Shown one piece after another: positions 1 through 54,430 of a DNA stretch of 54,430 nt. The translations under genes and the position numbers were made by a program. The notes under the pieces were generated by a model. It ran no database searches. It was not told where the DNA came from and saw only the letters and a program-made list of their open reading frames with translations. Position 1 is the first letter of the stretch. Each line of letters starts with the position of its first letter. Origin of the DNA: Lentisphaeria bacterium (GTDB lineage: Bacteria > Verrucomicrobiota > Lentisphaeria > Victivallales > Victivallaceae); the NCBI GenBank assembly GCA_017450705.1, contig JAFSTC010000106.1, forward strand, positions 1-54,430, read 5' to 3'.

Positions 1-84
1 GAGCAGATTACGCAAAGCATCTGAGTTTTCTGTGAAAAGGGCATTGACTTCTTCCAACTTCGGTGCTACTGTTTCCTTGGTCAT
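1..84 (-). CDS. N-terminus of a gene running off the window; possibly an IS256-type transposase
   Basis: Only the first 28 codons are present, reading leftward from an ATG at 84-82. A clear ribosome binding site (AAAGGAG) sits 8 nt upstream on the minus strand. The peptide starts MTKETVAPKLEEVNAL and continues with an acidic, helical stretch. The short charged N-terminus ending in a LRNLL motif resembles the start of IS256/mutator transposases, but 28 residues cannot settle that. No terminal inverted repeat could be recognised in the flank. Confidence 0.45.
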   Translation of the reverse strand, partial: MTKETVAPKLEEVNALFTENSDALRNLL

Positions 85-417
85 GGTATTGGCTCCTTTG
101 CCGTTAGTTTGTTTGGTCGATTAACTAATATACCATGACCTCTTTGTTTTTGCAGAACTTTATATACAATACTGCTTTTTTTTAAAAAAAGCGTTCCACG
201 CTTTTCTTTGTTTTACTTTCTTTTCTCCCGGAGAACGTCTCGTGGGCCCGATCTTGCCGCGGGATTTTTTGCCAAGCTTTTTTTGAAAAAAAGCGCTTAC
301 ACCGCTTTTCTTTGCTTACTTTCTTTTCTCGCGGGGAGCGTCTCGTGTGGAGAATCCTGCCGCGGGATTTTTTGCCAAGCTTTTTTTAAAAAAAAGCGCT
401 CACGCGCTTTTCTTTGC
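85..417. other. Gene-free stretch holding a tandem repeat
   Basis: Between the partial gene and comM there is no credible coding sequence. Bases 85-175 are ordinary AT-rich leader of the leftward gene. The rest is the terminator-like tandem repeat described separately. A 79-codon open frame here (208-447) is only translation of the repeat. Confidence 0.6.
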
Positions 418-449
418 TTACTTTCTTTTCTCCCGAAAAGAAAGTAAGG
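176..449. repeat. Three tandem copies of a ~103-bp terminator-like repeat
   Basis: Copies lie at about 176-255 (5' part missing), 256-358 and 359-449. Each contains, in order, a GCCGCGGGATTTTTTGCC block, a T7-A7 tract, an inverted repeat around AAGCGCT..AGCGCTT-type arms, and a TTTACTTTCTTTTCTC block. The last copy runs into the 3' end of comM and supplies its stop codon and last few codons. The arms diverge between copies while the hairpin and T tract are kept, suggesting the hairpin is what matters. Confidence 0.75.
387..411 (-). terminator. Intrinsic terminator of the comM operon
   Basis: On the minus strand the sequence forms an 8-bp stem (AAAAGCGC / GCGCTTTT) with a GTGA loop, followed directly by a T run. 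It lies a few bases past the comM stop. The two further repeat copies downstream (about 281-315 and 184-212) carry similar but weaker hairpins and could act as backup terminators. Confidence 0.7.
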
Positions 450-1986
450 AGGAGTGGCGGTAGGTGAGGGCTTCGAAGAGGTGTTCTTCGGAGATGTTCT
501 GTTTGCCGGCGAGGTCGGCGATGGTGCGGGCGACTTTGAGGATGCGGTCGAAGGCGCGGGGGCTGAGCTGGAATCGGGAGATGGCGTTGCGGAGCATATT
601 TTCGCCGGCGGGGGGAATGGCGCAGAACTTTCTCAAATTGCGGCTGTCGAGCTGGGCGTTGCAGAAGAATCCTGAGGAGGCGTAGCGGTGTTCCTGAATT
701 TTGCGTGCGATGGCGACGCGCCGTCTGATGGCGGCAGATGGTTCGCCGTCGGGTGCGCGGAGGAGTTCCTCCTGGGAGAGCTGGCGGACATCGACTTGGA
801 GGTCGATGCGGTCGAGGAGGGGGCCTGAGATCTTCTTCTGGTAGCGGCGTTTTTCGTCGATTTTGCAGGTGCATCCGAGTTCGGGGTCGCCCATGCCGCA
901 GGGGCATGGGTTCATGGCGGCGCAGAGGATGAATCGTGCGGGGAAGGTGCAGCTTCCGGAGGCGCGTGAGATGGTGATGAATCCGTTTTCGAGGGGTTGG
1001 CGTAGGACTTCGAGGACGGATCGCTTGAATTCGGGCAGTTCGTCGAGGAAGAGGACGCCGTTATGGGCGAGGCTGATCTCGCCGGGGTGTGGGTCGTGAC
1101 CGCCGCCGATGAGGCCCGCGTCGGAGATGGTATGATGTGGGGCGCGGAAGGGGCGGCAGTTGAGGATGGGTTCGCCGGAGGAGAGGAGACCGAGGACGCT
1201 GTGGATGCGGCTGGTCTCGATGGTTTCGGCGACGGTCATGGGGGGCAGGATGCCGGGGAGCCGCATGGCGAGCATGCTTTTTCCGGTGCCGGGGCTGCCG
1301 ATCATGATGATATTGTGGCCTCCGGCGGCGGCGATCTCGAGGGCGCGGCGGGCGAGGGGCTGGCCTTTGACCTCGTCGAAATCGGGTTCATGTCCTTTGT
1401 GTCCGGCGATGTATTCCGAGAGGCTGGCGCGGAAGGGGACGGGTTTTGTTTCTCCGGAGACGACGGCGACGGCTTCGCGGAGGGAGGAAACGGGGAAAAC
1501 GGGCAGACGGTCACCGGAAGCGAGGGCGGCTTCGCGGGCGTTGGGGCCGGGGACGAGGAGACCGGCGAGATTTTTTTCTGACGCGAGGCGGTCGGCGAGG
1601 GGGAGTGCGCCTCGGACGGGGCGGAGGGATCCGTCGAGGGCGAGTTCGCCCAATGCGGCGTAGGCGGCGAGTTTCGCGGGATCGAGGGCGCCGGAGGAGG
1701 CGAGGAGACCGAGGGCGATGCCGAGGTCGAAGGCGGCGCCCTCCTTGCGGAGTCCGGCGGGGGCGAGGTTGACGACGGCGGAGCCCCGCGGGGGGATGAA
1801 GCCCGAGCTGGTGAAGGCGGGATAGATGCGGTCGCGGCTCTCCTTTACGGCGGCGTCGGGGAGACCGACGATGGAGACCATGCCGTCGCGGCCGGGGATG
1901 CCGCTGGCGGAGGAGACTTCGGCCTCGATTTCGACGGTCCATGCGTCGATGCCGATGACGGCGGCGGAGTAGACTTTGGAGATCAT
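418..1986 (-). CDS. comM: ComM/YifB family Mg-chelatase-like AAA+ ATPase
   Basis: The 522-residue protein matches the usual length of the YifB/ComM family. It starts MISKVYSAAVIGIDA, the typical first strand of the N-terminal Lon-like ChlI domain (roughly residues 20-140). The Mg_chelatase AAA+ domain follows, with Walker A GSPGTGKSM near residue 235 and the GEISLAHNGVLFLDEL Walker B region. The C-terminal Mg_chelatase_C helical domain holds SPRAFDRILKVARTIADL. Family members are hexameric helicases that promote branch migration during natural transformation; the role here is inferred from homology. The ATG at 1986-1984 overlaps the upstream kinase gene by 4 bp, so translation is probably coupled. 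A longer in-frame extension upstream exists but is translation of the kinase gene in another frame. Confidence 0.93.
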   Translation of the reverse strand: MISKVYSAAVIGIDAWTVEIEAEVSSASGIPGRDGMVSIVGLPDAAVKESRDRIYPAFTSSGFIPPRGSAVVNLAPAGLRKEGAAFDLGIALGLLASSGALDPAKLAAYAALGELALDGSLRPVRGALPLADRLASEKNLAGLLVPGPNAREAALASGDRLPVFPVSSLREAVAVVSGETKPVPFRASLSEYIAGHKGHEPDFDEVKGQPLARRALEIAAAGGHNIIMIGSPGTGKSMLAMRLPGILPPMTVAETIETSRIHSVLGLLSSGEPILNCRPFRAPHHTISDAGLIGGGHDPHPGEISLAHNGVLFLDELPEFKRSVLEVLRQPLENGFITISRASGSCTFPARFILCAAMNPCPCGMGDPELGCTCKIDEKRRYQKKISGPLLDRIDLQVDVRQLSQEELLRAPDGEPSAAIRRRVAIARKIQEHRYASSGFFCNAQLDSRNLRKFCAIPPAGENMLRNAISRFQLSPRAFDRILKVARTIADLAGKQNISEEHLFEALTYRHSSLLSFREKRK

Positions 1987-3014
1987 AAGGGGGAAATTCC
2001 TTTCCATTCGGAGAGTTTGACGAGGCCGTCGGACCCGGTGCGCCAGAGTTCGGGCGGGGCGGAGATGCCGGCGAGACCGGCGCGTCGGGCAAGTTCGCGG
2101 GCGCGGTCGGGCGGGGGGGGGGCCGAGGAGACGGGTTCGAGGTAGAGAATTTCTTTTTTTCTGTCCCAGGCGAAGACGCGGCGATGTGGGATGCGGACGA
2201 GGTCGAGGAAGAAGGCGGCGGTGAAGACGTCTTCTCCGGCGGGGACCGTCGCGGCGCGGGCGAGATCGGAAGCGCCGGCGGTACGGACGAAGAGGAGATC
2301 GCCTTCGGCGCGGGTGAATTTGGGGTAGCCTGAGAGGATCTGCTCTTTTCTGCGGGGCCACTCGCGCCTTACGAAGAGGGCTTTGCGGCGGAACTCGGCA
2401 TAGAGGAAGGTGCGGGGGCGGAAGAGGCCCATCTGACGGAGAAGATCGCAGACGCGGCCGTCGGGGAGATTTTCGGCGAGGTCGGCGATGAAGCGCAGGA
2501 AGGGTGTGCGGGAAAAGAGGAGCGAAGAAAAGAATCCCGCGGGGAAGGCGTCGCGGACGTCCACGAGGGAAAGAATATTTTTTTCGGGGACGACGAGGAC
2601 GTTTCCGGGGTGGAGGTCGCGGTGGACGATTTTCTTTTGATCGAGGAGTTTCAAAAATCCGGCGACGGCGTCGAGGAAGGCGTCGGGGGGGACTTTCCCC
2701 GCGATGAATTCCTCGACGGGGACGGCGTTTCGGAGCGCGGCGGTGACGAGACAGGCGCCCTGGGGGGCGTGGCCGCAGGCGAGATGGGCAACGACGGGGA
2801 CGCCGCGGTCCGCGAGGGCGGAGCCGTGACGGAACTCTTCGAGGAAAGTACGTCCGGGGCGCTTGTCGAATTTGAAGAAGAAGTCACGGGTTTTCCACAC
2901 TTCGCGGACGGCGTTCTTCTTGACGAGTTCCGGCGAAACGAAGGCGGCCATGGGGTCGCCGCCGGGGAAGCGGTCTTGAGCGCCGTCGGAAAAGATCCAG
3001 GAGTCTTTTTTCAT
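1983..3014 (-). CDS. Kdo/WaaP-type lipopolysaccharide kinase-like protein
   Basis: This 343-residue protein has a eukaryotic-kinase-like core. It has the catalytic loop IVHRDLHPGNVLV near residues 130-142, followed by LSLVDVRDAF, where an Asp takes the place of the metal-binding DFG aspartate. The form HRDLHPGN is typical of the InaA/KdkA/WaaP group, which phosphorylates Kdo or heptose in the LPS core on the cytoplasmic side. About 150 residues follow the kinase core without a recognised domain. It overlaps rsmD by 4 bp upstream and comM by 4 bp downstream, inside one four-gene operon. A different small-molecule substrate cannot be excluded. Confidence 0.7.
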   Translation of the reverse strand: MKKDSWIFSDGAQDRFPGGDPMAAFVSPELVKKNAVREVWKTRDFFFKFDKRPGRTFLEEFRHGSALADRGVPVVAHLACGHAPQGACLVTAALRNAVPVEEFIAGKVPPDAFLDAVAGFLKLLDQKKIVHRDLHPGNVLVVPEKNILSLVDVRDAFPAGFFSSLLFSRTPFLRFIADLAENLPDGRVCDLLRQMGLFRPRTFLYAEFRRKALFVRREWPRRKEQILSGYPKFTRAEGDLLFVRTAGASDLARAATVPAGEDVFTAAFFLDLVRIPHRRVFAWDRKKEILYLEPVSSAPPPPDRARELARRAGLAGISAPPELWRTGSDGLVKLSEWKGISPL

Positions 3015-3580
3015 TTGCCGACGCTCCCCAGAAGAAAAAGGGTGCCGCCGAAGCGGCGGAAGACGGGGTCGTCCAAAAAGGGGGCGTCGACGAAATCCCC
3101 TGCGGCGCCGGGGGTGTCGGGGATCTCCCAGATCAGGCGGCGGCCCGCGGCGTGCTTCCGGAAGAGGGGATCGGCGAGGAGTTCGGCAAAAAGATGGGCG
3201 GACTCGGCGTAGGGGGGATCGGCGAGGATGAAGGAACAGTTTTCCGGCAGGGGGGTGTAGGCGGCGACGCTGCGGATGTCGGAATTAACGATCCGGATGT
3301 CGGAGAGGACGCCGGTCTTGCGGACGCGTTCGGTGTTGACCTGGATGATCTTCACGTGTTCCGGGTCCCTCTCGACAGCGAGGACTGATGAAGCGCCGCG
3401 GCTGGCGGCCTCGAGGGCGGAAGCGCCGGAGCCGGAGCACAGGTCGGCGAACCCCAGGCCCGCGAGGGGGCCGAGGCTGTCGAAGAGGGCTTTGCGGGCC
3501 CGGCCCGCGGTGGGACGGATCTCCAGGCCCCGGGGGACGACGAGTTCGACGTTCCGGGCCAGACCGGAAATGATGTTCAT
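3011..3580 (-). CDS. rsmD: 16S rRNA (guanine966-N2)-methyltransferase RsmD
   Basis: The 189-residue protein opens with NIISGLARN and RPTAGRARKALFDSL, the family's N-terminal signature. It continues with the SAM-binding LCSGSGASALEAASRGA glycine loop and the catalytic FILADPPY motif of N6/N2 amino-methyltransferases. Length equals that of E. coli RsmD. The enzyme methylates G966 of 16S rRNA in the assembled 30S subunit. It is the second gene of the minus-strand operon, 14 bp after the YhcH-like gene, and overlaps the kinase gene by 4 bp. Confidence 0.9.
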   Translation of the reverse strand: MNIISGLARNVELVVPRGLEIRPTAGRARKALFDSLGPLAGLGFADLCSGSGASALEAASRGASSVLAVERDPEHVKIIQVNTERVRKTGVLSDIRIVNSDIRSVAAYTPLPENCSFILADPPYAESAHLFAELLADPLFRKHAAGRRLIWEIPDTPGAAGDFVDAPFLDDPVFRRFGGTLFLLGSVGK

Positions 3581-3594
3581 GTTCCCCCGAAAGA

Positions 3595-4053
3595 TCAGTC
3601 GACGCGGAGTTTGACGACGGCCTTGATGACGGCGGAGCCGGGATCGCCGACGCCGGGCATGTGGCCTTCCTCGGGGAAGAAGACGGCGAAGTTGCCGACC
3701 TTGAGGGGGAGCCTGACGCCTTTGCCCTCTTCGAGGCGGGCCATGCCGCAGTCGCCGTTTTCGGCGTAGGGGGAGACTTCATCAAGGCCGTCGAGGGGCG
3801 AGTAAATGATCTCCTCCTCGCCCAGCAGGAGGAGCTGGATGTCGATGTACTTGCGGTGATACTCGAGCTTGTCGGCGTCGTAGGCGTGGGGGGAGTAGTG
3901 CTGGACGTTGACGTAGAGTTTGCCGTCGGGGATGAGGTCGTGGCGTCCGCGTTCGGGGACGGCGCCGGAGGAGAGGAACTTTTTGACGGCGGCCCACTGT
4001 TCGGGGAAGAGGGCGGCATAGCAGTCGAAGTTCTCGAGAGAATCGTAGATCAT
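3595..4053 (-). CDS. YhcH/YjgK/YiaL family protein
   Basis: The 152-residue protein begins MIYDSLENFDCYAALFP, a typical YhcH/YjgK/YiaL start. It has the cupin-like core features HRKYIDIQLLLLGEE and FAVFFPEEGHMPG, which supply conserved His and Glu residues at the presumed metal site. Members are cytoplasmic beta-sandwich proteins often linked to sialic acid or other sugar catabolism, but their reaction is not settled. It is the first gene of the operon, with an AAGGAG ribosome binding site and a consensus promoter immediately upstream. Confidence 0.88.
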   Translation of the reverse strand: MIYDSLENFDCYAALFPEQWAAVKKFLSSGAVPERGRHDLIPDGKLYVNVQHYSPHAYDADKLEYHRKYIDIQLLLLGEEEIIYSPLDGLDEVSPYAENGDCGMARLEEGKGVRLPLKVGNFAVFFPEEGHMPGVGDPGSAVIKAVVKLRVD

Positions 4054-4091
4054 GGCGGAAATCTCCTTGTATATAAAGTTGCCGATGCTAT

Positions 4092-4120
4092 ATTATAGCG
4101 TCTCGGAGGGATAAACGCAA
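4092..4120 (-). promoter_or_regulatory. Promoter of the yhcH-rsmD-kinase-comM operon
   Basis: Reading leftward: -35 TTGCGT (4120-4115), 17-bp spacer, -10 TATAAT (4097-4092). It is the only promoter in the window with a perfect TATAAT. It is back to back with the panD promoter: the two -35 boxes are 18 bp apart. Confidence 0.75.
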
Positions 4121-4138
4121 GTTTTTTTGCGGAAAAAG

Positions 4139-4167
4139 TTGACACAAACGGATCGGGAGATTATATT
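4139..4167 (+). promoter_or_regulatory. Promoter of panD
   Basis: TTGACA at 4139-4144, 17-bp spacer, TATATT at 4162-4167. The -10 box ends only 6 bp before the panD ATG at 4174, so the transcript is probably leaderless or nearly so. Confidence 0.75.
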
Positions 4168-4173
4168 ACCGCC

Positions 4174-4548
4174 ATGAAGAAGATCATGCTGAGCGGCAAG
4201 ATCCACACGGCGCGGATCACGCGGTGTGTGGTGGATTACGAGGGCAGTCTGGAGATTGATCCGGAGTTGCTGAAGGAGGCGGGGATCCTGCCGTACGAAA
4301 AGATCCTCGTTGCGAACAGGGACAACGGTTCGCGTCTGGAGACATACGCGATCCCGGGGAAACCCGGTTCCCGCGACTTCTGCCTGAACGGCCCGGCCGC
4401 GAGGCAGGGGAAAGTTGGCGACGTGGTGACCGTCATGGCGTTCAGCCTCTGCGACGAGGCGGAGGCCGCGGTCATTTCGCCGAAGGTGATCGTTCTGAAC
4501 GAGCGGAACGAGATCGAGCGGCGTCACGGAAGGATGGACGGGATTTGA
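4174..4548 (+). CDS. panD: Aspartate 1-decarboxylase proenzyme
   Basis: The 124-residue protein matches PanD over its length: MKKIMLSGKIHTARIT, then DYEGSLEIDPELL, NGSRLETYAI, and VISPKVIVLNERNE near the end. The Gly24-Ser25 pair in YEGS is the self-cleavage site that makes the pyruvoyl group; Lys9, Arg/Thr and Tyr58-equivalents are present. It makes beta-alanine from aspartate for pantothenate and CoA synthesis in the cytoplasm. The start has no obvious ribosome binding site because the promoter is so close. The next small gene overlaps its stop. Confidence 0.93.
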   Translation: MKKIMLSGKIHTARITRCVVDYEGSLEIDPELLKEAGILPYEKILVANRDNGSRLETYAIPGKPGSRDFCLNGPAARQGKVGDVVTVMAFSLCDEAEAAVISPKVIVLNERNEIERRHGRMDGI

Positions 4549-4709
4549 CGGAGAAAGAAGCCGCCCGCGACCGGGGCCAGGTGGTGACGGAGTACGTCAT
4601 CATGCTGGCGATGGTGCTGCTGCTGGCTTTCGCGCTGACGGCGCTCTCCCGGGCGGTGTGCGACCAGGGGGAGCGCATGGTGAGTGCGGCCGCATGGAAT
4701 GTTCCGTAG
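4545..4709 (+). CDS. Small Flp/TadE-like membrane protein, TTG start
   Basis: A 54-residue frame starts at TTG 4545, overlapping the panD stop, with a GGAAGGA box about 10 nt upstream. After a charged N-terminus it reads GQVVTEYVIMLAMVLLLAFA, that is a small-residue/Gly, then Glu at +5-like position followed by a hydrophobic helix. This is the layout of Flp-type class IVb prepilins and TadE minor pilins, processed by a TadV/FppA-type peptidase. It is followed by a second, clearer Flp-like gene. It has no ATG start in frame, so the start is uncertain. Confidence 0.5.
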   Translation: MTEKEAARDRGQVVTEYVIMLAMVLLLAFALTALSRAVCDQGERMVSAAAWNVP

Positions 4710-4782
4710 CGGCGGCGGAAAACAAGAGCGTTTCGACCGCGGGCAGGGTGTCCGCATAGTTTCAATTACGGAGGGTTTGCCG

Positions 4783-5016
4783 ATGAGAAGCAGAACGAAC
4801 AGAAAAAGATCCCGCCGTCAGAAGGGACAGGCCTTCGTGGAGTATGTCATTCTGATCGCGGTGATCGCGCTGGCCGGACTTTTTGTGCTGGCCAACTTCA
4901 GCGACCGTCTGCGTGAGATGATCACGGGCATCACCGTGACGCTGGGCGGCGAAGCGGATTCCACCGCGGACAAGAAGGCGATCGACATCGTCCAGGAGCT
5001 GGACGCCAACGGTTAG
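4783..5016 (+). CDS. Flp-family class IVb pilin-like protein
   Basis: The 77-residue protein starts at ATG 4783, 7 nt after a GGAGGG box. A basic N-terminus (MRSRTNRKRSRRQKG) is followed by QAFVEYVILIAVIALAGLFV. The Gly-Gln/Ala junction with Glu at position 5 of the mature form and a roughly 20-residue hydrophobic helix is the Flp prepilin signature. The remaining 40 residues are polar. No tad secretion genes are nearby, so assembly would need machinery encoded elsewhere. The pair with the preceding small gene suggests major/minor pilin or pseudopilin roles; co-transcription with panD is likely by spacing. Confidence 0.65.
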   Translation: MRSRTNRKRSRRQKGQAFVEYVILIAVIALAGLFVLANFSDRLREMITGITVTLGGEADSTADKKAIDIVQELDANG

Positions 5017-5060
5017 AGTCTGCTCCCGGGACTCCGGGAAAACGTGTTCCCCTCCGCTGT

Positions 5061-5094
5061 CGCTTTTGCCGGCGCCGGCGGGGGCGTTTTTTTT
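5061..5094 (+). terminator. Intrinsic terminator after the Flp-like genes
   Basis: A GC-rich self-complementary segment (CGCTTTTGCCGGC / GCCGGCGGGGGCG, with G-U pairs) is followed by eight T residues. It ends the panD operon 45 bp after the last stop codon. Confidence 0.65.
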
Positions 5095-5104
5095 GTTTCG
5101 GCGG

Positions 5105-5917
5105 TCACACGCTCCGGCCGATATATCCCAGAAGCAGGAGACCCAGATCGAAGAAAACGGCGGCTCCCAGACCGGAAATGCCGTTGCAGAATTTGCGTTC
5201 GTCCTTTTCCCGGCGGCCGCGCAGCGCCATGAGCCCCCAGGGAACGAACAGGAGCAGCTGCCACAGGGCGATCGCAAGAAACATCGGGGTCGTGCCGCCG
5301 GAGGGATCGCGGCTCAGAGTCTCCAGTCCGATCGCCGTTACGAGGAGGAGTCCGCAGGGCGCGGCCGCCGACAGCAGGAGATTGCTGAGGAAGCCCGCGG
5401 ACTTTTTCCGGCAGGTCCCCAGAACCAGTGCGGTCAGGAAGAACAGGGGGAGGAAAAACAGAAAGACCGGCGGGAGCATATTCCGGCAGAGCGTGTCGGG
5501 AAGCGCATCGCAGCGTGACCCGGCCGCGGTCGGGAAGACGTCCCGGCAAAGCGCCGCGCCGAGCGTTGCGCAGAAAAAGAGATGCGTGTGCGCTCCCCAT
5601 ATCGCCGGGCCCTTCGGGATCTGGGAGACGCCGGTTTTGGGGACTCTGAACAGAACCGCCGCGTACGGAGCGAAGCCCGACAGGCTCCACAGGCCATAGA
5701 CCGTCAGGTTCGAAAGGGGTTCCCCGAGACCGAGGTGCGGCAGAAGAAGCGTTCCCGCGCATACCCAAAGAAAAGTTCCGGCGAGGACGACCGAAAACTT
5801 CATGAACCCGGGCAGTTTCCCGCAGTCGGCGGCGGAGATGACTCCCGCCGCTGCCGCGAGGAGACAGACGACCGGCATCAGCAGCGTCAAAACCGCTTCA
5901 CAGAGGAGACTTGTCAT
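5105..5917 (-). CDS. Polytopic membrane protein of unknown function
   Basis: A 270-residue protein made of about seven hydrophobic segments, for example LLMPVVCLLAAAAGVISA near residue 12, VVLAGTFLWVCAGTLLL near 43, VFLFFLPLFFLTALVLG near 155 and a last one near the C-terminus. Loops are short and slightly basic. A central loop contains four Cys and a WGAHTHLFFCA segment. I do not recognise the family. It is transcribed alone toward the panD operon; a plausible promoter lies just upstream. Confidence 0.6.
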   Translation of the reverse strand: MTSLLCEAVLTLLMPVVCLLAAAAGVISAADCGKLPGFMKFSVVLAGTFLWVCAGTLLLPHLGLGEPLSNLTVYGLWSLSGFAPYAAVLFRVPKTGVSQIPKGPAIWGAHTHLFFCATLGAALCRDVFPTAAGSRCDALPDTLCRNMLPPVFLFFLPLFFLTALVLGTCRKKSAGFLSNLLLSAAAPCGLLLVTAIGLETLSRDPSGGTTPMFLAIALWQLLLFVPWGLMALRGRREKDERKFCNGISGLGAAVFFDLGLLLLGYIGRSV

Positions 5918-5954
5918 TTTTTACGAAAACTTCCGAAATCGTTGGTACAAGTAT

Positions 5955-5982
5955 AAGATACTCCATGAGCTCTTTTTTTCAA
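5955..5982 (-). promoter_or_regulatory. Probable promoter of the membrane-protein gene
   Basis: Reading leftward: TTGAAA (5982-5977), 16-bp spacer, TATCTT (5960-5955). An overlapping TATACT a few bases downstream would give a 21-bp spacer, so TATCTT is preferred. The -10 lies 38 bp before the start codon. Confidence 0.45.
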
Positions 5983-5986
5983 GAAC

Positions 5987-6436
5987 TTATTCACTCAAAA
6001 CAAAATATTTTTTTACATCATGAATGAATTTGAAAACGGACAGGAACAAGTCTACTGCCGGACCTTTTTCCGGGCCCAACAATCGACTTCCCAATGGAGT
6101 TGTGTCTTCCTCGGAATTTCCCCATTTGTAGTAAGGAACAACATCAAATAGAACATGTAAAAAGTTATTTGCGACACCTGTCGGCGGGAAGTAATTATAT
6201 GTCCCAATGTTTTCGATATCAGTTACAATTTTTCCATCGGCATTGAAAATAATTTCTTGGCCTGTTTCCGGGTGATGGTATTTTACGTTATTCCTTTGTC
6301 CTTTGTGACGATGATATAGGTTTTGTTCATCCGGGGCTCTGACAAATCCTCTTTTTTCTGCTTCTGCCGGGTTTTTTGGCAAAGCTGATTGATGTTGCAA
6401 AGGATTATTTAGTCTTTCGTAATGTAACTGTTTCAA
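5987..6436 (-). pseudogene. Toxin-like C-terminal fragment separated from its upstream domain by stop codons
   Basis: This 149-codon frame has no ATG start; the first usable start is a TTG. It lies in the same frame as the ORF at 6530-7042, and the two are separated by only two in-frame TAA codons. The product contains ENLYHRHKG-like and NIGTYNYFPP motifs, which I associate with C-terminal domains of polymorphic toxins and Rhs/PAAR effectors, usually within larger proteins. Base composition is much more AT-rich than the genes on either side, pointing to horizontal transfer. It is best read as the C-terminal part of a decayed toxin-like gene; an intact short gene is possible but less likely. 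No immunity gene was recognised beside it. Confidence 0.5.
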
Positions 6437-6529
6437 AAAAAGCTCAATTTTTTGAACGGGAGCATTTAAAAACCACCTGCATTGAATTTGCCTCCCATTC
6501 CTGTTATTTTTATCTTACTGTTCAGAAGG

Positions 6530-7042
6530 TTACTGACTCGCTCTATTTCCAGCATCGCTTTGAGAGCAAGTTGGAGAGAGAATATTTATTGAATGCCTTG
6601 TTTTTTCAACCATTGATGCGGTTTTTTCTTCAATTTCTCTTTGTATGTTTTCAATTTTGGCCGCATAAGAAGCAATTGGGAGGGCCGTCGGGGCCACACC
6701 TGCAGCGTATGTGGTAGAATGCCCTTTGACACTTTCTTCGCACTCTTCAAGCATTTGCATTGAAAGAGTTGCAATTTGGGTGGCGTAACTCTCAAGGCCA
6801 TCTTCCGCCTCATGCACTTTTTTTAGAAAAATTTCTGCTTCATTCTCGGAAAGCTCTTCATATCGGCAACGACAGTTCGGATGGATCGGTAATTCCGGTT
6901 TTTGGGGATCGTCCACAGAAAAAATCTTCCCGTCGTTTGCGAGACACGCTTTGCAACTGTTGGTTCCCTTTTCTGAGATGAATCTGACAAGTCGGACGGT
7001 CGATTCTTTCTCAAGCATTTTAATGGTATCCTCAAAATCCAT
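6530..7042 (-). CDS. Phage head-morphogenesis / polymorphic-toxin-like protein fragment
   Basis: The 170-residue product starts at ATG 7042 behind a GGGAGAG ribosome binding site and an in-frame stop. Residues 28-60 contain SCKACLANDGKIF and LPIHPNCRCRY, the Cys-rich and HPNCRC signature of phage Mu F-like minor head proteins and of related linkers in bacterial toxins. The rest is helical and charged. The AT-rich composition matches the neighbouring fragment and not the host genes. It probably once continued into the 5987-6436 fragment. Whether the truncated product is still made is unknown. Confidence 0.55.
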   Translation of the reverse strand: MDFEDTIKMLEKESTVRLVRFISEKGTNSCKACLANDGKIFSVDDPQKPELPIHPNCRCRYEELSENEAEIFLKKVHEAEDGLESYATQIATLSMQMLEECEESVKGHSTTYAAGVAPTALPIASYAAKIENIQREIEEKTASMVEKTRHSINILSPTCSQSDAGNRASQ

Positions 7043-7440
7043 TTGACTCTCCCTGCTTTAGCGCTTGTTTCCGGAAATATGCCGATCTCACACTGATAAC
7101 CCCGGTTCGTCACCCCCTGAAATTTGGAAACGGGGGAGTTATGCCGGAAACAGTGAACTGAAAAGGGTTGATGCGTGATAAACGGCGGTCGTTTGAGAGC
7201 AAGTTGCTCCACCGGAGAAGGGGACGGCTTCGTCTGCCGTGGAAAAAGTGCGCCATCGAGACGTTCTTGTTCCGCTGCCTGCCCGAGAGAGGAAGAGATC
7301 GTTGCCGCAAAAAGTTCCCGATTTGATTTCGAGGGGACGGGGACTTATATTATGCGCGGAACGGGGCCGGGGCGTGTCGAAATGCAAGGGGCGAGGGGGG
7401 CTTCCCGGCGTTCCTCCCGCAGGAATAAGGAAAATCATTT
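7043..7440. other. Gene-free stretch between the toxin-like islet and the SGNH gene
   Basis: No open frame here is convincing. The first 60 bp keep the AT-rich composition of the islet, then GC content returns to host level. The only recognisable element is the promoter at 7323-7351, which leaves a leader of about 80 nt before the ATG at 7441. Confidence 0.5.
7323..7351 (+). promoter_or_regulatory. Promoter of the SGNH protein gene
   Basis: TTGATT at 7323-7328, 17-bp spacer, TATATT at 7346-7351. It fits the TTGnnn-17-TATATT form seen upstream of most genes here. Confidence 0.65.
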
Positions 7441-8358
7441 ATGAAGATCTCGAAAAAAATCATCGTTTCGCTGTTCGCGGCGGCGGTGCTGCCCCTCTGG
7501 GCGGCGCCGAAGGAGCTGAAGGTTCTCACCATCGGCAACAGTTTTTCCGCCAGCATGTTCAGGACGTTCCCCGCCATCGCCGCGGCGGATCCCGAGTGCA
7601 AACTCGTCCTCGCGGGGGCCAACATCGGCGGATGCTCCCTCGAGCGCCACTGGAATGAGCACCTCAAGGCGGAGAAGGATCCGAACTACCGGCCCTACGC
7701 CAAAAAGTACACGCTGCGGCAGCTGCTGACGAAGGAGAAGTGGGACGTGGTCACCATCCAGCAGGCGAGCCGCGAGAGCTGGCGGGCTTCGAGCTTCGCA
7801 CCCTATGCCGAGAACCTCATCGGCCTCATCCGCGAGCTGGCTCCCGGGGCGGAGATCGTGATCCAGCAGACGTGGAGCTACAACGCCGCCGCGCCGAGTC
7901 TGGCCAAGTGGAAGATCGACGCACCGGCCATGTACAAAAAGCTGACCGAGAACTACACTTCGCTGGCCAAACAGCATGATTTCCGGGTGATCCCCACGGG
8001 GTACGCCGTGGAGCTTTTCCGCAAGGCCATGGGGGAGAAACTGGTTGCCGTCACTCCCGCGGACACGTCGAAAATCGCCGAGCCCGATCTGCCGCGCACC
8101 ACGGACGTCGCGGGCAATTTCTCGTGGCGCAAGAACGCCAAAACGGGAAAAAAGGCTCTGGTGAAAGACTTCCACCACCTCAACGCCCGCGGCCAGTATC
8201 TGCAGGGACTGGTCTGGTACGCGCTGCTCTTCGGGAAGGATCCGGAGAAAAACGCCTACGTGCCGAAAAACATTTCCGCCGAAGAGGCCGCGCTGCTGAA
8301 ACAGTGCGCGAAAAAAGCCGTCGCGGAGTTCCCGCAGGCCGCGCCGAAGGTGAAGTGA
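7441..8358 (+). CDS. Secreted SGNH/GDSL-type hydrolase, DUF4886-like
   Basis: The 305-residue protein begins with a signal peptide (MKISKKIIVSLFAAAVLPLWA, cleavage after WAA). It then shows LTIGNSFSASM, the serine-bearing block I of SGNH hydrolases in the variant GNSFS form typical of DUF4886. WDVVTIQQASRES supplies the block III region and FHHLNARGQYLQGL the C-terminal His with its spacing. Such proteins act as periplasmic or surface esterases, for example on acetylated polysaccharides; the substrate is unknown. It is a single-gene unit with its own promoter and a long palindrome downstream. Confidence 0.75.
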   Translation: MKISKKIIVSLFAAAVLPLWAAPKELKVLTIGNSFSASMFRTFPAIAAADPECKLVLAGANIGGCSLERHWNEHLKAEKDPNYRPYAKKYTLRQLLTKEKWDVVTIQQASRESWRASSFAPYAENLIGLIRELAPGAEIVIQQTWSYNAAAPSLAKWKIDAPAMYKKLTENYTSLAKQHDFRVIPTGYAVELFRKAMGEKLVAVTPADTSKIAEPDLPRTTDVAGNFSWRKNAKTGKKALVKDFHHLNARGQYLQGLVWYALLFGKDPEKNAYVPKNISAEEAALLKQCAKKAVAEFPQAAPKVK

Positions 8359-8443
8359 CGCTTTCCCCGTCGGGGGCCTGTTTTCCCGGGGGCTCATCCG
8401 TCTCCCTCAAAATATCTCGCTTTTTTTGAAAAAGAATAGGGGC

Positions 8444-8500
8444 CCGGGGGAAGGAAAAAACTTTTTTTTCACGTGAAAAAAAGTTTTTTCCTTCCCCCGG
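8444..8500. terminator. Long palindrome acting as a bidirectional terminator
   Basis: An almost perfect inverted repeat of two 28-29-base arms is centred on CACGTG near 8472. Each arm consists of CCGGGGGAAGG, then A6-C, then a T7-8 run; the arms differ by one T. It lies between the convergent SGNH and argH genes, and both strands end in T-rich sequence, so it can stop transcription from both sides. The flank ...TTTTTTTGAAAAAG..GGGGCCCGGG resembles the sequence near 44016-44043. Confidence 0.7.
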
Positions 8501-8531
8501 ATTTCCCTTTTCTTTACCAGAAACGAGGCGG

Positions 8532-9902
8532 TTATTCGAGGGCGGACTGCCAGAAGGAGATCTGGCGGGCGACCTGGGAGAAGCCGGTGCCGCCGGTGAG
8601 GTCGCGTTTGGCGACGCTGGCTTCGGGGTCGAACAAGTTGAGGAATTCTTCGGTGGCTTCGGGGATGGTTTCGCGCATTTCCGCGAGGGAGGCTTCGTCG
8701 AGGCGGCGGCCGTGTTCTTTGCACCACTTGACGAAGGAACCGACGCGGTGGTGGGCGGTGCGGAAGGGGACGCCCATTTTGACCAGCTGTTCGGCGATAT
8801 CGGTGGCCATGAGGGCGGGATCGGAGGCGGCGCGGCGCATGTTCTCCTCCTTGAGTTTCATGGAGTCGATCATGGGCGGGTAGACGGCGAGGATCTGTTC
8901 GGCGGTGTCGCAGGCGTCGAAGACGGCGATCTTGTCTTCCTGGAGGTCGCGGTTGTAGGTGAGGGGCAGACCCTTGCAGAGGGTGAGGAGCGCGGTGAGA
9001 CTGCCGTAAACTCGTGCCGTCTTGCCCCGGGTGAGTTCGCAGACGTCGGGATTTTTTTTCTGGGGCATGAGGCTGGAGCCGGTGCAGAAGGCGTCGTCCA
9101 GCTCGATGAAGTCGAATTCCTGACTGCACCACAAAATCAGATCTTCCGAGAGGCGCGAGGTGTGCATGGCGAAGACGGCGATTGCGGCGACGAATTCGAT
9201 GGCGAAGTCGCGGTCGGCGACGCTGTCCATGCTGTTGCGGGAGACGGCGTCGAAGCCCAGTTCGGCAGAGACCATTTCGCGTTTGAGGGGCAAAGTGGAG
9301 CCGGCGAGGGCGCCGGAGCCGAGGGGCAGGACGTTGAGGCGTTTGCGGCAGTCGGCAAGTCTCGAGGCGTCGCGGTCCAGCATTTCCACGTAGGCCAGCA
9401 GGTGGTGGGCGAAGAGGACGACCTGGGCGTGCTGGAGATGGGTGAAGCCGGGCATGATGACCCGGGGATGGGCGGCGGCCATGCCGGCGAGGGATTTCTG
9501 GAAGCGGCGGATGCCGTGGACGAGCAAGTCGATCTCGTCCCGGAGATACAGCCGCAGATCGAGGGCGATCTGGTCGTTGCGGCTGCGGCCGGAGTGGACG
9601 CGCGCGCCCTCCGCGCCCAGGACGTCGATCAGGGCGCTTTCGATGTGCATATGGATATCTTCGAGGGAGATGTCGAATTTGAAATCTCCGGCGTCGATCC
9701 TGTCGCGGATGCGGAGCAGTTCCTTCCGGATGGCGTCGGCGGTCTCCTGCGGGATGATGCCCGCGGCGGCCAGCATTTTCACGTGGGCGCAGCTGCCCTC
9801 GATGTCGCAGCGGTAAAGGCGCTTGTCGAAGGAGATGGACTCCGAATAGCGCGCCACTTCGTCACTGGTGTTGGAACTGAATCTGCCTCCCCAGAGAGCC
9901 AT
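8532..9902 (-). CDS. argH: Argininosuccinate lyase
   Basis: The 456-residue protein starts MALWGGRFSSNTSDEV and has the fumarase/aspartase superfamily signature GSSLMPQKKNPD near residue 280, which supplies the catalytic serine loop. HMHIESALIDVLG and HSGRSRNDQIALDLRLY are the other conserved ArgH blocks. It splits argininosuccinate into arginine and fumarate in the cytoplasm. The ATG at 9902 is preferred over an upstream extension because the family begins here and a promoter lies at 9947-9975. No other arg genes are adjacent. Confidence 0.95.
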   Translation of the reverse strand: MALWGGRFSSNTSDEVARYSESISFDKRLYRCDIEGSCAHVKMLAAAGIIPQETADAIRKELLRIRDRIDAGDFKFDISLEDIHMHIESALIDVLGAEGARVHSGRSRNDQIALDLRLYLRDEIDLLVHGIRRFQKSLAGMAAAHPRVIMPGFTHLQHAQVVLFAHHLLAYVEMLDRDASRLADCRKRLNVLPLGSGALAGSTLPLKREMVSAELGFDAVSRNSMDSVADRDFAIEFVAAIAVFAMHTSRLSEDLILWCSQEFDFIELDDAFCTGSSLMPQKKNPDVCELTRGKTARVYGSLTALLTLCKGLPLTYNRDLQEDKIAVFDACDTAEQILAVYPPMIDSMKLKEENMRRAASDPALMATDIAEQLVKMGVPFRTAHHRVGSFVKWCKEHGRRLDEASLAEMRETIPEATEEFLNLFDPEASVAKRDLTGGTGFSQVARQISFWQSALE

Positions 9903-9946
9903 GAGAATACCCTTTCGTTTCGCAAAACCGTTTATGTACGCAAGAT

Positions 9947-9975
9947 AATATACCACATCGGGCCCGGCAATGCAA
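9947..9975 (-). promoter_or_regulatory. Promoter of argH
   Basis: Reading leftward: TTGCAT (9975-9970), 17-bp spacer, TATATT (9952-9947), giving a leader of about 40 nt. I saw no arginine-repressor-like operator. Confidence 0.7.
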
Positions 9976-10084
9976 CCGGGGAGGGGGCGGGTGTCTGACT
10001 GTCCGACCAGTCCGACAAAAGGGTGCAAAACAGCACACGGGGTCAAAACAGTCGGCTTCTTCCCGCGGCGATCCTCCCCGCGGG

Positions 10085-10112
10085 TTGAAAAAACTTTTTT
10101 TTATGATATCTT
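10085..10112 (+). promoter_or_regulatory. Possible promoter of the GH2 gene
   Basis: TTGAAA at 10085-10090, 16-bp spacer, TATCTT at 10107-10112, 85 bp before the start codon. The -10 is weaker than others in the window. Confidence 0.35.
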
Positions 10113-10196
10113 TTGTCGGAGAAAGAAAGAAATTGCGGGCGTCCGCGGCGTCGTCCGCGACGGGAGCCCCGTGAAAAAAATAAGGATCTTCGATAA

Positions 10197-13298
<3,102 letters not shown>

Positions 13299-13763
13299 AA
13301 GGCGCCGTCCACAGCGTCCCGAAGATCCCGTCGCCCGCGACGCGCATTCAGGAGCCGATCCCGAAACCGAAAAGACCGTCGTTTTTCCGGGACGGGATCC
13401 GCATCCGTCCGGGGATGGCGCCGGCCCGCCTTTTCATGCGTCCCGCCGTCCGTCCGCAGCCCCGCCGGCAAGCTTGACAAAAGGGACGTTTTGATGTATA
13501 TTATCTGCTGAAGTGTTGCGGTCGGCGGTGTGCCCGCGGATTGAGCGGGATCCCGGCCGGAAGTCGCTTCCCCGGCCTGCCGCCGTTTTGCCCGGTCCGG
13601 CAGCCGGTCCCCGACGGACTGGCTGCAGTGACGGAAGATCGGTGTCGTCCGGGGCTCCGTCCGGTCCGGCGGATCCGCGACGGTGAGTTCGAAGTTCGCA
13701 GTGGAAAATGCGGGCCTCCTTTCGGGAGCTGAGTTTCTCGAGGGGAGGCGGGAGCGTGTCGAA
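13299..13763. other. Intergenic region with promoter and long leader of the glycan locus
   Basis: Bases 13299-13473 hold nothing recognisable. A consensus promoter at 13474-13502 predicts a transcript start near 13509, leaving about 250 nt of untranslated, GC-rich leader before the preferred start at 13764 (about 175 nt if the GTG at 13683 is used). Several inverted repeats of CCGG/CGGACC type occur in the leader. A leader in front of a NusG-like antiterminator is where a recruitment element would be expected. Confidence 0.5.
13474..13502 (+). promoter_or_regulatory. Strong promoter at the head of the surface-glycan locus
   Basis: TTGACA at 13474-13479, 17-bp spacer, TATATT at 13497-13502. 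It is among the best matches in the window. Confidence 0.75.
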
Positions 13764-14339
13764 ATGTGGGAGCCGGCTCCTCAAGAGGTCGTGTTTGCTG
13801 AGGCGGAAGACGCGTTGTGGCTTCCCGTCTATACGCGGCCGCTGCACGAGTTCAGGCTCTATGACCGTCTCCGCGAACGCGGGATCCCCGCCTATCTGCC
13901 GGTGGTCCCCGATTTCAAGGTCCACAATGTGACGAAGAACGGCAAGCCCTACTCCTACAAGCGGCAGGTGCTGCGGCCGATGCTCCGGTCGTATCTCTTC
14001 GCAAGGATGACTGCCGATGAGCGGCGGGAGTTGTGGCGGAGCAACTCCGTCAACAATGTCTGGGAGGTCCCCCGCGAGGCCCAGAGCGCCTTTCTCGACG
14101 AGCTGCGCGGACTCCGGTTGATGGAGGAACTTGCAAAATCCTCCCCGCTCGAATTCCGCAAAGAGCTCCGGGTCAGCGACCGTTTCGTGATCGAGGCGCC
14201 GGCCCAGTTTGCAGGGACCCGGGGGTTCCTCGTCGAGAAGAGAAAGAAGTTCCGGTGGGTCGTCCGTCTTGATTTCCTCGGCCGCTTCATCGATGCCGAG
14301 ATCGACCCGAGCGTCTACCGGATGAGCAGGATCGAGTGA
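13764..14339 (+). CDS. NusG-like transcription antiterminator (UpxY/LoaP/RfaH type)
   Basis: From ATG 13764 the product is 191 residues. WLPVYTRPLHEFRLYDRLRE is the NusG N-terminal domain start with the usual Trp/Tyr-x-R-x-x-E-K-like motif. It continues with IPAYLPVV and RPMLRSYLFARM, and a C-terminal KOW-like stretch RVSDRFVIEAPAQFAGTRGFLVEKR. Specialised NusG paralogues of this kind bind RNA polymerase and suppress termination inside long polysaccharide operons, usually after recruitment by a leader element. Its position as first gene of a 20-kb glycan locus fits. An in-frame GTG at 13683 would add 27 residues; GGGAGGCGGGAG before 13764 favours the ATG. Confidence 0.8.
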   Translation: MWEPAPQEVVFAEAEDALWLPVYTRPLHEFRLYDRLRERGIPAYLPVVPDFKVHNVTKNGKPYSYKRQVLRPMLRSYLFARMTADERRELWRSNSVNNVWEVPREAQSAFLDELRGLRLMEELAKSSPLEFRKELRVSDRFVIEAPAQFAGTRGFLVEKRKKFRWVVRLDFLGRFIDAEIDPSVYRMSRIE

Positions 14340-14439
14340 TCCGTTCCGCATCCCCCTGCGCGCGGAGCGGCCGGACGGATACGGTCAAAGAAAACAACAG
14401 CATATTCGAACCGAAACGGAAGAGTCAGGAGTTTCTCCG

Positions 14440-15582
14440 ATGGCGAAAAAAGTTTTTGTTTCAGGGTGTTACGATCTGCTTCACTCCGGGCACGTCGCCT
14501 TCTTCGAGGAGGCGGCCGCCCACGGCGACCTCTACGTGGGGCTGGGAAGCGACCGTACGATCTTCAACCTCAAGGGGCGGCGTACGGTCAACCCCGAAGC
14601 GGAGCGCCTCTACATGGTCAAGGCGCTTCGGTGCGTCAAGGACGCGTGGATCAATTCGGGAAGCGGCATCATGGACTTCGAAAAGGAGGTCCGCGAACTC
14701 AAGCCCGACATCTTTTTCGTGAATTCCGACGGCTACACGCCGGAGAAGGAAAAGTTCTGCCGGGAACTGGGGATCCGGCTGATCGTCAGCGAGCGGATCC
14801 CCGAGCCGGGGCTGCCCCCGCGCTCGACGACGGCGCTCCGCCAGGAGTGCCGCATCCCCTACCGGGTCGAACTTTGCGGCGGCTGGCTCGATCAGCCCTC
14901 GGTCAATTCGCTTTCTCCCGGTTCGGTGATCGTGATGAGCATCGAGCCGACGATGGAGTTCAACGACCGCAGCGGCATGGCGACGAGTTCCCGCAAGAAG
15001 GCGATCGAGCTGTGGCAGACGCAGATCCCGGCGGGAAACCGCGAGGAACTGGCGAAGCTGATCTTCTGCATCGAAAATCCGCCGGGGACCAGGGCGGTCA
15101 GCGGGTCGCAGGACCAGCTGGGGATCCTGCTGCCCGGCCTCAATAAACTCAATTACGACAACGGTTACTGGCCGAAGTCGATCGATTCCGTGACCGACGA
15201 CAAAACGCTGGACTTCATCGCGGATCACCTCTATCTGCTTCAGCTGCCCCAGCGGCGGACCGGCTACGACGTGCTGGGACGGACTTTCATCACGAAAGAA
15301 CGGGCCGCGCGTCTGGCCGAGGTCACCGATCGGTGCTGGCGGGCGATGCTTGCGGGCGACGTGAAGGAGTGGGGCCGGGCCACGCGGGAGTGTTTCGAGA
15401 TCCAGACGGCGATGTACCCGGCGATGCTGACGGAGGATATGACCGAAGCGATCGCCGCGCGCCGCGATTCCGTCTGCGGCTGGAAGGTCACGGGGTGCGG
15501 CGGCGGAGGCTATCTGGTGCTGATCTCCGAAACGCCCGTCGACAATACGATCAAGGTCGTCCCCTGCCGGGCGAACAACTGA
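14440..15582 (+). CDS. Cytidylyltransferase-GHMP kinase fusion protein
   Basis: The 380-residue protein joins two domains. Residues 1-135 are an HxGH nucleotidyltransferase: [18 protein letters not shown] with His15 and His18, then [18 protein letters not shown]. Residues 145-375 look like a GHMP sugar kinase: [15 protein letters not shown] at the start, a [13 protein letters not shown] segment in place of the usual GGxGSSSA loop, and [16 protein letters not shown] as the C-terminal glycine motif. The order suggests one protein that phosphorylates a sugar at C1 and then activates it with a nucleotide, as in heptose or fucose salvage. It directly precedes gmd and fcl. I recall similar proteins in Bacteroidota, but the substrate is not known to me. 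Confidence 0.7.
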
Positions 15583-15596
15583 AAGGATATCCATTC

Positions 15597-16649
15597 ATGA
15601 AACGGGCACTTATCACCGGGATCACGGGCCAGGACGGCTCCTATCTTACCGAACTCCTGCTGGAGAAGGGCTACGAGGTCCACGGCATCATCCGCCGGGC
15701 GAGCACCTTCAACACCGGGCGCATCGACCATCTCTACCGCGATCCGCATCTCGAGGGCGTGAAGCTCTTCCTCCACTACGGGGATCTCACCGACTCCAGC
15801 AACCTGAGCCGGCTGCTGGAGAAGGTCCATCCGCAGGAGATCTACAACCTCGGCGCCCAAAGCCACGTGCGCGTCTCCTTCGACGTGCCGGAATACACCG
15901 CCGACACCGATGCGCTCGGCGTGCTGCGGCTCCTCGATGCGATCAAGGAGACCGGGCTGGATACCCGCTTCTATCAGGCGTCGACCTCGGAGCTTTTCGG
16001 CAAGGTGCAGGAAGTGCCCCAGCGGGAAACGACTCCCTTCTGGCCGCGCAGTCCCTACGGCGTCGCCAAACTCTACGGCTTCTGGATCGTCAAGAACTAC
16101 CGCGAGGCCTACGGGCTCCACGCCTCGAACGGCATCCTCTTCAACCACGAATCGCCGCGGCGCGGCGAAACCTTCGTGACCCGCAAGATCACGATGGCTG
16201 CGGCGCGGATCCACCGCGGACTGCAGGATTGTCTCTACATGGGCAATCTGGATGCGCTCCGCGACTGGGGCTACGCCAAAGACTATGTCCGCATGATGTG
16301 GATGATGCTCCAGCAGGAAAAGCCCGACGACTACGTGGTGGCGACCGGCGAAATGCATTCGGTGCGGGAATTCATCGAGTGTTCGTTCGCGCATCTCGGT
16401 CACAAGATCGAGTGGCGCGGGAAGGGGGTCGACGAAGTCGGCATCGACACGTCGACCGGCAAGACGGTCGTCCGGATCGATCCGCGTTACTTCCGGCCCT
16501 CCGAGGTGGAGCAGCTGCTCGGCGATCCGAGCAAGGCGGCGCGGCAGCTGGGCTGGGTGCCGGAGGTCAAGTTCGCCGAGCTGGTGAAGATCATGACCGA
16601 CGGAGATCTGCGTCTGCTGGACAATCCCAATTACGAGATCGGATTCTGA
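15597..16649 (+). CDS. gmd: GDP-mannose 4,6-dehydratase
   Basis: The 350-residue protein starts [20 protein letters not shown], the NAD(P)-binding glycine motif of Gmd. It carries [17 protein letters not shown], the GDP-mannose-specific loop, the Thr/Ser-Glu pair in QASTSELFG, and the catalytic Tyr-x3-Lys in [10 protein letters not shown]. It converts GDP-D-mannose to GDP-4-keto-6-deoxymannose. The start at 15597 follows GAAAGGAT; an upstream open extension is translation of the previous gene in another frame. fcl follows after 4 bp. Confidence 0.95.
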
Positions 16650-16653
16650 TGAA

Positions 16654-17634
16654 ATGATCGACAAAAACGCAAAAATCTTCATCTGCGGCCACCGCGGCAT
16701 GGTGGGGAGCGCCTGCGTCCGCAAGTTCGAACGCGAGGGCTACGCCAATATCCTCAAGCGGACCCATGCGGAACTGGACCTCAGAGATCAGGCGGCCGTG
16801 AAGGCCTTCTTCGCGGCGGAGAAACCGGAATATGTGATCCTTGCGGGCGCGAAGGTGGGCGGCATCATGGCCAACAAGACCCACTGCGCGGAGTTTCTGC
16901 TTGAAAATCTGGAGATCCAGAACAACGTCATCATGCAGAGCTACCTCAACGGGGTAAAGAAATTCTGTTTTCTCGGGAGCTCGTGCATCTACCCCTGTCA
17001 GGCGCCCCAGCCGATCAAGGAGGAATACCTTCTCACCGGACCCCTTGAACCGACCAACGAAGGGTATGCGCTGGCCAAGATCAGCGGCTACAAACTCTGT
17101 CTCTACCTCTCCCGGCAGTACGGCTGGAACACGGTGAGTCTGATGCCCTGCAATCTTTACGGGACCAACGACAGCTACGATCCGCAGAACAGTCACGTTT
17201 TCCCGGCTTTCGTCCGGCGTTTCGTCGAGGCGGCGCGGGAAAAGCGTCCGGAGGAGGTCCTGTGGGGAACGGGCAAGCCGCTGCGGGAATTCCTGCACGT
17301 GGACGACGTGGCGAACGCGGTGTACTACTTCATGCAGAACCATGACGATCCCGAGGTGATCAACATCGGCTACGGCACGGACATCACGATCCGCGAGCTT
17401 GCGGAGAAGATCGCCGCCGCGGCGGGTTTCGAGGGCGAGATCAAATGGGACGCCTCCAAACCCGACGGCATGTACCGCAAGCTGATGGACAGCTCCCGCG
17501 CCCACGCTCTCGGCTGGAAGCCGCAGATCACGCTGGACGAGGGGATCCGCCGCACCGTGGACGAGTTCCGCCGCGGCAACGGGAAAAATCTCGGGAAACG
17601 GGATCCCTCTCCCGAAGTTCCCGCCAAAAAATGA
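16654..17634 (+). CDS. fcl: GDP-L-fucose synthase
   Basis: The 326-residue protein has KIFICGHRGMVGSACVRKF (NADP-binding), AAKVGGIMANKTH-like text characteristic of Fcl/WcaG, FLGSSCIYP, and the YALAKISGYK catalytic Tyr-x3-Lys. It carries out the epimerisation and reduction that give GDP-L-fucose, the donor for the GT11 fucosyltransferase at 32679. The last 20 residues are a charged tail beyond the usual family end. It closes the first part of the locus. Confidence 0.95.
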   Translation: MIDKNAKIFICGHRGMVGSACVRKFEREGYANILKRTHAELDLRDQAAVKAFFAAEKPEYVILAGAKVGGIMANKTHCAEFLLENLEIQNNVIMQSYLNGVKKFCFLGSSCIYPCQAPQPIKEEYLLTGPLEPTNEGYALAKISGYKLCLYLSRQYGWNTVSLMPCNLYGTNDSYDPQNSHVFPAFVRRFVEAAREKRPEEVLWGTGKPLREFLHVDDVANAVYYFMQNHDDPEVINIGYGTDITIRELAEKIAAAAGFEGEIKWDASKPDGMYRKLMDSSRAHALGWKPQITLDEGIRRTVDEFRRGNGKNLGKRDPSPEVPAKK

Positions 17635-17960
17635 AGATCGATCCATCCCCAAAAGCAAAACCCGCGGCATGGACGGTACTGACAAAAAGCGGGCGAGTGA
17701 TTTTGTGAAGAATCCGGAAGCGGAATCGGCCGGCAGTCCCGAGGAGCTTTGACCTCAGGGTTAATGCCAGGGGGCGCTCCGGACAAGACCGTTTTCGGGG
17801 CGGGCAAAGCATCGGCCGGGGTTTGACAGTGCCGCCGGGAGGAATCTTGATTTTTTCTCCTCTCGTGCTATATTTAGGCATCGAAAATGTTCCGTCTGCC
17901 CGCGGTATGCGGCGGCGGCAGACAAGTTGGAAGAGCAAGCAAGAGGATCGAAAAAGAAAT
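17635..17960. other. Intergenic region between fcl and the acyl-modification genes
   Basis: No gene is apparent. It contains a TTGACA at 17823 that is too far from any -10, and the promoter at 17847-17874. A CCCGC...GCGGG pair followed by GATTTTG near 17670-17705 might be a weak terminator for fcl, but the pairing is poor. Confidence 0.45.
17847..17874 (+). promoter_or_regulatory. Internal promoter of the glycan locus
   Basis: TTGATT at 17847-17852, 16-bp spacer, TATATT at 17869-17874, about 85 bp before the next start codon. It would let the genes from 17961 on be transcribed independently of the antiterminator unit. Confidence 0.6.
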
Positions 17961-18410
17961 ATGCTTCGTTACAAATCCGAAGGAGAAGTCCACAAGGATT
18001 TTCACGGACTCACCTGTGCGACCTTGCACTACCTGATCGATAATTACGGTCGGGAGGCCATGGTGCAGGTGTTGAAAAACACCGCGCAGAAGGTTTACAA
18101 GACCATCCACGAGGAGTTGAAAAACGGCGACACCGCCGAACTGGAAGAGTACTGGAGTTACTATCTCGGCCGGGAATGCGGCAAGTTCGAAGTCGAAAAA
18201 CTGTCGGACGGCGTCAGGCTGACCGTTACGGAGTGTCCGGCGCTGCGTCACTTGGTCAAACTGGAGCAGCAGCCGGATCATATCATGTGTGAAGCGACCA
18301 GGATCTTCAACGAGGCCCTGGCCGAAGGTTCGCCCTTTGCCGCCGAGCTGGTGTCGACCGGCGCATTCTCCTGCGAGCAGACGATCAGAAGGGAGACCGC
18401 AAAAAAATGA
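17961..18410 (+). CDS. Small conserved protein, possibly ATC-hydrolase-like
   Basis: The 149-residue product starts MLRYKSEGEVHKDFHG after an AGAGGA box; an upstream open extension crosses the promoter and is rejected. It is soluble, alpha/beta in look, with Cys residues in TCATLHYLIDNYGREA, RECGKFEV, TECPALRHL, HIMCEATR and FSCEQTIR. The spacing CPALRHL...C...C resembles proteins annotated as L-2-amino-thiazoline-4-carboxylate hydrolase-like, but I hold that loosely. It overlaps the next gene by 4 bp, and that gene is of similar size and layout, so the two may be diverged paralogues acting together with the KASIII/ACP/SDR set. Confidence 0.5.
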   Translation: MLRYKSEGEVHKDFHGLTCATLHYLIDNYGREAMVQVLKNTAQKVYKTIHEELKNGDTAELEEYWSYYLGRECGKFEVEKLSDGVRLTVTECPALRHLVKLEQQPDHIMCEATRIFNEALAEGSPFAAELVSTGAFSCEQTIRRETAKK

Positions 18411-18913
18411 TCCCCAGCGACCAGTTTGTCCGTTTTTACAACGAAGTTTTCAAGTTCATCGATGCGCAGGGGCCGCAGGAACTGGAAAAGTATTACGCCC
18501 GCGTCTCCAAAAATCAGGAGTACCACTGCCTGAAGCTCTTCACCGAGGAAAAGCTCGAGGGCATGTACAAATACTGGGAGCATATCCGCGTCGAGGAAAA
18601 CTGCGACATGATCAACCGTCTGGAGGACGGCTGCTACTCCTTCGAATTCTTTTCCTGCCCGAGCCTTTCCAAGGCGGTGGACAACGATGCGGGGCCCTGT
18701 CCGAAATACTGCAACCACTGTCCCGGCTGGATTCTGCCTCTGATGACGAAAGCGGGCGTTTACGCCGTTTACAATCTGATCGACCGCCGGGCTCCCCGCT
18801 GCGAGATGTTCGTCTACCTGACGAAGGAAAAGGCCGAGTCCAAAAGGGCCGAGCTGACCGCGAAATACGGCGCGGACGTCATTTTGACAAACTATCAGGA
18901 TCTCCCTCAATGA
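18407..18913 (+). CDS. Small Cys-rich conserved protein, partner of the preceding gene
   Basis: A 168-residue soluble protein with a Cys cluster, FFSCPSLSKAV followed by GPCPKYCNHCPGW at about residues 85-107. Such spacing could bind a metal or form a redox centre. The protein then ends in a mixed alpha/beta segment with RAPRCEMFVYL. An AAGGGAG box precedes the ATG, and both gene ends overlap their neighbours by 4 bp. I do not recognise a characterised family. Coupling to the KASIII gene suggests a part in making or transferring an acyl group. Confidence 0.5.
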   Translation: MIPSDQFVRFYNEVFKFIDAQGPQELEKYYARVSKNQEYHCLKLFTEEKLEGMYKYWEHIRVEENCDMINRLEDGCYSFEFFSCPSLSKAVDNDAGPCPKYCNHCPGWILPLMTKAGVYAVYNLIDRRAPRCEMFVYLTKEKAESKRAELTAKYGADVILTNYQDLPQ

Positions 18914-19881
18914 AAACGAATTGCAAAATATCCGGCATCGGCGTCTACCTGCCGTCCGCCGTGTTGCCGAACGAAGAGCTCGAGAGTCAGTTCCCCGATT
19001 TCAAGGCCGCTAAGATCGTCAAGAAGATCGGCATCAGGCAGCGTCATATTGCGGCTCCCGGGGAGACCGCGCTGGACATGGGGGAGCAGGCCGCGAAAAA
19101 CCTGTTTTCGACCTGTCCGGAAGCGGAGGAGGCGGATTTTCTGCTTTTCTGCACGCAGTCTCCGGATTACTTTTTGCCCACGGGCGCCTGCATCCTGCAG
19201 ACGCGTCTGGGCATGAGTTCCGCGATGGGGGCCTTCGATTACAATCTCGGATGTTCGGGGTTCGTATACGGGCTGGCCACGGCCAAGGGGCTTGTTGCCG
19301 GAGGGATCGCCTCCAGCGTTCTGCTGATCACGGCGGAGACCTACAGCAAATACCTGGATCCGGGGGACAAGGGGAACCGCTCCATTTTCGGCGACGGGGC
19401 CGCCGCCGTTCTGATTTCGTCCTGCGAAGAGGAGCACTTCGGCAAGTTCGTGCTGGGAACCGACGGGCGCGGCTGCCAGAACCTGATCGTCAGAAACGGA
19501 GGCGCACGGAACCGGACCGACGGTTCGCCGGACGACAAGCTGTACATGAACGGGCCCGAGATCTTCAATTTCACCATCGAAGTCGTTCCCCGGCTGGTCT
19601 CTCAGGTTCTCGCCGATAATGACATGACGCTTGATCAAATCGATCATTTCGTCTTCCATCAGGCGAACAAGTACATGCTGAGCTATCTGGGCATGAAGAT
19701 CGGTCTTCCCGAAGACAAATTCCATATCGACATGGAAGACACGGGCAATACGGTATCCGCCAGCATCCCGATCCTTCTGGAGAAACTTCGGAAGAAAGGG
19801 GCCCTCCACCCGGGAGACCGGATCCTCATGGCCGGTTTCGGCGTCGGTTATTCTTACGGCATCGGTGTCGTAACATGGTGA
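18910..19881 (+). CDS. 3-oxoacyl-ACP synthase III (KASIII/FabH-like)
   Basis: The 323-residue protein is a complete thiolase-fold condensing enzyme. Cys115 in LGCSGFVYGL, His250 in VFHQANKYML and Asn280 in GNTVSASIP form the KASIII triad, close to E. coli FabH 112/244/274; MAGFGVGYSYGIGVV is the C-terminal loop. KASIII enzymes condense an acyl-CoA with malonyl-ACP. Here it is followed by its own ACP and SDR and lies among sialic acid genes, so a dedicated short acyl group is more likely than membrane lipid synthesis. Its ATG overlaps the stop of the previous gene. Confidence 0.88.
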   Translation: MKTNCKISGIGVYLPSAVLPNEELESQFPDFKAAKIVKKIGIRQRHIAAPGETALDMGEQAAKNLFSTCPEAEEADFLLFCTQSPDYFLPTGACILQTRLGMSSAMGAFDYNLGCSGFVYGLATAKGLVAGGIASSVLLITAETYSKYLDPGDKGNRSIFGDGAAAVLISSCEEEHFGKFVLGTDGRGCQNLIVRNGGARNRTDGSPDDKLYMNGPEIFNFTIEVVPRLVSQVLADNDMTLDQIDHFVFHQANKYMLSYLGMKIGLPEDKFHIDMEDTGNTVSASIPILLEKLRKKGALHPGDRILMAGFGVGYSYGIGVVTW

Positions 19882-19912
19882 TACAGACCTCGGAAAAAGG
19901 AAAGGAAAAACG

Positions 19913-20143
19913 ATGACCAAAGAGAAATTCATCGAAGATCTGAGCGATCTTTTGGAAACGGATGTGGAGCTGACGCTGACGACGAATCTGAAAGAGGTCG
20001 AAGAATACGATTCTCTCGCGATCATGGGATTGGTCGCCTACGCGGACAGGAATTTCGGGAAAAAGATCCCCGGCGAAAAATTCGGTGAGGTCACCGATGT
20101 GCAGTCGCTGATCGACATTCTGGGAGCCGAGAATTTTGAATAG
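19913..20143 (+). CDS. Acyl carrier protein
   Basis: A 76-residue acidic four-helix protein with Ser34 in the EYDSLAIMGL motif, the phosphopantetheine attachment site (DSL). It differs from housekeeping ACPs in the IMGLVAY recognition helix. AAAGGAAAGG precedes the ATG. It overlaps the SDR gene by 8 bp and presumably carries the acyl group made by the adjacent KASIII. Confidence 0.85.
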   Translation: MTKEKFIEDLSDLLETDVELTLTTNLKEVEEYDSLAIMGLVAYADRNFGKKIPGEKFGEVTDVQSLIDILGAENFE

Positions 20144-20894
20144 CACATTGTCGGGACGTATCGTCGTCGTCACGGGGGCCTCGTCCGGGATCGGCCGCGC
20201 CGCTGCGATCGAGTGTGCCGAAAGCGGCGCGGAACTCGTTCTTTGCGGACGGCGCGAAGAGGCGCTGCTGGAAACGGCCGGCCGTTTCCCCGAAAAAACG
20301 AAGTACCGCATTTGCCCGGTCGATCTGACGGACCACGAGGCCGCTGCGGCGAAGCTGAAAGAGCTCCTCGACGCCGGAGGTCCCGTTTCCGGTTTTGTCC
20401 ATTCCGCCGGTGTCAGGACAAGCCTCCCGCTGAGAATGACGGAACCGGCGGAAATGCTGAGAGACTACTGCATCAACGCCGTCTCCGGCTTCATGGTCGC
20501 CAAGCTCCTTTCCTCGAAGAAATACGTTTGCCGGGAAGGGGCGTCTTTTGTTTTCATCGCGTCGGCGGCGGCGCACAGGGGGGCGCCGTCGATCCTGAGT
20601 TACTGTGCGTCCAAAGGAGCCGTCGTCAGCGGTGTCCGTGCGCTGGCCGCGGAGCTTGCGCCGAAGAAGATCCGCGTCAACTCCGTCTCTCCCGGCTTCG
20701 TCATGGATACCGGCATCACCAGAAACGAGTTCGCAGCCATGCCGGAGGAGGCGCGGATGAAGATCGAACAGGCCCACCCCCTGGGACTCGGGACTCCCGC
20801 GGACGTGGCGAAGTCCATCGTGTTTCTGCTGAGCGATGCCGCCCGCTGGATCACGGGGACCGATCTGAGGGCCGACGGCGGCTACTGTATTTAA
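20136..20894 (+). CDS. SDR oxidoreductase, FabG-like 3-oxoacyl-ACP reductase
   Basis: The 252-residue protein has the classical SDR features: VVVTGASSGIGRAAA (cofactor site), SAGVRTSLP, Ser in FIASAAA, and Tyr156-x3-Lys160 in SYCASKGA. VNSVSPGFVMDTGI and WITGTDLRADGGY complete the pattern. With the adjacent ACP and KASIII it would reduce an acetoacetyl-type thioester to 3-hydroxyacyl-ACP; a role on a sugar substrate is also possible. The start is TTG at 20136, inside the ACP gene, with GGGAG upstream. Confidence 0.85.
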   Translation: MNSTLSGRIVVVTGASSGIGRAAAIECAESGAELVLCGRREEALLETAGRFPEKTKYRICPVDLTDHEAAAAKLKELLDAGGPVSGFVHSAGVRTSLPLRMTEPAEMLRDYCINAVSGFMVAKLLSSKKYVCREGASFVFIASAAAHRGAPSILSYCASKGAVVSGVRALAAELAPKKIRVNSVSPGFVMDTGITRNEFAAMPEEARMKIEQAHPLGLGTPADVAKSIVFLLSDAARWITGTDLRADGGYCI

Positions 20895-20907
20895 GGAAGA
20901 AGAGTTG

Positions 20908-21912
20908 ATGAGTCTTGACATCCACTGTTGCGGCGGCGGCGAGATCGGGGAAGCGATGACGTTCATCGAACGTCACTGGAAGCAGGGGCACATCCTTGCG
21001 CATGACCTGAGGCTGATGGATTTTCTCCACCGGAACCCGGAGGGAAATTACAACATCGTCCTGGCCGGCCGGGGGGATGACATCACGGGCTTTCTGGGGG
21101 TCATTCCCGTCTCTCATTTCGACCCGGCGCTGACGTCCGAGAAGGATACCTGGCTTGCCATTTGGAAAAATGTCGGGGGCCCCGGGGACGGGCTCGCCCT
21201 TTTTCAGGAGGCCACGGCCCGTTTCGAAACCATCGGCTCGATCGGGATCAACGCCAAAGTCGCCAAACTGTACAAAGTGCTGGGATTCCAGCTGGGCGAA
21301 CTGGCGCAGTATTACATTCCGAACGAAAAGACCGAAGCGTTCCGCATTGCCGTTTTGCCGCAAGGAGAATATACCGGCCCCGAGAAGGAAGCGGAACTCG
21401 AAACGCTTTCTCCGCAGGAAATGAAAGTGTCCGGCGTCCATGGCTTTTATCACCCGTTGAAGAGCCTTGCCTACTTTGAAAACCGCTATGTAAAACATCC
21501 GTATTACAAATATATCTTCCTGGGCGTCCGCAATCCCGGAGAGGCCGCTTATCGAGGAATCTTGGTTGTACGTCCGATTGACATCAACGGTTCCCGCTGC
21601 CTCAGAATCGTGGATGTTTTGGGAGACATGGATTCCTGGAGCAGCATCGGCGGTGCTGTCCAGCAACTTCTGCAGCAAACTGAAGCAGAATATATCGACT
21701 GCCTGAACTACGGTGTTGCGGAAAGTGTTTTCAAAAGGCACGGATTCAAAAAGGCCGACGAGAGTCATGTCATTCCGAATTATTTTGAACCGTTCCTGCG
21801 GGAAAATATTTCAATCAAGTTGGCGATTTTGAATCGGAAAAATGTCCCGTATGTCGTTTTCAAAGGCGACAGTGATCAGGATCGGCCGAATCATTTGCCG
21901 AAAGGAGAGTGA
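20908..21912 (+). CDS. GNAT-like acyltransferase, possibly two-domain
   Basis: The 334-residue protein starts at ATG 20908 (a TTG one codon earlier is also open) after AAGGAAGAAGAG. The first 120 residues look like a GNAT core with NYNIVLAGRGDDITGFLGVIPV and AKVAKLYKVLGFQLGE, the latter close to the acetyl-CoA-binding A motif ending in a Y-x-x-x-GF turn. The C-terminal half repeats a similar layout, ending in ESVFKRHGFKKAD, so a double-GNAT or FemX-type fold is likely. GC content falls toward the end. Following KASIII, ACP and SDR, it is the obvious candidate for moving the acyl group to an amino sugar. Confidence 0.6.
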   Translation: MSLDIHCCGGGEIGEAMTFIERHWKQGHILAHDLRLMDFLHRNPEGNYNIVLAGRGDDITGFLGVIPVSHFDPALTSEKDTWLAIWKNVGGPGDGLALFQEATARFETIGSIGINAKVAKLYKVLGFQLGELAQYYIPNEKTEAFRIAVLPQGEYTGPEKEAELETLSPQEMKVSGVHGFYHPLKSLAYFENRYVKHPYYKYIFLGVRNPGEAAYRGILVVRPIDINGSRCLRIVDVLGDMDSWSSIGGAVQQLLQQTEAEYIDCLNYGVAESVFKRHGFKKADESHVIPNYFEPFLRENISIKLAILNRKNVPYVVFKGDSDQDRPNHLPKGE

Positions 21913-22872
21913 ATGATGGGAAACCGATTGACTATTGCGATGTATCATTATGTTCGTCCGATTGCGAAGAGCCGATATCCGGGCATCAAGGGCTTGGAGT
22001 ACGATTATTTCGTTCAGCAGATCGATTTCATGCGCAGGAATTACAACTTCGTCTCCTGCGACGACGTCCGCGCTGCATTGGCGGGCAAGGCGGAACTGCC
22101 GGGAAATGCCATGCTGCTGACGTTCGACGATGGCTATCTGGATCACTATACGTACGTTTTTCCGCTGCTGGCACGCTACGACATCCCCGGATTCTTTTCC
22201 ATGCCGGGGAAGATTTTGGCAGAGCGGAAATTGCTTGACGTAAATAAAGTTCACTTCGTTCTGGCATCCGCCGATGCAAAGGATCTGGTCGCGTATATCC
22301 GGGAGAGGATCGATGCCTTCCGGAGCGATTTCGAAATCCCGGCGTTCGATGAGCTCTACGCCAAATATGCGGTGGCGAACCGCTTCGATCCGGCCGAAGT
22401 GATCTTTGTCAAACGGATACTTCAAACGGTGCTGCCGGAACCAGTGAGAAACACACTGACCGAAGAGCTGTTCCAGAAATATATCCCGGTCTCGGAAGAC
22501 TCGTTCGTCAACGAGCTGTACATGACTTTGGACCAGGTCAGAGTCATGGCGAAATACGGGATGGAATTCGGGCTCCACGGATATGATCACTGCTGGCTTG
22601 GCAATCTGACGCAGGAGGCCATGCGCAAGGATATAGATATGGCTCTGGCCTTTTTCGAAGGGATCCTGCCGGAGCGAGGCTGGGTGATGTGTTTCCCCTA
22701 CGGCTCCAGCAATCCGGACACCGTCGAATACGTCAAGTCACGGGGTGCCGGCTTCGGATTTTCCACCGAGGTCCGGGTCGCAAAGCTGGGAACGGACGAT
22801 CCGTACACGCTGCCCCGTCTGGATACGAATGACTTTCCGCCCAAAAGCGAACGGTACAAAGAGATAAAATAG
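21913..22872 (+). CDS. Polysaccharide deacetylase family protein (CE4)
   Basis: The 319-residue protein starts right after the preceding stop behind AAAGGAGAG. MYHYVRP and LLTFDDGYLDHY give the NodB-homology motif 1 (catalytic Asp-Asp), and FGLHGYDHCWLGNLT gives motif 2, with the His residues at the metal site; FPYGSSNPDTVEYVKSRG is motif 3. There is no signal peptide, so it should work in the cytoplasm on a nucleotide- or lipid-linked sugar. N-deacetylation before transfer of another acyl group would fit its neighbours. GC content here is lower than in the genes around. Confidence 0.82.
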   Translation: MMGNRLTIAMYHYVRPIAKSRYPGIKGLEYDYFVQQIDFMRRNYNFVSCDDVRAALAGKAELPGNAMLLTFDDGYLDHYTYVFPLLARYDIPGFFSMPGKILAERKLLDVNKVHFVLASADAKDLVAYIRERIDAFRSDFEIPAFDELYAKYAVANRFDPAEVIFVKRILQTVLPEPVRNTLTEELFQKYIPVSEDSFVNELYMTLDQVRVMAKYGMEFGLHGYDHCWLGNLTQEAMRKDIDMALAFFEGILPERGWVMCFPYGSSNPDTVEYVKSRGAGFGFSTEVRVAKLGTDDPYTLPRLDTNDFPPKSERYKEIK

Positions 22873-22888
22873 TGAGAGGAACGCGGAC

Positions 22889-23920
22889 ATGACCATCCCC
22901 GTCCAAAAACGCTGCATCATCATTGCCGAGGCCGGCGTCAACCACAACGGCGATCTGGAAATGGCGAAACAGCTGATCAAAGTCGCGGCGGAAGCCGGTG
23001 CCGATTATGTGAAATTCCAGACGTTTTCCGCGGACAAACTTGTGACGAAGACCGCAAAACAGGCGGCATACCAGAAAAAGAATCTTCAGAGCGGCGATGA
23101 CGACAGCCAGTACACCATGCTGAAAAAGCTGGAGCTGAGCCGGGAAGCCCATGAGGTGCTGGTGAAGACCTGCGCGTATTACGGGATCAATTTTCTCTCC
23201 ACCGCGTTCGACAACGAGAACCTCGTGTACCTCGCAAAAGATCTGGACCTGGATTTCATCAAGATCCCCTCCGGCGAACTCACGAATTACCCCTATCTGC
23301 GGCTGGCCGCCCAACTGAACAAGCCGATCATACTCTCCACCGGCATGGCGACGCTGCAGGAGATCCTGGACAGCGTGAAGCTCCTGGAAGATTTCGGCGT
23401 GAAGAAAGAGGGCCTCTACATTCTCCACTGCACCACGGAGTATCCCGCCCTGATTTCGGAAGTCAATCTGAAGGCCATGGATGTCATTGCCGAAGCGACC
23501 GGCTGTCAGGTCGGTTACTCCGACCACACGATGGGCATCGACGTTTCCGTGGCCGCCGCGGCCCGGGGCGCCGTCGTCATAGAGAAACACTTCACCCTCG
23601 ATCGGAGTCTGCCCGGTCCGGACCATCCGGCCTCCCTCGAACCGGACGAATTGAAGAAGATGGTCATCGCCATCCGCAATGTCCAGCGAGCCATCGGCGA
23701 CGGCCTCAAACAGCCGGCCAGCGCCCGGGAACGGGGCAACCGGGACGTGGCCCGAAAAAGCATCGTCGCGGCCTGTCCCATCAAAGCGGGGGAGATCTTC
23801 ACCGAAGAAAATCTCGCCACCAAGCGTCCCGGTACGGGGATATCTCCCATGAAGTGGCCCGAAGTCATCGGCCGGAAAGCCAAGCGCGATTTTATGGAAA
23901 ATGACTTGATCGAATTGTAA
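22889..23920 (+). CDS. neuB: NeuB-family sialic/legionaminic acid synthase
   Basis: The 343-residue protein has CIIIAEAGVNHNGDLEMAKQLI, YVKFQTFSADKLV, STAFDNENLVYL, IKIPSGELTNYP and GYSDHTMGIDVSVAA, all NeuB signatures, then a C-terminal antifreeze-like SAF domain (about 285-343). The enzyme condenses phosphoenolpyruvate with an N-acyl-mannosamine or a 2,4-diamino-6-deoxy analogue. The sequence alone does not separate Neu5Ac synthase from legionaminate or pseudaminate synthase. The matching epimerase (NeuC/LegG) is not in the window. Confidence 0.9.
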   Translation: MTIPVQKRCIIIAEAGVNHNGDLEMAKQLIKVAAEAGADYVKFQTFSADKLVTKTAKQAAYQKKNLQSGDDDSQYTMLKKLELSREAHEVLVKTCAYYGINFLSTAFDNENLVYLAKDLDLDFIKIPSGELTNYPYLRLAAQLNKPIILSTGMATLQEILDSVKLLEDFGVKKEGLYILHCTTEYPALISEVNLKAMDVIAEATGCQVGYSDHTMGIDVSVAAAARGAVVIEKHFTLDRSLPGPDHPASLEPDELKKMVIAIRNVQRAIGDGLKQPASARERGNRDVARKSIVAACPIKAGEIFTEENLATKRPGTGISPMKWPEVIGRKAKRDFMENDLIEL

Positions 23921-23932
23921 GGAGATGATGCC

Positions 23933-24625
23933 ATGAACGAAAAAAACATACAGGCATGGATCTTCGTTCGCGGAGATTCCCTGGGACTTCCCGGGAAAAA
24001 TCTCCGCCCGCTCCTCGGGAAACCGCTGATCGCCTACACCGTCGAAGCGGCCCGGAAATCCCGTTTTATCAAAGACGTTTTCGTTTCCACAGACAGTCCC
24101 ACCGTGGCGGCCACGGCGGAACAGTTCGGCGCGATCGTCCCCTTCCTGCGCCCCGCGGAACTCTCCGTTTTCGGTTCCCCGGTCCGCAACGCATGGGTCC
24201 ACGCCATCGAGTGGAACCGTCAGCAGAGCGAATTCCCCAAAATGGACATCATGGTCGCGCTGCCGGTGACGACGCCCCTGCGCACGCCGTCGGAGATCGA
24301 TCAGGCCATCGAACTCTACCTGCAGGGGGAGTGTGACACGGTGACCGCCGTCGTCAGAAGCAATCAGCATCCCGCCCGGAACATGGTTTATCTGGATGGA
24401 AACGGCTATGCGTCCCTCTGTCAGGACAAGGAAGAGGAGCGTCCCGCTTACGACATCAGCAGTCTGATCCGCGTTTCGGGCACGGACTACATCCTGCGGG
24501 AGCAGGATTATCTGAAGGGCAGAGTCAAAACCGTGGAAGTCCCCCGCGAACATGGGTTGGACATCAAGACCATCTGGGACTTCAAGCTGGCGGAGATCAT
24601 TTTGAGCGAAGGGGAAGCAAAGTGA
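23933..24625 (+). CDS. Acylneuraminate cytidylyltransferase homologue with altered active-site motif
   Basis: The 230-residue protein aligns with CMP-sialate synthetases: AWIFVRGDSLGLPGKNLRPL near the start, KDVFVSTDSPTVA, and MVALPVTTPLRTPSEIDQAI. In the nucleotide-binding motif the usual RGGSKG is RGDSLG: Asp15 for Gly and Leu17 for the conserved Lys. The gene just downstream keeps the canonical form. It may use another sugar acid, another nucleotide, or act as a non-catalytic partner. AAGGAGATG precedes the ATG, and it overlaps the next gene by 4 bp. Confidence 0.75.
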   Translation: MNEKNIQAWIFVRGDSLGLPGKNLRPLLGKPLIAYTVEAARKSRFIKDVFVSTDSPTVAATAEQFGAIVPFLRPAELSVFGSPVRNAWVHAIEWNRQQSEFPKMDIMVALPVTTPLRTPSEIDQAIELYLQGECDTVTAVVRSNQHPARNMVYLDGNGYASLCQDKEEERPAYDISSLIRVSGTDYILREQDYLKGRVKTVEVPREHGLDIKTIWDFKLAEIILSEGEAK

Positions 24626-25326
24626 AATATCTGGCGGTCATCACGGCCCGGTCGGGCTCGAAGGGGCTGAGGGACAAAAACATCCTTCCCCTGGGCGGCA
24701 TCCCCCTCTCGGCCTGGACGATACGGGCGGCCCTGGAGTCCGGGGTGTTCGACGAGGTGCATTTCTCCACAGATTCCGAAAAATATGCCGCGATCGCCCG
24801 GGAGTACGGGGCCTCGGTGCCTTTTCTGCGCGATGCCGAGCTGGCGACCGACGGCGCCGACACCTGGGACGTCGTAAAGGCGACCATCGGCAAATATCGG
24901 GCCGCGGGCAAGAATTTCGACGCCTTTATGCTGCTTCAGCCTACCGTACCGTTCCGCAATGCGGATGATATTCGCGAGGCGGTGAGGATGCTGGAGGAGA
25001 AGAATGCCAAGGCCGTCGTTTCGGTGACCGAGCCGGAGCATTCCCCGTTCTGGTGCGCCGAACTTCCGCCCGACGGCGACATGCGCGTCTACCATGAGAA
25101 AATACAGTATCTGATCGGCCGCCAGAAGCTGCCGCAGCAGTGGATCCTCAACGGTGCGATCTATCTCGTCAGGGTGGATCATCTGCTGAACGCGCGATCC
25201 ATTTACGAGAGCGGATGTTACGCCTACAAGATGCCGAGGGAGCGCTCCTTCGACATCGATGATCGGCTTGATTTCGATATCTGCGAATTTCTGGCGACGA
25301 AGCGTCAGCCGGACCGGCATGATTGA
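24622..25326 (+). CDS. CMP-sialic acid synthetase (acylneuraminate cytidylyltransferase)
   Basis: The 234-residue protein starts at a GTG overlapping the previous stop (GTGA). It has the canonical VITARSGSKGLRDKNILPLGG motif (Arg10, Lys14, Lys19), VHFSTDSEKYAAIA, and FMLLQPTVPFRNADDI. It activates a nonulosonic acid as its CMP derivative for transfer. NeuA is usually single; the tandem copy next to it is unusual. Families are shared between Neu, Leg and Pse pathways, so the sugar cannot be named. Confidence 0.85.
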   Translation: MKYLAVITARSGSKGLRDKNILPLGGIPLSAWTIRAALESGVFDEVHFSTDSEKYAAIAREYGASVPFLRDAELATDGADTWDVVKATIGKYRAAGKNFDAFMLLQPTVPFRNADDIREAVRMLEEKNAKAVVSVTEPEHSPFWCAELPPDGDMRVYHEKIQYLIGRQKLPQQWILNGAIYLVRVDHLLNARSIYESGCYAYKMPRERSFDIDDRLDFDICEFLATKRQPDRHD

Positions 25327-25341
25327 ACAGGAGGGTTTTTT

Positions 25342-26325
25342 ATGAAACCGTATGAAATTGCCCTGATCGGGGCCGGCCAGCTGGGCAGTAGGCATTTGCA
25401 GGGACTTGCAAAAATTACGCAGGACTGCAGGATTACCGTGGTGGAACCATCTTCGGAGGCTATGGCACGGACAAAGGCACGTTATGCCGAATGTCCCGCG
25501 AATCCCAAAATCCAGAAGATCGATTTCGTCAGCGGAATAGACTTGCTGCCGTCGGCGCTCGATTTCGTAATCGTTGCGACCAGTTCCATGGTGCGGCGCA
25601 AGATCGTGGAAGATCTCCTCGTGCACAGCCGCGTCAAGTATCTTCTGCTGGAAAAATTTCTATTCCCCCGAATTCAGGATTATGCCGCCGTGGACGAACT
25701 GCTGAAACGGCACAATGTTCAGACTTTCGTCAACTGTCCCCGACGGCTTTTCGCCTACTACCGGAGAGTGGCGGAACTGCTGGCCGGACAGAAGTTCCTG
25801 TCGATCCGGGTCTCCGGTTCGAATTGGGGGTTGGGCTGTAACGCCATTCATTTCCTGGATATCATCACTTACCTTGTCAACTCGGCGGATTTTACACTGG
25901 AAAACCACCTGGAGCCCGTTGTTTTGGACAGTAAACGTCCGGGATACGTGGAGTTCGCGGGAAGCATTTGCGGTCGGTTTTCCGGAGGCACGAAATTCGA
26001 GATTGCGTCGTATGTCGCAGGGAAGGCGCCGATCCTTATCGAGCTCCAGGCGGAATCGGCGAATGTGATAATTTCCGAATCGTCCGGAAAAATGATGTAT
26101 GCCGATGAAGCACATCAATGGCAGTGGCAGGAAGAAGAAATCCAGGTGCTGTATCAGAGCGGATTGAGCGGCATTGTGGCAGATGAGTTTCTGACAAAAG
26201 GAACCAGTCAGCTTGTTCCTTTCGACTGGTCTGCAAAGTGTCATGTGAAACTGCTTCAGTTGTTCCTAGATCATCAGCGAACGATCAAACCCAAGGAGGA
26301 TAAGGAATTATGTCCGATCACCTGA
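25342..26325 (+). CDS. Gfo/Idh/MocA-family oxidoreductase
   Basis: The 327-residue protein begins with a Rossmann motif, IALIGAGQLGSRHLQGL, and has LDFVIVATSSMVRRKIVEDLL and LLEKFLFP (the conserved EK-P of the family in altered form). The C-terminal alpha/beta domain includes HFLDIITYL, where the substrate-binding His is expected. AGGAGG precedes the ATG. A second enzyme of the same family follows with a 16-bp overlap. In nonulosonate clusters such dehydrogenases oxidise or reduce sugar intermediates; the exact substrate is unknown. GC content is low compared with the locus average. Confidence 0.75.
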   Translation: MKPYEIALIGAGQLGSRHLQGLAKITQDCRITVVEPSSEAMARTKARYAECPANPKIQKIDFVSGIDLLPSALDFVIVATSSMVRRKIVEDLLVHSRVKYLLLEKFLFPRIQDYAAVDELLKRHNVQTFVNCPRRLFAYYRRVAELLAGQKFLSIRVSGSNWGLGCNAIHFLDIITYLVNSADFTLENHLEPVVLDSKRPGYVEFAGSICGRFSGGTKFEIASYVAGKAPILIELQAESANVIISESSGKMMYADEAHQWQWQEEEIQVLYQSGLSGIVADEFLTKGTSQLVPFDWSAKCHVKLLQLFLDHQRTIKPKEDKELCPIT

Positions 26326-27257
26326 TTTTAGTCGGTGCCGGCTATATGGCTCAGGAATACACAAACGTATTGCTGGGCACAGGAAAAACGTTTACCGTCG
26401 TCGGGCGCGGGGAGGAATCCGCGGCAAAATTCGAAGCGGCGACCGGTATCCGTCCGGTCACGGGCGGGCTGGACGGATACCTGGCGAAAAATCCGGCTCC
26501 CGAATATGCCGTCGTGGCTGTTTCCGTGGAGATGCTTCAGAAAACGGTGTGTTCTCTGCTGATCGGCGGATGCCGTCATATTCTGGTGGAAAAGCCGGGG
26601 GCTCTCTATCCTGCCGAACTGCAGGAAATCAAGACGCTGGCGGATCGATCCGGGGCAGAGGTATTCATCGCCTACAACCGCAGGTTCTACGCCGGTGTCA
26701 AGGCTGCGGAGAAACTGATCGCCGAGGACGGCGGGATCCGCAGTATCAATTTCGAATTCACGGAATGGGCGCACAAGATCGCCCCGCTCAAACGAGCCCC
26801 CGGAGTCAAGGAGCATTTGATACTCTCCAACTCCTCTCATGTGATTGACCTTGCCTTCTTCTTAGGCGGGCTCCCGACGCAGTGGTCCGCTTACACATCC
26901 GGCAGCCTGCCCTGGCACCCCTCGGCCTCGGTGTTCTCCGGGGCCGGCATCACCGAGAAGGGGATACTCTTTTCCTACCATGCCGACTGGGAGAGCGCGG
27001 GGCGTTGGAGCGTTGAAGTGCTGACCGAAAAACGGAAACTGATTTTTTGCCCAATGGAGAAACTTCAGCAGACACTTCGCGGGACGGTCAGCGTGGAGGA
27101 TGTCCCTGCTGACTATGAGATCGACACAAAGTACAAGGCTGGACTTTTCGCGGAAATCGATGCGTTCCTGAACGGAGTTGACCGGTCCCGCCTGTGCACG
27201 TTGCACAAACAGATCGAATGTCTGCCGTTCTATAACCGGATCGCGAACTACGAGTAG
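26310..27257 (+). CDS. Second Gfo/Idh/MocA-family oxidoreductase
   Basis: The 315-residue protein starts LILVGAGYMAQEYTNVL (short Rossmann motif). It has CRHILVEKPGALYPAEL, the conserved EKP with catalytic Lys, then FIAYNRRFYAG, and NSSHVIDLAFFLGG with the conserved His-x-x-D pair. It is a closer match to standard family members than its neighbour and may form a pair with it. AAGGAGG stands before the ATG. Members of this type occur in legionaminate/ptm-like loci. Confidence 0.78.
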   Translation: MSDHLILVGAGYMAQEYTNVLLGTGKTFTVVGRGEESAAKFEAATGIRPVTGGLDGYLAKNPAPEYAVVAVSVEMLQKTVCSLLIGGCRHILVEKPGALYPAELQEIKTLADRSGAEVFIAYNRRFYAGVKAAEKLIAEDGGIRSINFEFTEWAHKIAPLKRAPGVKEHLILSNSSHVIDLAFFLGGLPTQWSAYTSGSLPWHPSASVFSGAGITEKGILFSYHADWESAGRWSVEVLTEKRKLIFCPMEKLQQTLRGTVSVEDVPADYEIDTKYKAGLFAEIDAFLNGVDRSRLCTLHKQIECLPFYNRIANYE

Positions 27258-27259
27258 AT

Positions 27260-27964
27260 ATGCGCGTCCTTTTCGTCACCGATTCCCTTGGAGCGCCTCG
27301 TCCGGCGGTGCCGTGGGAGTTCACCTTCCCGGCCCTGCTCCGGCGCAGATTTGCCGGCCGGGAAGACATATTTTTCTGCCGTGAAAGCAGAAGAGGCAGC
27401 ACGACGGCCTGTCTGCGCGATCCGGAACTGCTGCCGTCCTATCTCCCGGATGTCGTCATCGTCCAGCTTGGCATCGTCGATTGTGTGCCGCGGATATTCA
27501 CGAAGCTGGAAAGCGCCCTTCTGGCCCGTCTCCCGGAGCGGATCCGGAACATACTCATCCGGCTGGGAAAACACGTCAGAAAACGTTCCGAAAGACGTGC
27601 CTACGTGAAACCCGATGCGTGCCGGCGGAACTGGCAGGCCTTTCTGGATCAGGCCGATGAAATGGACTGCCGCGTCCTGGTCATTCCCGTGGCATTGCCG
27701 GGAAAGGTTTTTTCAGCGGACAATCCCGGCGCCGAAAAATCGATCCGGCAGTACAATGAGTCGGTCGGGTGTCTCGCGGCGGGATCGCCCCGCGCCGCGG
27801 TTCTGCCGAGTTGGGACAGGGAGGAGGAGTCGTACGATGATCTCTTTCTTCCCGATGACGGATATCACCTGTCGAAGCGCGGGCACGAACGAATGGCCGG
27901 AGCTCTGTACCCGATCCTCGAGGAGGAGCTCCGCGAAAAAGACCGATCTCAGTCGAAACTATGA
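27260..27964 (+). CDS. SGNH-hydrolase-like protein of the glycan locus
   Basis: The 234-residue protein opens VLFVTDSLGAPRPAVPW with the SGNH Ser in DSLG, continues PDVVIVQLGIVDCVPR as the block III equivalent, and ends DDGYHLSKRGHERMA with the Asp-x-x-His pair. It has no signal peptide. SGNH enzymes in polysaccharide loci add or remove O-acetyl groups. A direct role on the sialic-like sugar is an inference from position. The stop overlaps the next start by 4 bp. Confidence 0.7.
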   Translation: MRVLFVTDSLGAPRPAVPWEFTFPALLRRRFAGREDIFFCRESRRGSTTACLRDPELLPSYLPDVVIVQLGIVDCVPRIFTKLESALLARLPERIRNILIRLGKHVRKRSERRAYVKPDACRRNWQAFLDQADEMDCRVLVIPVALPGKVFSADNPGAEKSIRQYNESVGCLAAGSPRAAVLPSWDREEESYDDLFLPDDGYHLSKRGHERMAGALYPILEEELREKDRSQSKL

Positions 27965-29415
27965 TGACCGCAGTCAAAACTTTTTTTCAAAACAAGATCC
28001 TCCTCTATGTCATGTCCCGGTACGTGACCATGGGGCTGCAGTTCCTGTCGTCCATCTACATCGCCAAGCGTCTCGGGCCCCACCACTGGGGCGAGTGGAG
28101 CTTCATGGTCCTGCTCATCAACATCGGGACGACGCTGGACTGGGGCATCGCCAATTCGATCAACATCCTCCTGACCCAGCACCTCAAGGAGCCGCGCAAA
28201 AATGCCGTTTTCTGCTATAACGCGCTGATCCTCTCACTGTTCATCATGATCCCGGTCGTGCTGGTCACTTTCTACGACCGCATTTTCGGCATCCGGTATT
28301 TTTCGAAGTTCGATCTCGGCGGCAAAATTTATCTGATCCTGCTGATCATCTGCGTCAATTACCTCAACAGCCTCTTCGTGAATATCTCGCGGGTCAGGAA
28401 CAGGATCCTCCCGATCGCGATCTCCCAGTCGTCGGTGGCCGTCGTTTCCTGCGTGCTGATGTTCTTCGCCGTGAGCGGTAAACTGCTGACGCTGCTGATC
28501 TGGGGATACGCATTCGCGGTCCTGTTTTCCCTGGGCGTCTTCCTGACCAAACGGGATATCGACTGGTCCGTCAAGTTCGACTGGACGACGGCGGGAACGA
28601 TCGCCCGGAAGGGGATATTTCTGTTCTGCTACAACGGCAGTTTCGCGCTCATCGCGATGTCCACGAAGACCATCATCAGCTACTTTTACCCCGTGAAGAA
28701 CTTCGGCTTCTTTTCTTTCGCCTTCAGCCTGGCGAATGCGACCATGCTGCTGGTGAACAGCCTGATATTCATTGCGACCCCCCGCATGATCAAAATGCTG
28801 GACGGTGACGACAAGTCGCTGAACATGCGTAATATAGAACTGTTGAGACGCTGTTATCTCCTCTGCATCAATGCGATCGTCTATCTGTCGATCCCGTGCT
28901 ATCTGCTGGTGCTGCTGCTGGTTCCCAAATATCAGCCCTCCACAAGAAGCTTCATCATGATCGAGATCGCCCTCTCCATGTACCCCGTCTGCTACGGTTA
29001 CAACACCTTTCTGCTCGCGCACAACCGGGAGAAGAACATGGCGTCGATGGTGGGCATCGCCCTTCTGATCAACGTGGCCGCGACCTGGTTCCTGGCGGCC
29101 GTTCTCCGCGTGCAGATGGAGTATTGCGCCATCGGCATCGCGTTTTCCTATCTCGCCAATTCCGTGATGACGAATCTGTTCGCCGCCCGGGTCCTGGGGA
29201 CGCCGATGGACGGAAAGACGGTCTTGAGATTCATCCCCCTGTATTCCCTCGTCCCCCTTGTGATCACCCTGTACATCGTTTATGCCGACAGGACCGGCGT
29301 CTGGTGGATGCTTCTGCCCTTCGCCGTGTTCTGCCTTTTCGGCATGAAAGATCTGCTCGCCATCAAACCGCTGCTCGTCAAACTGATAAAAAAACCGGAA
29401 ATAATAAACGTCTGA
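27961..29415 (+). CDS. Wzx-like polysaccharide flippase (MOP superfamily)
   Basis: The 484-residue protein contains 12-14 hydrophobic helices spread along its length, with YIAKRLGPHHWGEWSFMVLL near the start, the family's typical first-helix loop. NIEL-type loops and a second MATE-like half follow (LLINVAATWFLAAVL, AIGIAFSYLANSVMTNL). It would flip undecaprenyl-linked repeat units across the inner membrane. Two ATG codons lie in tandem at 27961/27964, overlapping the previous stop. Confidence 0.83.
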   Translation: MMTAVKTFFQNKILLYVMSRYVTMGLQFLSSIYIAKRLGPHHWGEWSFMVLLINIGTTLDWGIANSINILLTQHLKEPRKNAVFCYNALILSLFIMIPVVLVTFYDRIFGIRYFSKFDLGGKIYLILLIICVNYLNSLFVNISRVRNRILPIAISQSSVAVVSCVLMFFAVSGKLLTLLIWGYAFAVLFSLGVFLTKRDIDWSVKFDWTTAGTIARKGIFLFCYNGSFALIAMSTKTIISYFYPVKNFGFFSFAFSLANATMLLVNSLIFIATPRMIKMLDGDDKSLNMRNIELLRRCYLLCINAIVYLSIPCYLLVLLLVPKYQPSTRSFIMIEIALSMYPVCYGYNTFLLAHNREKNMASMVGIALLINVAATWFLAAVLRVQMEYCAIGIAFSYLANSVMTNLFAARVLGTPMDGKTVLRFIPLYSLVPLVITLYIVYADRTGVWWMLLPFAVFCLFGMKDLLAIKPLLVKLIKKPEIINV

Positions 29416-29419
29416 TAAA

Positions 29420-30487
29420 ATGCTGAACCATCTCGTCAACAAATTTCTTTACGATTGTTCGAAGTACAACGGACTCGCGGAGGAGATCCGCACCGACTGC
29501 GGAGACCGCAGGATCGTCGTCGCCAGATGCACGAAACCTTTCCAGTACGTGAATCTGATGAACATTCCGCTGCCGGAGTCCTCTTACAGGATTTTGTGCG
29601 TCGGTCACTCCTTCGCCGGGTCCGAGGCCTTCGTCGAAACGCTCAGGGAGCACGACATGGGAACGTGGGACCGCATCCTCGATTTCAAAAGAAGCGAGGA
29701 TATTTTCCTTTTCTTCCTCGCGTTGAAGAAGATCGACTTCCTGTTCACCGAGATCGACTACGGGCTTCGGCTCGCCTTTCCCATGCGGGAGGTCAAAGAA
29801 CGGGGCTGCGAGATCGGCTGTTACGAAGAAGGCGCCAGCATGTACTGCAACGGAGAGGAGTTCGTGTTGTCGCTTTGCCATCCCGCCGTTTACAGAAGAC
29901 CGCTCCTCCGCGCCGCGTACAGGACGGCCCGCAGGCTGACATTGCGCCTTCTTGGATCGGGAACGTGGTACGGCAGAAGCAAATGGACCTCGTACATCTA
30001 TTCCTATTATCCCCACGCGCCGTCGCTGGACGACTGCGCCGGCAAGTGCCGCCCGTTCACGTACTCTCTCATGGAACAGATCGGGCGCCTCTCCCATCTG
30101 TTCCCCCTGGAGCGGGAGTATCCGGAGATCGCCGCGCTGCGGGGCCTGAACGTTCTGATCGTCGCCATCGGGTGGAACGGCGAAGTCAAGCTCAAGGATG
30201 ACGATCTGCAAAAGTATGACCGCATCATCGTCAAACAGCATCCCCATATCGTCGGTTCCGCGAAGAATTCCGGTTCCGACCGCGTTCTGTATATGTACGG
30301 CTACATACCCACCGAGTTTCTTGCAAGCCGTCTGCTGCGCAACGGCAACCGGACGACCCTGCGGTCCGAGATGTCCGCGAGTCTGCTCTATCTGATGGGC
30401 ACGCCGGTCGATTGCGAATTCTACGATGCTCCGCCGGCGACATTCAAAGATATGATTGCCTATTTGGAACGCGAAAAGAAGAATTGA
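29420..30487 (+). CDS. Putative sialyltransferase-like glycosyltransferase
   Basis: The 355-residue protein has no transmembrane helix. It carries two short motifs shared by bacterial sialyltransferase families (GT38, GT52, GT80): Glu136-Glu137-Gly138 in GCYEEGASMY and His274-Pro275 in IIVKQHPHIVG. An RTTLRSEMSASLL stretch near residue 310 may be the third Ser/Thr motif. The layout of two Rossmann-like halves (VAIGWNGEVKL opens the second) fits GT-B. With NeuB and CMP-sialate synthetases upstream it is the natural candidate to transfer the nonulosonic acid. Overall similarity to a named family could not be tested. Confidence 0.55.
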   Translation: MLNHLVNKFLYDCSKYNGLAEEIRTDCGDRRIVVARCTKPFQYVNLMNIPLPESSYRILCVGHSFAGSEAFVETLREHDMGTWDRILDFKRSEDIFLFFLALKKIDFLFTEIDYGLRLAFPMREVKERGCEIGCYEEGASMYCNGEEFVLSLCHPAVYRRPLLRAAYRTARRLTLRLLGSGTWYGRSKWTSYIYSYYPHAPSLDDCAGKCRPFTYSLMEQIGRLSHLFPLEREYPEIAALRGLNVLIVAIGWNGEVKLKDDDLQKYDRIIVKQHPHIVGSAKNSGSDRVLYMYGYIPTEFLASRLLRNGNRTTLRSEMSASLLYLMGTPVDCEFYDAPPATFKDMIAYLEREKKN

Positions 30488-30488
30488 C

Positions 30489-31754
30489 ATGATGCAAACG
30501 ATCACGAAGGATACTTCCCCCGCGGAGAAGAAACACGGGATGCCCTTTGCCATTGTGCTGATCGCGACCCTTCTGTTCCCCCCTGTCATATCCGTGATCT
30601 TTCTCATCGGCAGGGGGTTGAAGCAGCGACGGATCACCGCCGGCCTGCAGCTGCTGCTTCCCTTCACGATCGCCACCGTGCTGATTTTCTGCTCTCCCCT
30701 CTGGGACGCCATCGCCCACTACTATCGCTATATCCACTGGCAGAACCATGAGCTCGTGAATGAATTTTCCCTGTTCAGCCGGGACTGGTTTTACCGCCTG
30801 GAGCTTTCGCTGCCTCAGTTCCTGGACCGGGATGTTCCTTATGTTTATGTTCTGTTCTGCCTTTATTTCCTGATCGTGTTCCTCTGGCTCCTGATCGCCC
30901 GGAGGACCGCGCCGGAGACCGGGCTGATCCCCTTCCTGCTGATCTTTTCCGCGACCGGCCCCTTTCCCCTTTTGGGGTATACCCGGGGCGCACTGGCGTT
31001 CACGCTGCTGCTCCTGCCGGCCGTTTGGAAAAAAACGTCTGCTGTCCTGTTGTCGGCGCCGCTGGCCTTTCTCGTCGCCGTCAACATACACGACTGCACT
31101 TTGCCGATCGTTCCGGCCCTGCTCCTGTACATCGTGCTGGTCCTTTATCCCGGCGTGGTGACCGGATACACTTTCTCCGCGGTTCTTCTCGTCGTTGTCG
31201 CCCTGTTCTGGCAATGGAGCACGTTTTTTTCCAGTGTGGTTTCCGAGGAGCGCCTCGAGATGTACAACCAGGTCTCAGGGCGTTTCCTGCACGGCAGCGA
31301 TTACATATACGTCACGCTCGCCGTGCTCTGCGTCGTCTTTTTCCTCATCACCGTGTTCAGGCACAAAGACCGGATCGAAAACAAATACCTTCTGGCCATA
31401 TTCATCACCACGGCCATGTTTTTTCTCGCGTCGTTGTGTGTCGGACAGTATACGGTGCGGGAAAGATTTCAGTTCATGGCCCTGATATCCGGATCACTGG
31501 TGACGGCCCCCGTTCTGGGGAAGACACTCTCCCCCGAGGGCAAAAACATGTTCCGGACGGTCATGTGCGTCACCTTTGCGATGCAGCTGCTCATTGTCGC
31601 CAAACCGGCCTTCATCAACCCGTTGTTTTACGATCAGGAAGGGTGCAGAAAGATCGTTCTGCGGATGTTCTACCTGCCGACGGGCCTGTTGGTTTCTGAG
31701 GCTTCTTCTCTGGGGTTCGGAAATGAATTGTTCGAAACGTCGACCTGGGATTGA
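30489..31754 (+). CDS. Wzy/EpsG-like O-antigen polymerase candidate
   Basis: The 421-residue protein has about ten to eleven hydrophobic helices with one larger loop around residues 70-115 (NEFSLFSRDWFYRLELSLPQ) and a second near 270. That pattern is common in Wzy/EpsG polymerases, which are too divergent for residue-level assignment. It starts at ATG 30489, one base after the preceding stop; the upstream open extension is rejected. Position between flippase and glycosyltransferases supports the role. Confidence 0.6.
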   Translation: MMQTITKDTSPAEKKHGMPFAIVLIATLLFPPVISVIFLIGRGLKQRRITAGLQLLLPFTIATVLIFCSPLWDAIAHYYRYIHWQNHELVNEFSLFSRDWFYRLELSLPQFLDRDVPYVYVLFCLYFLIVFLWLLIARRTAPETGLIPFLLIFSATGPFPLLGYTRGALAFTLLLLPAVWKKTSAVLLSAPLAFLVAVNIHDCTLPIVPALLLYIVLVLYPGVVTGYTFSAVLLVVVALFWQWSTFFSSVVSEERLEMYNQVSGRFLHGSDYIYVTLAVLCVVFFLITVFRHKDRIENKYLLAIFITTAMFFLASLCVGQYTVRERFQFMALISGSLVTAPVLGKTLSPEGKNMFRTVMCVTFAMQLLIVAKPAFINPLFYDQEGCRKIVLRMFYLPTGLLVSEASSLGFGNELFETSTWD

Positions 31755-31856
31755 ACCGGATCCCGGGCCGGGAATGAAACTTTTTGATGTACCGGCTCCG
31801 GCAGCGTCTGCCGGATTCGCGGTGCATTCGATCAATCAACTGTCAGGAGTGGTAAA

Positions 31857-32642
31857 ATGACGATCGGTTTTCTGTACATCGCAACCGGAAAATACATGTA
31901 TTTCTGGAAGGACTTCTTCCTGTCGTGCGAGAAATTTTTTATCCCGGAAGCCCGAAAGCACTATTTCATATTCACCGACGACACGACGATGAGGTCCGAC
32001 GACAATATCACGATCATACCGCGTCAGTGCGCCGGGTTCCCCGCGGATTCGCTTTTCCGGTTCGAGATGTTTCTTTCGATCAGGGAGCTTCTCCAGAAAC
32101 AGGATTATGTGTTTTTCCTCAACGCGAATATGCAGATCGTCGATGCCGTCGGCGAGGAGATCCTGCCGACCGCCGAAAACGGTTTCCTCGTCGGGGTCCT
32201 GCATCCCGCCGAAGCCCGCAAACGTCCCCCGTGGAGCTTCCCGTACGAACGGTCTCCCCGCTCTCTGGCATACATCCCGCCCAACGATCCCCCCTACAAT
32301 TATTTTACCGGCGCAATCAACGGCGGCCGCACACCGGAGTTTCTGGCCATGTCGCAGCTGCTCGCGGACAACATCCGCAAGGATTATGACAAAGGCATCA
32401 TCGCCAGATTTCATGACGAATCGCACCTCAACCGTTTCTTCCATTCCCATCATCCGCTGACGATGGACTGCCGCTACTGTGCGCCGGAAGGGTGGGACGT
32501 CATCCAAAATCCCAAAATAATGATGAGAGACAAGGTGAAGGTCAGCGAATACTTCAGGAAACAGCGCGACGGTCTGGTCCCGCACATGCTCAAGGGAGCC
32601 AGATGCGTGTTCGACGGGATCAGGTGGTATTTGCATGTTTGA
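31857..32642 (+). CDS. GT6 family (ABO/alpha-1,3-GalNAc or Gal) glycosyltransferase
   Basis: The 261-residue soluble protein is a bacterial member of CAZy family GT6, the family of human blood-group A and B transferases. RFEMFLSIRELL and YVFFLNANMQIVD lead to Asn89-Ala90-Asn91, where animal enzymes carry the metal-binding Asp-x-Asp; NYFTGAINGG (149-158) matches the acceptor/donor loop; FHDESHLNRFF holds Glu188, the conserved catalytic-region Glu. The NxN form is the one described for metal-independent bacterial GT6 enzymes. It should transfer alpha-GalNAc or alpha-Gal to a fucosylated galactose acceptor. It precedes the alpha-1,2-fucosyltransferase gene. An AGGAG box precedes the ATG. Confidence 0.88.
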   Translation: MTIGFLYIATGKYMYFWKDFFLSCEKFFIPEARKHYFIFTDDTTMRSDDNITIIPRQCAGFPADSLFRFEMFLSIRELLQKQDYVFFLNANMQIVDAVGEEILPTAENGFLVGVLHPAEARKRPPWSFPYERSPRSLAYIPPNDPPYNYFTGAINGGRTPEFLAMSQLLADNIRKDYDKGIIARFHDESHLNRFFHSHHPLTMDCRYCAPEGWDVIQNPKIMMRDKVKVSEYFRKQRDGLVPHMLKGARCVFDGIRWYLHV

Positions 32643-32678
32643 TCTTACACGGTTCTTTGAGTTTGTTGCGGAGAAGAA

Positions 32679-33557
32679 ATGAAAATAGTGAAAATCATCG
32701 GCGGACTGGGCAATCAGATGTTCCAGTACGCTCTCGTGCTCGCCCTGAAAGAACGCTTTCCCGACGAGGTGGTCAAGGTCGACACGACGCTCTTCTGCAA
32801 CTACAGGAGGCACAACGGACTTGAATTGGAGCGGATATTCGGGATCGCATTGGATACCGCCTCCGCTGCCGAAATCAATCAGGTCAGCCGCTGCTTCACG
32901 AACTATTTTCTGCAGCGTCTCTGGCGCAAGATCTTCGGATGCGGCCGGCATGAGATCGTCCAGCGCCACGACGGCGAATTCCTTCCGGATGTTTTCCAGG
33001 CAGGGAAAGATCTGTACTACGAAGGCTACTGGCAAAATCAGGATTATTTTTCGGAGATCGCCGACCGGGTGCGTTCGGTTTATCGTTTCCCCGATTTTAC
33101 GGATGACCGCAATCGTGAAGCGTATCGGGACATTACCGAAGCGGGCAATTCCGTTTGCATCCACGTGCGGCGAGGGGATTATCTGGCTTCCCCGATGTAC
33201 AGGGGCATCTGTGACGAACACTACTACGCGGAAGCGGTAAAAATGATTTGCCGCAGGTATGAAGCTCCCCGTTTTTACATTTTTTCCGACGATCAGGATT
33301 GGTGCCGAAGCTTTTTCCCGACTCTCTGTTCGCCGAATGGAGATATCACGTTCGTCGATTGGAACTCCGGGCAGAACTCTTTCCGTGATATGCAGTTGAT
33401 GAGCGCCGCCGCCTGCATGGTCATCGCCAACAGTTCGTTCAGCTGGTGGGCGGCGTGGCTGAATGCCCGTCCCGGCAAAGTCGTGATCGCGCCCAGACGA
33501 TGGCTGAACAACGCGCCCGAAAACGATCGTCAGCTCCCAAGTTGGGAACTGGTCTGA
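32679..33557 (+). CDS. GT11 alpha-1,2-fucosyltransferase
   Basis: The 292-residue protein starts KIVKIIGGLGNQMFQYALVLAL, the N-terminal motif of GT11 (FUT1/FUT2 type), and has SVCIHVRRGDYL with His162 and the HxRRxDY GDP-fucose motif. DMQLMSAAACMVIANSSFSWWAAWL is the C-terminal conserved block. It transfers fucose from GDP-L-fucose, supplied by gmd/fcl in this locus, to galactose to give an H-type Fuc-alpha-1,2-Gal unit, the acceptor needed by GT6. GGAG lies upstream of the ATG. Confidence 0.93.
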   Translation: MKIVKIIGGLGNQMFQYALVLALKERFPDEVVKVDTTLFCNYRRHNGLELERIFGIALDTASAAEINQVSRCFTNYFLQRLWRKIFGCGRHEIVQRHDGEFLPDVFQAGKDLYYEGYWQNQDYFSEIADRVRSVYRFPDFTDDRNREAYRDITEAGNSVCIHVRRGDYLASPMYRGICDEHYYAEAVKMICRRYEAPRFYIFSDDQDWCRSFFPTLCSPNGDITFVDWNSGQNSFRDMQLMSAAACMVIANSSFSWWAAWLNARPGKVVIAPRRWLNNAPENDRQLPSWELV

Positions 33558-33635
33558 TCCCTGTTCCGCGTCCCGGTCCGCCGGGGCGGCACGACTCCGG
33601 AAAATCTCCGCAACCCCTTTCTCCACGAGGAAAAA

Positions 33636-34466
33636 ATGACCGACAGAGCTTCCCCCGGCCGTTGGAACGGCAGGAGCTGCCAACGGATATCCGAAATGTC
33701 AGAAAAGATGTTTTCCGCGCGTATGCTGTCCGAGGCTCCGTGGATCGTCTTCGGGGCGGCCATGATCGCGAACGGAGTCGCCATGTTCCTGAACGACGGC
33801 GTGTGCCGCGATTCGGTGTATTACTGCAACTTGGTGGGCAATTGGCAGAAATACGATGACATCATGCTTCTCAGTCCTAGCGCGTGGAGTGCGACGGCCG
33901 TTCCGCCCCTGTACCTGTGGCTGATCAAGACCCTGTCCCGGTTCGCGGGATATGATTTTCTGACGGCCGGCCGCATATTGAATTATTTCTTCGGGGCCCT
34001 GACCCCCGTGTTTTTCTACAGGACCCTGCGGATATCGGGGGTAAAAGCGTTCCTCGCCTTTTTGTCTTCGCTGGTGCTGGCCTGTCATCCCGCCATGGTC
34101 GATACCTGCGTTATCGTCACGCGCGACTGTCTGTACCGTTTTTTGGTTGTGCTGGCGGCTTTTTTTATTGTGAAGGGCGTTCGGCAGGCAAACCAGTGGG
34201 CATTCTGCGCATCCGGGATGGTCGTCGCGCTGGCACTGCTCACCCGTTATGAGGCGGCGGAATTCCTGTTGCTTCCGGTTCTTTTCTTCATCCCGCATTT
34301 CACGAAGAACGTCACATGGAAGCTGTGCGGCCGACAGATCGCGTTGTTTTTCTGCAGCGCGGCGGCCGCTTTTTGGGCGGCCGGCTGTCTCATGGGGTTT
34401 CACGCGGCTTATTGGGCGGGGTTCCTGCACCGCTATCTCGTCAGGGCGAAGGACTTGTTGTCATGA
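33636..34466 (+). CDS. N-terminal part of a split GT-C glycosyltransferase
   Basis: The 276-residue product has six or so hydrophobic helices with a first periplasmic loop containing LNDGVCRDSVYYCNL, where the acidic residue (Asp) sits as in GT39/PMT/ArnT-type enzymes. RTLRISGVKAFLAFLSSL and CHPAMVDTCVIVTRDCLYRF are the family's cytoplasmic/helix-3 region. It stops after LVRAKDLLS, and the next gene begins in the overlapping ATGA with more membrane helices. A GAGGAAAAA box precedes the ATG. GT-C enzymes use lipid-linked sugars in the periplasm. Confidence 0.65.
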   Translation: MTDRASPGRWNGRSCQRISEMSEKMFSARMLSEAPWIVFGAAMIANGVAMFLNDGVCRDSVYYCNLVGNWQKYDDIMLLSPSAWSATAVPPLYLWLIKTLSRFAGYDFLTAGRILNYFFGALTPVFFYRTLRISGVKAFLAFLSSLVLACHPAMVDTCVIVTRDCLYRFLVVLAAFFIVKGVRQANQWAFCASGMVVALALLTRYEAAEFLLLPVLFFIPHFTKNVTWKLCGRQIALFFCSAAAAFWAAGCLMGFHAAYWAGFLHRYLVRAKDLLS

Positions 34467-35902
34467 TTCTTTCCCTCAGGGCTATCGTACTTGAATTGAC
34501 CCCTCCCGTGCTGGCTGCGGCACTGGCAGGTGTCTTTTTTCTGCTGTTCCGTCGACAGAAGCTGACTCTCCCGCTCCGGGCGCTGTCGCTTTTCTTCTTC
34601 GTCTGTCTGCTGTGGCGCCTGGGGGCCCCGTTGATCTCACGGCGTTATGCGGGGGTTCTGCTGTTCCCGGCGGTGGTTTTGGGCTGCTATGCGCTTCTGA
34701 GCATCAGGGATCAACTCCTGCGATGGCGGTTCTTCGATAACATTTTCTGGAAGAGAGCGTTTTGCGTTTTTCTCTTCGCCGCCCCCCTGGGGTTGCTGCT
34801 CAAAAGCTGGCACTTCAATCCCTATGCCGATGGGTTGAAGGAGATCTGTGCCGTCGCCCGGACTGACGCAGCCCGCCGTCCGCATGCTTCCACATTTCTG
34901 GATTTTACGCGCAATTCGGACCGCATAAGCTTTTTTTCCAAACTTCCGATCGATCACTGGCAGCGGGAGATCATCGGCAAAAACGCTCCGGAGAAACAAA
35001 TCTCGGGATTTCGCCGGGCCCTGCGGCGTTCGATCGGTTCCAATTCGACGGTATACGTTTTCATGAAAAAGTCCTCGGGCGATCCCGACCTGTTCCCGGA
35101 GGATGCGGCGGTTTCCCGATGGGGATCGGAAAAACTTGCCGAGCGCTATGTCAACCGGAAAAGAAAACACAAATGGGTGCTCTACCGTTTCACTCCCAAA
35201 AACGGGATTTCCAGTCGCGGTATCCCTGCTCCGCCAACTCCTGGAAGCCGGTCCGGGAAAAACTTTTTGATGAATGGCGACTTCGAGAAGACAGAGACAT
35301 TGGAAAAACAGAAAAAAGCCTGCGAACGTTATGTAGCGGGTCGGTCTCTGTTCTTCGCCGATCGGAACAAGCTGATCCCCCAGCGGATAAGTATTTCACA
35401 TCTGCCGGGCGGCGAACTGGGGGCCGATGCCGAAATCGAAGCCTGTTCCGCGGAGCCTCTCGCCGGAGCCTTTTCGCTGCGCATGAAAAGTGAATCGACG
35501 ATATTCGCCTGTATCGCCCAGGATATCCCGAGTGAAAGTTACCGGCTGTCTTTTTGGCTGAAGAGCCGGCGTCCCAGTTTGCTGAATCTCTATGCGGTCC
35601 CCTTCTCGCCGTGGGCCGGTGACATGTTCAGGATCGCGACGATCTCCGTCCTTCCGGGAGAGACGCGGGAGTATACCCTCGACATTTCCCGTGATCTGGT
35701 AAAGCATTGCCATCATTTTCGTCTGGTGTTCGGATTGGATTTCGGAGAGGTTTTGATAGATAACGTCGAATTGCACAAAAGCAGTTCCGGCACAGCGTTC
35801 TCCCGAACCGCGGTCCTCCGGCCGGACGCCTGCAAAGCCGTCCGGCAGAAACTTCTGGCGGGTCGGAATCGAGCGGACGGTCTGCCGCAGAACGCATTTT
35901 GA
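34463..35902 (+). CDS. C-terminal part of the split GT-C enzyme with a carbohydrate-binding-like tail
   Basis: From ATG 34463 the product has 479 residues: four hydrophobic helices in the first 120 (PPVLAAALAGVFFLLF, ALSLFFFVCLLW, LLFPAVVLGCYALLS, AFCVFLFAAPLGLLL), a soluble middle, then from about residue 268 a domain that opens MNGDFEKTE and closes FGEVLIDNVELH. That opening and closing are typical of CBM4/9-type beta-sandwiches. It overlaps the N-terminal gene by 4 bp. Together the two would give a normal-size GT-C protein with a periplasmic sugar-binding domain. A larger open extension upstream is a wrong-frame reading of the first gene. Confidence 0.6.
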   Translation: MILSLRAIVLELTPPVLAAALAGVFFLLFRRQKLTLPLRALSLFFFVCLLWRLGAPLISRRYAGVLLFPAVVLGCYALLSIRDQLLRWRFFDNIFWKRAFCVFLFAAPLGLLLKSWHFNPYADGLKEICAVARTDAARRPHASTFLDFTRNSDRISFFSKLPIDHWQREIIGKNAPEKQISGFRRALRRSIGSNSTVYVFMKKSSGDPDLFPEDAAVSRWGSEKLAERYVNRKRKHKWVLYRFTPKNGISSRGIPAPPTPGSRSGKNFLMNGDFEKTETLEKQKKACERYVAGRSLFFADRNKLIPQRISISHLPGGELGADAEIEACSAEPLAGAFSLRMKSESTIFACIAQDIPSESYRLSFWLKSRRPSLLNLYAVPFSPWAGDMFRIATISVLPGETREYTLDISRDLVKHCHHFRLVFGLDFGEVLIDNVELHKSSSGTAFSRTAVLRPDACKAVRQKLLAGRNRADGLPQNAF

Positions 35903-36138
35903 CGGAAAACACTGCCGCCGCCACCGCCGTGCATGCGGTCGCCGCCGATGCCTCCGGCGGTCCGCGGAAATCCGGGATACCGTCTGCCTTCGATGAATGC
36001 AAAGGCACGTACCCATGGATGCTGCGGGACCGCAAGTCCGGAGGGCGATCCGTTTCCTGCCCCGCCGGAAACGGCAAGACTGAGCCGATCGGAACATCCG
36101 TTTTTGTCCTTTTTTTATGATATTTTCAATTTTCTTCT

Positions 36139-36166
36139 TGCAATATCAACCGGTTGATGTATATTA
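36139..36166 (+). promoter_or_regulatory. Promoter of the lacI-type gene
   Basis: TTGCAA at 36139-36144, 16-bp spacer, TATATT at 36161-36166, 32 bp before the start codon. The spacer contains a perfect palindrome. Confidence 0.65.
36146..36159. promoter_or_regulatory. LacI-family operator
   Basis: ATCAACCGGTTGAT is a perfect 14-bp palindrome with the central CpG expected for LacI/GalR-family sites. It fills the spacer between the -35 and -10 boxes, so binding would block RNA polymerase: autoregulation by the gene that follows is the simplest reading. No second copy was seen near the downstream genes. Confidence 0.65.
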
Positions 36167-36198
36167 GCACCGGACCGGAATGGGGGAAGCGGGGAACG

Positions 36199-37254
36199 AT
36201 GGAATATCATACGAAAAGACTGACCATGCAGAATATCGCCGACCTGGCGGGCGTCGACAAGGCGATCGTATCCAAAGTGGTCAACAACGCCCAGATGATC
36301 CCCGCCAGCCGCGAAAAGGTCGAGCGTGTCCGGGAGATCATCCGCAAGTATCACTACACGCCGCTGAGTTCGGCCCAGTCGCTGGCGACGAAATGCACCC
36401 GGCAGATCGCTTTTCTGCTGTCCGACACGAGCGAAGCCCTGTTCGGCAATCCGGCGTTTTCCCTCATGCTGACCGGAGCCGTCCGGGCATGTCAGGAACA
36501 CCGTTACCAGTGTCAGGCGGATATCTGCGACTTCATGAACATCCATGATTTCATCGTTCCGGAAAATCTCCGGAGCCGCAGCATCGACGGCTGTATTCTC
36601 GCCGGCGCGCTGCATGACGAGGCGCTGGAGAAGATCGCCGAGATCCGGATGCCCGTCGTCGTTCTCGGCGGCCGGCGCATCCGTCAGCAGGTGCCCATCA
36701 TCAGCCGCGACAGTCTCAAAGAAAACGGGATCTTTCTGGATTATGCGCTGAAGCACGGCCATACCCGGATCTGGATCGCCAGCAAGAGAGCCAACACGGA
36801 ACACGATTTCGACATTCTGCAAAGGGAGCGGCCGCAATTCCATATCCGTCTGCTGGACGGTCCGCACCGGGACGAGATCGTTTACGCCTGCCACTGGGCA
36901 AAATGTTTTCTTGCAATGCCCCGGACGGAACGTCCGACGCTGATCTTCGGCGCCGATCAGTTCTGCTGCGTCATGGCGCGCGAGCTGGCCCGGAACGGTG
37001 TCCGCTGCCCGGAAGAGATCAGTTTCGTCTCTTTCAGCAATACGGAAATGGCGGCGTGCTACAATCCGGCCCTGACCGTATATGCGGAAAATCATTTCGA
37101 CGTGGGACACCGCGGCGCGAAAGTGCTGTTCGAAATACTGGAGAAAAACCTCTCCCCGGAGGAAGCTGTCCGTTTGGCGAACCGCGAGGTCCCGGTCAGC
37201 ACGCTCATCGAGCGGGAATCCGTCAGCGATCTGGCACAATGCCGTCAAAAATAA
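36199..37254 (+). CDS. LacI/GalR-family transcriptional regulator
   Basis: The 351-residue protein has the N-terminal helix-turn-helix and hinge ([20 protein letters not shown] at about residues 9-28, then [17 protein letters not shown]). A periplasmic-binding-protein-like effector domain follows, with [44 protein letters not shown] and [26 protein letters not shown] replaces the more usual ND-x-x-A. The ATG at 36199 has GGGGAAGCGGGGAA upstream; a longer frame starting inside the promoter is rejected. It probably controls the following pseudopilin and glycosidase genes. Confidence 0.88.
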
Positions 37255-37286
37255 AAAGCAGTTTCAACATGGAAAGGAAGGAAGTC

Positions 37287-38024
37287 ATGAAATCGTTTTC
37301 AGCAACCCGGAGCAAATACAGTTTCACACTTATCGAACTTCTTGTCGTTATCGCCATCATCGCGATACTGGCGAGCATGCTGATGCCCGCGCTGCAGCAA
37401 GCCAGGGAGGCCGGCAGAACCAGATCATGCACCAACCTGATGAAACAATTTCAGCTCCTTTCTCTGCACTATTCCGATGACAACGACGGATGGTATGCCG
37501 GAGGAAAATGGCGCAGAGAATTGTGGCCGTATATCAGTTCGATAAAATATGACGGCAATTATTCAACGGTCTCAAAACATAAGTTGTACCGCTGCCCGAC
37601 AATGCCGAGCCTGACGACGGCAGGAAAAGACATCAATCTGACCTATTGCATAGCGTCCTGTTCTTATGATGCCGGACTTGCTTGCTTCGGCTACGCACAA
37701 AAGGTTGATGGTGAATGGACCAGAAAAGTCAAGAGTTCCGTTGTGAAAACGCCCTCTCAAAAAGGTTATGCAGCCGAGTGGTGTAATCCCATATCGGATT
37801 ATGTTGTCGGCTGGGGAGAAGAGGCTGCCGGCAACAATCTGATTCTTTGGCTGCCGCATGGCGAAAAAGGAAATCTCTCGTTTCTCGACGGGCATGTGGA
37901 AACCGGAGATTTCAAACAGGGAACGTATAGCATAGAAACCAATTCTCGTATACCGCGCCGTCAATTCTCGACATATCCAGCGTATTATCTTTTCCGTGCC
38001 GATCGGAATGAATCATGGCGATAA
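37287..38024 (+). CDS. Type II secretion-type pseudopilin with H-X9-DG motif
   Basis: The 245-residue protein has a prepilin leader and helix: [20 protein letters not shown] with cleavage before Phe and Glu at +5, followed by [18 protein letters not shown]. The rest is a small globular domain with several Cys, ending [19 protein letters not shown] (H-X9-DG). Proteins of this kind are found in large numbers in Lentisphaerota and Planctomycetota next to glycosidase genes; the function is not established. The start at 37287 follows GGAAGGAAG; an ATG at 37269 is also in frame. It is 32 bp after lacI and 20 bp before the large glycosidase. Confidence 0.82.
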
Positions 38025-38044
38025 CAAGACGTAACGAGTCGATA

Positions 38045-41000
38045 ATGAACGGGAAACGAGTTATTGCCGGGTTGCTTGCCGTCGGCGTGTTCAGCATGCT
38101 CCCGGGTGTCGCGGCGGCGGAAATGCCCGGTCAGATCTCAAAACGGCTGATGGCAAATTACCGTTCCATGATGGATCGGGATATCCTGGTTTCGCCGATC
38201 CCCAAATATCTGAATTTTTATCGGAAGCCGGTGAAGCTGGATCAGCTTGTTCTGGTCGTTCCGAAAAGAACAGAGTATACGGCTCTGGCTGTCGATGAAC
38301 TCAATTCGAGGATCCATGAATTTGGGGGGACTCCGCTGAAGGTCAGTCCGAAAATCGTGAACGGGAAATTTAATCTGATCCTTGACTCGACCTTCCTGAA
38401 AGGAGAGCCGGTTCAGGGATACCGTCTGATCCGGGAGAAACAGGGCTTGCGTCTTGCCGGTGCGGACCGCCTCGGTTTTCTGTATGCTTCAGTAACGACC
38501 CGCGGACTTTTCGGCAAAAATAAAAACGATGTGATCTTCCATGCCGCAGAAGTCAGAGACTGGCCGGATATTCCGACCCGTCGTGTCAATGGAACGGAAC
38601 GTACTGAATACCGGGAACTCTACCGTGAAGATCCCAAACGATCGTTCGAGGCATCCGTTCCGTGGATCAAAAATCTGTTCCGTTACAAAGTAAACGGCAT
38701 GGGAACCCACACCTATACCCCTTTCCAGGACTGTTTTTCACCATTCCGGACGGCTCCGGAGGTTCCGCCGAAATATCAGAAAAGTATTTCCGAAATCAAT
38801 GCTTACGCGGATAATTTCGAGATCAAACGTTCCGTGACCTTATCCATCAAACTGGGCACGAAGGCTCAGAACGGGAATAACCCGGAAGTCAAGAATCTGA
38901 TGTTTGTCCCATGGCACAATTACTATTTTTCGTGGGGCCGTCCCGATCTGCAGACCATTGCCGCGCAGAAGATGCTTAACTATGCAAAAGCATCCAGAAT
39001 GAACCGTCTGACCCTGCATCCGGTCGACGGCGGCGGTGCTCTTGACCCCGAATTATGGAGTGAACGCGATCCTGCTTCCCGGAAAATGTATCCGAAGGAG
39101 TCTGACCGGGCAAAAGCCGATGCCGCACAGTTTATCCTGTATCAGAAAGTTTTTGCAGGCAGCGGGATCGAATTGCTCTGGTGTCCGTATCCGTATTTCG
39201 GGGAGTTTTTCACGGAAGAAGGGGTGGCAAAATGGCTGGATGTAAAAAAAGATTCGCCTCTGGTAAAGAAATATTTGGAACAGAACCGGCGATGGGCGCG
39301 TGATCTCCACAAATATCTCCCGCCGGAAGCAGAACTCAGCATACGGGAAGGAACCAAAGAAGATCTGAAAGCCTTTGCCGATCTCTTCCCCGGCCGCAAA
39401 TTCAGACTCTACAACGAAGTGAGCCGGACAAACGGGAATATCGACGATCATCCGCTGCTTTCCCCGTATGTTGCGGCCATCCAGACCTTTGCACCGTATG
39501 TGACCGAAGTCGGCAGAAGCAACGATCCGCGGTATTACGAACCCTTTATTCCGATTACCGCGGAATATATGTGGAACGTCTATGCTCCGCATCATACCGA
39601 TTTCAAGAAGAAACTGGATGACGATCCCGGCAGACTGCCGTTTCTGGCCGAATACACCTGTGCGGCGACTTGGGGTCCGGTGATCGGGAAAATCGTCGCG
39701 CCTGCATTTATGACGGGATTGAGTATGGAATATCTCGTGCGTCCGGCCGCGCTTGACAAATATCTGGGGATCCGGGACCCGCTGGGACCCTGTGAACAGG
39801 CACGCAGGAAACTTTATACTGCCATCGAGGTTTTTGACCGGGCTCAGGAAAAACTGGATGAAGCCGGCGGGTTCAAAAAATACGGGCTCGTTTATCCCGC
39901 GCCGCAGGTGTTCAACCAGTACCGGATCATGTTCTACGGCGCACGCATCTTTGTGGACGGCAGATATGCCAGACTCCGCATGATGAAGGAGATCAAGGCC
40001 GGCAGCATGGCAAAGGTTTCCGCCATCGCACAAGAGGCCGTCGCGTCTTTGCGGAAGAGCGAGGCGGCATTCAATCAACTGGTGTGTCGTTATAAAGCCG
40101 ATGATCTGCTGATGCCGCTGGATAAGATCACCCATACCGTCTACCATTGGAATCAGGCCATGCGTCCGAATGCCGCTGAAGAGATCAAAGGCATTCAGGA
40201 GCTGGACAAGCAGAAGCAGAAAATATTCGCCGAGTCGAATGTCCCGGCATGGGTCCAGCAGCTCTTCAAGAGCTCTCTTCCGTACAGCCGGACAAAGGCT
40301 CCGATCACCTTGGACGGTAAACTTTTCGAGCCCGTTTGGAAGAAGGCTGTCCCGGTTGAACATTTCGTGAACAGTGCAGTCGTCCGCCTGGCAAATGTCC
40401 CGATCCGGGTCCGGATACTCTATGATGCCGACAAGCTTTATGTCGCCGGGACCGCAGAACGTCCCGGATTGCAAAACTACAAGGAGACCAAGGTTTACGG
40501 CGGCGAATCCTTCCAGATATTTCTACCGTGCAAAGACGGCGCCACCCGGCAGCTGATCATTTTCCCGTGCGGCAAAATGCTCTCCCATATCGGGACGTTC
40601 CATTCCTCCGACGGAAAGCCGAAACTGGTCATGGCGGAAACATCGGCACAATGCAAAACAATTGTTACTCCGAAGCAGTGGAGCTTTGAAGCCGCCATTC
40701 CGTTCGCGGAACTGGGCGGCAAACAGGAGAAGGCTTTGTTTGCATACGAAATGGCTCCTGCAAAAGGAGAACTGCCCGGAATATATTATTCGACCGCTAT
40801 TGTAAATGGCGGCTCCTTCTTCAATCAGAAGTATTTCCGCAAGCTGGCACATCCGAGACTTCCTGTCAATGCGGCGCAGTGTGTCCGCATCTGCTTTGCA
40901 GAACCTGTCAGAATGGAAAACACCCTGCATGCAAGCGGAACGGGGACTGTGATCGAGTTCAAGCCGCTCATCGAGTGCATGCGCCCGGTCAAGGATCTGA

Positions 41001-41848
41001 AAGTCCGGGCTGAGATACTGGATGAAAAAGGCGGACATATCAAAAAGTTGCCGGTGACTTCACAAGCCTTCGTTCCCGCTCTGTGCACGCCCGAAAAGAT
41101 CAGCCTGATGACAGATACCATTCAGAAGGCTGTGGTTATCAGATTTACTTCGGAATACGTTCTTGATGGAGAAAAATATACCTCGTCCGCTCACTTTCCG
41201 GTCGGCAGGATCAATGCGGTTGATTTTCAGAGGATCTGCGGTGCCGGCGGAGAGGGACTTTCCTTTATGGCGTGGTATCCGCGGCACATTGAGCTGAAAC
41301 GGGGTGTCCTTGAATTTGAAATGAAAATTTCCCAACCGCAAATACAGCCGCGGGCGATATTCCATCTCGCGAGTGTCAACAAGCGCTCCCCCGGAACAGC
41401 CAACAACAATTCTGTTCACGCATGCCTCTACGGGGGGTACCTCGGTTTTGCCGTGTGGAACAAACATTATGTCAGACGCAGTATCGGAGTATCTTTGAAG
41501 ACCGGAAAATGGAACAAGATCCGTGTCGAATGGAAAGCGGGGGAAAAGAATTGCGATATTGCGATCACGGAAAATGACAAAAAACACACGGTTCCGGCAT
41601 CCGACAAACAGCTGAAAAAAGAGATGGCAGATGCTTTTACCGAAACCGAGTTTCTGCAGTTCAATGCGCTGAATACCGGTTATGAACCGGCATACGTTCA
41701 GTTGAAAAACATTGTTTTTAACGGTGAAAAAATTGAACTGAAGGACCTGTATGCCGGAAGCGCGGCCTCGTGTCAGAAAGTCTTCCCGGCGGCGATCCAG
41801 TGTTGTAAAGCCGTCCTTCCTGAAAACGGTACGGTCCACCCCAGGTGA
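38045..41848 (+). CDS. Large secreted glycosidase-like protein
   Basis: The 1267-residue protein starts with a signal peptide (MNGKRVIAGLLAVGVFSMLP, cleavage after AAA). Residues ~50-150 resemble the GH20b/GH67N-type accessory domain: VLVVPKRTEYTALAVDELNS, GYRLIREKQGLRLAGADRLG, then LYASVTTRGLF. A presumed TIM barrel follows to about 590. Residues ~750-935 look like a CBM9-type domain (APITLDGKLFEPVWKKAVPV, ILYDADKLYVAGTAE), and ~1058-1240 like a LamG-type beta-sandwich. I could not name the catalytic residues or GH family. ATG 38045 is chosen because the signal peptide starts there; ATG 38015 in frame overlaps the pseudopilin gene. GC content is lower than in the GH3 gene. Confidence 0.72.
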   Translation: MNGKRVIAGLLAVGVFSMLPGVAAAEMPGQISKRLMANYRSMMDRDILVSPIPKYLNFYRKPVKLDQLVLVVPKRTEYTALAVDELNSRIHEFGGTPLKVSPKIVNGKFNLILDSTFLKGEPVQGYRLIREKQGLRLAGADRLGFLYASVTTRGLFGKNKNDVIFHAAEVRDWPDIPTRRVNGTERTEYRELYREDPKRSFEASVPWIKNLFRYKVNGMGTHTYTPFQDCFSPFRTAPEVPPKYQKSISEINAYADNFEIKRSVTLSIKLGTKAQNGNNPEVKNLMFVPWHNYYFSWGRPDLQTIAAQKMLNYAKASRMNRLTLHPVDGGGALDPELWSERDPASRKMYPKESDRAKADAAQFILYQKVFAGSGIELLWCPYPYFGEFFTEEGVAKWLDVKKDSPLVKKYLEQNRRWARDLHKYLPPEAELSIREGTKEDLKAFADLFPGRKFRLYNEVSRTNGNIDDHPLLSPYVAAIQTFAPYVTEVGRSNDPRYYEPFIPITAEYMWNVYAPHHTDFKKKLDDDPGRLPFLAEYTCAATWGPVIGKIVAPAFMTGLSMEYLVRPAALDKYLGIRDPLGPCEQARRKLYTAIEVFDRAQEKLDEAGGFKKYGLVYPAPQVFNQYRIMFYGARIFVDGRYARLRMMKEIKAGSMAKVSAIAQEAVASLRKSEAAFNQLVCRYKADDLLMPLDKITHTVYHWNQAMRPNAAEEIKGIQELDKQKQKIFAESNVPAWVQQLFKSSLPYSRTKAPITLDGKLFEPVWKKAVPVEHFVNSAVVRLANVPIRVRILYDADKLYVAGTAERPGLQNYKETKVYGGESFQIFLPCKDGATRQLIIFPCGKMLSHIGTFHSSDGKPKLVMAETSAQCKTIVTPKQWSFEAAIPFAELGGKQEKALFAYEMAPAKGELPGIYYSTAIVNGGSFFNQKYFRKLAHPRLPVNAAQCVRICFAEPVRMENTLHASGTGTVIEFKPLIECMRPVKDLKVRAEILDEKGGHIKKLPVTSQAFVPALCTPEKISLMTDTIQKAVVIRFTSEYVLDGEKYTSSAHFPVGRINAVDFQRICGAGGEGLSFMAWYPRHIELKRGVLEFEMKISQPQIQPRAIFHLASVNKRSPGTANNNSVHACLYGGYLGFAVWNKHYVRRSIGVSLKTGKWNKIRVEWKAGEKNCDIAITENDKKHTVPASDKQLKKEMADAFTETEFLQFNALNTGYEPAYVQLKNIVFNGEKIELKDLYAGSAASCQKVFPAAIQCCKAVLPENGTVHPR

Positions 41849-41864
41849 TTTCACAAGGAGAAAA

Positions 41865-41960
41865 ATGAAATCTGCCGCTGTCGTGTTTTCGTCACTGCCA
41901 GCGGTCCCTGTCTTTGCGGAAGAACTCATGCCTGATGATTTTCGAAAATTCAAAGTATAA
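41865..41960 (+). pseudogene. Truncated signal-peptide remnant
   Basis: A good ribosome binding site (AAGGAG) and ATG start a 31-residue peptide, MKSAAVVFSSLPAVPVFA-EELMPDDFRKF, that is a secretion signal followed by only about a dozen mature residues and a stop. It lies between two glycosidase genes. It looks like the start of a secreted protein whose body has been deleted; a genuine short secreted peptide is possible. Confidence 0.4.
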
Positions 41961-41995
41961 GGAATGGAATTCATAACGGAAAGAAAACATTTCAA

Positions 41996-43843
41996 ATGCA
42001 GACATGGGAGATCGACAACGGTATATTGAACGTGCGGCTTTCCGGCGACGGCTCAACGCTGCGTATCCAGGGAAAAAACGGGTCCTGGGAATGCGAAAAT
42101 TTCATCCGGGCGGTCTATGGGAACATGGTCCGGCTGGACCTTCTGAAATACGGAAGGGCGGAAATCACAAAGCAAAACGGGGCACTCCGGATCCATATCG
42201 GTGAGGTGGTCTGGTATGCCCGCTTCCCCGGACACGGATACCTGAAGCCGGATCCGGCGCCGGAAATTTCTTTCGATTTTCGTATCGAACTGGACGGGGA
42301 TGAGGTGCTTTTCATCACCTGTCCGCCGCAGGGGCTGGACGACGAGCCCATGGAAATCACGTTCCCGGTTTCGCCTTTGCGCTGGGATCCGGCAAAACCG
42401 GGGGGACTCTGCGGTGCGTTCTTCAATCTCGGCACCCTTTACCAATATCCCTCGAGCAGACCCCTGAACATGGATTACGGCACCATCCTGCCGGTGGCCG
42501 GGTTTTTCCGTCCGGACGGCGGCATCGGAATCCGAACCGCCGATCTTTACGACTACCGGATCAAACTCGCCAGCGACGGAACGGCCGCTTCGGGCGGCAT
42601 CGTCTTTGATTTCAACCGGGGAAAAAGCGAATATATGCGCACCGTCAGGATGAAGTTCTTCCCTGCGGGTTCCAATTATGTCGATCTGGCCAGGTGGCAC
42701 CGGGAAAGCGTCCGGCGGGAAAACCGTTTCCGCTCGCTGACGGAAAAAATCGCCGCCGATCCCGAAGTGGGAAAACTGGCCGGGTCGGTGATCTGGAAAC
42801 ACAACGTTTTCGCCAAAGCGGTGCCCGCCGGGGTGCGGAAGGATTATTCCCTTTATGTCCTGAGCCTTGCCGCCGCGGAAGCGGAAGGGAGACCGGGCAA
42901 CTGGAGTGCAAAGGAAGTTTTCGACACCGCCTATGCCGCCGGTTTCGACCGGGTATGCATTCTCAACACCGGCTGGAACAACAAAGGCTTCGACAGCGGT
43001 TATCCCACCCGCTTCCCGATGAACCCGGAACGCGGCACGGAGGAGGACTTTCAAAACGCCGCCGCTTATGGGAGAAGCCTTTCGCCGGACTACATCTTTT
43101 CCGTCCATGACAACTACCGGGACGTTTACCCCAATTCTCCGGAGTTCACCTTCGACGAGGTCATGATCGACCGAAACGGCGGCAGGATCATGGGCGGCAT
43201 CTGGCGGGGAGGCAGATGTTATCTCGAATGCGGGAAATGCACCCTGAAATACGCCGAACGGGATTTGCCGAAAACAGCCGCCATGCTGGGACGCGGCGCC
43301 ATTTATCTGGATGTCCAGGGCTGCGTTGATTTGAGAAACTGCTTCCATCCGGATCATCCCGGCGCCAAACGCGATGACGCCCAATGGCGGCTGGAAACGT
43401 TCCGGATCGCCAAAAAATACTTCGGCGCGGTCGCGACCGAAGGCGCACCCCACGAATTCGCCGTTCCGTATATCGATCTGGGGGCATATCCCCCCATCGG
43501 CGCCGCCGTCGGCAACAGGAAAGCGATTCCGTTTTTCCAGCTGGTCTATCACGATTCGGTTTACAATTTCTGCGGGCAGGGCGTTTCCGGCGTCCACGGT
43601 CCGGAATACATCGGCCGGGTCGCCCTCTACGGCATGCTCCCGTGGGACTTCAGCAGACAGTCGCTGCGCATATCCAAAGAACTCCGCAGTGCGTTCACGG
43701 CCGAAATGCTCCTGCATGAATTCTGCGGCGGCGAAGTGGAGCATACCGTGTTTTCCGACGGAACGGAAGTCTTCGCGAACTTCGGAAACCGGGAAGCGAT
43801 GGGAGTCGCGCCGGGAGATTTCCGGATCGTGAAACGTTCCTGA
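41996..43843 (+). CDS. TIM-barrel glycoside hydrolase, DUF5696/GH101-like
   Basis: The 615-residue protein has no signal peptide and begins MQTWEIDNGILNVRLSGDG. An N-terminal beta-sandwich (about 1-235, including GGLCGAFFNLGTLYQYP) is followed by a TIM barrel: VIWKHNVFAK, AGFDRVCILNTGWNNKGFDSG, IFSVHDNYRDVYP, then GAIYLDVQGCVDLRNC (an Asp at the end of a strand, possible nucleophile) and VATEGAPHEFAVPY (possible acid/base Glu). The layout resembles DUF5696 proteins and the GH101/GH129 alpha-N-acetylgalactosaminidase clan. Substrate unknown; cytoplasmic action is likely. It belongs by position to the lacI unit, after the remnant gene. Confidence 0.65.
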   Translation: MQTWEIDNGILNVRLSGDGSTLRIQGKNGSWECENFIRAVYGNMVRLDLLKYGRAEITKQNGALRIHIGEVVWYARFPGHGYLKPDPAPEISFDFRIELDGDEVLFITCPPQGLDDEPMEITFPVSPLRWDPAKPGGLCGAFFNLGTLYQYPSSRPLNMDYGTILPVAGFFRPDGGIGIRTADLYDYRIKLASDGTAASGGIVFDFNRGKSEYMRTVRMKFFPAGSNYVDLARWHRESVRRENRFRSLTEKIAADPEVGKLAGSVIWKHNVFAKAVPAGVRKDYSLYVLSLAAAEAEGRPGNWSAKEVFDTAYAAGFDRVCILNTGWNNKGFDSGYPTRFPMNPERGTEEDFQNAAAYGRSLSPDYIFSVHDNYRDVYPNSPEFTFDEVMIDRNGGRIMGGIWRGGRCYLECGKCTLKYAERDLPKTAAMLGRGAIYLDVQGCVDLRNCFHPDHPGAKRDDAQWRLETFRIAKKYFGAVATEGAPHEFAVPYIDLGAYPPIGAAVGNRKAIPFFQLVYHDSVYNFCGQGVSGVHGPEYIGRVALYGMLPWDFSRQSLRISKELRSAFTAEMLLHEFCGGEVEHTVFSDGTEVFANFGNREAMGVAPGDFRIVKRS

Positions 43844-43932
43844 GTATTTCCTCCGCGGAAGCACGTATTCCGTCCGGTATGGATTATATTTGCACCTCCC
43901 GGCGAAACAAGAGAAATACGATCCCTTTGCGT

Positions 43933-43960
43933 TTGCTTTTCGAACCGGGCGGATTATATT
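43933..43960 (+). promoter_or_regulatory. Promoter of the GH3 gene
   Basis: TTGCTT at 43933-43938, 16-bp spacer, TATATT at 43955-43960. A second GGATTATATT at 43881-43890 has no matching -35. The predicted start near 43967 is followed within 30 nt by a terminator hairpin. Confidence 0.55.
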
Positions 43961-43993
43961 AACCCGGGAGTTCGCTCTCCTCACGGACAGGCG

Positions 43994-44021
43994 GGCGGGG
44001 GCAAAATACCCCGCCTTTTTT
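43994..44021 (+). terminator. Terminator hairpin in the GH3 leader
   Basis: A 7-bp stem (GGCGGGG / CCCCGCC) with an 8-nt loop is followed by six T residues. It lies downstream of the GH3 promoter and upstream of the GH3 start, so it is either an attenuator or the late terminator of the preceding gene (150 bp past its stop). Confidence 0.65.
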
Positions 44022-44071
44022 GAAAAGGGATGGGGGGCCCGGGCCTGAATGGAAAAAAGGAGATTTTCCGC

Positions 44072-46540
44072 ATGAAAAAAGAACCTCAGACAGAAGCAAT
44101 CCTGAATAGTCTTACCCTCGAAGAAAAAGCCTCGCTTACGGGCGGGGCGAGCGGGACGGATCTGGGCGGTCTGCCGGAGCGGGGGATCCCGCCGTTCCGC
44201 ATGATCGACGGCCCGCAGGGCGTCCGGCTGGAAGCCGGCCCCAGCACGACCGCGCTGCCCTGCGGCATGGCGCTGGCGTGTTCCTTCGATCCGGAGAATG
44301 CGCGGGAGTACGGCGCGCTGCTGGGGCGGGAGTGCGCGGCCAACGGGATCCAGGCGCTCCTCGGGCCGGGCATCAATCTGATGAGGACCCCGCTCAACGG
44401 CAGGACTTTCGAGTATTACGGCGAGGATCCCGTCCTCGCGGGGGAGACGGCGGCGGGGTTCATACGCGGCTGTCAGTCGGAGCGGGTCGCCGCTTGTCCG
44501 AAACATCTGGCGCTGAACAATCAGGAGATCTGCCGGACGACGGGAAACAGCGTCGTCGACGAACGCACGCTTCAGGAACTTTACCTGCGGGCCTTCGAGA
44601 TCGCGGTCCGGACGGCGGAACCGTGGATGATGATGAGCAGTTACAACAAAATCAACGGCGTTCAGGCGTCGGCCTGCGGTCACGTCCAGAACGAGATCGC
44701 GAAAGACCAATGGGGCTTCGACGGCGTGCTGGTGAGCGACTGGGGCGGCACCCACGACACCTTGGGGGCGGCCCTCGGGGGCGAGGATCTGGAAATGCCC
44801 GGCTCGAAATTTCTCGGACCGGCACTGGGAGAGGCCGTGAAGGCGGGGAAAGTGCCCGAGTCCGTGCTGGACGACAAGGCGGCGAGAATCCTGCGGCTCT
44901 TCCGGCGGACCGGAAATCTCTCCGGGGGGCGGCTCCCCGCGGGCGAGTCCGACACGAAACGGCATCACGAACTTGCCCGCACCTTCGCCGAACGGGGGAT
45001 GGTGCTGCTGAAAAACCGCGATGATCTGCTCCCGCTGGACAAAAGCAAGCTGAAAAAGATCGCCGTGATCGGCCCCTCCGCCGACCGTTTCCACTGCATC
45101 GGGACCTGTGAAAGCTGCGGCGGTTCGGGCGCGGTCCACCCGGCCTACGAGGTCACGCTCCTCGCGGCCCTGAAAGAATATCTGGGCAGTCAGTGCGAGA
45201 TCGTCTATGAAAAGGGGACGTCCTTCACCGCCGACACCGTGATCCCGGCGTCGCTCCTGACGACGCCCGAGGGCGCGCCGGGGCTCAGACTGGACTATTT
45301 CGACGAGACGGGAAAAAATTTCCGGACCGAAACCGTCGCAGCGGCCGATCTCCGCTGGGGCAACTTCCTCGCGGCCGGGATCGAGCCCTCCGATCTGGAC
45401 GATATGCAGTTCTCGGGAAAGATCTCCGGGGCCATCATCCCCGCCGCCTCGGGAAAAGTCTCCGTCTCCCTCGCCGGGTCCGCCTGTCAGATCACCCTGA
45501 AGCTGGACGGCCGGATCGTCGCGGAATGCCTCGACCGGACGCCGTACTCCCCCGCGGCGGAGCTTGACGTGACTGCCGGGAAACCGATCGCTCTCGAGAT
45601 CGATTTCACCCGGACGCCCGGGCGGTCGGAACTGCGCCTGCTCTGGGAGGAGTCCGACCGCGACGCCTTCGACCGGGCGGTCGAAGCCGCGGCGGAGGCG
45701 GATCTTGTCATCTGCTCCGGCGGGACCCATCACGGATACGACAGGGAAGCCATCGGCTGGGGCGACGTCCCGTCCGCGGACATCCCGAATTTGGAGTTGC
45801 CAAATGGACAGTCCGAACTGATTTCTGCCGTTTCTGCCGTAAATCCCAATACGATCGTGGTCTTGATCAACGGTTCCGTCGTTAACGTGGAGCCCTGGAT
45901 CGATGCCGTTGGTGCACTTCTCGAAACCTGGTATCCCGGAATGGAGGGCGGCAGAGCCGCGGTACGCATTCTTTTCGGCGAGGCCGAGCCCGAGGGCCGG
46001 CTCTGCTGCACCTGGGCGAAGAAGCTGGAAGATTATGCTTGCCACGGCAATGGAAGTTATCCCGGCGTACGCACGGGGGACGATCCCCACACCGTCTACG
46101 AGGAGGGGCTTTTCATCGGCTACCGCCACTTCGAGAAAAACGGGATCGAACCCCGTTTCCCCTTCGGCTTCGGGCTCGGGTATTCCTCCGTGAAGCTGAT
46201 ACTGGAAAAGGCCGAAGTCCGGCAGATCGGGAGCTGCCGCAGAGTGGAAGTCACCGTCTCGGCGGAAAACACGGGAAAGCGCCGGACCGCCGCCGTCGCC
46301 CAGCTCTACGCCGGAGCCGTCGCGCCCCGGCCGGAAGATCCCGTCAAGGAGTTGAAACGCTTCCACAAGTTCCATCTCGACCCCGGGGAAAGGCAGAGCG
46401 TCCGCCTGACTTTGGACGACCGGGACTTCGCCGTGTTCGACGCCTCAGCGGCGCGTTTCGTCACCCGTCCGGGCGCTTACCGGCTGTACCTCGGCGTCAG
46501 TTCGGCCGAGATCGCGGGAAGTGCGGACATCTCCCTCTGA
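44072..46540 (+). CDS. Glycoside hydrolase family 3 with PA14 insert
   Basis: The 822-residue protein has the GH3 N-terminal TIM barrel (about 1-290) with GPGINLMRTPLNGRTFEYYG, CPKHLALNNQE, MMMSSYNKINGVQA and Asp223 in GVLVSDWGGTHDT, the nucleophile. The alpha/beta sandwich that follows is interrupted by a PA14 domain (about 402-526, starting GLRLDYFDETG), then resumes with VICSGGTHHGYDREA and ETWYPGMEGGRAAVRILFG. An Fn3-like domain ends the protein. No signal peptide is present. The layout fits beta-glucosidases and beta-xylosidases of the KlBglI type. AAGGAG precedes ATG 44072; the upstream open extension crosses the terminator hairpin. Confidence 0.92.
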   Translation: MKKEPQTEAILNSLTLEEKASLTGGASGTDLGGLPERGIPPFRMIDGPQGVRLEAGPSTTALPCGMALACSFDPENAREYGALLGRECAANGIQALLGPGINLMRTPLNGRTFEYYGEDPVLAGETAAGFIRGCQSERVAACPKHLALNNQEICRTTGNSVVDERTLQELYLRAFEIAVRTAEPWMMMSSYNKINGVQASACGHVQNEIAKDQWGFDGVLVSDWGGTHDTLGAALGGEDLEMPGSKFLGPALGEAVKAGKVPESVLDDKAARILRLFRRTGNLSGGRLPAGESDTKRHHELARTFAERGMVLLKNRDDLLPLDKSKLKKIAVIGPSADRFHCIGTCESCGGSGAVHPAYEVTLLAALKEYLGSQCEIVYEKGTSFTADTVIPASLLTTPEGAPGLRLDYFDETGKNFRTETVAAADLRWGNFLAAGIEPSDLDDMQFSGKISGAIIPAASGKVSVSLAGSACQITLKLDGRIVAECLDRTPYSPAAELDVTAGKPIALEIDFTRTPGRSELRLLWEESDRDAFDRAVEAAAEADLVICSGGTHHGYDREAIGWGDVPSADIPNLELPNGQSELISAVSAVNPNTIVVLINGSVVNVEPWIDAVGALLETWYPGMEGGRAAVRILFGEAEPEGRLCCTWAKKLEDYACHGNGSYPGVRTGDDPHTVYEEGLFIGYRHFEKNGIEPRFPFGFGLGYSSVKLILEKAEVRQIGSCRRVEVTVSAENTGKRRTAAVAQLYAGAVAPRPEDPVKELKRFHKFHLDPGERQSVRLTLDDRDFAVFDASAARFVTRPGAYRLYLGVSSAEIAGSADISL

Positions 46541-46919
46541 AGGGGCCGGATGTCCCGGCTTCCCCCGGGAGCGACGGCGGGGCCGGGGATCGGGACGAGC
46601 ATGGTTGCTCTCATCGCTCCCCCTTCCGCGTTTGCCCGGCCGATGACTGCCGCCGGCGGTCCCGCCGGGACCTTTCCCCCCGGATTTTTCATCAGACTTG
46701 AAAATGGCAGAAGAGTTTTTCCCCGCCACCTTTGAAAAGTAAAAATTCAGCCGATTTTGAGGGCAGGGGGGACGCTGTTTCTACTGATAGACCGCCGGTG
46801 GCGGTTTTCGACTCGACCGTGTTTCAAACCGCACCCCGACAGGGTAAAATTGCTGACCTCAAAACGCCGCCGAATCCGCCCCCGAGTTTGAAGCTTGCGT
46901 AGACCGATTTGCACCTTGA

Positions 46920-46964
46920 CCTGGCAATACCCCCGACAGAAGGGACGTGTTGCCAGGTTTTTTT
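46920..46964 (+). terminator. Orphan intrinsic terminator, possible end of a small RNA
   Basis: CCTGGCAA at 46920-46927 pairs with TTGCCAGG at 46950-46957, followed by T7. The 22-nt apical part contains further CCC/GGG pairing. It is 380 bp past the GH3 stop, far for a GH3 terminator. Confidence 0.55.
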
Positions 46965-47083
46965 CAGCAAAAGGGTGAACGTTGGAGGATTTCCCGATTT
47001 TAGAGAAAATCGCGTTTTTCTCAGCTCTCTAACTGCATTCTGAAAAACGGGTTTGAGCTCGATTTTCGGGGCTGAATGGCAAT

Positions 47084-47109
47084 AAAAAAGGCAACTCGTC
47101 TGAGTTGCC
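47084..47109 (-). terminator. Terminator of tRNA-Ala
   Basis: On the minus strand GGCAACTC-AGAC-GAGTTGCC forms a perfect 8-bp stem followed by TTTTTTA, starting 10 nt after the tRNA 3' end. Confidence 0.85.
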
Positions 47110-47119
47110 GGAAATGCGA

Positions 47120-47196
47120 TGGTGGAGCAGAAGAGACTCGAACTCTCGACCCCCACACTGCCAGTGTGGTGCTCTAGCCAACTGAGCTACTGCCCC
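47120..47196 (-). tRNA. tRNA-Ala (anticodon GGC)
   Basis: The minus strand folds into a full cloverleaf: acceptor GGGGCAG/CTGCTCC with one G-U pair, D arm with GTTGGC loop, anticodon stem CCACA/TGTGG with loop CTGGCAG (anticodon GGC, alanine), T arm GAGAG-TTCGAGT-CTCTT, discriminator A and an encoded CCA end. It is a single gene with its own promoter and terminator. Confidence 0.95.
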
Positions 47197-47209
47197 ATGC
47201 TGTTCCATT

Positions 47210-47238
47210 AAAATAACACCACTTGCCGGATTTTTCAA
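47210..47238 (-). promoter_or_regulatory. Promoter of tRNA-Ala
   Basis: Reading leftward: TTGAAA (47238-47233), 17-bp spacer, TATTTT (47215-47210), 13 bp before the mature 5' end. Confidence 0.7.
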
Positions 47239-47558
47239 GCGGGGGAATCAGTTTTTTTTCCTCTTTTGCGGATTTTTTTCGGATCTTGAGGCGGGATCGG
47301 AGAAAACGGCCGAAAATTCCGCAGAGGATCTCGATGGTCAGGAAGAGTCGGGGGATGGATGGAAAAGGCGGCAATGTCAGGCCGGACCGAAATGGAACAA
47401 GGGATTTTCCGCTTCGATTCACTCAGGGATCCGTTTCGGGTGTCCCGACCGGAATCCATGTCTCGCGGCGGCCTGAAAATGCCGGGAGGGCATTTGCTTC
47501 TTCCGATGGCGGTCCCCTCTCAAGGTGAGTTTTTTCACCGGCTGCAGCGGATCCCGTG
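47239..47558. other. Gene-free stretch between two promoters
   Basis: This 320-bp stretch lies between the leftward tRNA promoter and the rightward BASS transporter promoter. Open frames of 70-100 codons exist but lack a start signal or recognisable product. I see nothing functional in it. Confidence 0.4.
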
Positions 47559-47587
47559 TTGAAAAAATCCTCCTCTCCGTGTACATT
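47559..47587 (+). promoter_or_regulatory. Promoter of the BASS transporter gene
   Basis: TTGAAA at 47559-47564, 17-bp spacer, TACATT at 47582-47587, about 50 bp before the start codon. Confidence 0.65.
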
Positions 47588-47640
47588 AAGCCGGGTTTTT
47601 ACGTAAAATGGACCGGTACGGCAAAGGAGGAGTCCGTATA

Positions 47641-48561
47641 ATGACCAGCCTGACTGTCAGGATTTTTCCGTTGTGCGCAGTATTGATCTCGGTTTTCTGC
47701 TGTATCTGGCCGCAGCCGCTCGCCGCCTTGGGATTTTTGATCGTTCCGATGCTGGGAGTCATCATGCTGGGCATGGGAACGACGCTTTCTCCGGCGGATT
47801 TTCTCGCCGCGGCGAAGCGTCCCGGGGCGGTTCTGACCGGCATGCTGCTGCAGTTTCTGCTGATGCCGCTGCTGGCCTGGCTGACCGCGCATCTGCTCCA
47901 TCTCCCGAAGGAGCAGTTCATCGGAGTCATCATGGTCGGGACTGTGGCCGGCGGAACGGCATCGAATGTCATCGCGTATCTGGCGGGCGGCGACGTCGCG
48001 CTCTCGATCACCATGACGGCCTGTTCCACCGTCGGGGGGATCGTTCTGACGCCGCTGATCACATCGGTCTATTTGGGGGAGACGGTGCATGTCCCCGCCT
48101 GGGCCATGTTCAAAAGCATCCTGCTGGTGGTGGCGCTGCCGGTCGGCCTGGGGCTGCTCATCAACCGCTTTTTCCGGAAACATTCGAACCTGCTGGAGAA
48201 GATCTGCCCGATCGTTTCCTCCGCGGGGATCGTGCTGGTCATCGGGATCGTCGTGGCCCTGAACGCGGGGAATCTGCGCAGCTGCGGACCGCTGGTCTTT
48301 CTGGCCGTGGTGATCCATAACGTCTCGGGCCTGGCCGCGGGATACTTTTTCGCCCGGCTGTTCCGTTTCGACCGGAAAACCGCCGTCACGATCGCCATCG
48401 AGGTCGGCATGCAGAATTCCGGACTGGCTTCCGCTCTTTCCAAACAGTTTTTCGGGATCTCATCCGCCCTGCCGGGAGCGATTTTCAGCATCTGGCACAA
48501 TCTTTCCGGCGCGCTGTTTGCCGCCGCGGCCCGCCGCCGACTCAAATCCGAACGGCCCTGA
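47641..48561 (+). CDS. Bile acid:sodium symporter (BASS) family transporter
   Basis: The 306-residue protein has nine to ten hydrophobic helices and the family motifs: LGVIMLGMGTTLSPADFLAA (loop after helix 2), GTVAGGTASNVIAYLAGGDV (the crossing-helix Asn region and Gly-rich stretch), and EVGMQNSGLASALSKQFF in the second crossover. Members import organic anions with Na+; bile acids, pantoate and keto acids are all known substrates, so the cargo cannot be named. A perfect AAAGGAGG lies 10 nt before ATG 47641. It is alone on this strand, convergent with the sensor kinase gene. Confidence 0.88.
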   Translation: MTSLTVRIFPLCAVLISVFCCIWPQPLAALGFLIVPMLGVIMLGMGTTLSPADFLAAAKRPGAVLTGMLLQFLLMPLLAWLTAHLLHLPKEQFIGVIMVGTVAGGTASNVIAYLAGGDVALSITMTACSTVGGIVLTPLITSVYLGETVHVPAWAMFKSILLVVALPVGLGLLINRFFRKHSNLLEKICPIVSSAGIVLVIGIVVALNAGNLRSCGPLVFLAVVIHNVSGLAAGYFFARLFRFDRKTAVTIAIEVGMQNSGLASALSKQFFGISSALPGAIFSIWHNLSGALFAAAARRRLKSERP

Positions 48562-48592
48562 TGCCGGAAACAGCCCTTCGCCGGCAGTGACG

Positions 48593-51500
48593 TCAGCCGA
48601 GGTTGACCGGTCTCCCGCTGTCGCCCTTTCGCAGGTCCCGGTCCTCGAGGATGCGTTTGACCATGTGGGCGAGTTTCGCCTTGGTGAGGGGCTTCTGGAT
48701 GATGGCGTCGAAATGCGACATGTCGAAATTGCCGTTCGTCTCGACGTCGGCGGTCTGCGCGACGATCGGGATATGGGCAAACCGGGGATCCTTCTTCACT
48801 TCGGCGGAGAATTCGGCGCCGTTCATCTCCGGCATCCACATATCGGAGAGGATCAGATCGACAGGCTGCCTGCCGAGGAGTTCCAAGGCCTCCCGGCCCG
48901 ACCCGGCCGTGAAGATCTCACCGAATCCGATCCTGGAGAAGAGCGCCTTCGCGACACGGAGATTCAACGGCACATCGTCGACGACGAGGATGCGGATCGT
49001 TTTCGTATCGCAGGGAAGAGCCGCTGCTCCGGAGCCGGACGGGGACTGCTCCTGTGTCGCCGGGACGGTCCTGGCCCGGAAGCGCACGGAGCGGAGTGTC
49101 ACGGCGAAGGTGCTTCCCTCTCCGATCCTGCTGGTGCAGGTCAGCTCGCCGTTCATGCAAACGGCAAGGCGTTTGGAGATGGAGAGCCCGAGGCCCGTAC
49201 CGTTGTTCGCGGCATTGGTCCCGCGCAAGCTGGAAAGCTGGACGAAGGGTTCCATGAGCTTCTTCTGGTCCTCCTCGGAAATGCCGATGCCGGTATCGGA
49301 GACGGCGCAGCGGAGCGTTCCGGTGTCCGCCGAACCGGGATCGGGCGTAAAGGAGACATGGAGCGTGATGGTCCCGTTCTTCGTGAACTTGACGGCGTTG
49401 CCGAACAGATTGATCAGGATCTGACGGAGCCTGATGTTGTCGATGTCGAGTTCCGGGAGATCTTCCGGAACGTCGGAGACGAGCGTGTTCCCGTTTTCCC
49501 TGGCGCGGAAGGAGAAGATGAGCATGACCTCGCGGCAGAGGACGTTGAAATCGGTGAACGCGGTGATGATCTTCATCTGGTTCGCTTCGAGCTTGGAAAG
49601 ATCGAGGACGTCGTTGATGAGCATGAGCAGGGCGTTCGCCGAGGTGGAAATAGCGCTGAGGTATTCCTCCTCCTGTTCTTTGGGAACGCCGCCCTCGCGG
49701 AGGAGTTCGGAAAAGCCGATCACGGAGTTCAGCGGCGTGCGGATCTCGTGGCTGACGCTGGCGATGAAGAAACTCTTTGCCTTGTCGGCGGCCTGCGCCT
49801 GGGCCAGCGCATCCATGATGAGATCCTGCGCGTGCTTTCTGGCAAGGATGACTTCGATGAGGCGGGTCGTGGCGCGCAGCAGCGAAATGTCGTCGTCGGA
49901 GAAGGTATGGTCGATGCCCTCGAAGTTGAATGCGAGGGTTCCTTTCACTTCGCCGTCGTTGACGATGTTCGAAAGGAAGATCGCCCGGAGATCGAGCGCG
50001 AGGGCCGCCTGGTGCCAGTCCTCGATGTTGCTCTTTTTCCAGTCGATGGAGCCGATGTCGCTGCAGATGAACGTCCGCTTGTCTTCCGTATTCTCCAGGA
50101 TGCCGCGGACGCGGGAGAGCGTGCGGCCCAGCATCCGGAAGGAGGCGTGGGCGTGGGTGGGCTCGACATATTCGCGGACGCAGTGCGCCTTGGTCCCTCC
50201 CTCCTCGTGCCGGATCAGACAGCTGCGGCTGGCGCCGAGGATCTTGCAGACGGTTTCCAGCGTGCGCTGGATGGACAGATCGAAATCTTTCTCGCCGATG
50301 ATATCCGCCAGCAGCTGGTTGATGACGCTCCGGTTCTGCAGAAGCCGGTGCATGTCCGTGACGTCGCTGCCCGCCGCCAGGAGCAGACGGTGTCCGCGGG
50401 CATCCCTGAACACCCGCATGAGGGTCTTGATATAACGGGAGTTGCCTCTGCTGTCCGGGATCTCGCCTTCGATCTCTGTGAGGCCCTCCGTTCCGGTCGT
50501 GGGGATGTTGATCTGATTGGCGAAACCCAAAGTCGCGGCGTCGCGGAGGATATCGCGGTCCGTCTTGCCGACGATCCCGTCGGGCGGGAGGTCGAAGAAT
50601 CTGGCAAAAGCCCTGTTGCACTGAAGATACCGGAAGCCGTCGTCGATATCCTTCACCGTGAACATGATGGGGATCGAGTTGATGGCGGTGTCCCACAGGG
50701 CCTGGGAGGCTTTCAGTTTCAATATGCTGGCCGCGAATTCGGTCACGTCCTGCACGATGCCGGTCACCGCGTTGGGGACATGCGGATCGAGCGTGAGTTT
50801 CATGCGGTAGTAGCGAAGATTGTCGGCCGAAACACCGACCCGGAACGAAAACTGAACGGTCCCGTTCCTTTCGCTCTTTTTTTCGAGCAGGGCCCGCATG
50901 TTCTGCTTGAAGGACGGGATGTCTTCCGGGTAGACCCATTGTTCCTCGAGGAGCGCCCGGCCGTTCTCGTCCACGGGCCACAGCTCGCAGAGAAGGTTGG
51001 AGCCGGTGCGTATGCGCGTGTCGAAATTGTAGTGGAACGAGGCGAGACGGGCCAGTTCCGACGCGTCTTCGAGGTCGGTCAGGACCGCCGTTTTTTCGTT
51101 GTAGGCGGCCTCGAGTTCCTCCTTCTTCTTTTCCAGTTCCTGCCGCAGTTCTGACTCCTGCTGCCGCTGTTTTTCGATGGTCTCGGAGCGTTCCCTCAGC
51201 TCCCTGTTGAACGCTTCCAGTTTCCGGAGACTGATCCGGTGCCAGATGAGGGAGATGCCGCCCCCGGCCAGAAGCGCCACGGCGAGGAGTCCCAGCAGGA
51301 CATGGTCCCGGAGATAATCCATCACGGTCAGAGAATTCATCCGTCCGGCAAAGGAATAGGACGTGCCGCTGATGAAATCGTGGTCGAGCATCGTCAACCC
51401 TCTGTCCATCAGCAGCATGAGTCCGATGTTGTTCTCCGCGAACGCCATGCGGAATTTGAAAAAGTTCCCGGCCCGCTCCGCCCGGATGGAACGGTATCGG

Positions 51501-52843
51501 GTCGGTCTCAGCAGAGCTTCCGTGCGGAACGAATTGAGGACGGTCCCGTCGGACGTTCCGTTCAGCAGGCCGTCGAGACAGCCGCGGATATCGTTGTAAA
51601 ACACGATCTTCGAGTTGGGGTAGCTGTCTTTGCAGTAATAGTACTGCATCAGATTGTGTCTGTTGACGCCGATCCGTTTGCCCTTGCCGTCCCCGAAGGT
51701 TTTCAGATACGCGACATCGCTTGTGAGCGTCGCAAGGATCTTGCCGCCGATGATGCGGTAATCCTGTTTGACGGAACCGCTGATGTATGCGGGCAGCATC
51801 AGGTCGACTTTTCCTGATTCGACCGCCCTGTAGCCCTCCACCTGATCGTTGAAGCAGATGAATTCGGCCTTCAGCTGTCTTTCCAATTTCAGTTTCCGGA
51901 TGATCTCCCTGACCGCTTCGATGCCCGCGCCGATGGGTTCGCCGTTTTTGTCCTTCGCGGAAAACGGCAGATAGTTGTCGAAGAAACCGACGCGCAGCAC
52001 CCTGTGCCTTGCGATCCAGTTTTTTTCTTCGGCGGTCAGGTTGCGGCCGAGCGTGGATTCGGAAAAATACTGATCCTGGATGCGGGTGAAATAATTGAGG
52101 TCGTTGGTAAGGATCCTGTCCAGCGCGGTATTGATGTCCTCGATCAGATCCGGCCTTCCCCTGTTTGCCGCCAGATAATAGGCCGACGACCCGATTCTTT
52201 CGACGGCGGAGAGGTTGTGCTTGGCCAGTATGCTGCTCTCCAGATCGAGATCGATCTTGCCCGCATACAGATCCGCCTCCTTGTCCGGGATGTTCTTGTA
52301 TTCGCGGATCTTGAGCTTCACATTGTTTTTTTTGCACCACTCATGCAGAAGATCGGTCATCATCGTCCCGGCCGTGACGCCGACGGTCTTGCCGTTCATG
52401 GTCGCGTGATCGCCAGGCACGATCGATTTGTTTCCACCGGACGCGTACAGAAAATAGTATTCCGTTCCCATCGGTTCGATCGGAAACAGAACCTTTCGGG
52501 CGCGTTCCTCGGTGCGGCTGATCTCGCAGGCAAGGTCGACCTCCCCGGAAATAAGTTTTTTCAGGCAGTCCGCAAAATTGCCGCACGGAACATATTCCGG
52601 CTTCCAGCCGGCGTAGACCCCGACCGTCTGGATATACTCGTAGGCGTAGCCCGAGATCGGCTGGCCGTCTTCGCCCAGGACCATCAGTCTGTCGAATGCG
52701 GCGCAGGCGACCCGGACCACTTTCTTCGGACTCTTTTCCGCGCCCGAAAGCAACCCCGGCAGAAGAAAAAACATCATGCCCAAAAGCATGAGGACCCGGC
52801 GCAGCCGGCTCCCGTTCCGTCGCCAATGAATACCGATCAACAT
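48593..52843 (-). CDS. BvgS/EvgS-type hybrid sensor histidine kinase
   Basis: The 1416-residue protein has a signal/TM start, then two tandem periplasmic solute-binding (SBP_bac_3) domains (about 40-265 and 275-505; VVRVACAAFDRL and VLRVGFFDNYLPFS open them). A TM helix (about 520-540) and a coiled coil (545-600) follow, then two PAS domains (about 610-850) and a GAF domain (about 870-1010). HisKA carries His1032 in ASVSHEIRTPLN, HATPase_c has NLFGNAVKF and GTGLGLSISKRL, and the C-terminal receiver has Asp1334 in LILSDMWMPEMNG with Lys in IIQKPLT. It should sense a small ligand such as an amino acid in the periplasm and phosphorylate its own receiver. There is no HPt domain or response regulator next to it, so the output partner is elsewhere. 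Confidence 0.93.
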   Translation of the reverse strand: MLIGIHWRRNGSRLRRVLMLLGMMFFLLPGLLSGAEKSPKKVVRVACAAFDRLMVLGEDGQPISGYAYEYIQTVGVYAGWKPEYVPCGNFADCLKKLISGEVDLACEISRTEERARKVLFPIEPMGTEYYFLYASGGNKSIVPGDHATMNGKTVGVTAGTMMTDLLHEWCKKNNVKLKIREYKNIPDKEADLYAGKIDLDLESSILAKHNLSAVERIGSSAYYLAANRGRPDLIEDINTALDRILTNDLNYFTRIQDQYFSESTLGRNLTAEEKNWIARHRVLRVGFFDNYLPFSAKDKNGEPIGAGIEAVREIIRKLKLERQLKAEFICFNDQVEGYRAVESGKVDLMLPAYISGSVKQDYRIIGGKILATLTSDVAYLKTFGDGKGKRIGVNRHNLMQYYYCKDSYPNSKIVFYNDIRGCLDGLLNGTSDGTVLNSFRTEALLRPTRYRSIRAERAGNFFKFRMAFAENNIGLMLLMDRGLTMLDHDFISGTSYSFAGRMNSLTVMDYLRDHVLLGLLAVALLAGGGISLIWHRISLRKLEAFNRELRERSETIEKQRQQESELRQELEKKKEELEAAYNEKTAVLTDLEDASELARLASFHYNFDTRIRTGSNLLCELWPVDENGRALLEEQWVYPEDIPSFKQNMRALLEKKSERNGTVQFSFRVGVSADNLRYYRMKLTLDPHVPNAVTGIVQDVTEFAASILKLKASQALWDTAINSIPIMFTVKDIDDGFRYLQCNRAFARFFDLPPDGIVGKTDRDILRDAATLGFANQINIPTTGTEGLTEIEGEIPDSRGNSRYIKTLMRVFRDARGHRLLLAAGSDVTDMHRLLQNRSVINQLLADIIGEKDFDLSIQRTLETVCKILGASRSCLIRHEEGGTKAHCVREYVEPTHAHASFRMLGRTLSRVRGILENTEDKRTFICSDIGSIDWKKSNIEDWHQAALALDLRAIFLSNIVNDGEVKGTLAFNFEGIDHTFSDDDISLLRATTRLIEVILARKHAQDLIMDALAQAQAADKAKSFFIASVSHEIRTPLNSVIGFSELLREGGVPKEQEEEYLSAISTSANALLMLINDVLDLSKLEANQMKIITAFTDFNVLCREVMLIFSFRARENGNTLVSDVPEDLPELDIDNIRLRQILINLFGNAVKFTKNGTITLHVSFTPDPGSADTGTLRCAVSDTGIGISEEDQKKLMEPFVQLSSLRGTNAANNGTGLGLSISKRLAVCMNGELTCTSRIGEGSTFAVTLRSVRFRARTVPATQEQSPSGSGAAALPCDTKTIRILVVDDVPLNLRVAKALFSRIGFGEIFTAGSGREALELLGRQPVDLILSDMWMPEMNGAEFSAEVKKDPRFAHIPIVAQTADVETNGNFDMSHFDAIIQKPLTKAKLAHMVKRILEDRDLRKGDSGRPVNLG

Positions 52844-52926
52844 TTCACATATCTTCCCGATAGAGAAAACTCAAGTTCTCCTCCGGCTCCCCGCGTCTTC
52901 CGCCATGAACCGTTTGGAGTCCGTGT

Positions 52927-52955
52927 AATATACCACATTTTCCGCAGATATGCAA
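52927..52955 (-). promoter_or_regulatory. Promoter of the hybrid sensor kinase gene
   Basis: Reading leftward: TTGCAT (52955-52950), 17-bp spacer, TATATT (52932-52927). It is identical in both boxes to the argH promoter. Confidence 0.7.
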
Positions 52956-53022
52956 TAGAAATTCGCGGGATCCGGCCGCACTGCGGCCCCCGGCGCCTGC
53001 GGTGCGGCCGTGCGGAGAGCGC

Positions 53023-53054
53023 AAAAAGGCGGCCGGAAGTGTCCCCCGGCCGCC
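53023..53054 (-). terminator. Terminator of the flavodoxin-like gene
   Basis: On the minus strand GGCGGCCGG and CCGGCCGCC form a 9-bp stem around a 9-nt loop, followed by T5, 27 bp after the stop codon. Confidence 0.75.
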
Positions 53055-53080
53055 CGACGTTGAAGACGGATCTGATTTCT

Positions 53081-53626
53081 TCAGCAGCCTCTTCCCGCTT
53101 CGTATGCCTCTTTGAAGACAGGCAGATCGCGGACTTCGCCTTTTCCATACGCACCCGTGCCGTAGAGGACGCCGCGCTCGACTGTCCCCTCCATGCAGTC
53201 GCGCATGAAGCCGCGCAGGCCTTCCAGCGTCGCGGACATCATCTTCTTGTTCGTGTCGGCGGCGGTGATGATGTGCCAGAACTCCGTCCCCTTGAAGCGC
53301 CTGAAGTCGCTCCAGCGGGAAACGCTCCGGTCGATCAGAGCTTTGAGCTGGGCATCCATCGAGTAGAAATAGACCGGCGTTGCCAGCACGATCACATCGG
53401 CGGAAAGCATCTTTTCCACCAGTTCGTTGGCATCGTCGTTCTGGACGCAGCGGTTCAGTTTCTGACAGGCGTAGCAGCCGGTGCAATAACCGACCTTCTT
53501 TTCGGCGAGGCGGATCTTCTCCACCTCGTGCCCTGCTTCGGACGCACCCCGCGCGAACTCGTCGCAGAGCAGATCGGAATTGCCTCCCTTGCGGGGAGAT
53601 GCGGAAATAATCAGGACTTTTTTCAT
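53081..53626 (-). CDS. Flavodoxin-like NAD(P)H-dependent FMN reductase family protein
   Basis: The 181-residue protein starts KKVLIISASPRKGGNSDLL, the FMN phosphate-binding loop of the iron-sulfur flavoprotein / NADPH-dependent FMN reductase group. It has VGYCTGCYACQKLNRCVQND, a CxxCxxC-type Cys cluster, and VIVLATPVYFYSMDAQLKALIDR, the second flavin loop. The Cys spacing is that of IsfD-like proteins and could carry an Fe-S cluster. Cytoplasmic, anaerobic redox role. AGAGGAG precedes the ATG; 15 bp separate it from the cyclophilin-like gene, so they are probably one operon. Confidence 0.85.
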   Translation of the reverse strand: MKKVLIISASPRKGGNSDLLCDEFARGASEAGHEVEKIRLAEKKVGYCTGCYACQKLNRCVQNDDANELVEKMLSADVIVLATPVYFYSMDAQLKALIDRSVSRWSDFRRFKGTEFWHIITAADTNKKMMSATLEGLRGFMRDCMEGTVERGVLYGTGAYGKGEVRDLPVFKEAYEAGRGC

Positions 53627-53641
53627 GTCAAAGCTCCTCTT

Positions 53642-54106
53642 TCATTTATTGTTTTCTGTTTTCACAGCTTCAAATTTCACCGTGACTTCCCGATTCCCCA
53701 CCGCTTCTTTCAGTTCCTTCACATCCGCGATTTTTCCGATCCGGGTGTAACTGTACGAGGTCGGGAACGATTCGTAAAACAACACCAGCGTGGATCTGCC
53801 GTAAAGCATCAGCTCTCCGCTCCGGATTCTTCCGGGACACGAGGGCTTGGCGGGGAGTTTTTCGGATAGGCCGATGTATTTCTCGTTTCCGTTCAGTTCG
53901 TTCATCCGCAGCGTCAGCGGCAGCATTTTTGCGAACTCGGCTGCTGCCGGAGTATTCTCCAATGTCGCGGAAAACGTTTTTCCCCCGATGGTGATTCTGA
54001 TTTCAGGCATGGTTTTCTCCGAAGACGGGGAGTTTTCGCATTTCGCGCCGGACACCAGCAGGAATGCCGCTATCCCGGCAAGAATGAGACCGATTGCTCT
54101 TTTCAT
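53642..54106 (-). CDS. Secreted cyclophilin-like fold protein
   Basis: The 154-residue protein starts with a signal peptide (MKRAIGLILAGIAAFLLVSG, with Cys soon after; the lipobox is imperfect because Lys precedes Cys). The mature part has IRITIGGKTFSATLENTPAAAEFAKMLPLTL and LMLYGRSTLVLFYESFPTSY, the pattern of the cyclophilin_like2 domain. Members occur next to flavodoxins and alpha/beta hydrolases in gut anaerobes; activity unknown. CGGAG precedes the ATG. Confidence 0.78.
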   Translation of the reverse strand: MKRAIGLILAGIAAFLLVSGAKCENSPSSEKTMPEIRITIGGKTFSATLENTPAAAEFAKMLPLTLRMNELNGNEKYIGLSEKLPAKPSCPGRIRSGELMLYGRSTLVLFYESFPTSYSYTRIGKIADVKELKEAVGNREVTVKFEAVKTENNK

Positions 54107-54133
54107 TTTACGAAAACTCCGTACCGTTGGATG

Positions 54134-54430
54134 TTATTTCACGCCGAGATATTTCCGGAAGAAACCGTCGATCCGGTCGAAGGGGATGACCTTCAGATTG
54201 TCGTAGAGGTCGCAGTGGACCGCGCCGGGAACGATCACGAGTTCCTTGTTGTCGCCTTTCAGCATCTTGAAGGCGGTTTCTCCGAAATACCGGCTGTGCG
54301 CTTTTTCGCCGTGGACGACCATGACCGGCGATTCGATCTCGCCCGCGTAAGCCAGCAGTTTGGCATTCAGGAACGAGATGGCGGAGGTCTTGTTCCAGCC
54401 CCGGTTGGAGTTGAGCGAGCGCGGATGATA
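54134..54430 (-). CDS. C-terminal part of an alpha/beta hydrolase
   Basis: The last 98 codons of a gene that enters from beyond the window end. YHPRSLNSNRGWN, then SPVMVVHGEKAHSRYF, and finally VPGAVHCDLYD with the catalytic His, match the C-terminal third of alpha/beta hydrolases of the YcjY/dienelactone-hydrolase-like group. The nucleophile lies outside. It is 27 bp upstream of the cyclophilin-like gene on the same strand. Confidence 0.8.
   Translation of the reverse strand, partial: YHPRSLNSNRGWNKTSAISFLNAKLLAYAGEIESPVMVVHGEKAHSRYFGETAFKMLKGDNKELVIVPGAVHCDLYDNLKVIPFDRIDGFFRKYLGVK

Follow-up and report, generated by a model that had tools for sequence, protein, structure and literature searches.

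Whether a bacterium of the class Lentisphaeria could display the blood-group A or B sugars of its host is the question raised by two adjacent glycosyltransferase genes in the 54,430-nucleotide stretch of DNA analysed here (the window), which the initial annotation read, with gmd and fcl of the same locus, as a complete set for an H-type structure, Fuc-alpha-1,2-Gal, capped by alpha-Gal or alpha-GalNAc. In GTDB the Lentisphaeria belong to the phylum Verrucomicrobiota, which also holds Akkermansia. Our results favour, with a probability of roughly 0.6, a Wzx/Wzy-type surface-polysaccharide locus with a transferable blood-group-type cassette that makes an A- or B-type trisaccharide and was gained from Bacteroidales-type bacteria. 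The two genes and their motifs are the following:

31857..32642, + strand: GT6 glycosyltransferase, BoGT6a/WbnI-like, 261 aa (PF03414 and NF041524 over the cut-off; AlphaFold model)
32121..32129, + strand: NAN (NXN) motif, residues 89-91, replacing the metal-binding DXD (alignment with BoGT6a and WbnI)
32307..32315, + strand: donor-site triad Thr151-Gly152-Ala153, corresponding to human ABO 266-268 (alignment)
32412..32423, + strand: HDES, with the catalytic Glu188 equivalent to Glu192 of BoGT6a (alignment)
32679..33557, + strand: GT11, alpha-1,2-fucosyltransferase type, 292 aa (PF01531; 31% to WbiQ of E. coli O127 and 28% to the O86 enzyme)
33162..33179, + strand: HVRRGD (HxRRxD) motif of GT11, residues 162-167 (sequence and alignment)

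The product of the first gene was confirmed as a GT6 enzyme of the ABO type, with profiles, motifs and fold in agreement. In Pfam, Glyco_transf_6 (PF03414) matched it with an E-value of 6.7e-30 and 104 bits, and the NCBIfam GT6 subfamily model NF041524 scored 281.5 bits, over a cut-off of 250. Alignment found the NXN motif and the catalytic residues intact, among them the counterpart of Glu192, which has a catalytic role in BoGT6a (PMC3961637), and placed Arg68, Tyr13 and Lys226 at positions that bind UDP-GalNAc in that enzyme. With NAN in place of DXD the protein is, judged by its sequence, of the bacterial metal-independent type. The AlphaFold model, with an input of 34 homologues, reached a pLDDT of 94.2, and among solved structures its closest matches were those of BoGT6a (Z 32.8, rmsd 1.5 A, 229 residues), with the human A/B transferase structures, GTA/GTB, next at a Z of about 28. 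The GT6 profile and a GT-A fold like that of the ABO transferases are both present in this product.

BoGT6a of Bacteroides ovatus (PDB 4ayj, 4cj8; the Z of 32.8 is for 4ayj) forms an A-type product from 2'-fucosyllactose (PMC3961637) and shares with the window enzyme its fold, 39-41% identity, the NAN motif, the catalytic Glu and the conserved Lys. It differs in its triad, AGG, and in Trp66, Asn69 and Thr70 of the uracil site, which are Phe, Asp and Ser in the window, where there is also one extra residue before the donor site and another C-terminal tail. Apart from the triad, these differences are common to an uncharacterised subclade of Bacteroidales enzymes (Prevotella, Paludibacteraceae and Sphingobacterium; L013-L035 and others) and are not damage. 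The subclade has the same F-D-S uracil site and the extra residue before the triad, most of its members carry a YFxKGRD-like tail, and their loci have GT11 downstream and, in several cases, EpsG upstream. Unlike the window, where position 266 of ABO is occupied by Thr, all sampled members have Met (one has His) at this position; the window moreover belongs to another phylum, and in several subclade loci GT6 is separated from GT11 by a Wzx or an acyltransferase. The GGHxxLR tail found in most bacterial GT6s is missing from the window enzyme, and a frameshift was considered as the cause and rejected, since the whole subclade has another tail and WbnI is active without the motif too.

With regard to the sugar transferred, the TGA triad matches no characterised enzyme compared and falls between the Gal types (MGA, QGC) and the GalNAc types (LGG, AGG): WbnI (Gal) has QGC, the Bacteroidales subclade MGG, MGS or HGG, and the human A and B enzymes LGG and MGA, with Gly as the middle residue of both. 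The human cisAB mutant L266G/G268A was among the structures matched by the model, and TGA resembles this dual-donor pair, which together with the non-bulky Thr at 266 would suit a GalNAc cap. Such an A-type cap, as in BoGT6a or Helicobacter mustelae, is a variant of our reading that we consider a serious possibility, although at somewhat under even odds. In its favour, the closest solved relative, BoGT6a, uses UDP-GalNAc (PMC3961637). Against it, residues 266 and 268 are Leu/Gly in the human A and Met/Ala in the human B enzyme (PMC4202792); A-type enzymes carry Gly at 268, whereas the window has Ala there, a non-Gly residue as in the Gal donors human B and WbnI, and most of the subclade shares the Met at 266 of human B. 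The Ala at 268 thus leans, weakly, to Gal.

The second gene was found, as annotated initially, directly after the first on the same + strand with 36 bases between them, and its product matched Glyco_transf_11 (PF01531) in Pfam with an E-value of 1.4e-32 and 113 bits. HxRRxD is the described motif of GT11 (PMC4202792). The family is not exclusively alpha-1,2, since its member HhFT2 is an alpha-1,3-fucosyltransferase (PMC4202792). Both genes are preceded by a Shine-Dalgarno-like AGGAG/GGAG and the GC3 of the pair is near the locus average. In all 4 Mb of the genome GT6 and GT11 each occur just once, next to each other, and chance adjacency is therefore very unlikely.

The pair lies in a cluster with further genes of polysaccharide synthesis:

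15594..16649, + strand: gmd, GDP-mannose 4,6-dehydratase (PF16363, GDP_Man_Dehyd, E 1.3e-156, 521.7 bits)
16654..17634, + strand: fcl, GDP-L-fucose synthase, epimerase family (Epimerase, PF01370, E 8.7e-59)
22889..23920, + strand: NeuB-type nonulosonate synthase (TIGR03569, 470.6 bits, over the cut-off)
23933-24625 and 24622-25326, + strand: two CMP-nonulosonate-synthetase-like genes (PseF-like, below the cut-off; CTP_transf_3 for the second)
27961..29415, + strand: Wzx-type flippase (PF01943, 29.2 bits, cut-off 28.2)
29420..30487, + strand: orphan 355-aa protein, candidate nonulosonyltransferase for the NeuB-derived sugar (EEG and HP motifs)
30489..31754, + strand: EpsG/Wzy-type polymerase, directly upstream of GT6 (PF14897, 32.1 bits, cut-off 30.1)

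The GDP-L-fucose genes attributed to this locus were found at 15594-17634 with the profile matches listed, fcl showing 77-52% to full-length fcl-like genes of the same taxonomic order. The GDP-fucose genes, GT11, GT6, the flippase and the polymerase all fall within one cluster, and galE is present as well. No beta-galactosyltransferase for the acceptor was recognisable among the locus proteins scanned, which leaves one orphan and one split GT39-like gene. The orphan at 29420-30487 had no Pfam or PDB match, nor did 288 genomes of the phylum yield a relative; its single-sequence model, with a pLDDT of 35, was of no use, and its EEG and HP motifs are those described for bacterial sialyltransferases (PMC4202792). 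Together with NeuB and the CMP-nonulosonate-synthetase-like genes it suggests, as a lead, that a nonulosonic acid may be part of the same polysaccharide. The GT39-like membrane transferase seems to be divided between two frames that overlap (33636-34466 and 34316-35902), through a frameshift, an assembly error or the presence of two genes. Just before gmd, 14440-15582 combines a cytidylyltransferase-like N-terminal domain with a stretch weakly similar to fucokinase/GDP-fucose pyrophosphorylase.

Pairs of this kind had been thought rare in bacteria, a view that is ruled out by our counts in bacterial loci, phage contigs and genomes of the phylum. GT6 was the sole criterion in choosing 80 bacterial and 80 viral loci, of which 62 and 66, respectively, had a GT11, fusions counted, and in most of the bacterial loci it was the next or second gene. 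Downstream of the bacterial GT6 it was next in 32/78 and second in 15/72, while at more than five genes from GT6 a single GT11 was seen in several hundred slots. When loci were made non-redundant by clustering at 60% identity, GT11 lay within two genes of GT6 or was fused to it in 39 of 51 (positional p 2e-15). In the phylum of the window, where 72 of 388 genomes are GT11-positive overall, all 12 GT6-positive genomes carry GT11 within 2.2 kb; the association has a p of 8e-10 by genome and 0.007 by genus, ten of the 12 being from one genus. There are exceptions: among 16 GT6-bearing genomes with no GT11 close by, it is encoded elsewhere in ten and missing altogether from six; Paenibacillus is among the GT6 genomes without any GT11. 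The coupling across phyla is the best in-silico argument in support of GT6 acting on the GT11 product. A literature search on Lentisphaerae and blood-group terms returned nothing relevant, which is weak evidence of absence.

GT11 and GT6 are fused in one frame in two contigs (L064 3774-5363, L085 2008-3738) with opposite domain orders, one contig being from Gastranaerophilales and the other labelled Kuenenia. Four Prevotella-type loci (L025 at 5404-7416, L026, L027 and L028; Pfam on L025 only) have GT6 fused to a Wzx-type flippase in one frame of ~670-680 aa. In the Akkermansia loci (L004-L010, and L090 of A. muciniphila) a ~790-aa protein ends in a GT6 domain that has NGT for NXN, and a second large protein contains a GT11 domain 1.6 kb away. 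As in the window, GT6 adjoins GT11 in cyanophage and marine phage genes, at times with gmd and fcl; unlike the window enzyme, most phage GT6s retain the metal-type DXD, and the phage enzymes form a clade of their own. Loci with the pair in marine phages include L098, L102, L109, L136, L143, L151, L157 and L160, and Synechococcus phage S-8S56 (L202 3686-5217), and the marine phages with GT6, GT11, gmd and fcl have nearly all that a pathway to a fucosylated ABH-type glycan requires.

E. coli O86 provides the proven precedent, and the window pair is a further case of an already known system. The blood-group B epitope is present on the O86:B7 antigen, which adsorbs anti-B (PMC4982269). In O86 clusters from RefSeq, wzx, wbnI and wzy are followed by a glycosyltransferase and then an alpha-1,2-fucosyltransferase; in both records examined (L195, L196) the annotation gives the wzy polymerase gene a frameshift. 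Both systems are Wzx/Wzy-type clusters with a GT6 (NAN, no GGHxxLR tail) and a GT11 in one locus, and WbnI is 35% identical to the window GT6. They differ in the triad, QGC against TGA, in wzy and one transferase separating the O86 genes that are directly adjacent in the window, and in the nonulosonate genes, which are absent from the O86 stretch examined.

By analogy, the window locus would work like that of E. coli O86. Gmd and Fcl, as shown by family, make GDP-L-fucose, from which GT11 would add fucose, most likely alpha-1,2, to the beta-galactose of a lipid-linked repeat unit to give an H-type acceptor. The metal-independent GT6 would then add alpha-Gal or alpha-GalNAc, 1,3-linked, to the same galactose and give a B- or A-type trisaccharide, and the unit would be flipped by Wzx and polymerised by the EpsG-type protein. 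Of the original proposal, the gene identities, the supply of GDP-fucose and the capping of an H-type acceptor by GT6 are supported by sequence, fold, cross-phylum coupling and the O86 system, whereas the donor is not readable from the sequence and the beta-galactose transferase was not identified in the locus. We infer that the organism may display host A or B epitopes.

GT6 and GT11 were both absent from 59 relatives searched, 33 of them of the same genus, and argH on the window contig is 93% identical to that of a same-genus genome; the contig is therefore native and the pair an addition. Contamination of the bin was rejected on this argH identity and on the GC3 of the pair, which matches the locus. 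The GT6 tree puts the window in a clade of 28 rows, fully supported by SH-aLRT, in which every other member of named origin is from Bacteroidota, and also inside a 10-row starred Bacteroidales set, with a long end branch (0.86). The window GT11 groups with the GT11s of those same GT6 loci (support 92, not starred), and GT6 and GT11 tree distances correlate in the clade (Mantel r 0.44, 0/2000 permutations), with a contribution from shared species history. In six Bacteroidales loci of the sample a polymerase immediately precedes GT6, as it does in the window, and is recognised as EpsG by Pfam in five (L014, L016, L018, L022, L025) and by sequence resemblance in the sixth (L029); phmmer found no similarity between the window EpsG and those of the Bacteroidales loci, which have only family and position in common with it. 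The EpsG-GT6-GT11 order common to both supports a block transfer, and comparison of these genomes indicates that the pair, probably with the polymerase position, was likely acquired by horizontal transfer from gut Bacteroidales-type bacteria.

The two enzymes could also share a repeat unit without building an ABH structure, if the fucose were in another linkage or on another sugar and GT6 capped an unfucosylated acceptor. This would agree with the alpha-1,3 activity of HhFT2 (PMC4202792), with GT6 members such as alpha3GT that use unfucosylated galactose (PMC3961637), with Paenibacillus and some other GT6 genomes having no GT11 at all, and with the missing beta-galactosyltransferase. However, the tight coupling in many phyla and phages, fusions included, is best explained by one enzyme using the product of the other, and the characterised close bacterial relatives, BoGT6a and WbnI, both use fucosyl-galactose (PMC3961637, PMC4202792), and we regard this alternative as unlikely. 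That the pair is non-functional in this organism, decayed or silent since its transfer, seems very improbable: although the GT6 end branch is long, the donor triad singular and the downstream GT39-like gene split, both frames are open with intact catalytic motifs and ribosome-binding sites, GC3 is near the locus average, and the GT6 model has a confidence of 94 with the BoGT6a fold.

Our preferred reading is still that of an A- or B-type trisaccharide made by a cassette of Bacteroidales origin. A broader one, which we put forward tentatively and consider rather doubtful, takes GT6-GT11 for a portable ABH cassette, passed on as one unit among phyla and phages. It would be present here in a Bacteroidales version whose uracil site and C-terminal lid are as yet unassayed, and would make a cap that is B-like or of another specificity, on a polysaccharide with a nonulosonic acid in addition. 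If this were true, a bacterium of the Verrucomicrobiota lineage would wear a double host-like coat. A/B/H-like glycans of bacteria are relevant to how natural anti-A and anti-B antibodies arise and to viruses with an affinity for such sugars, and the wide and tight GT6-GT11 coupling is a genome signature by which organisms of this kind may be found. The survey also names a whole unassayed subclade of GT6 enzymes, whose donor preference a simple assay could settle.
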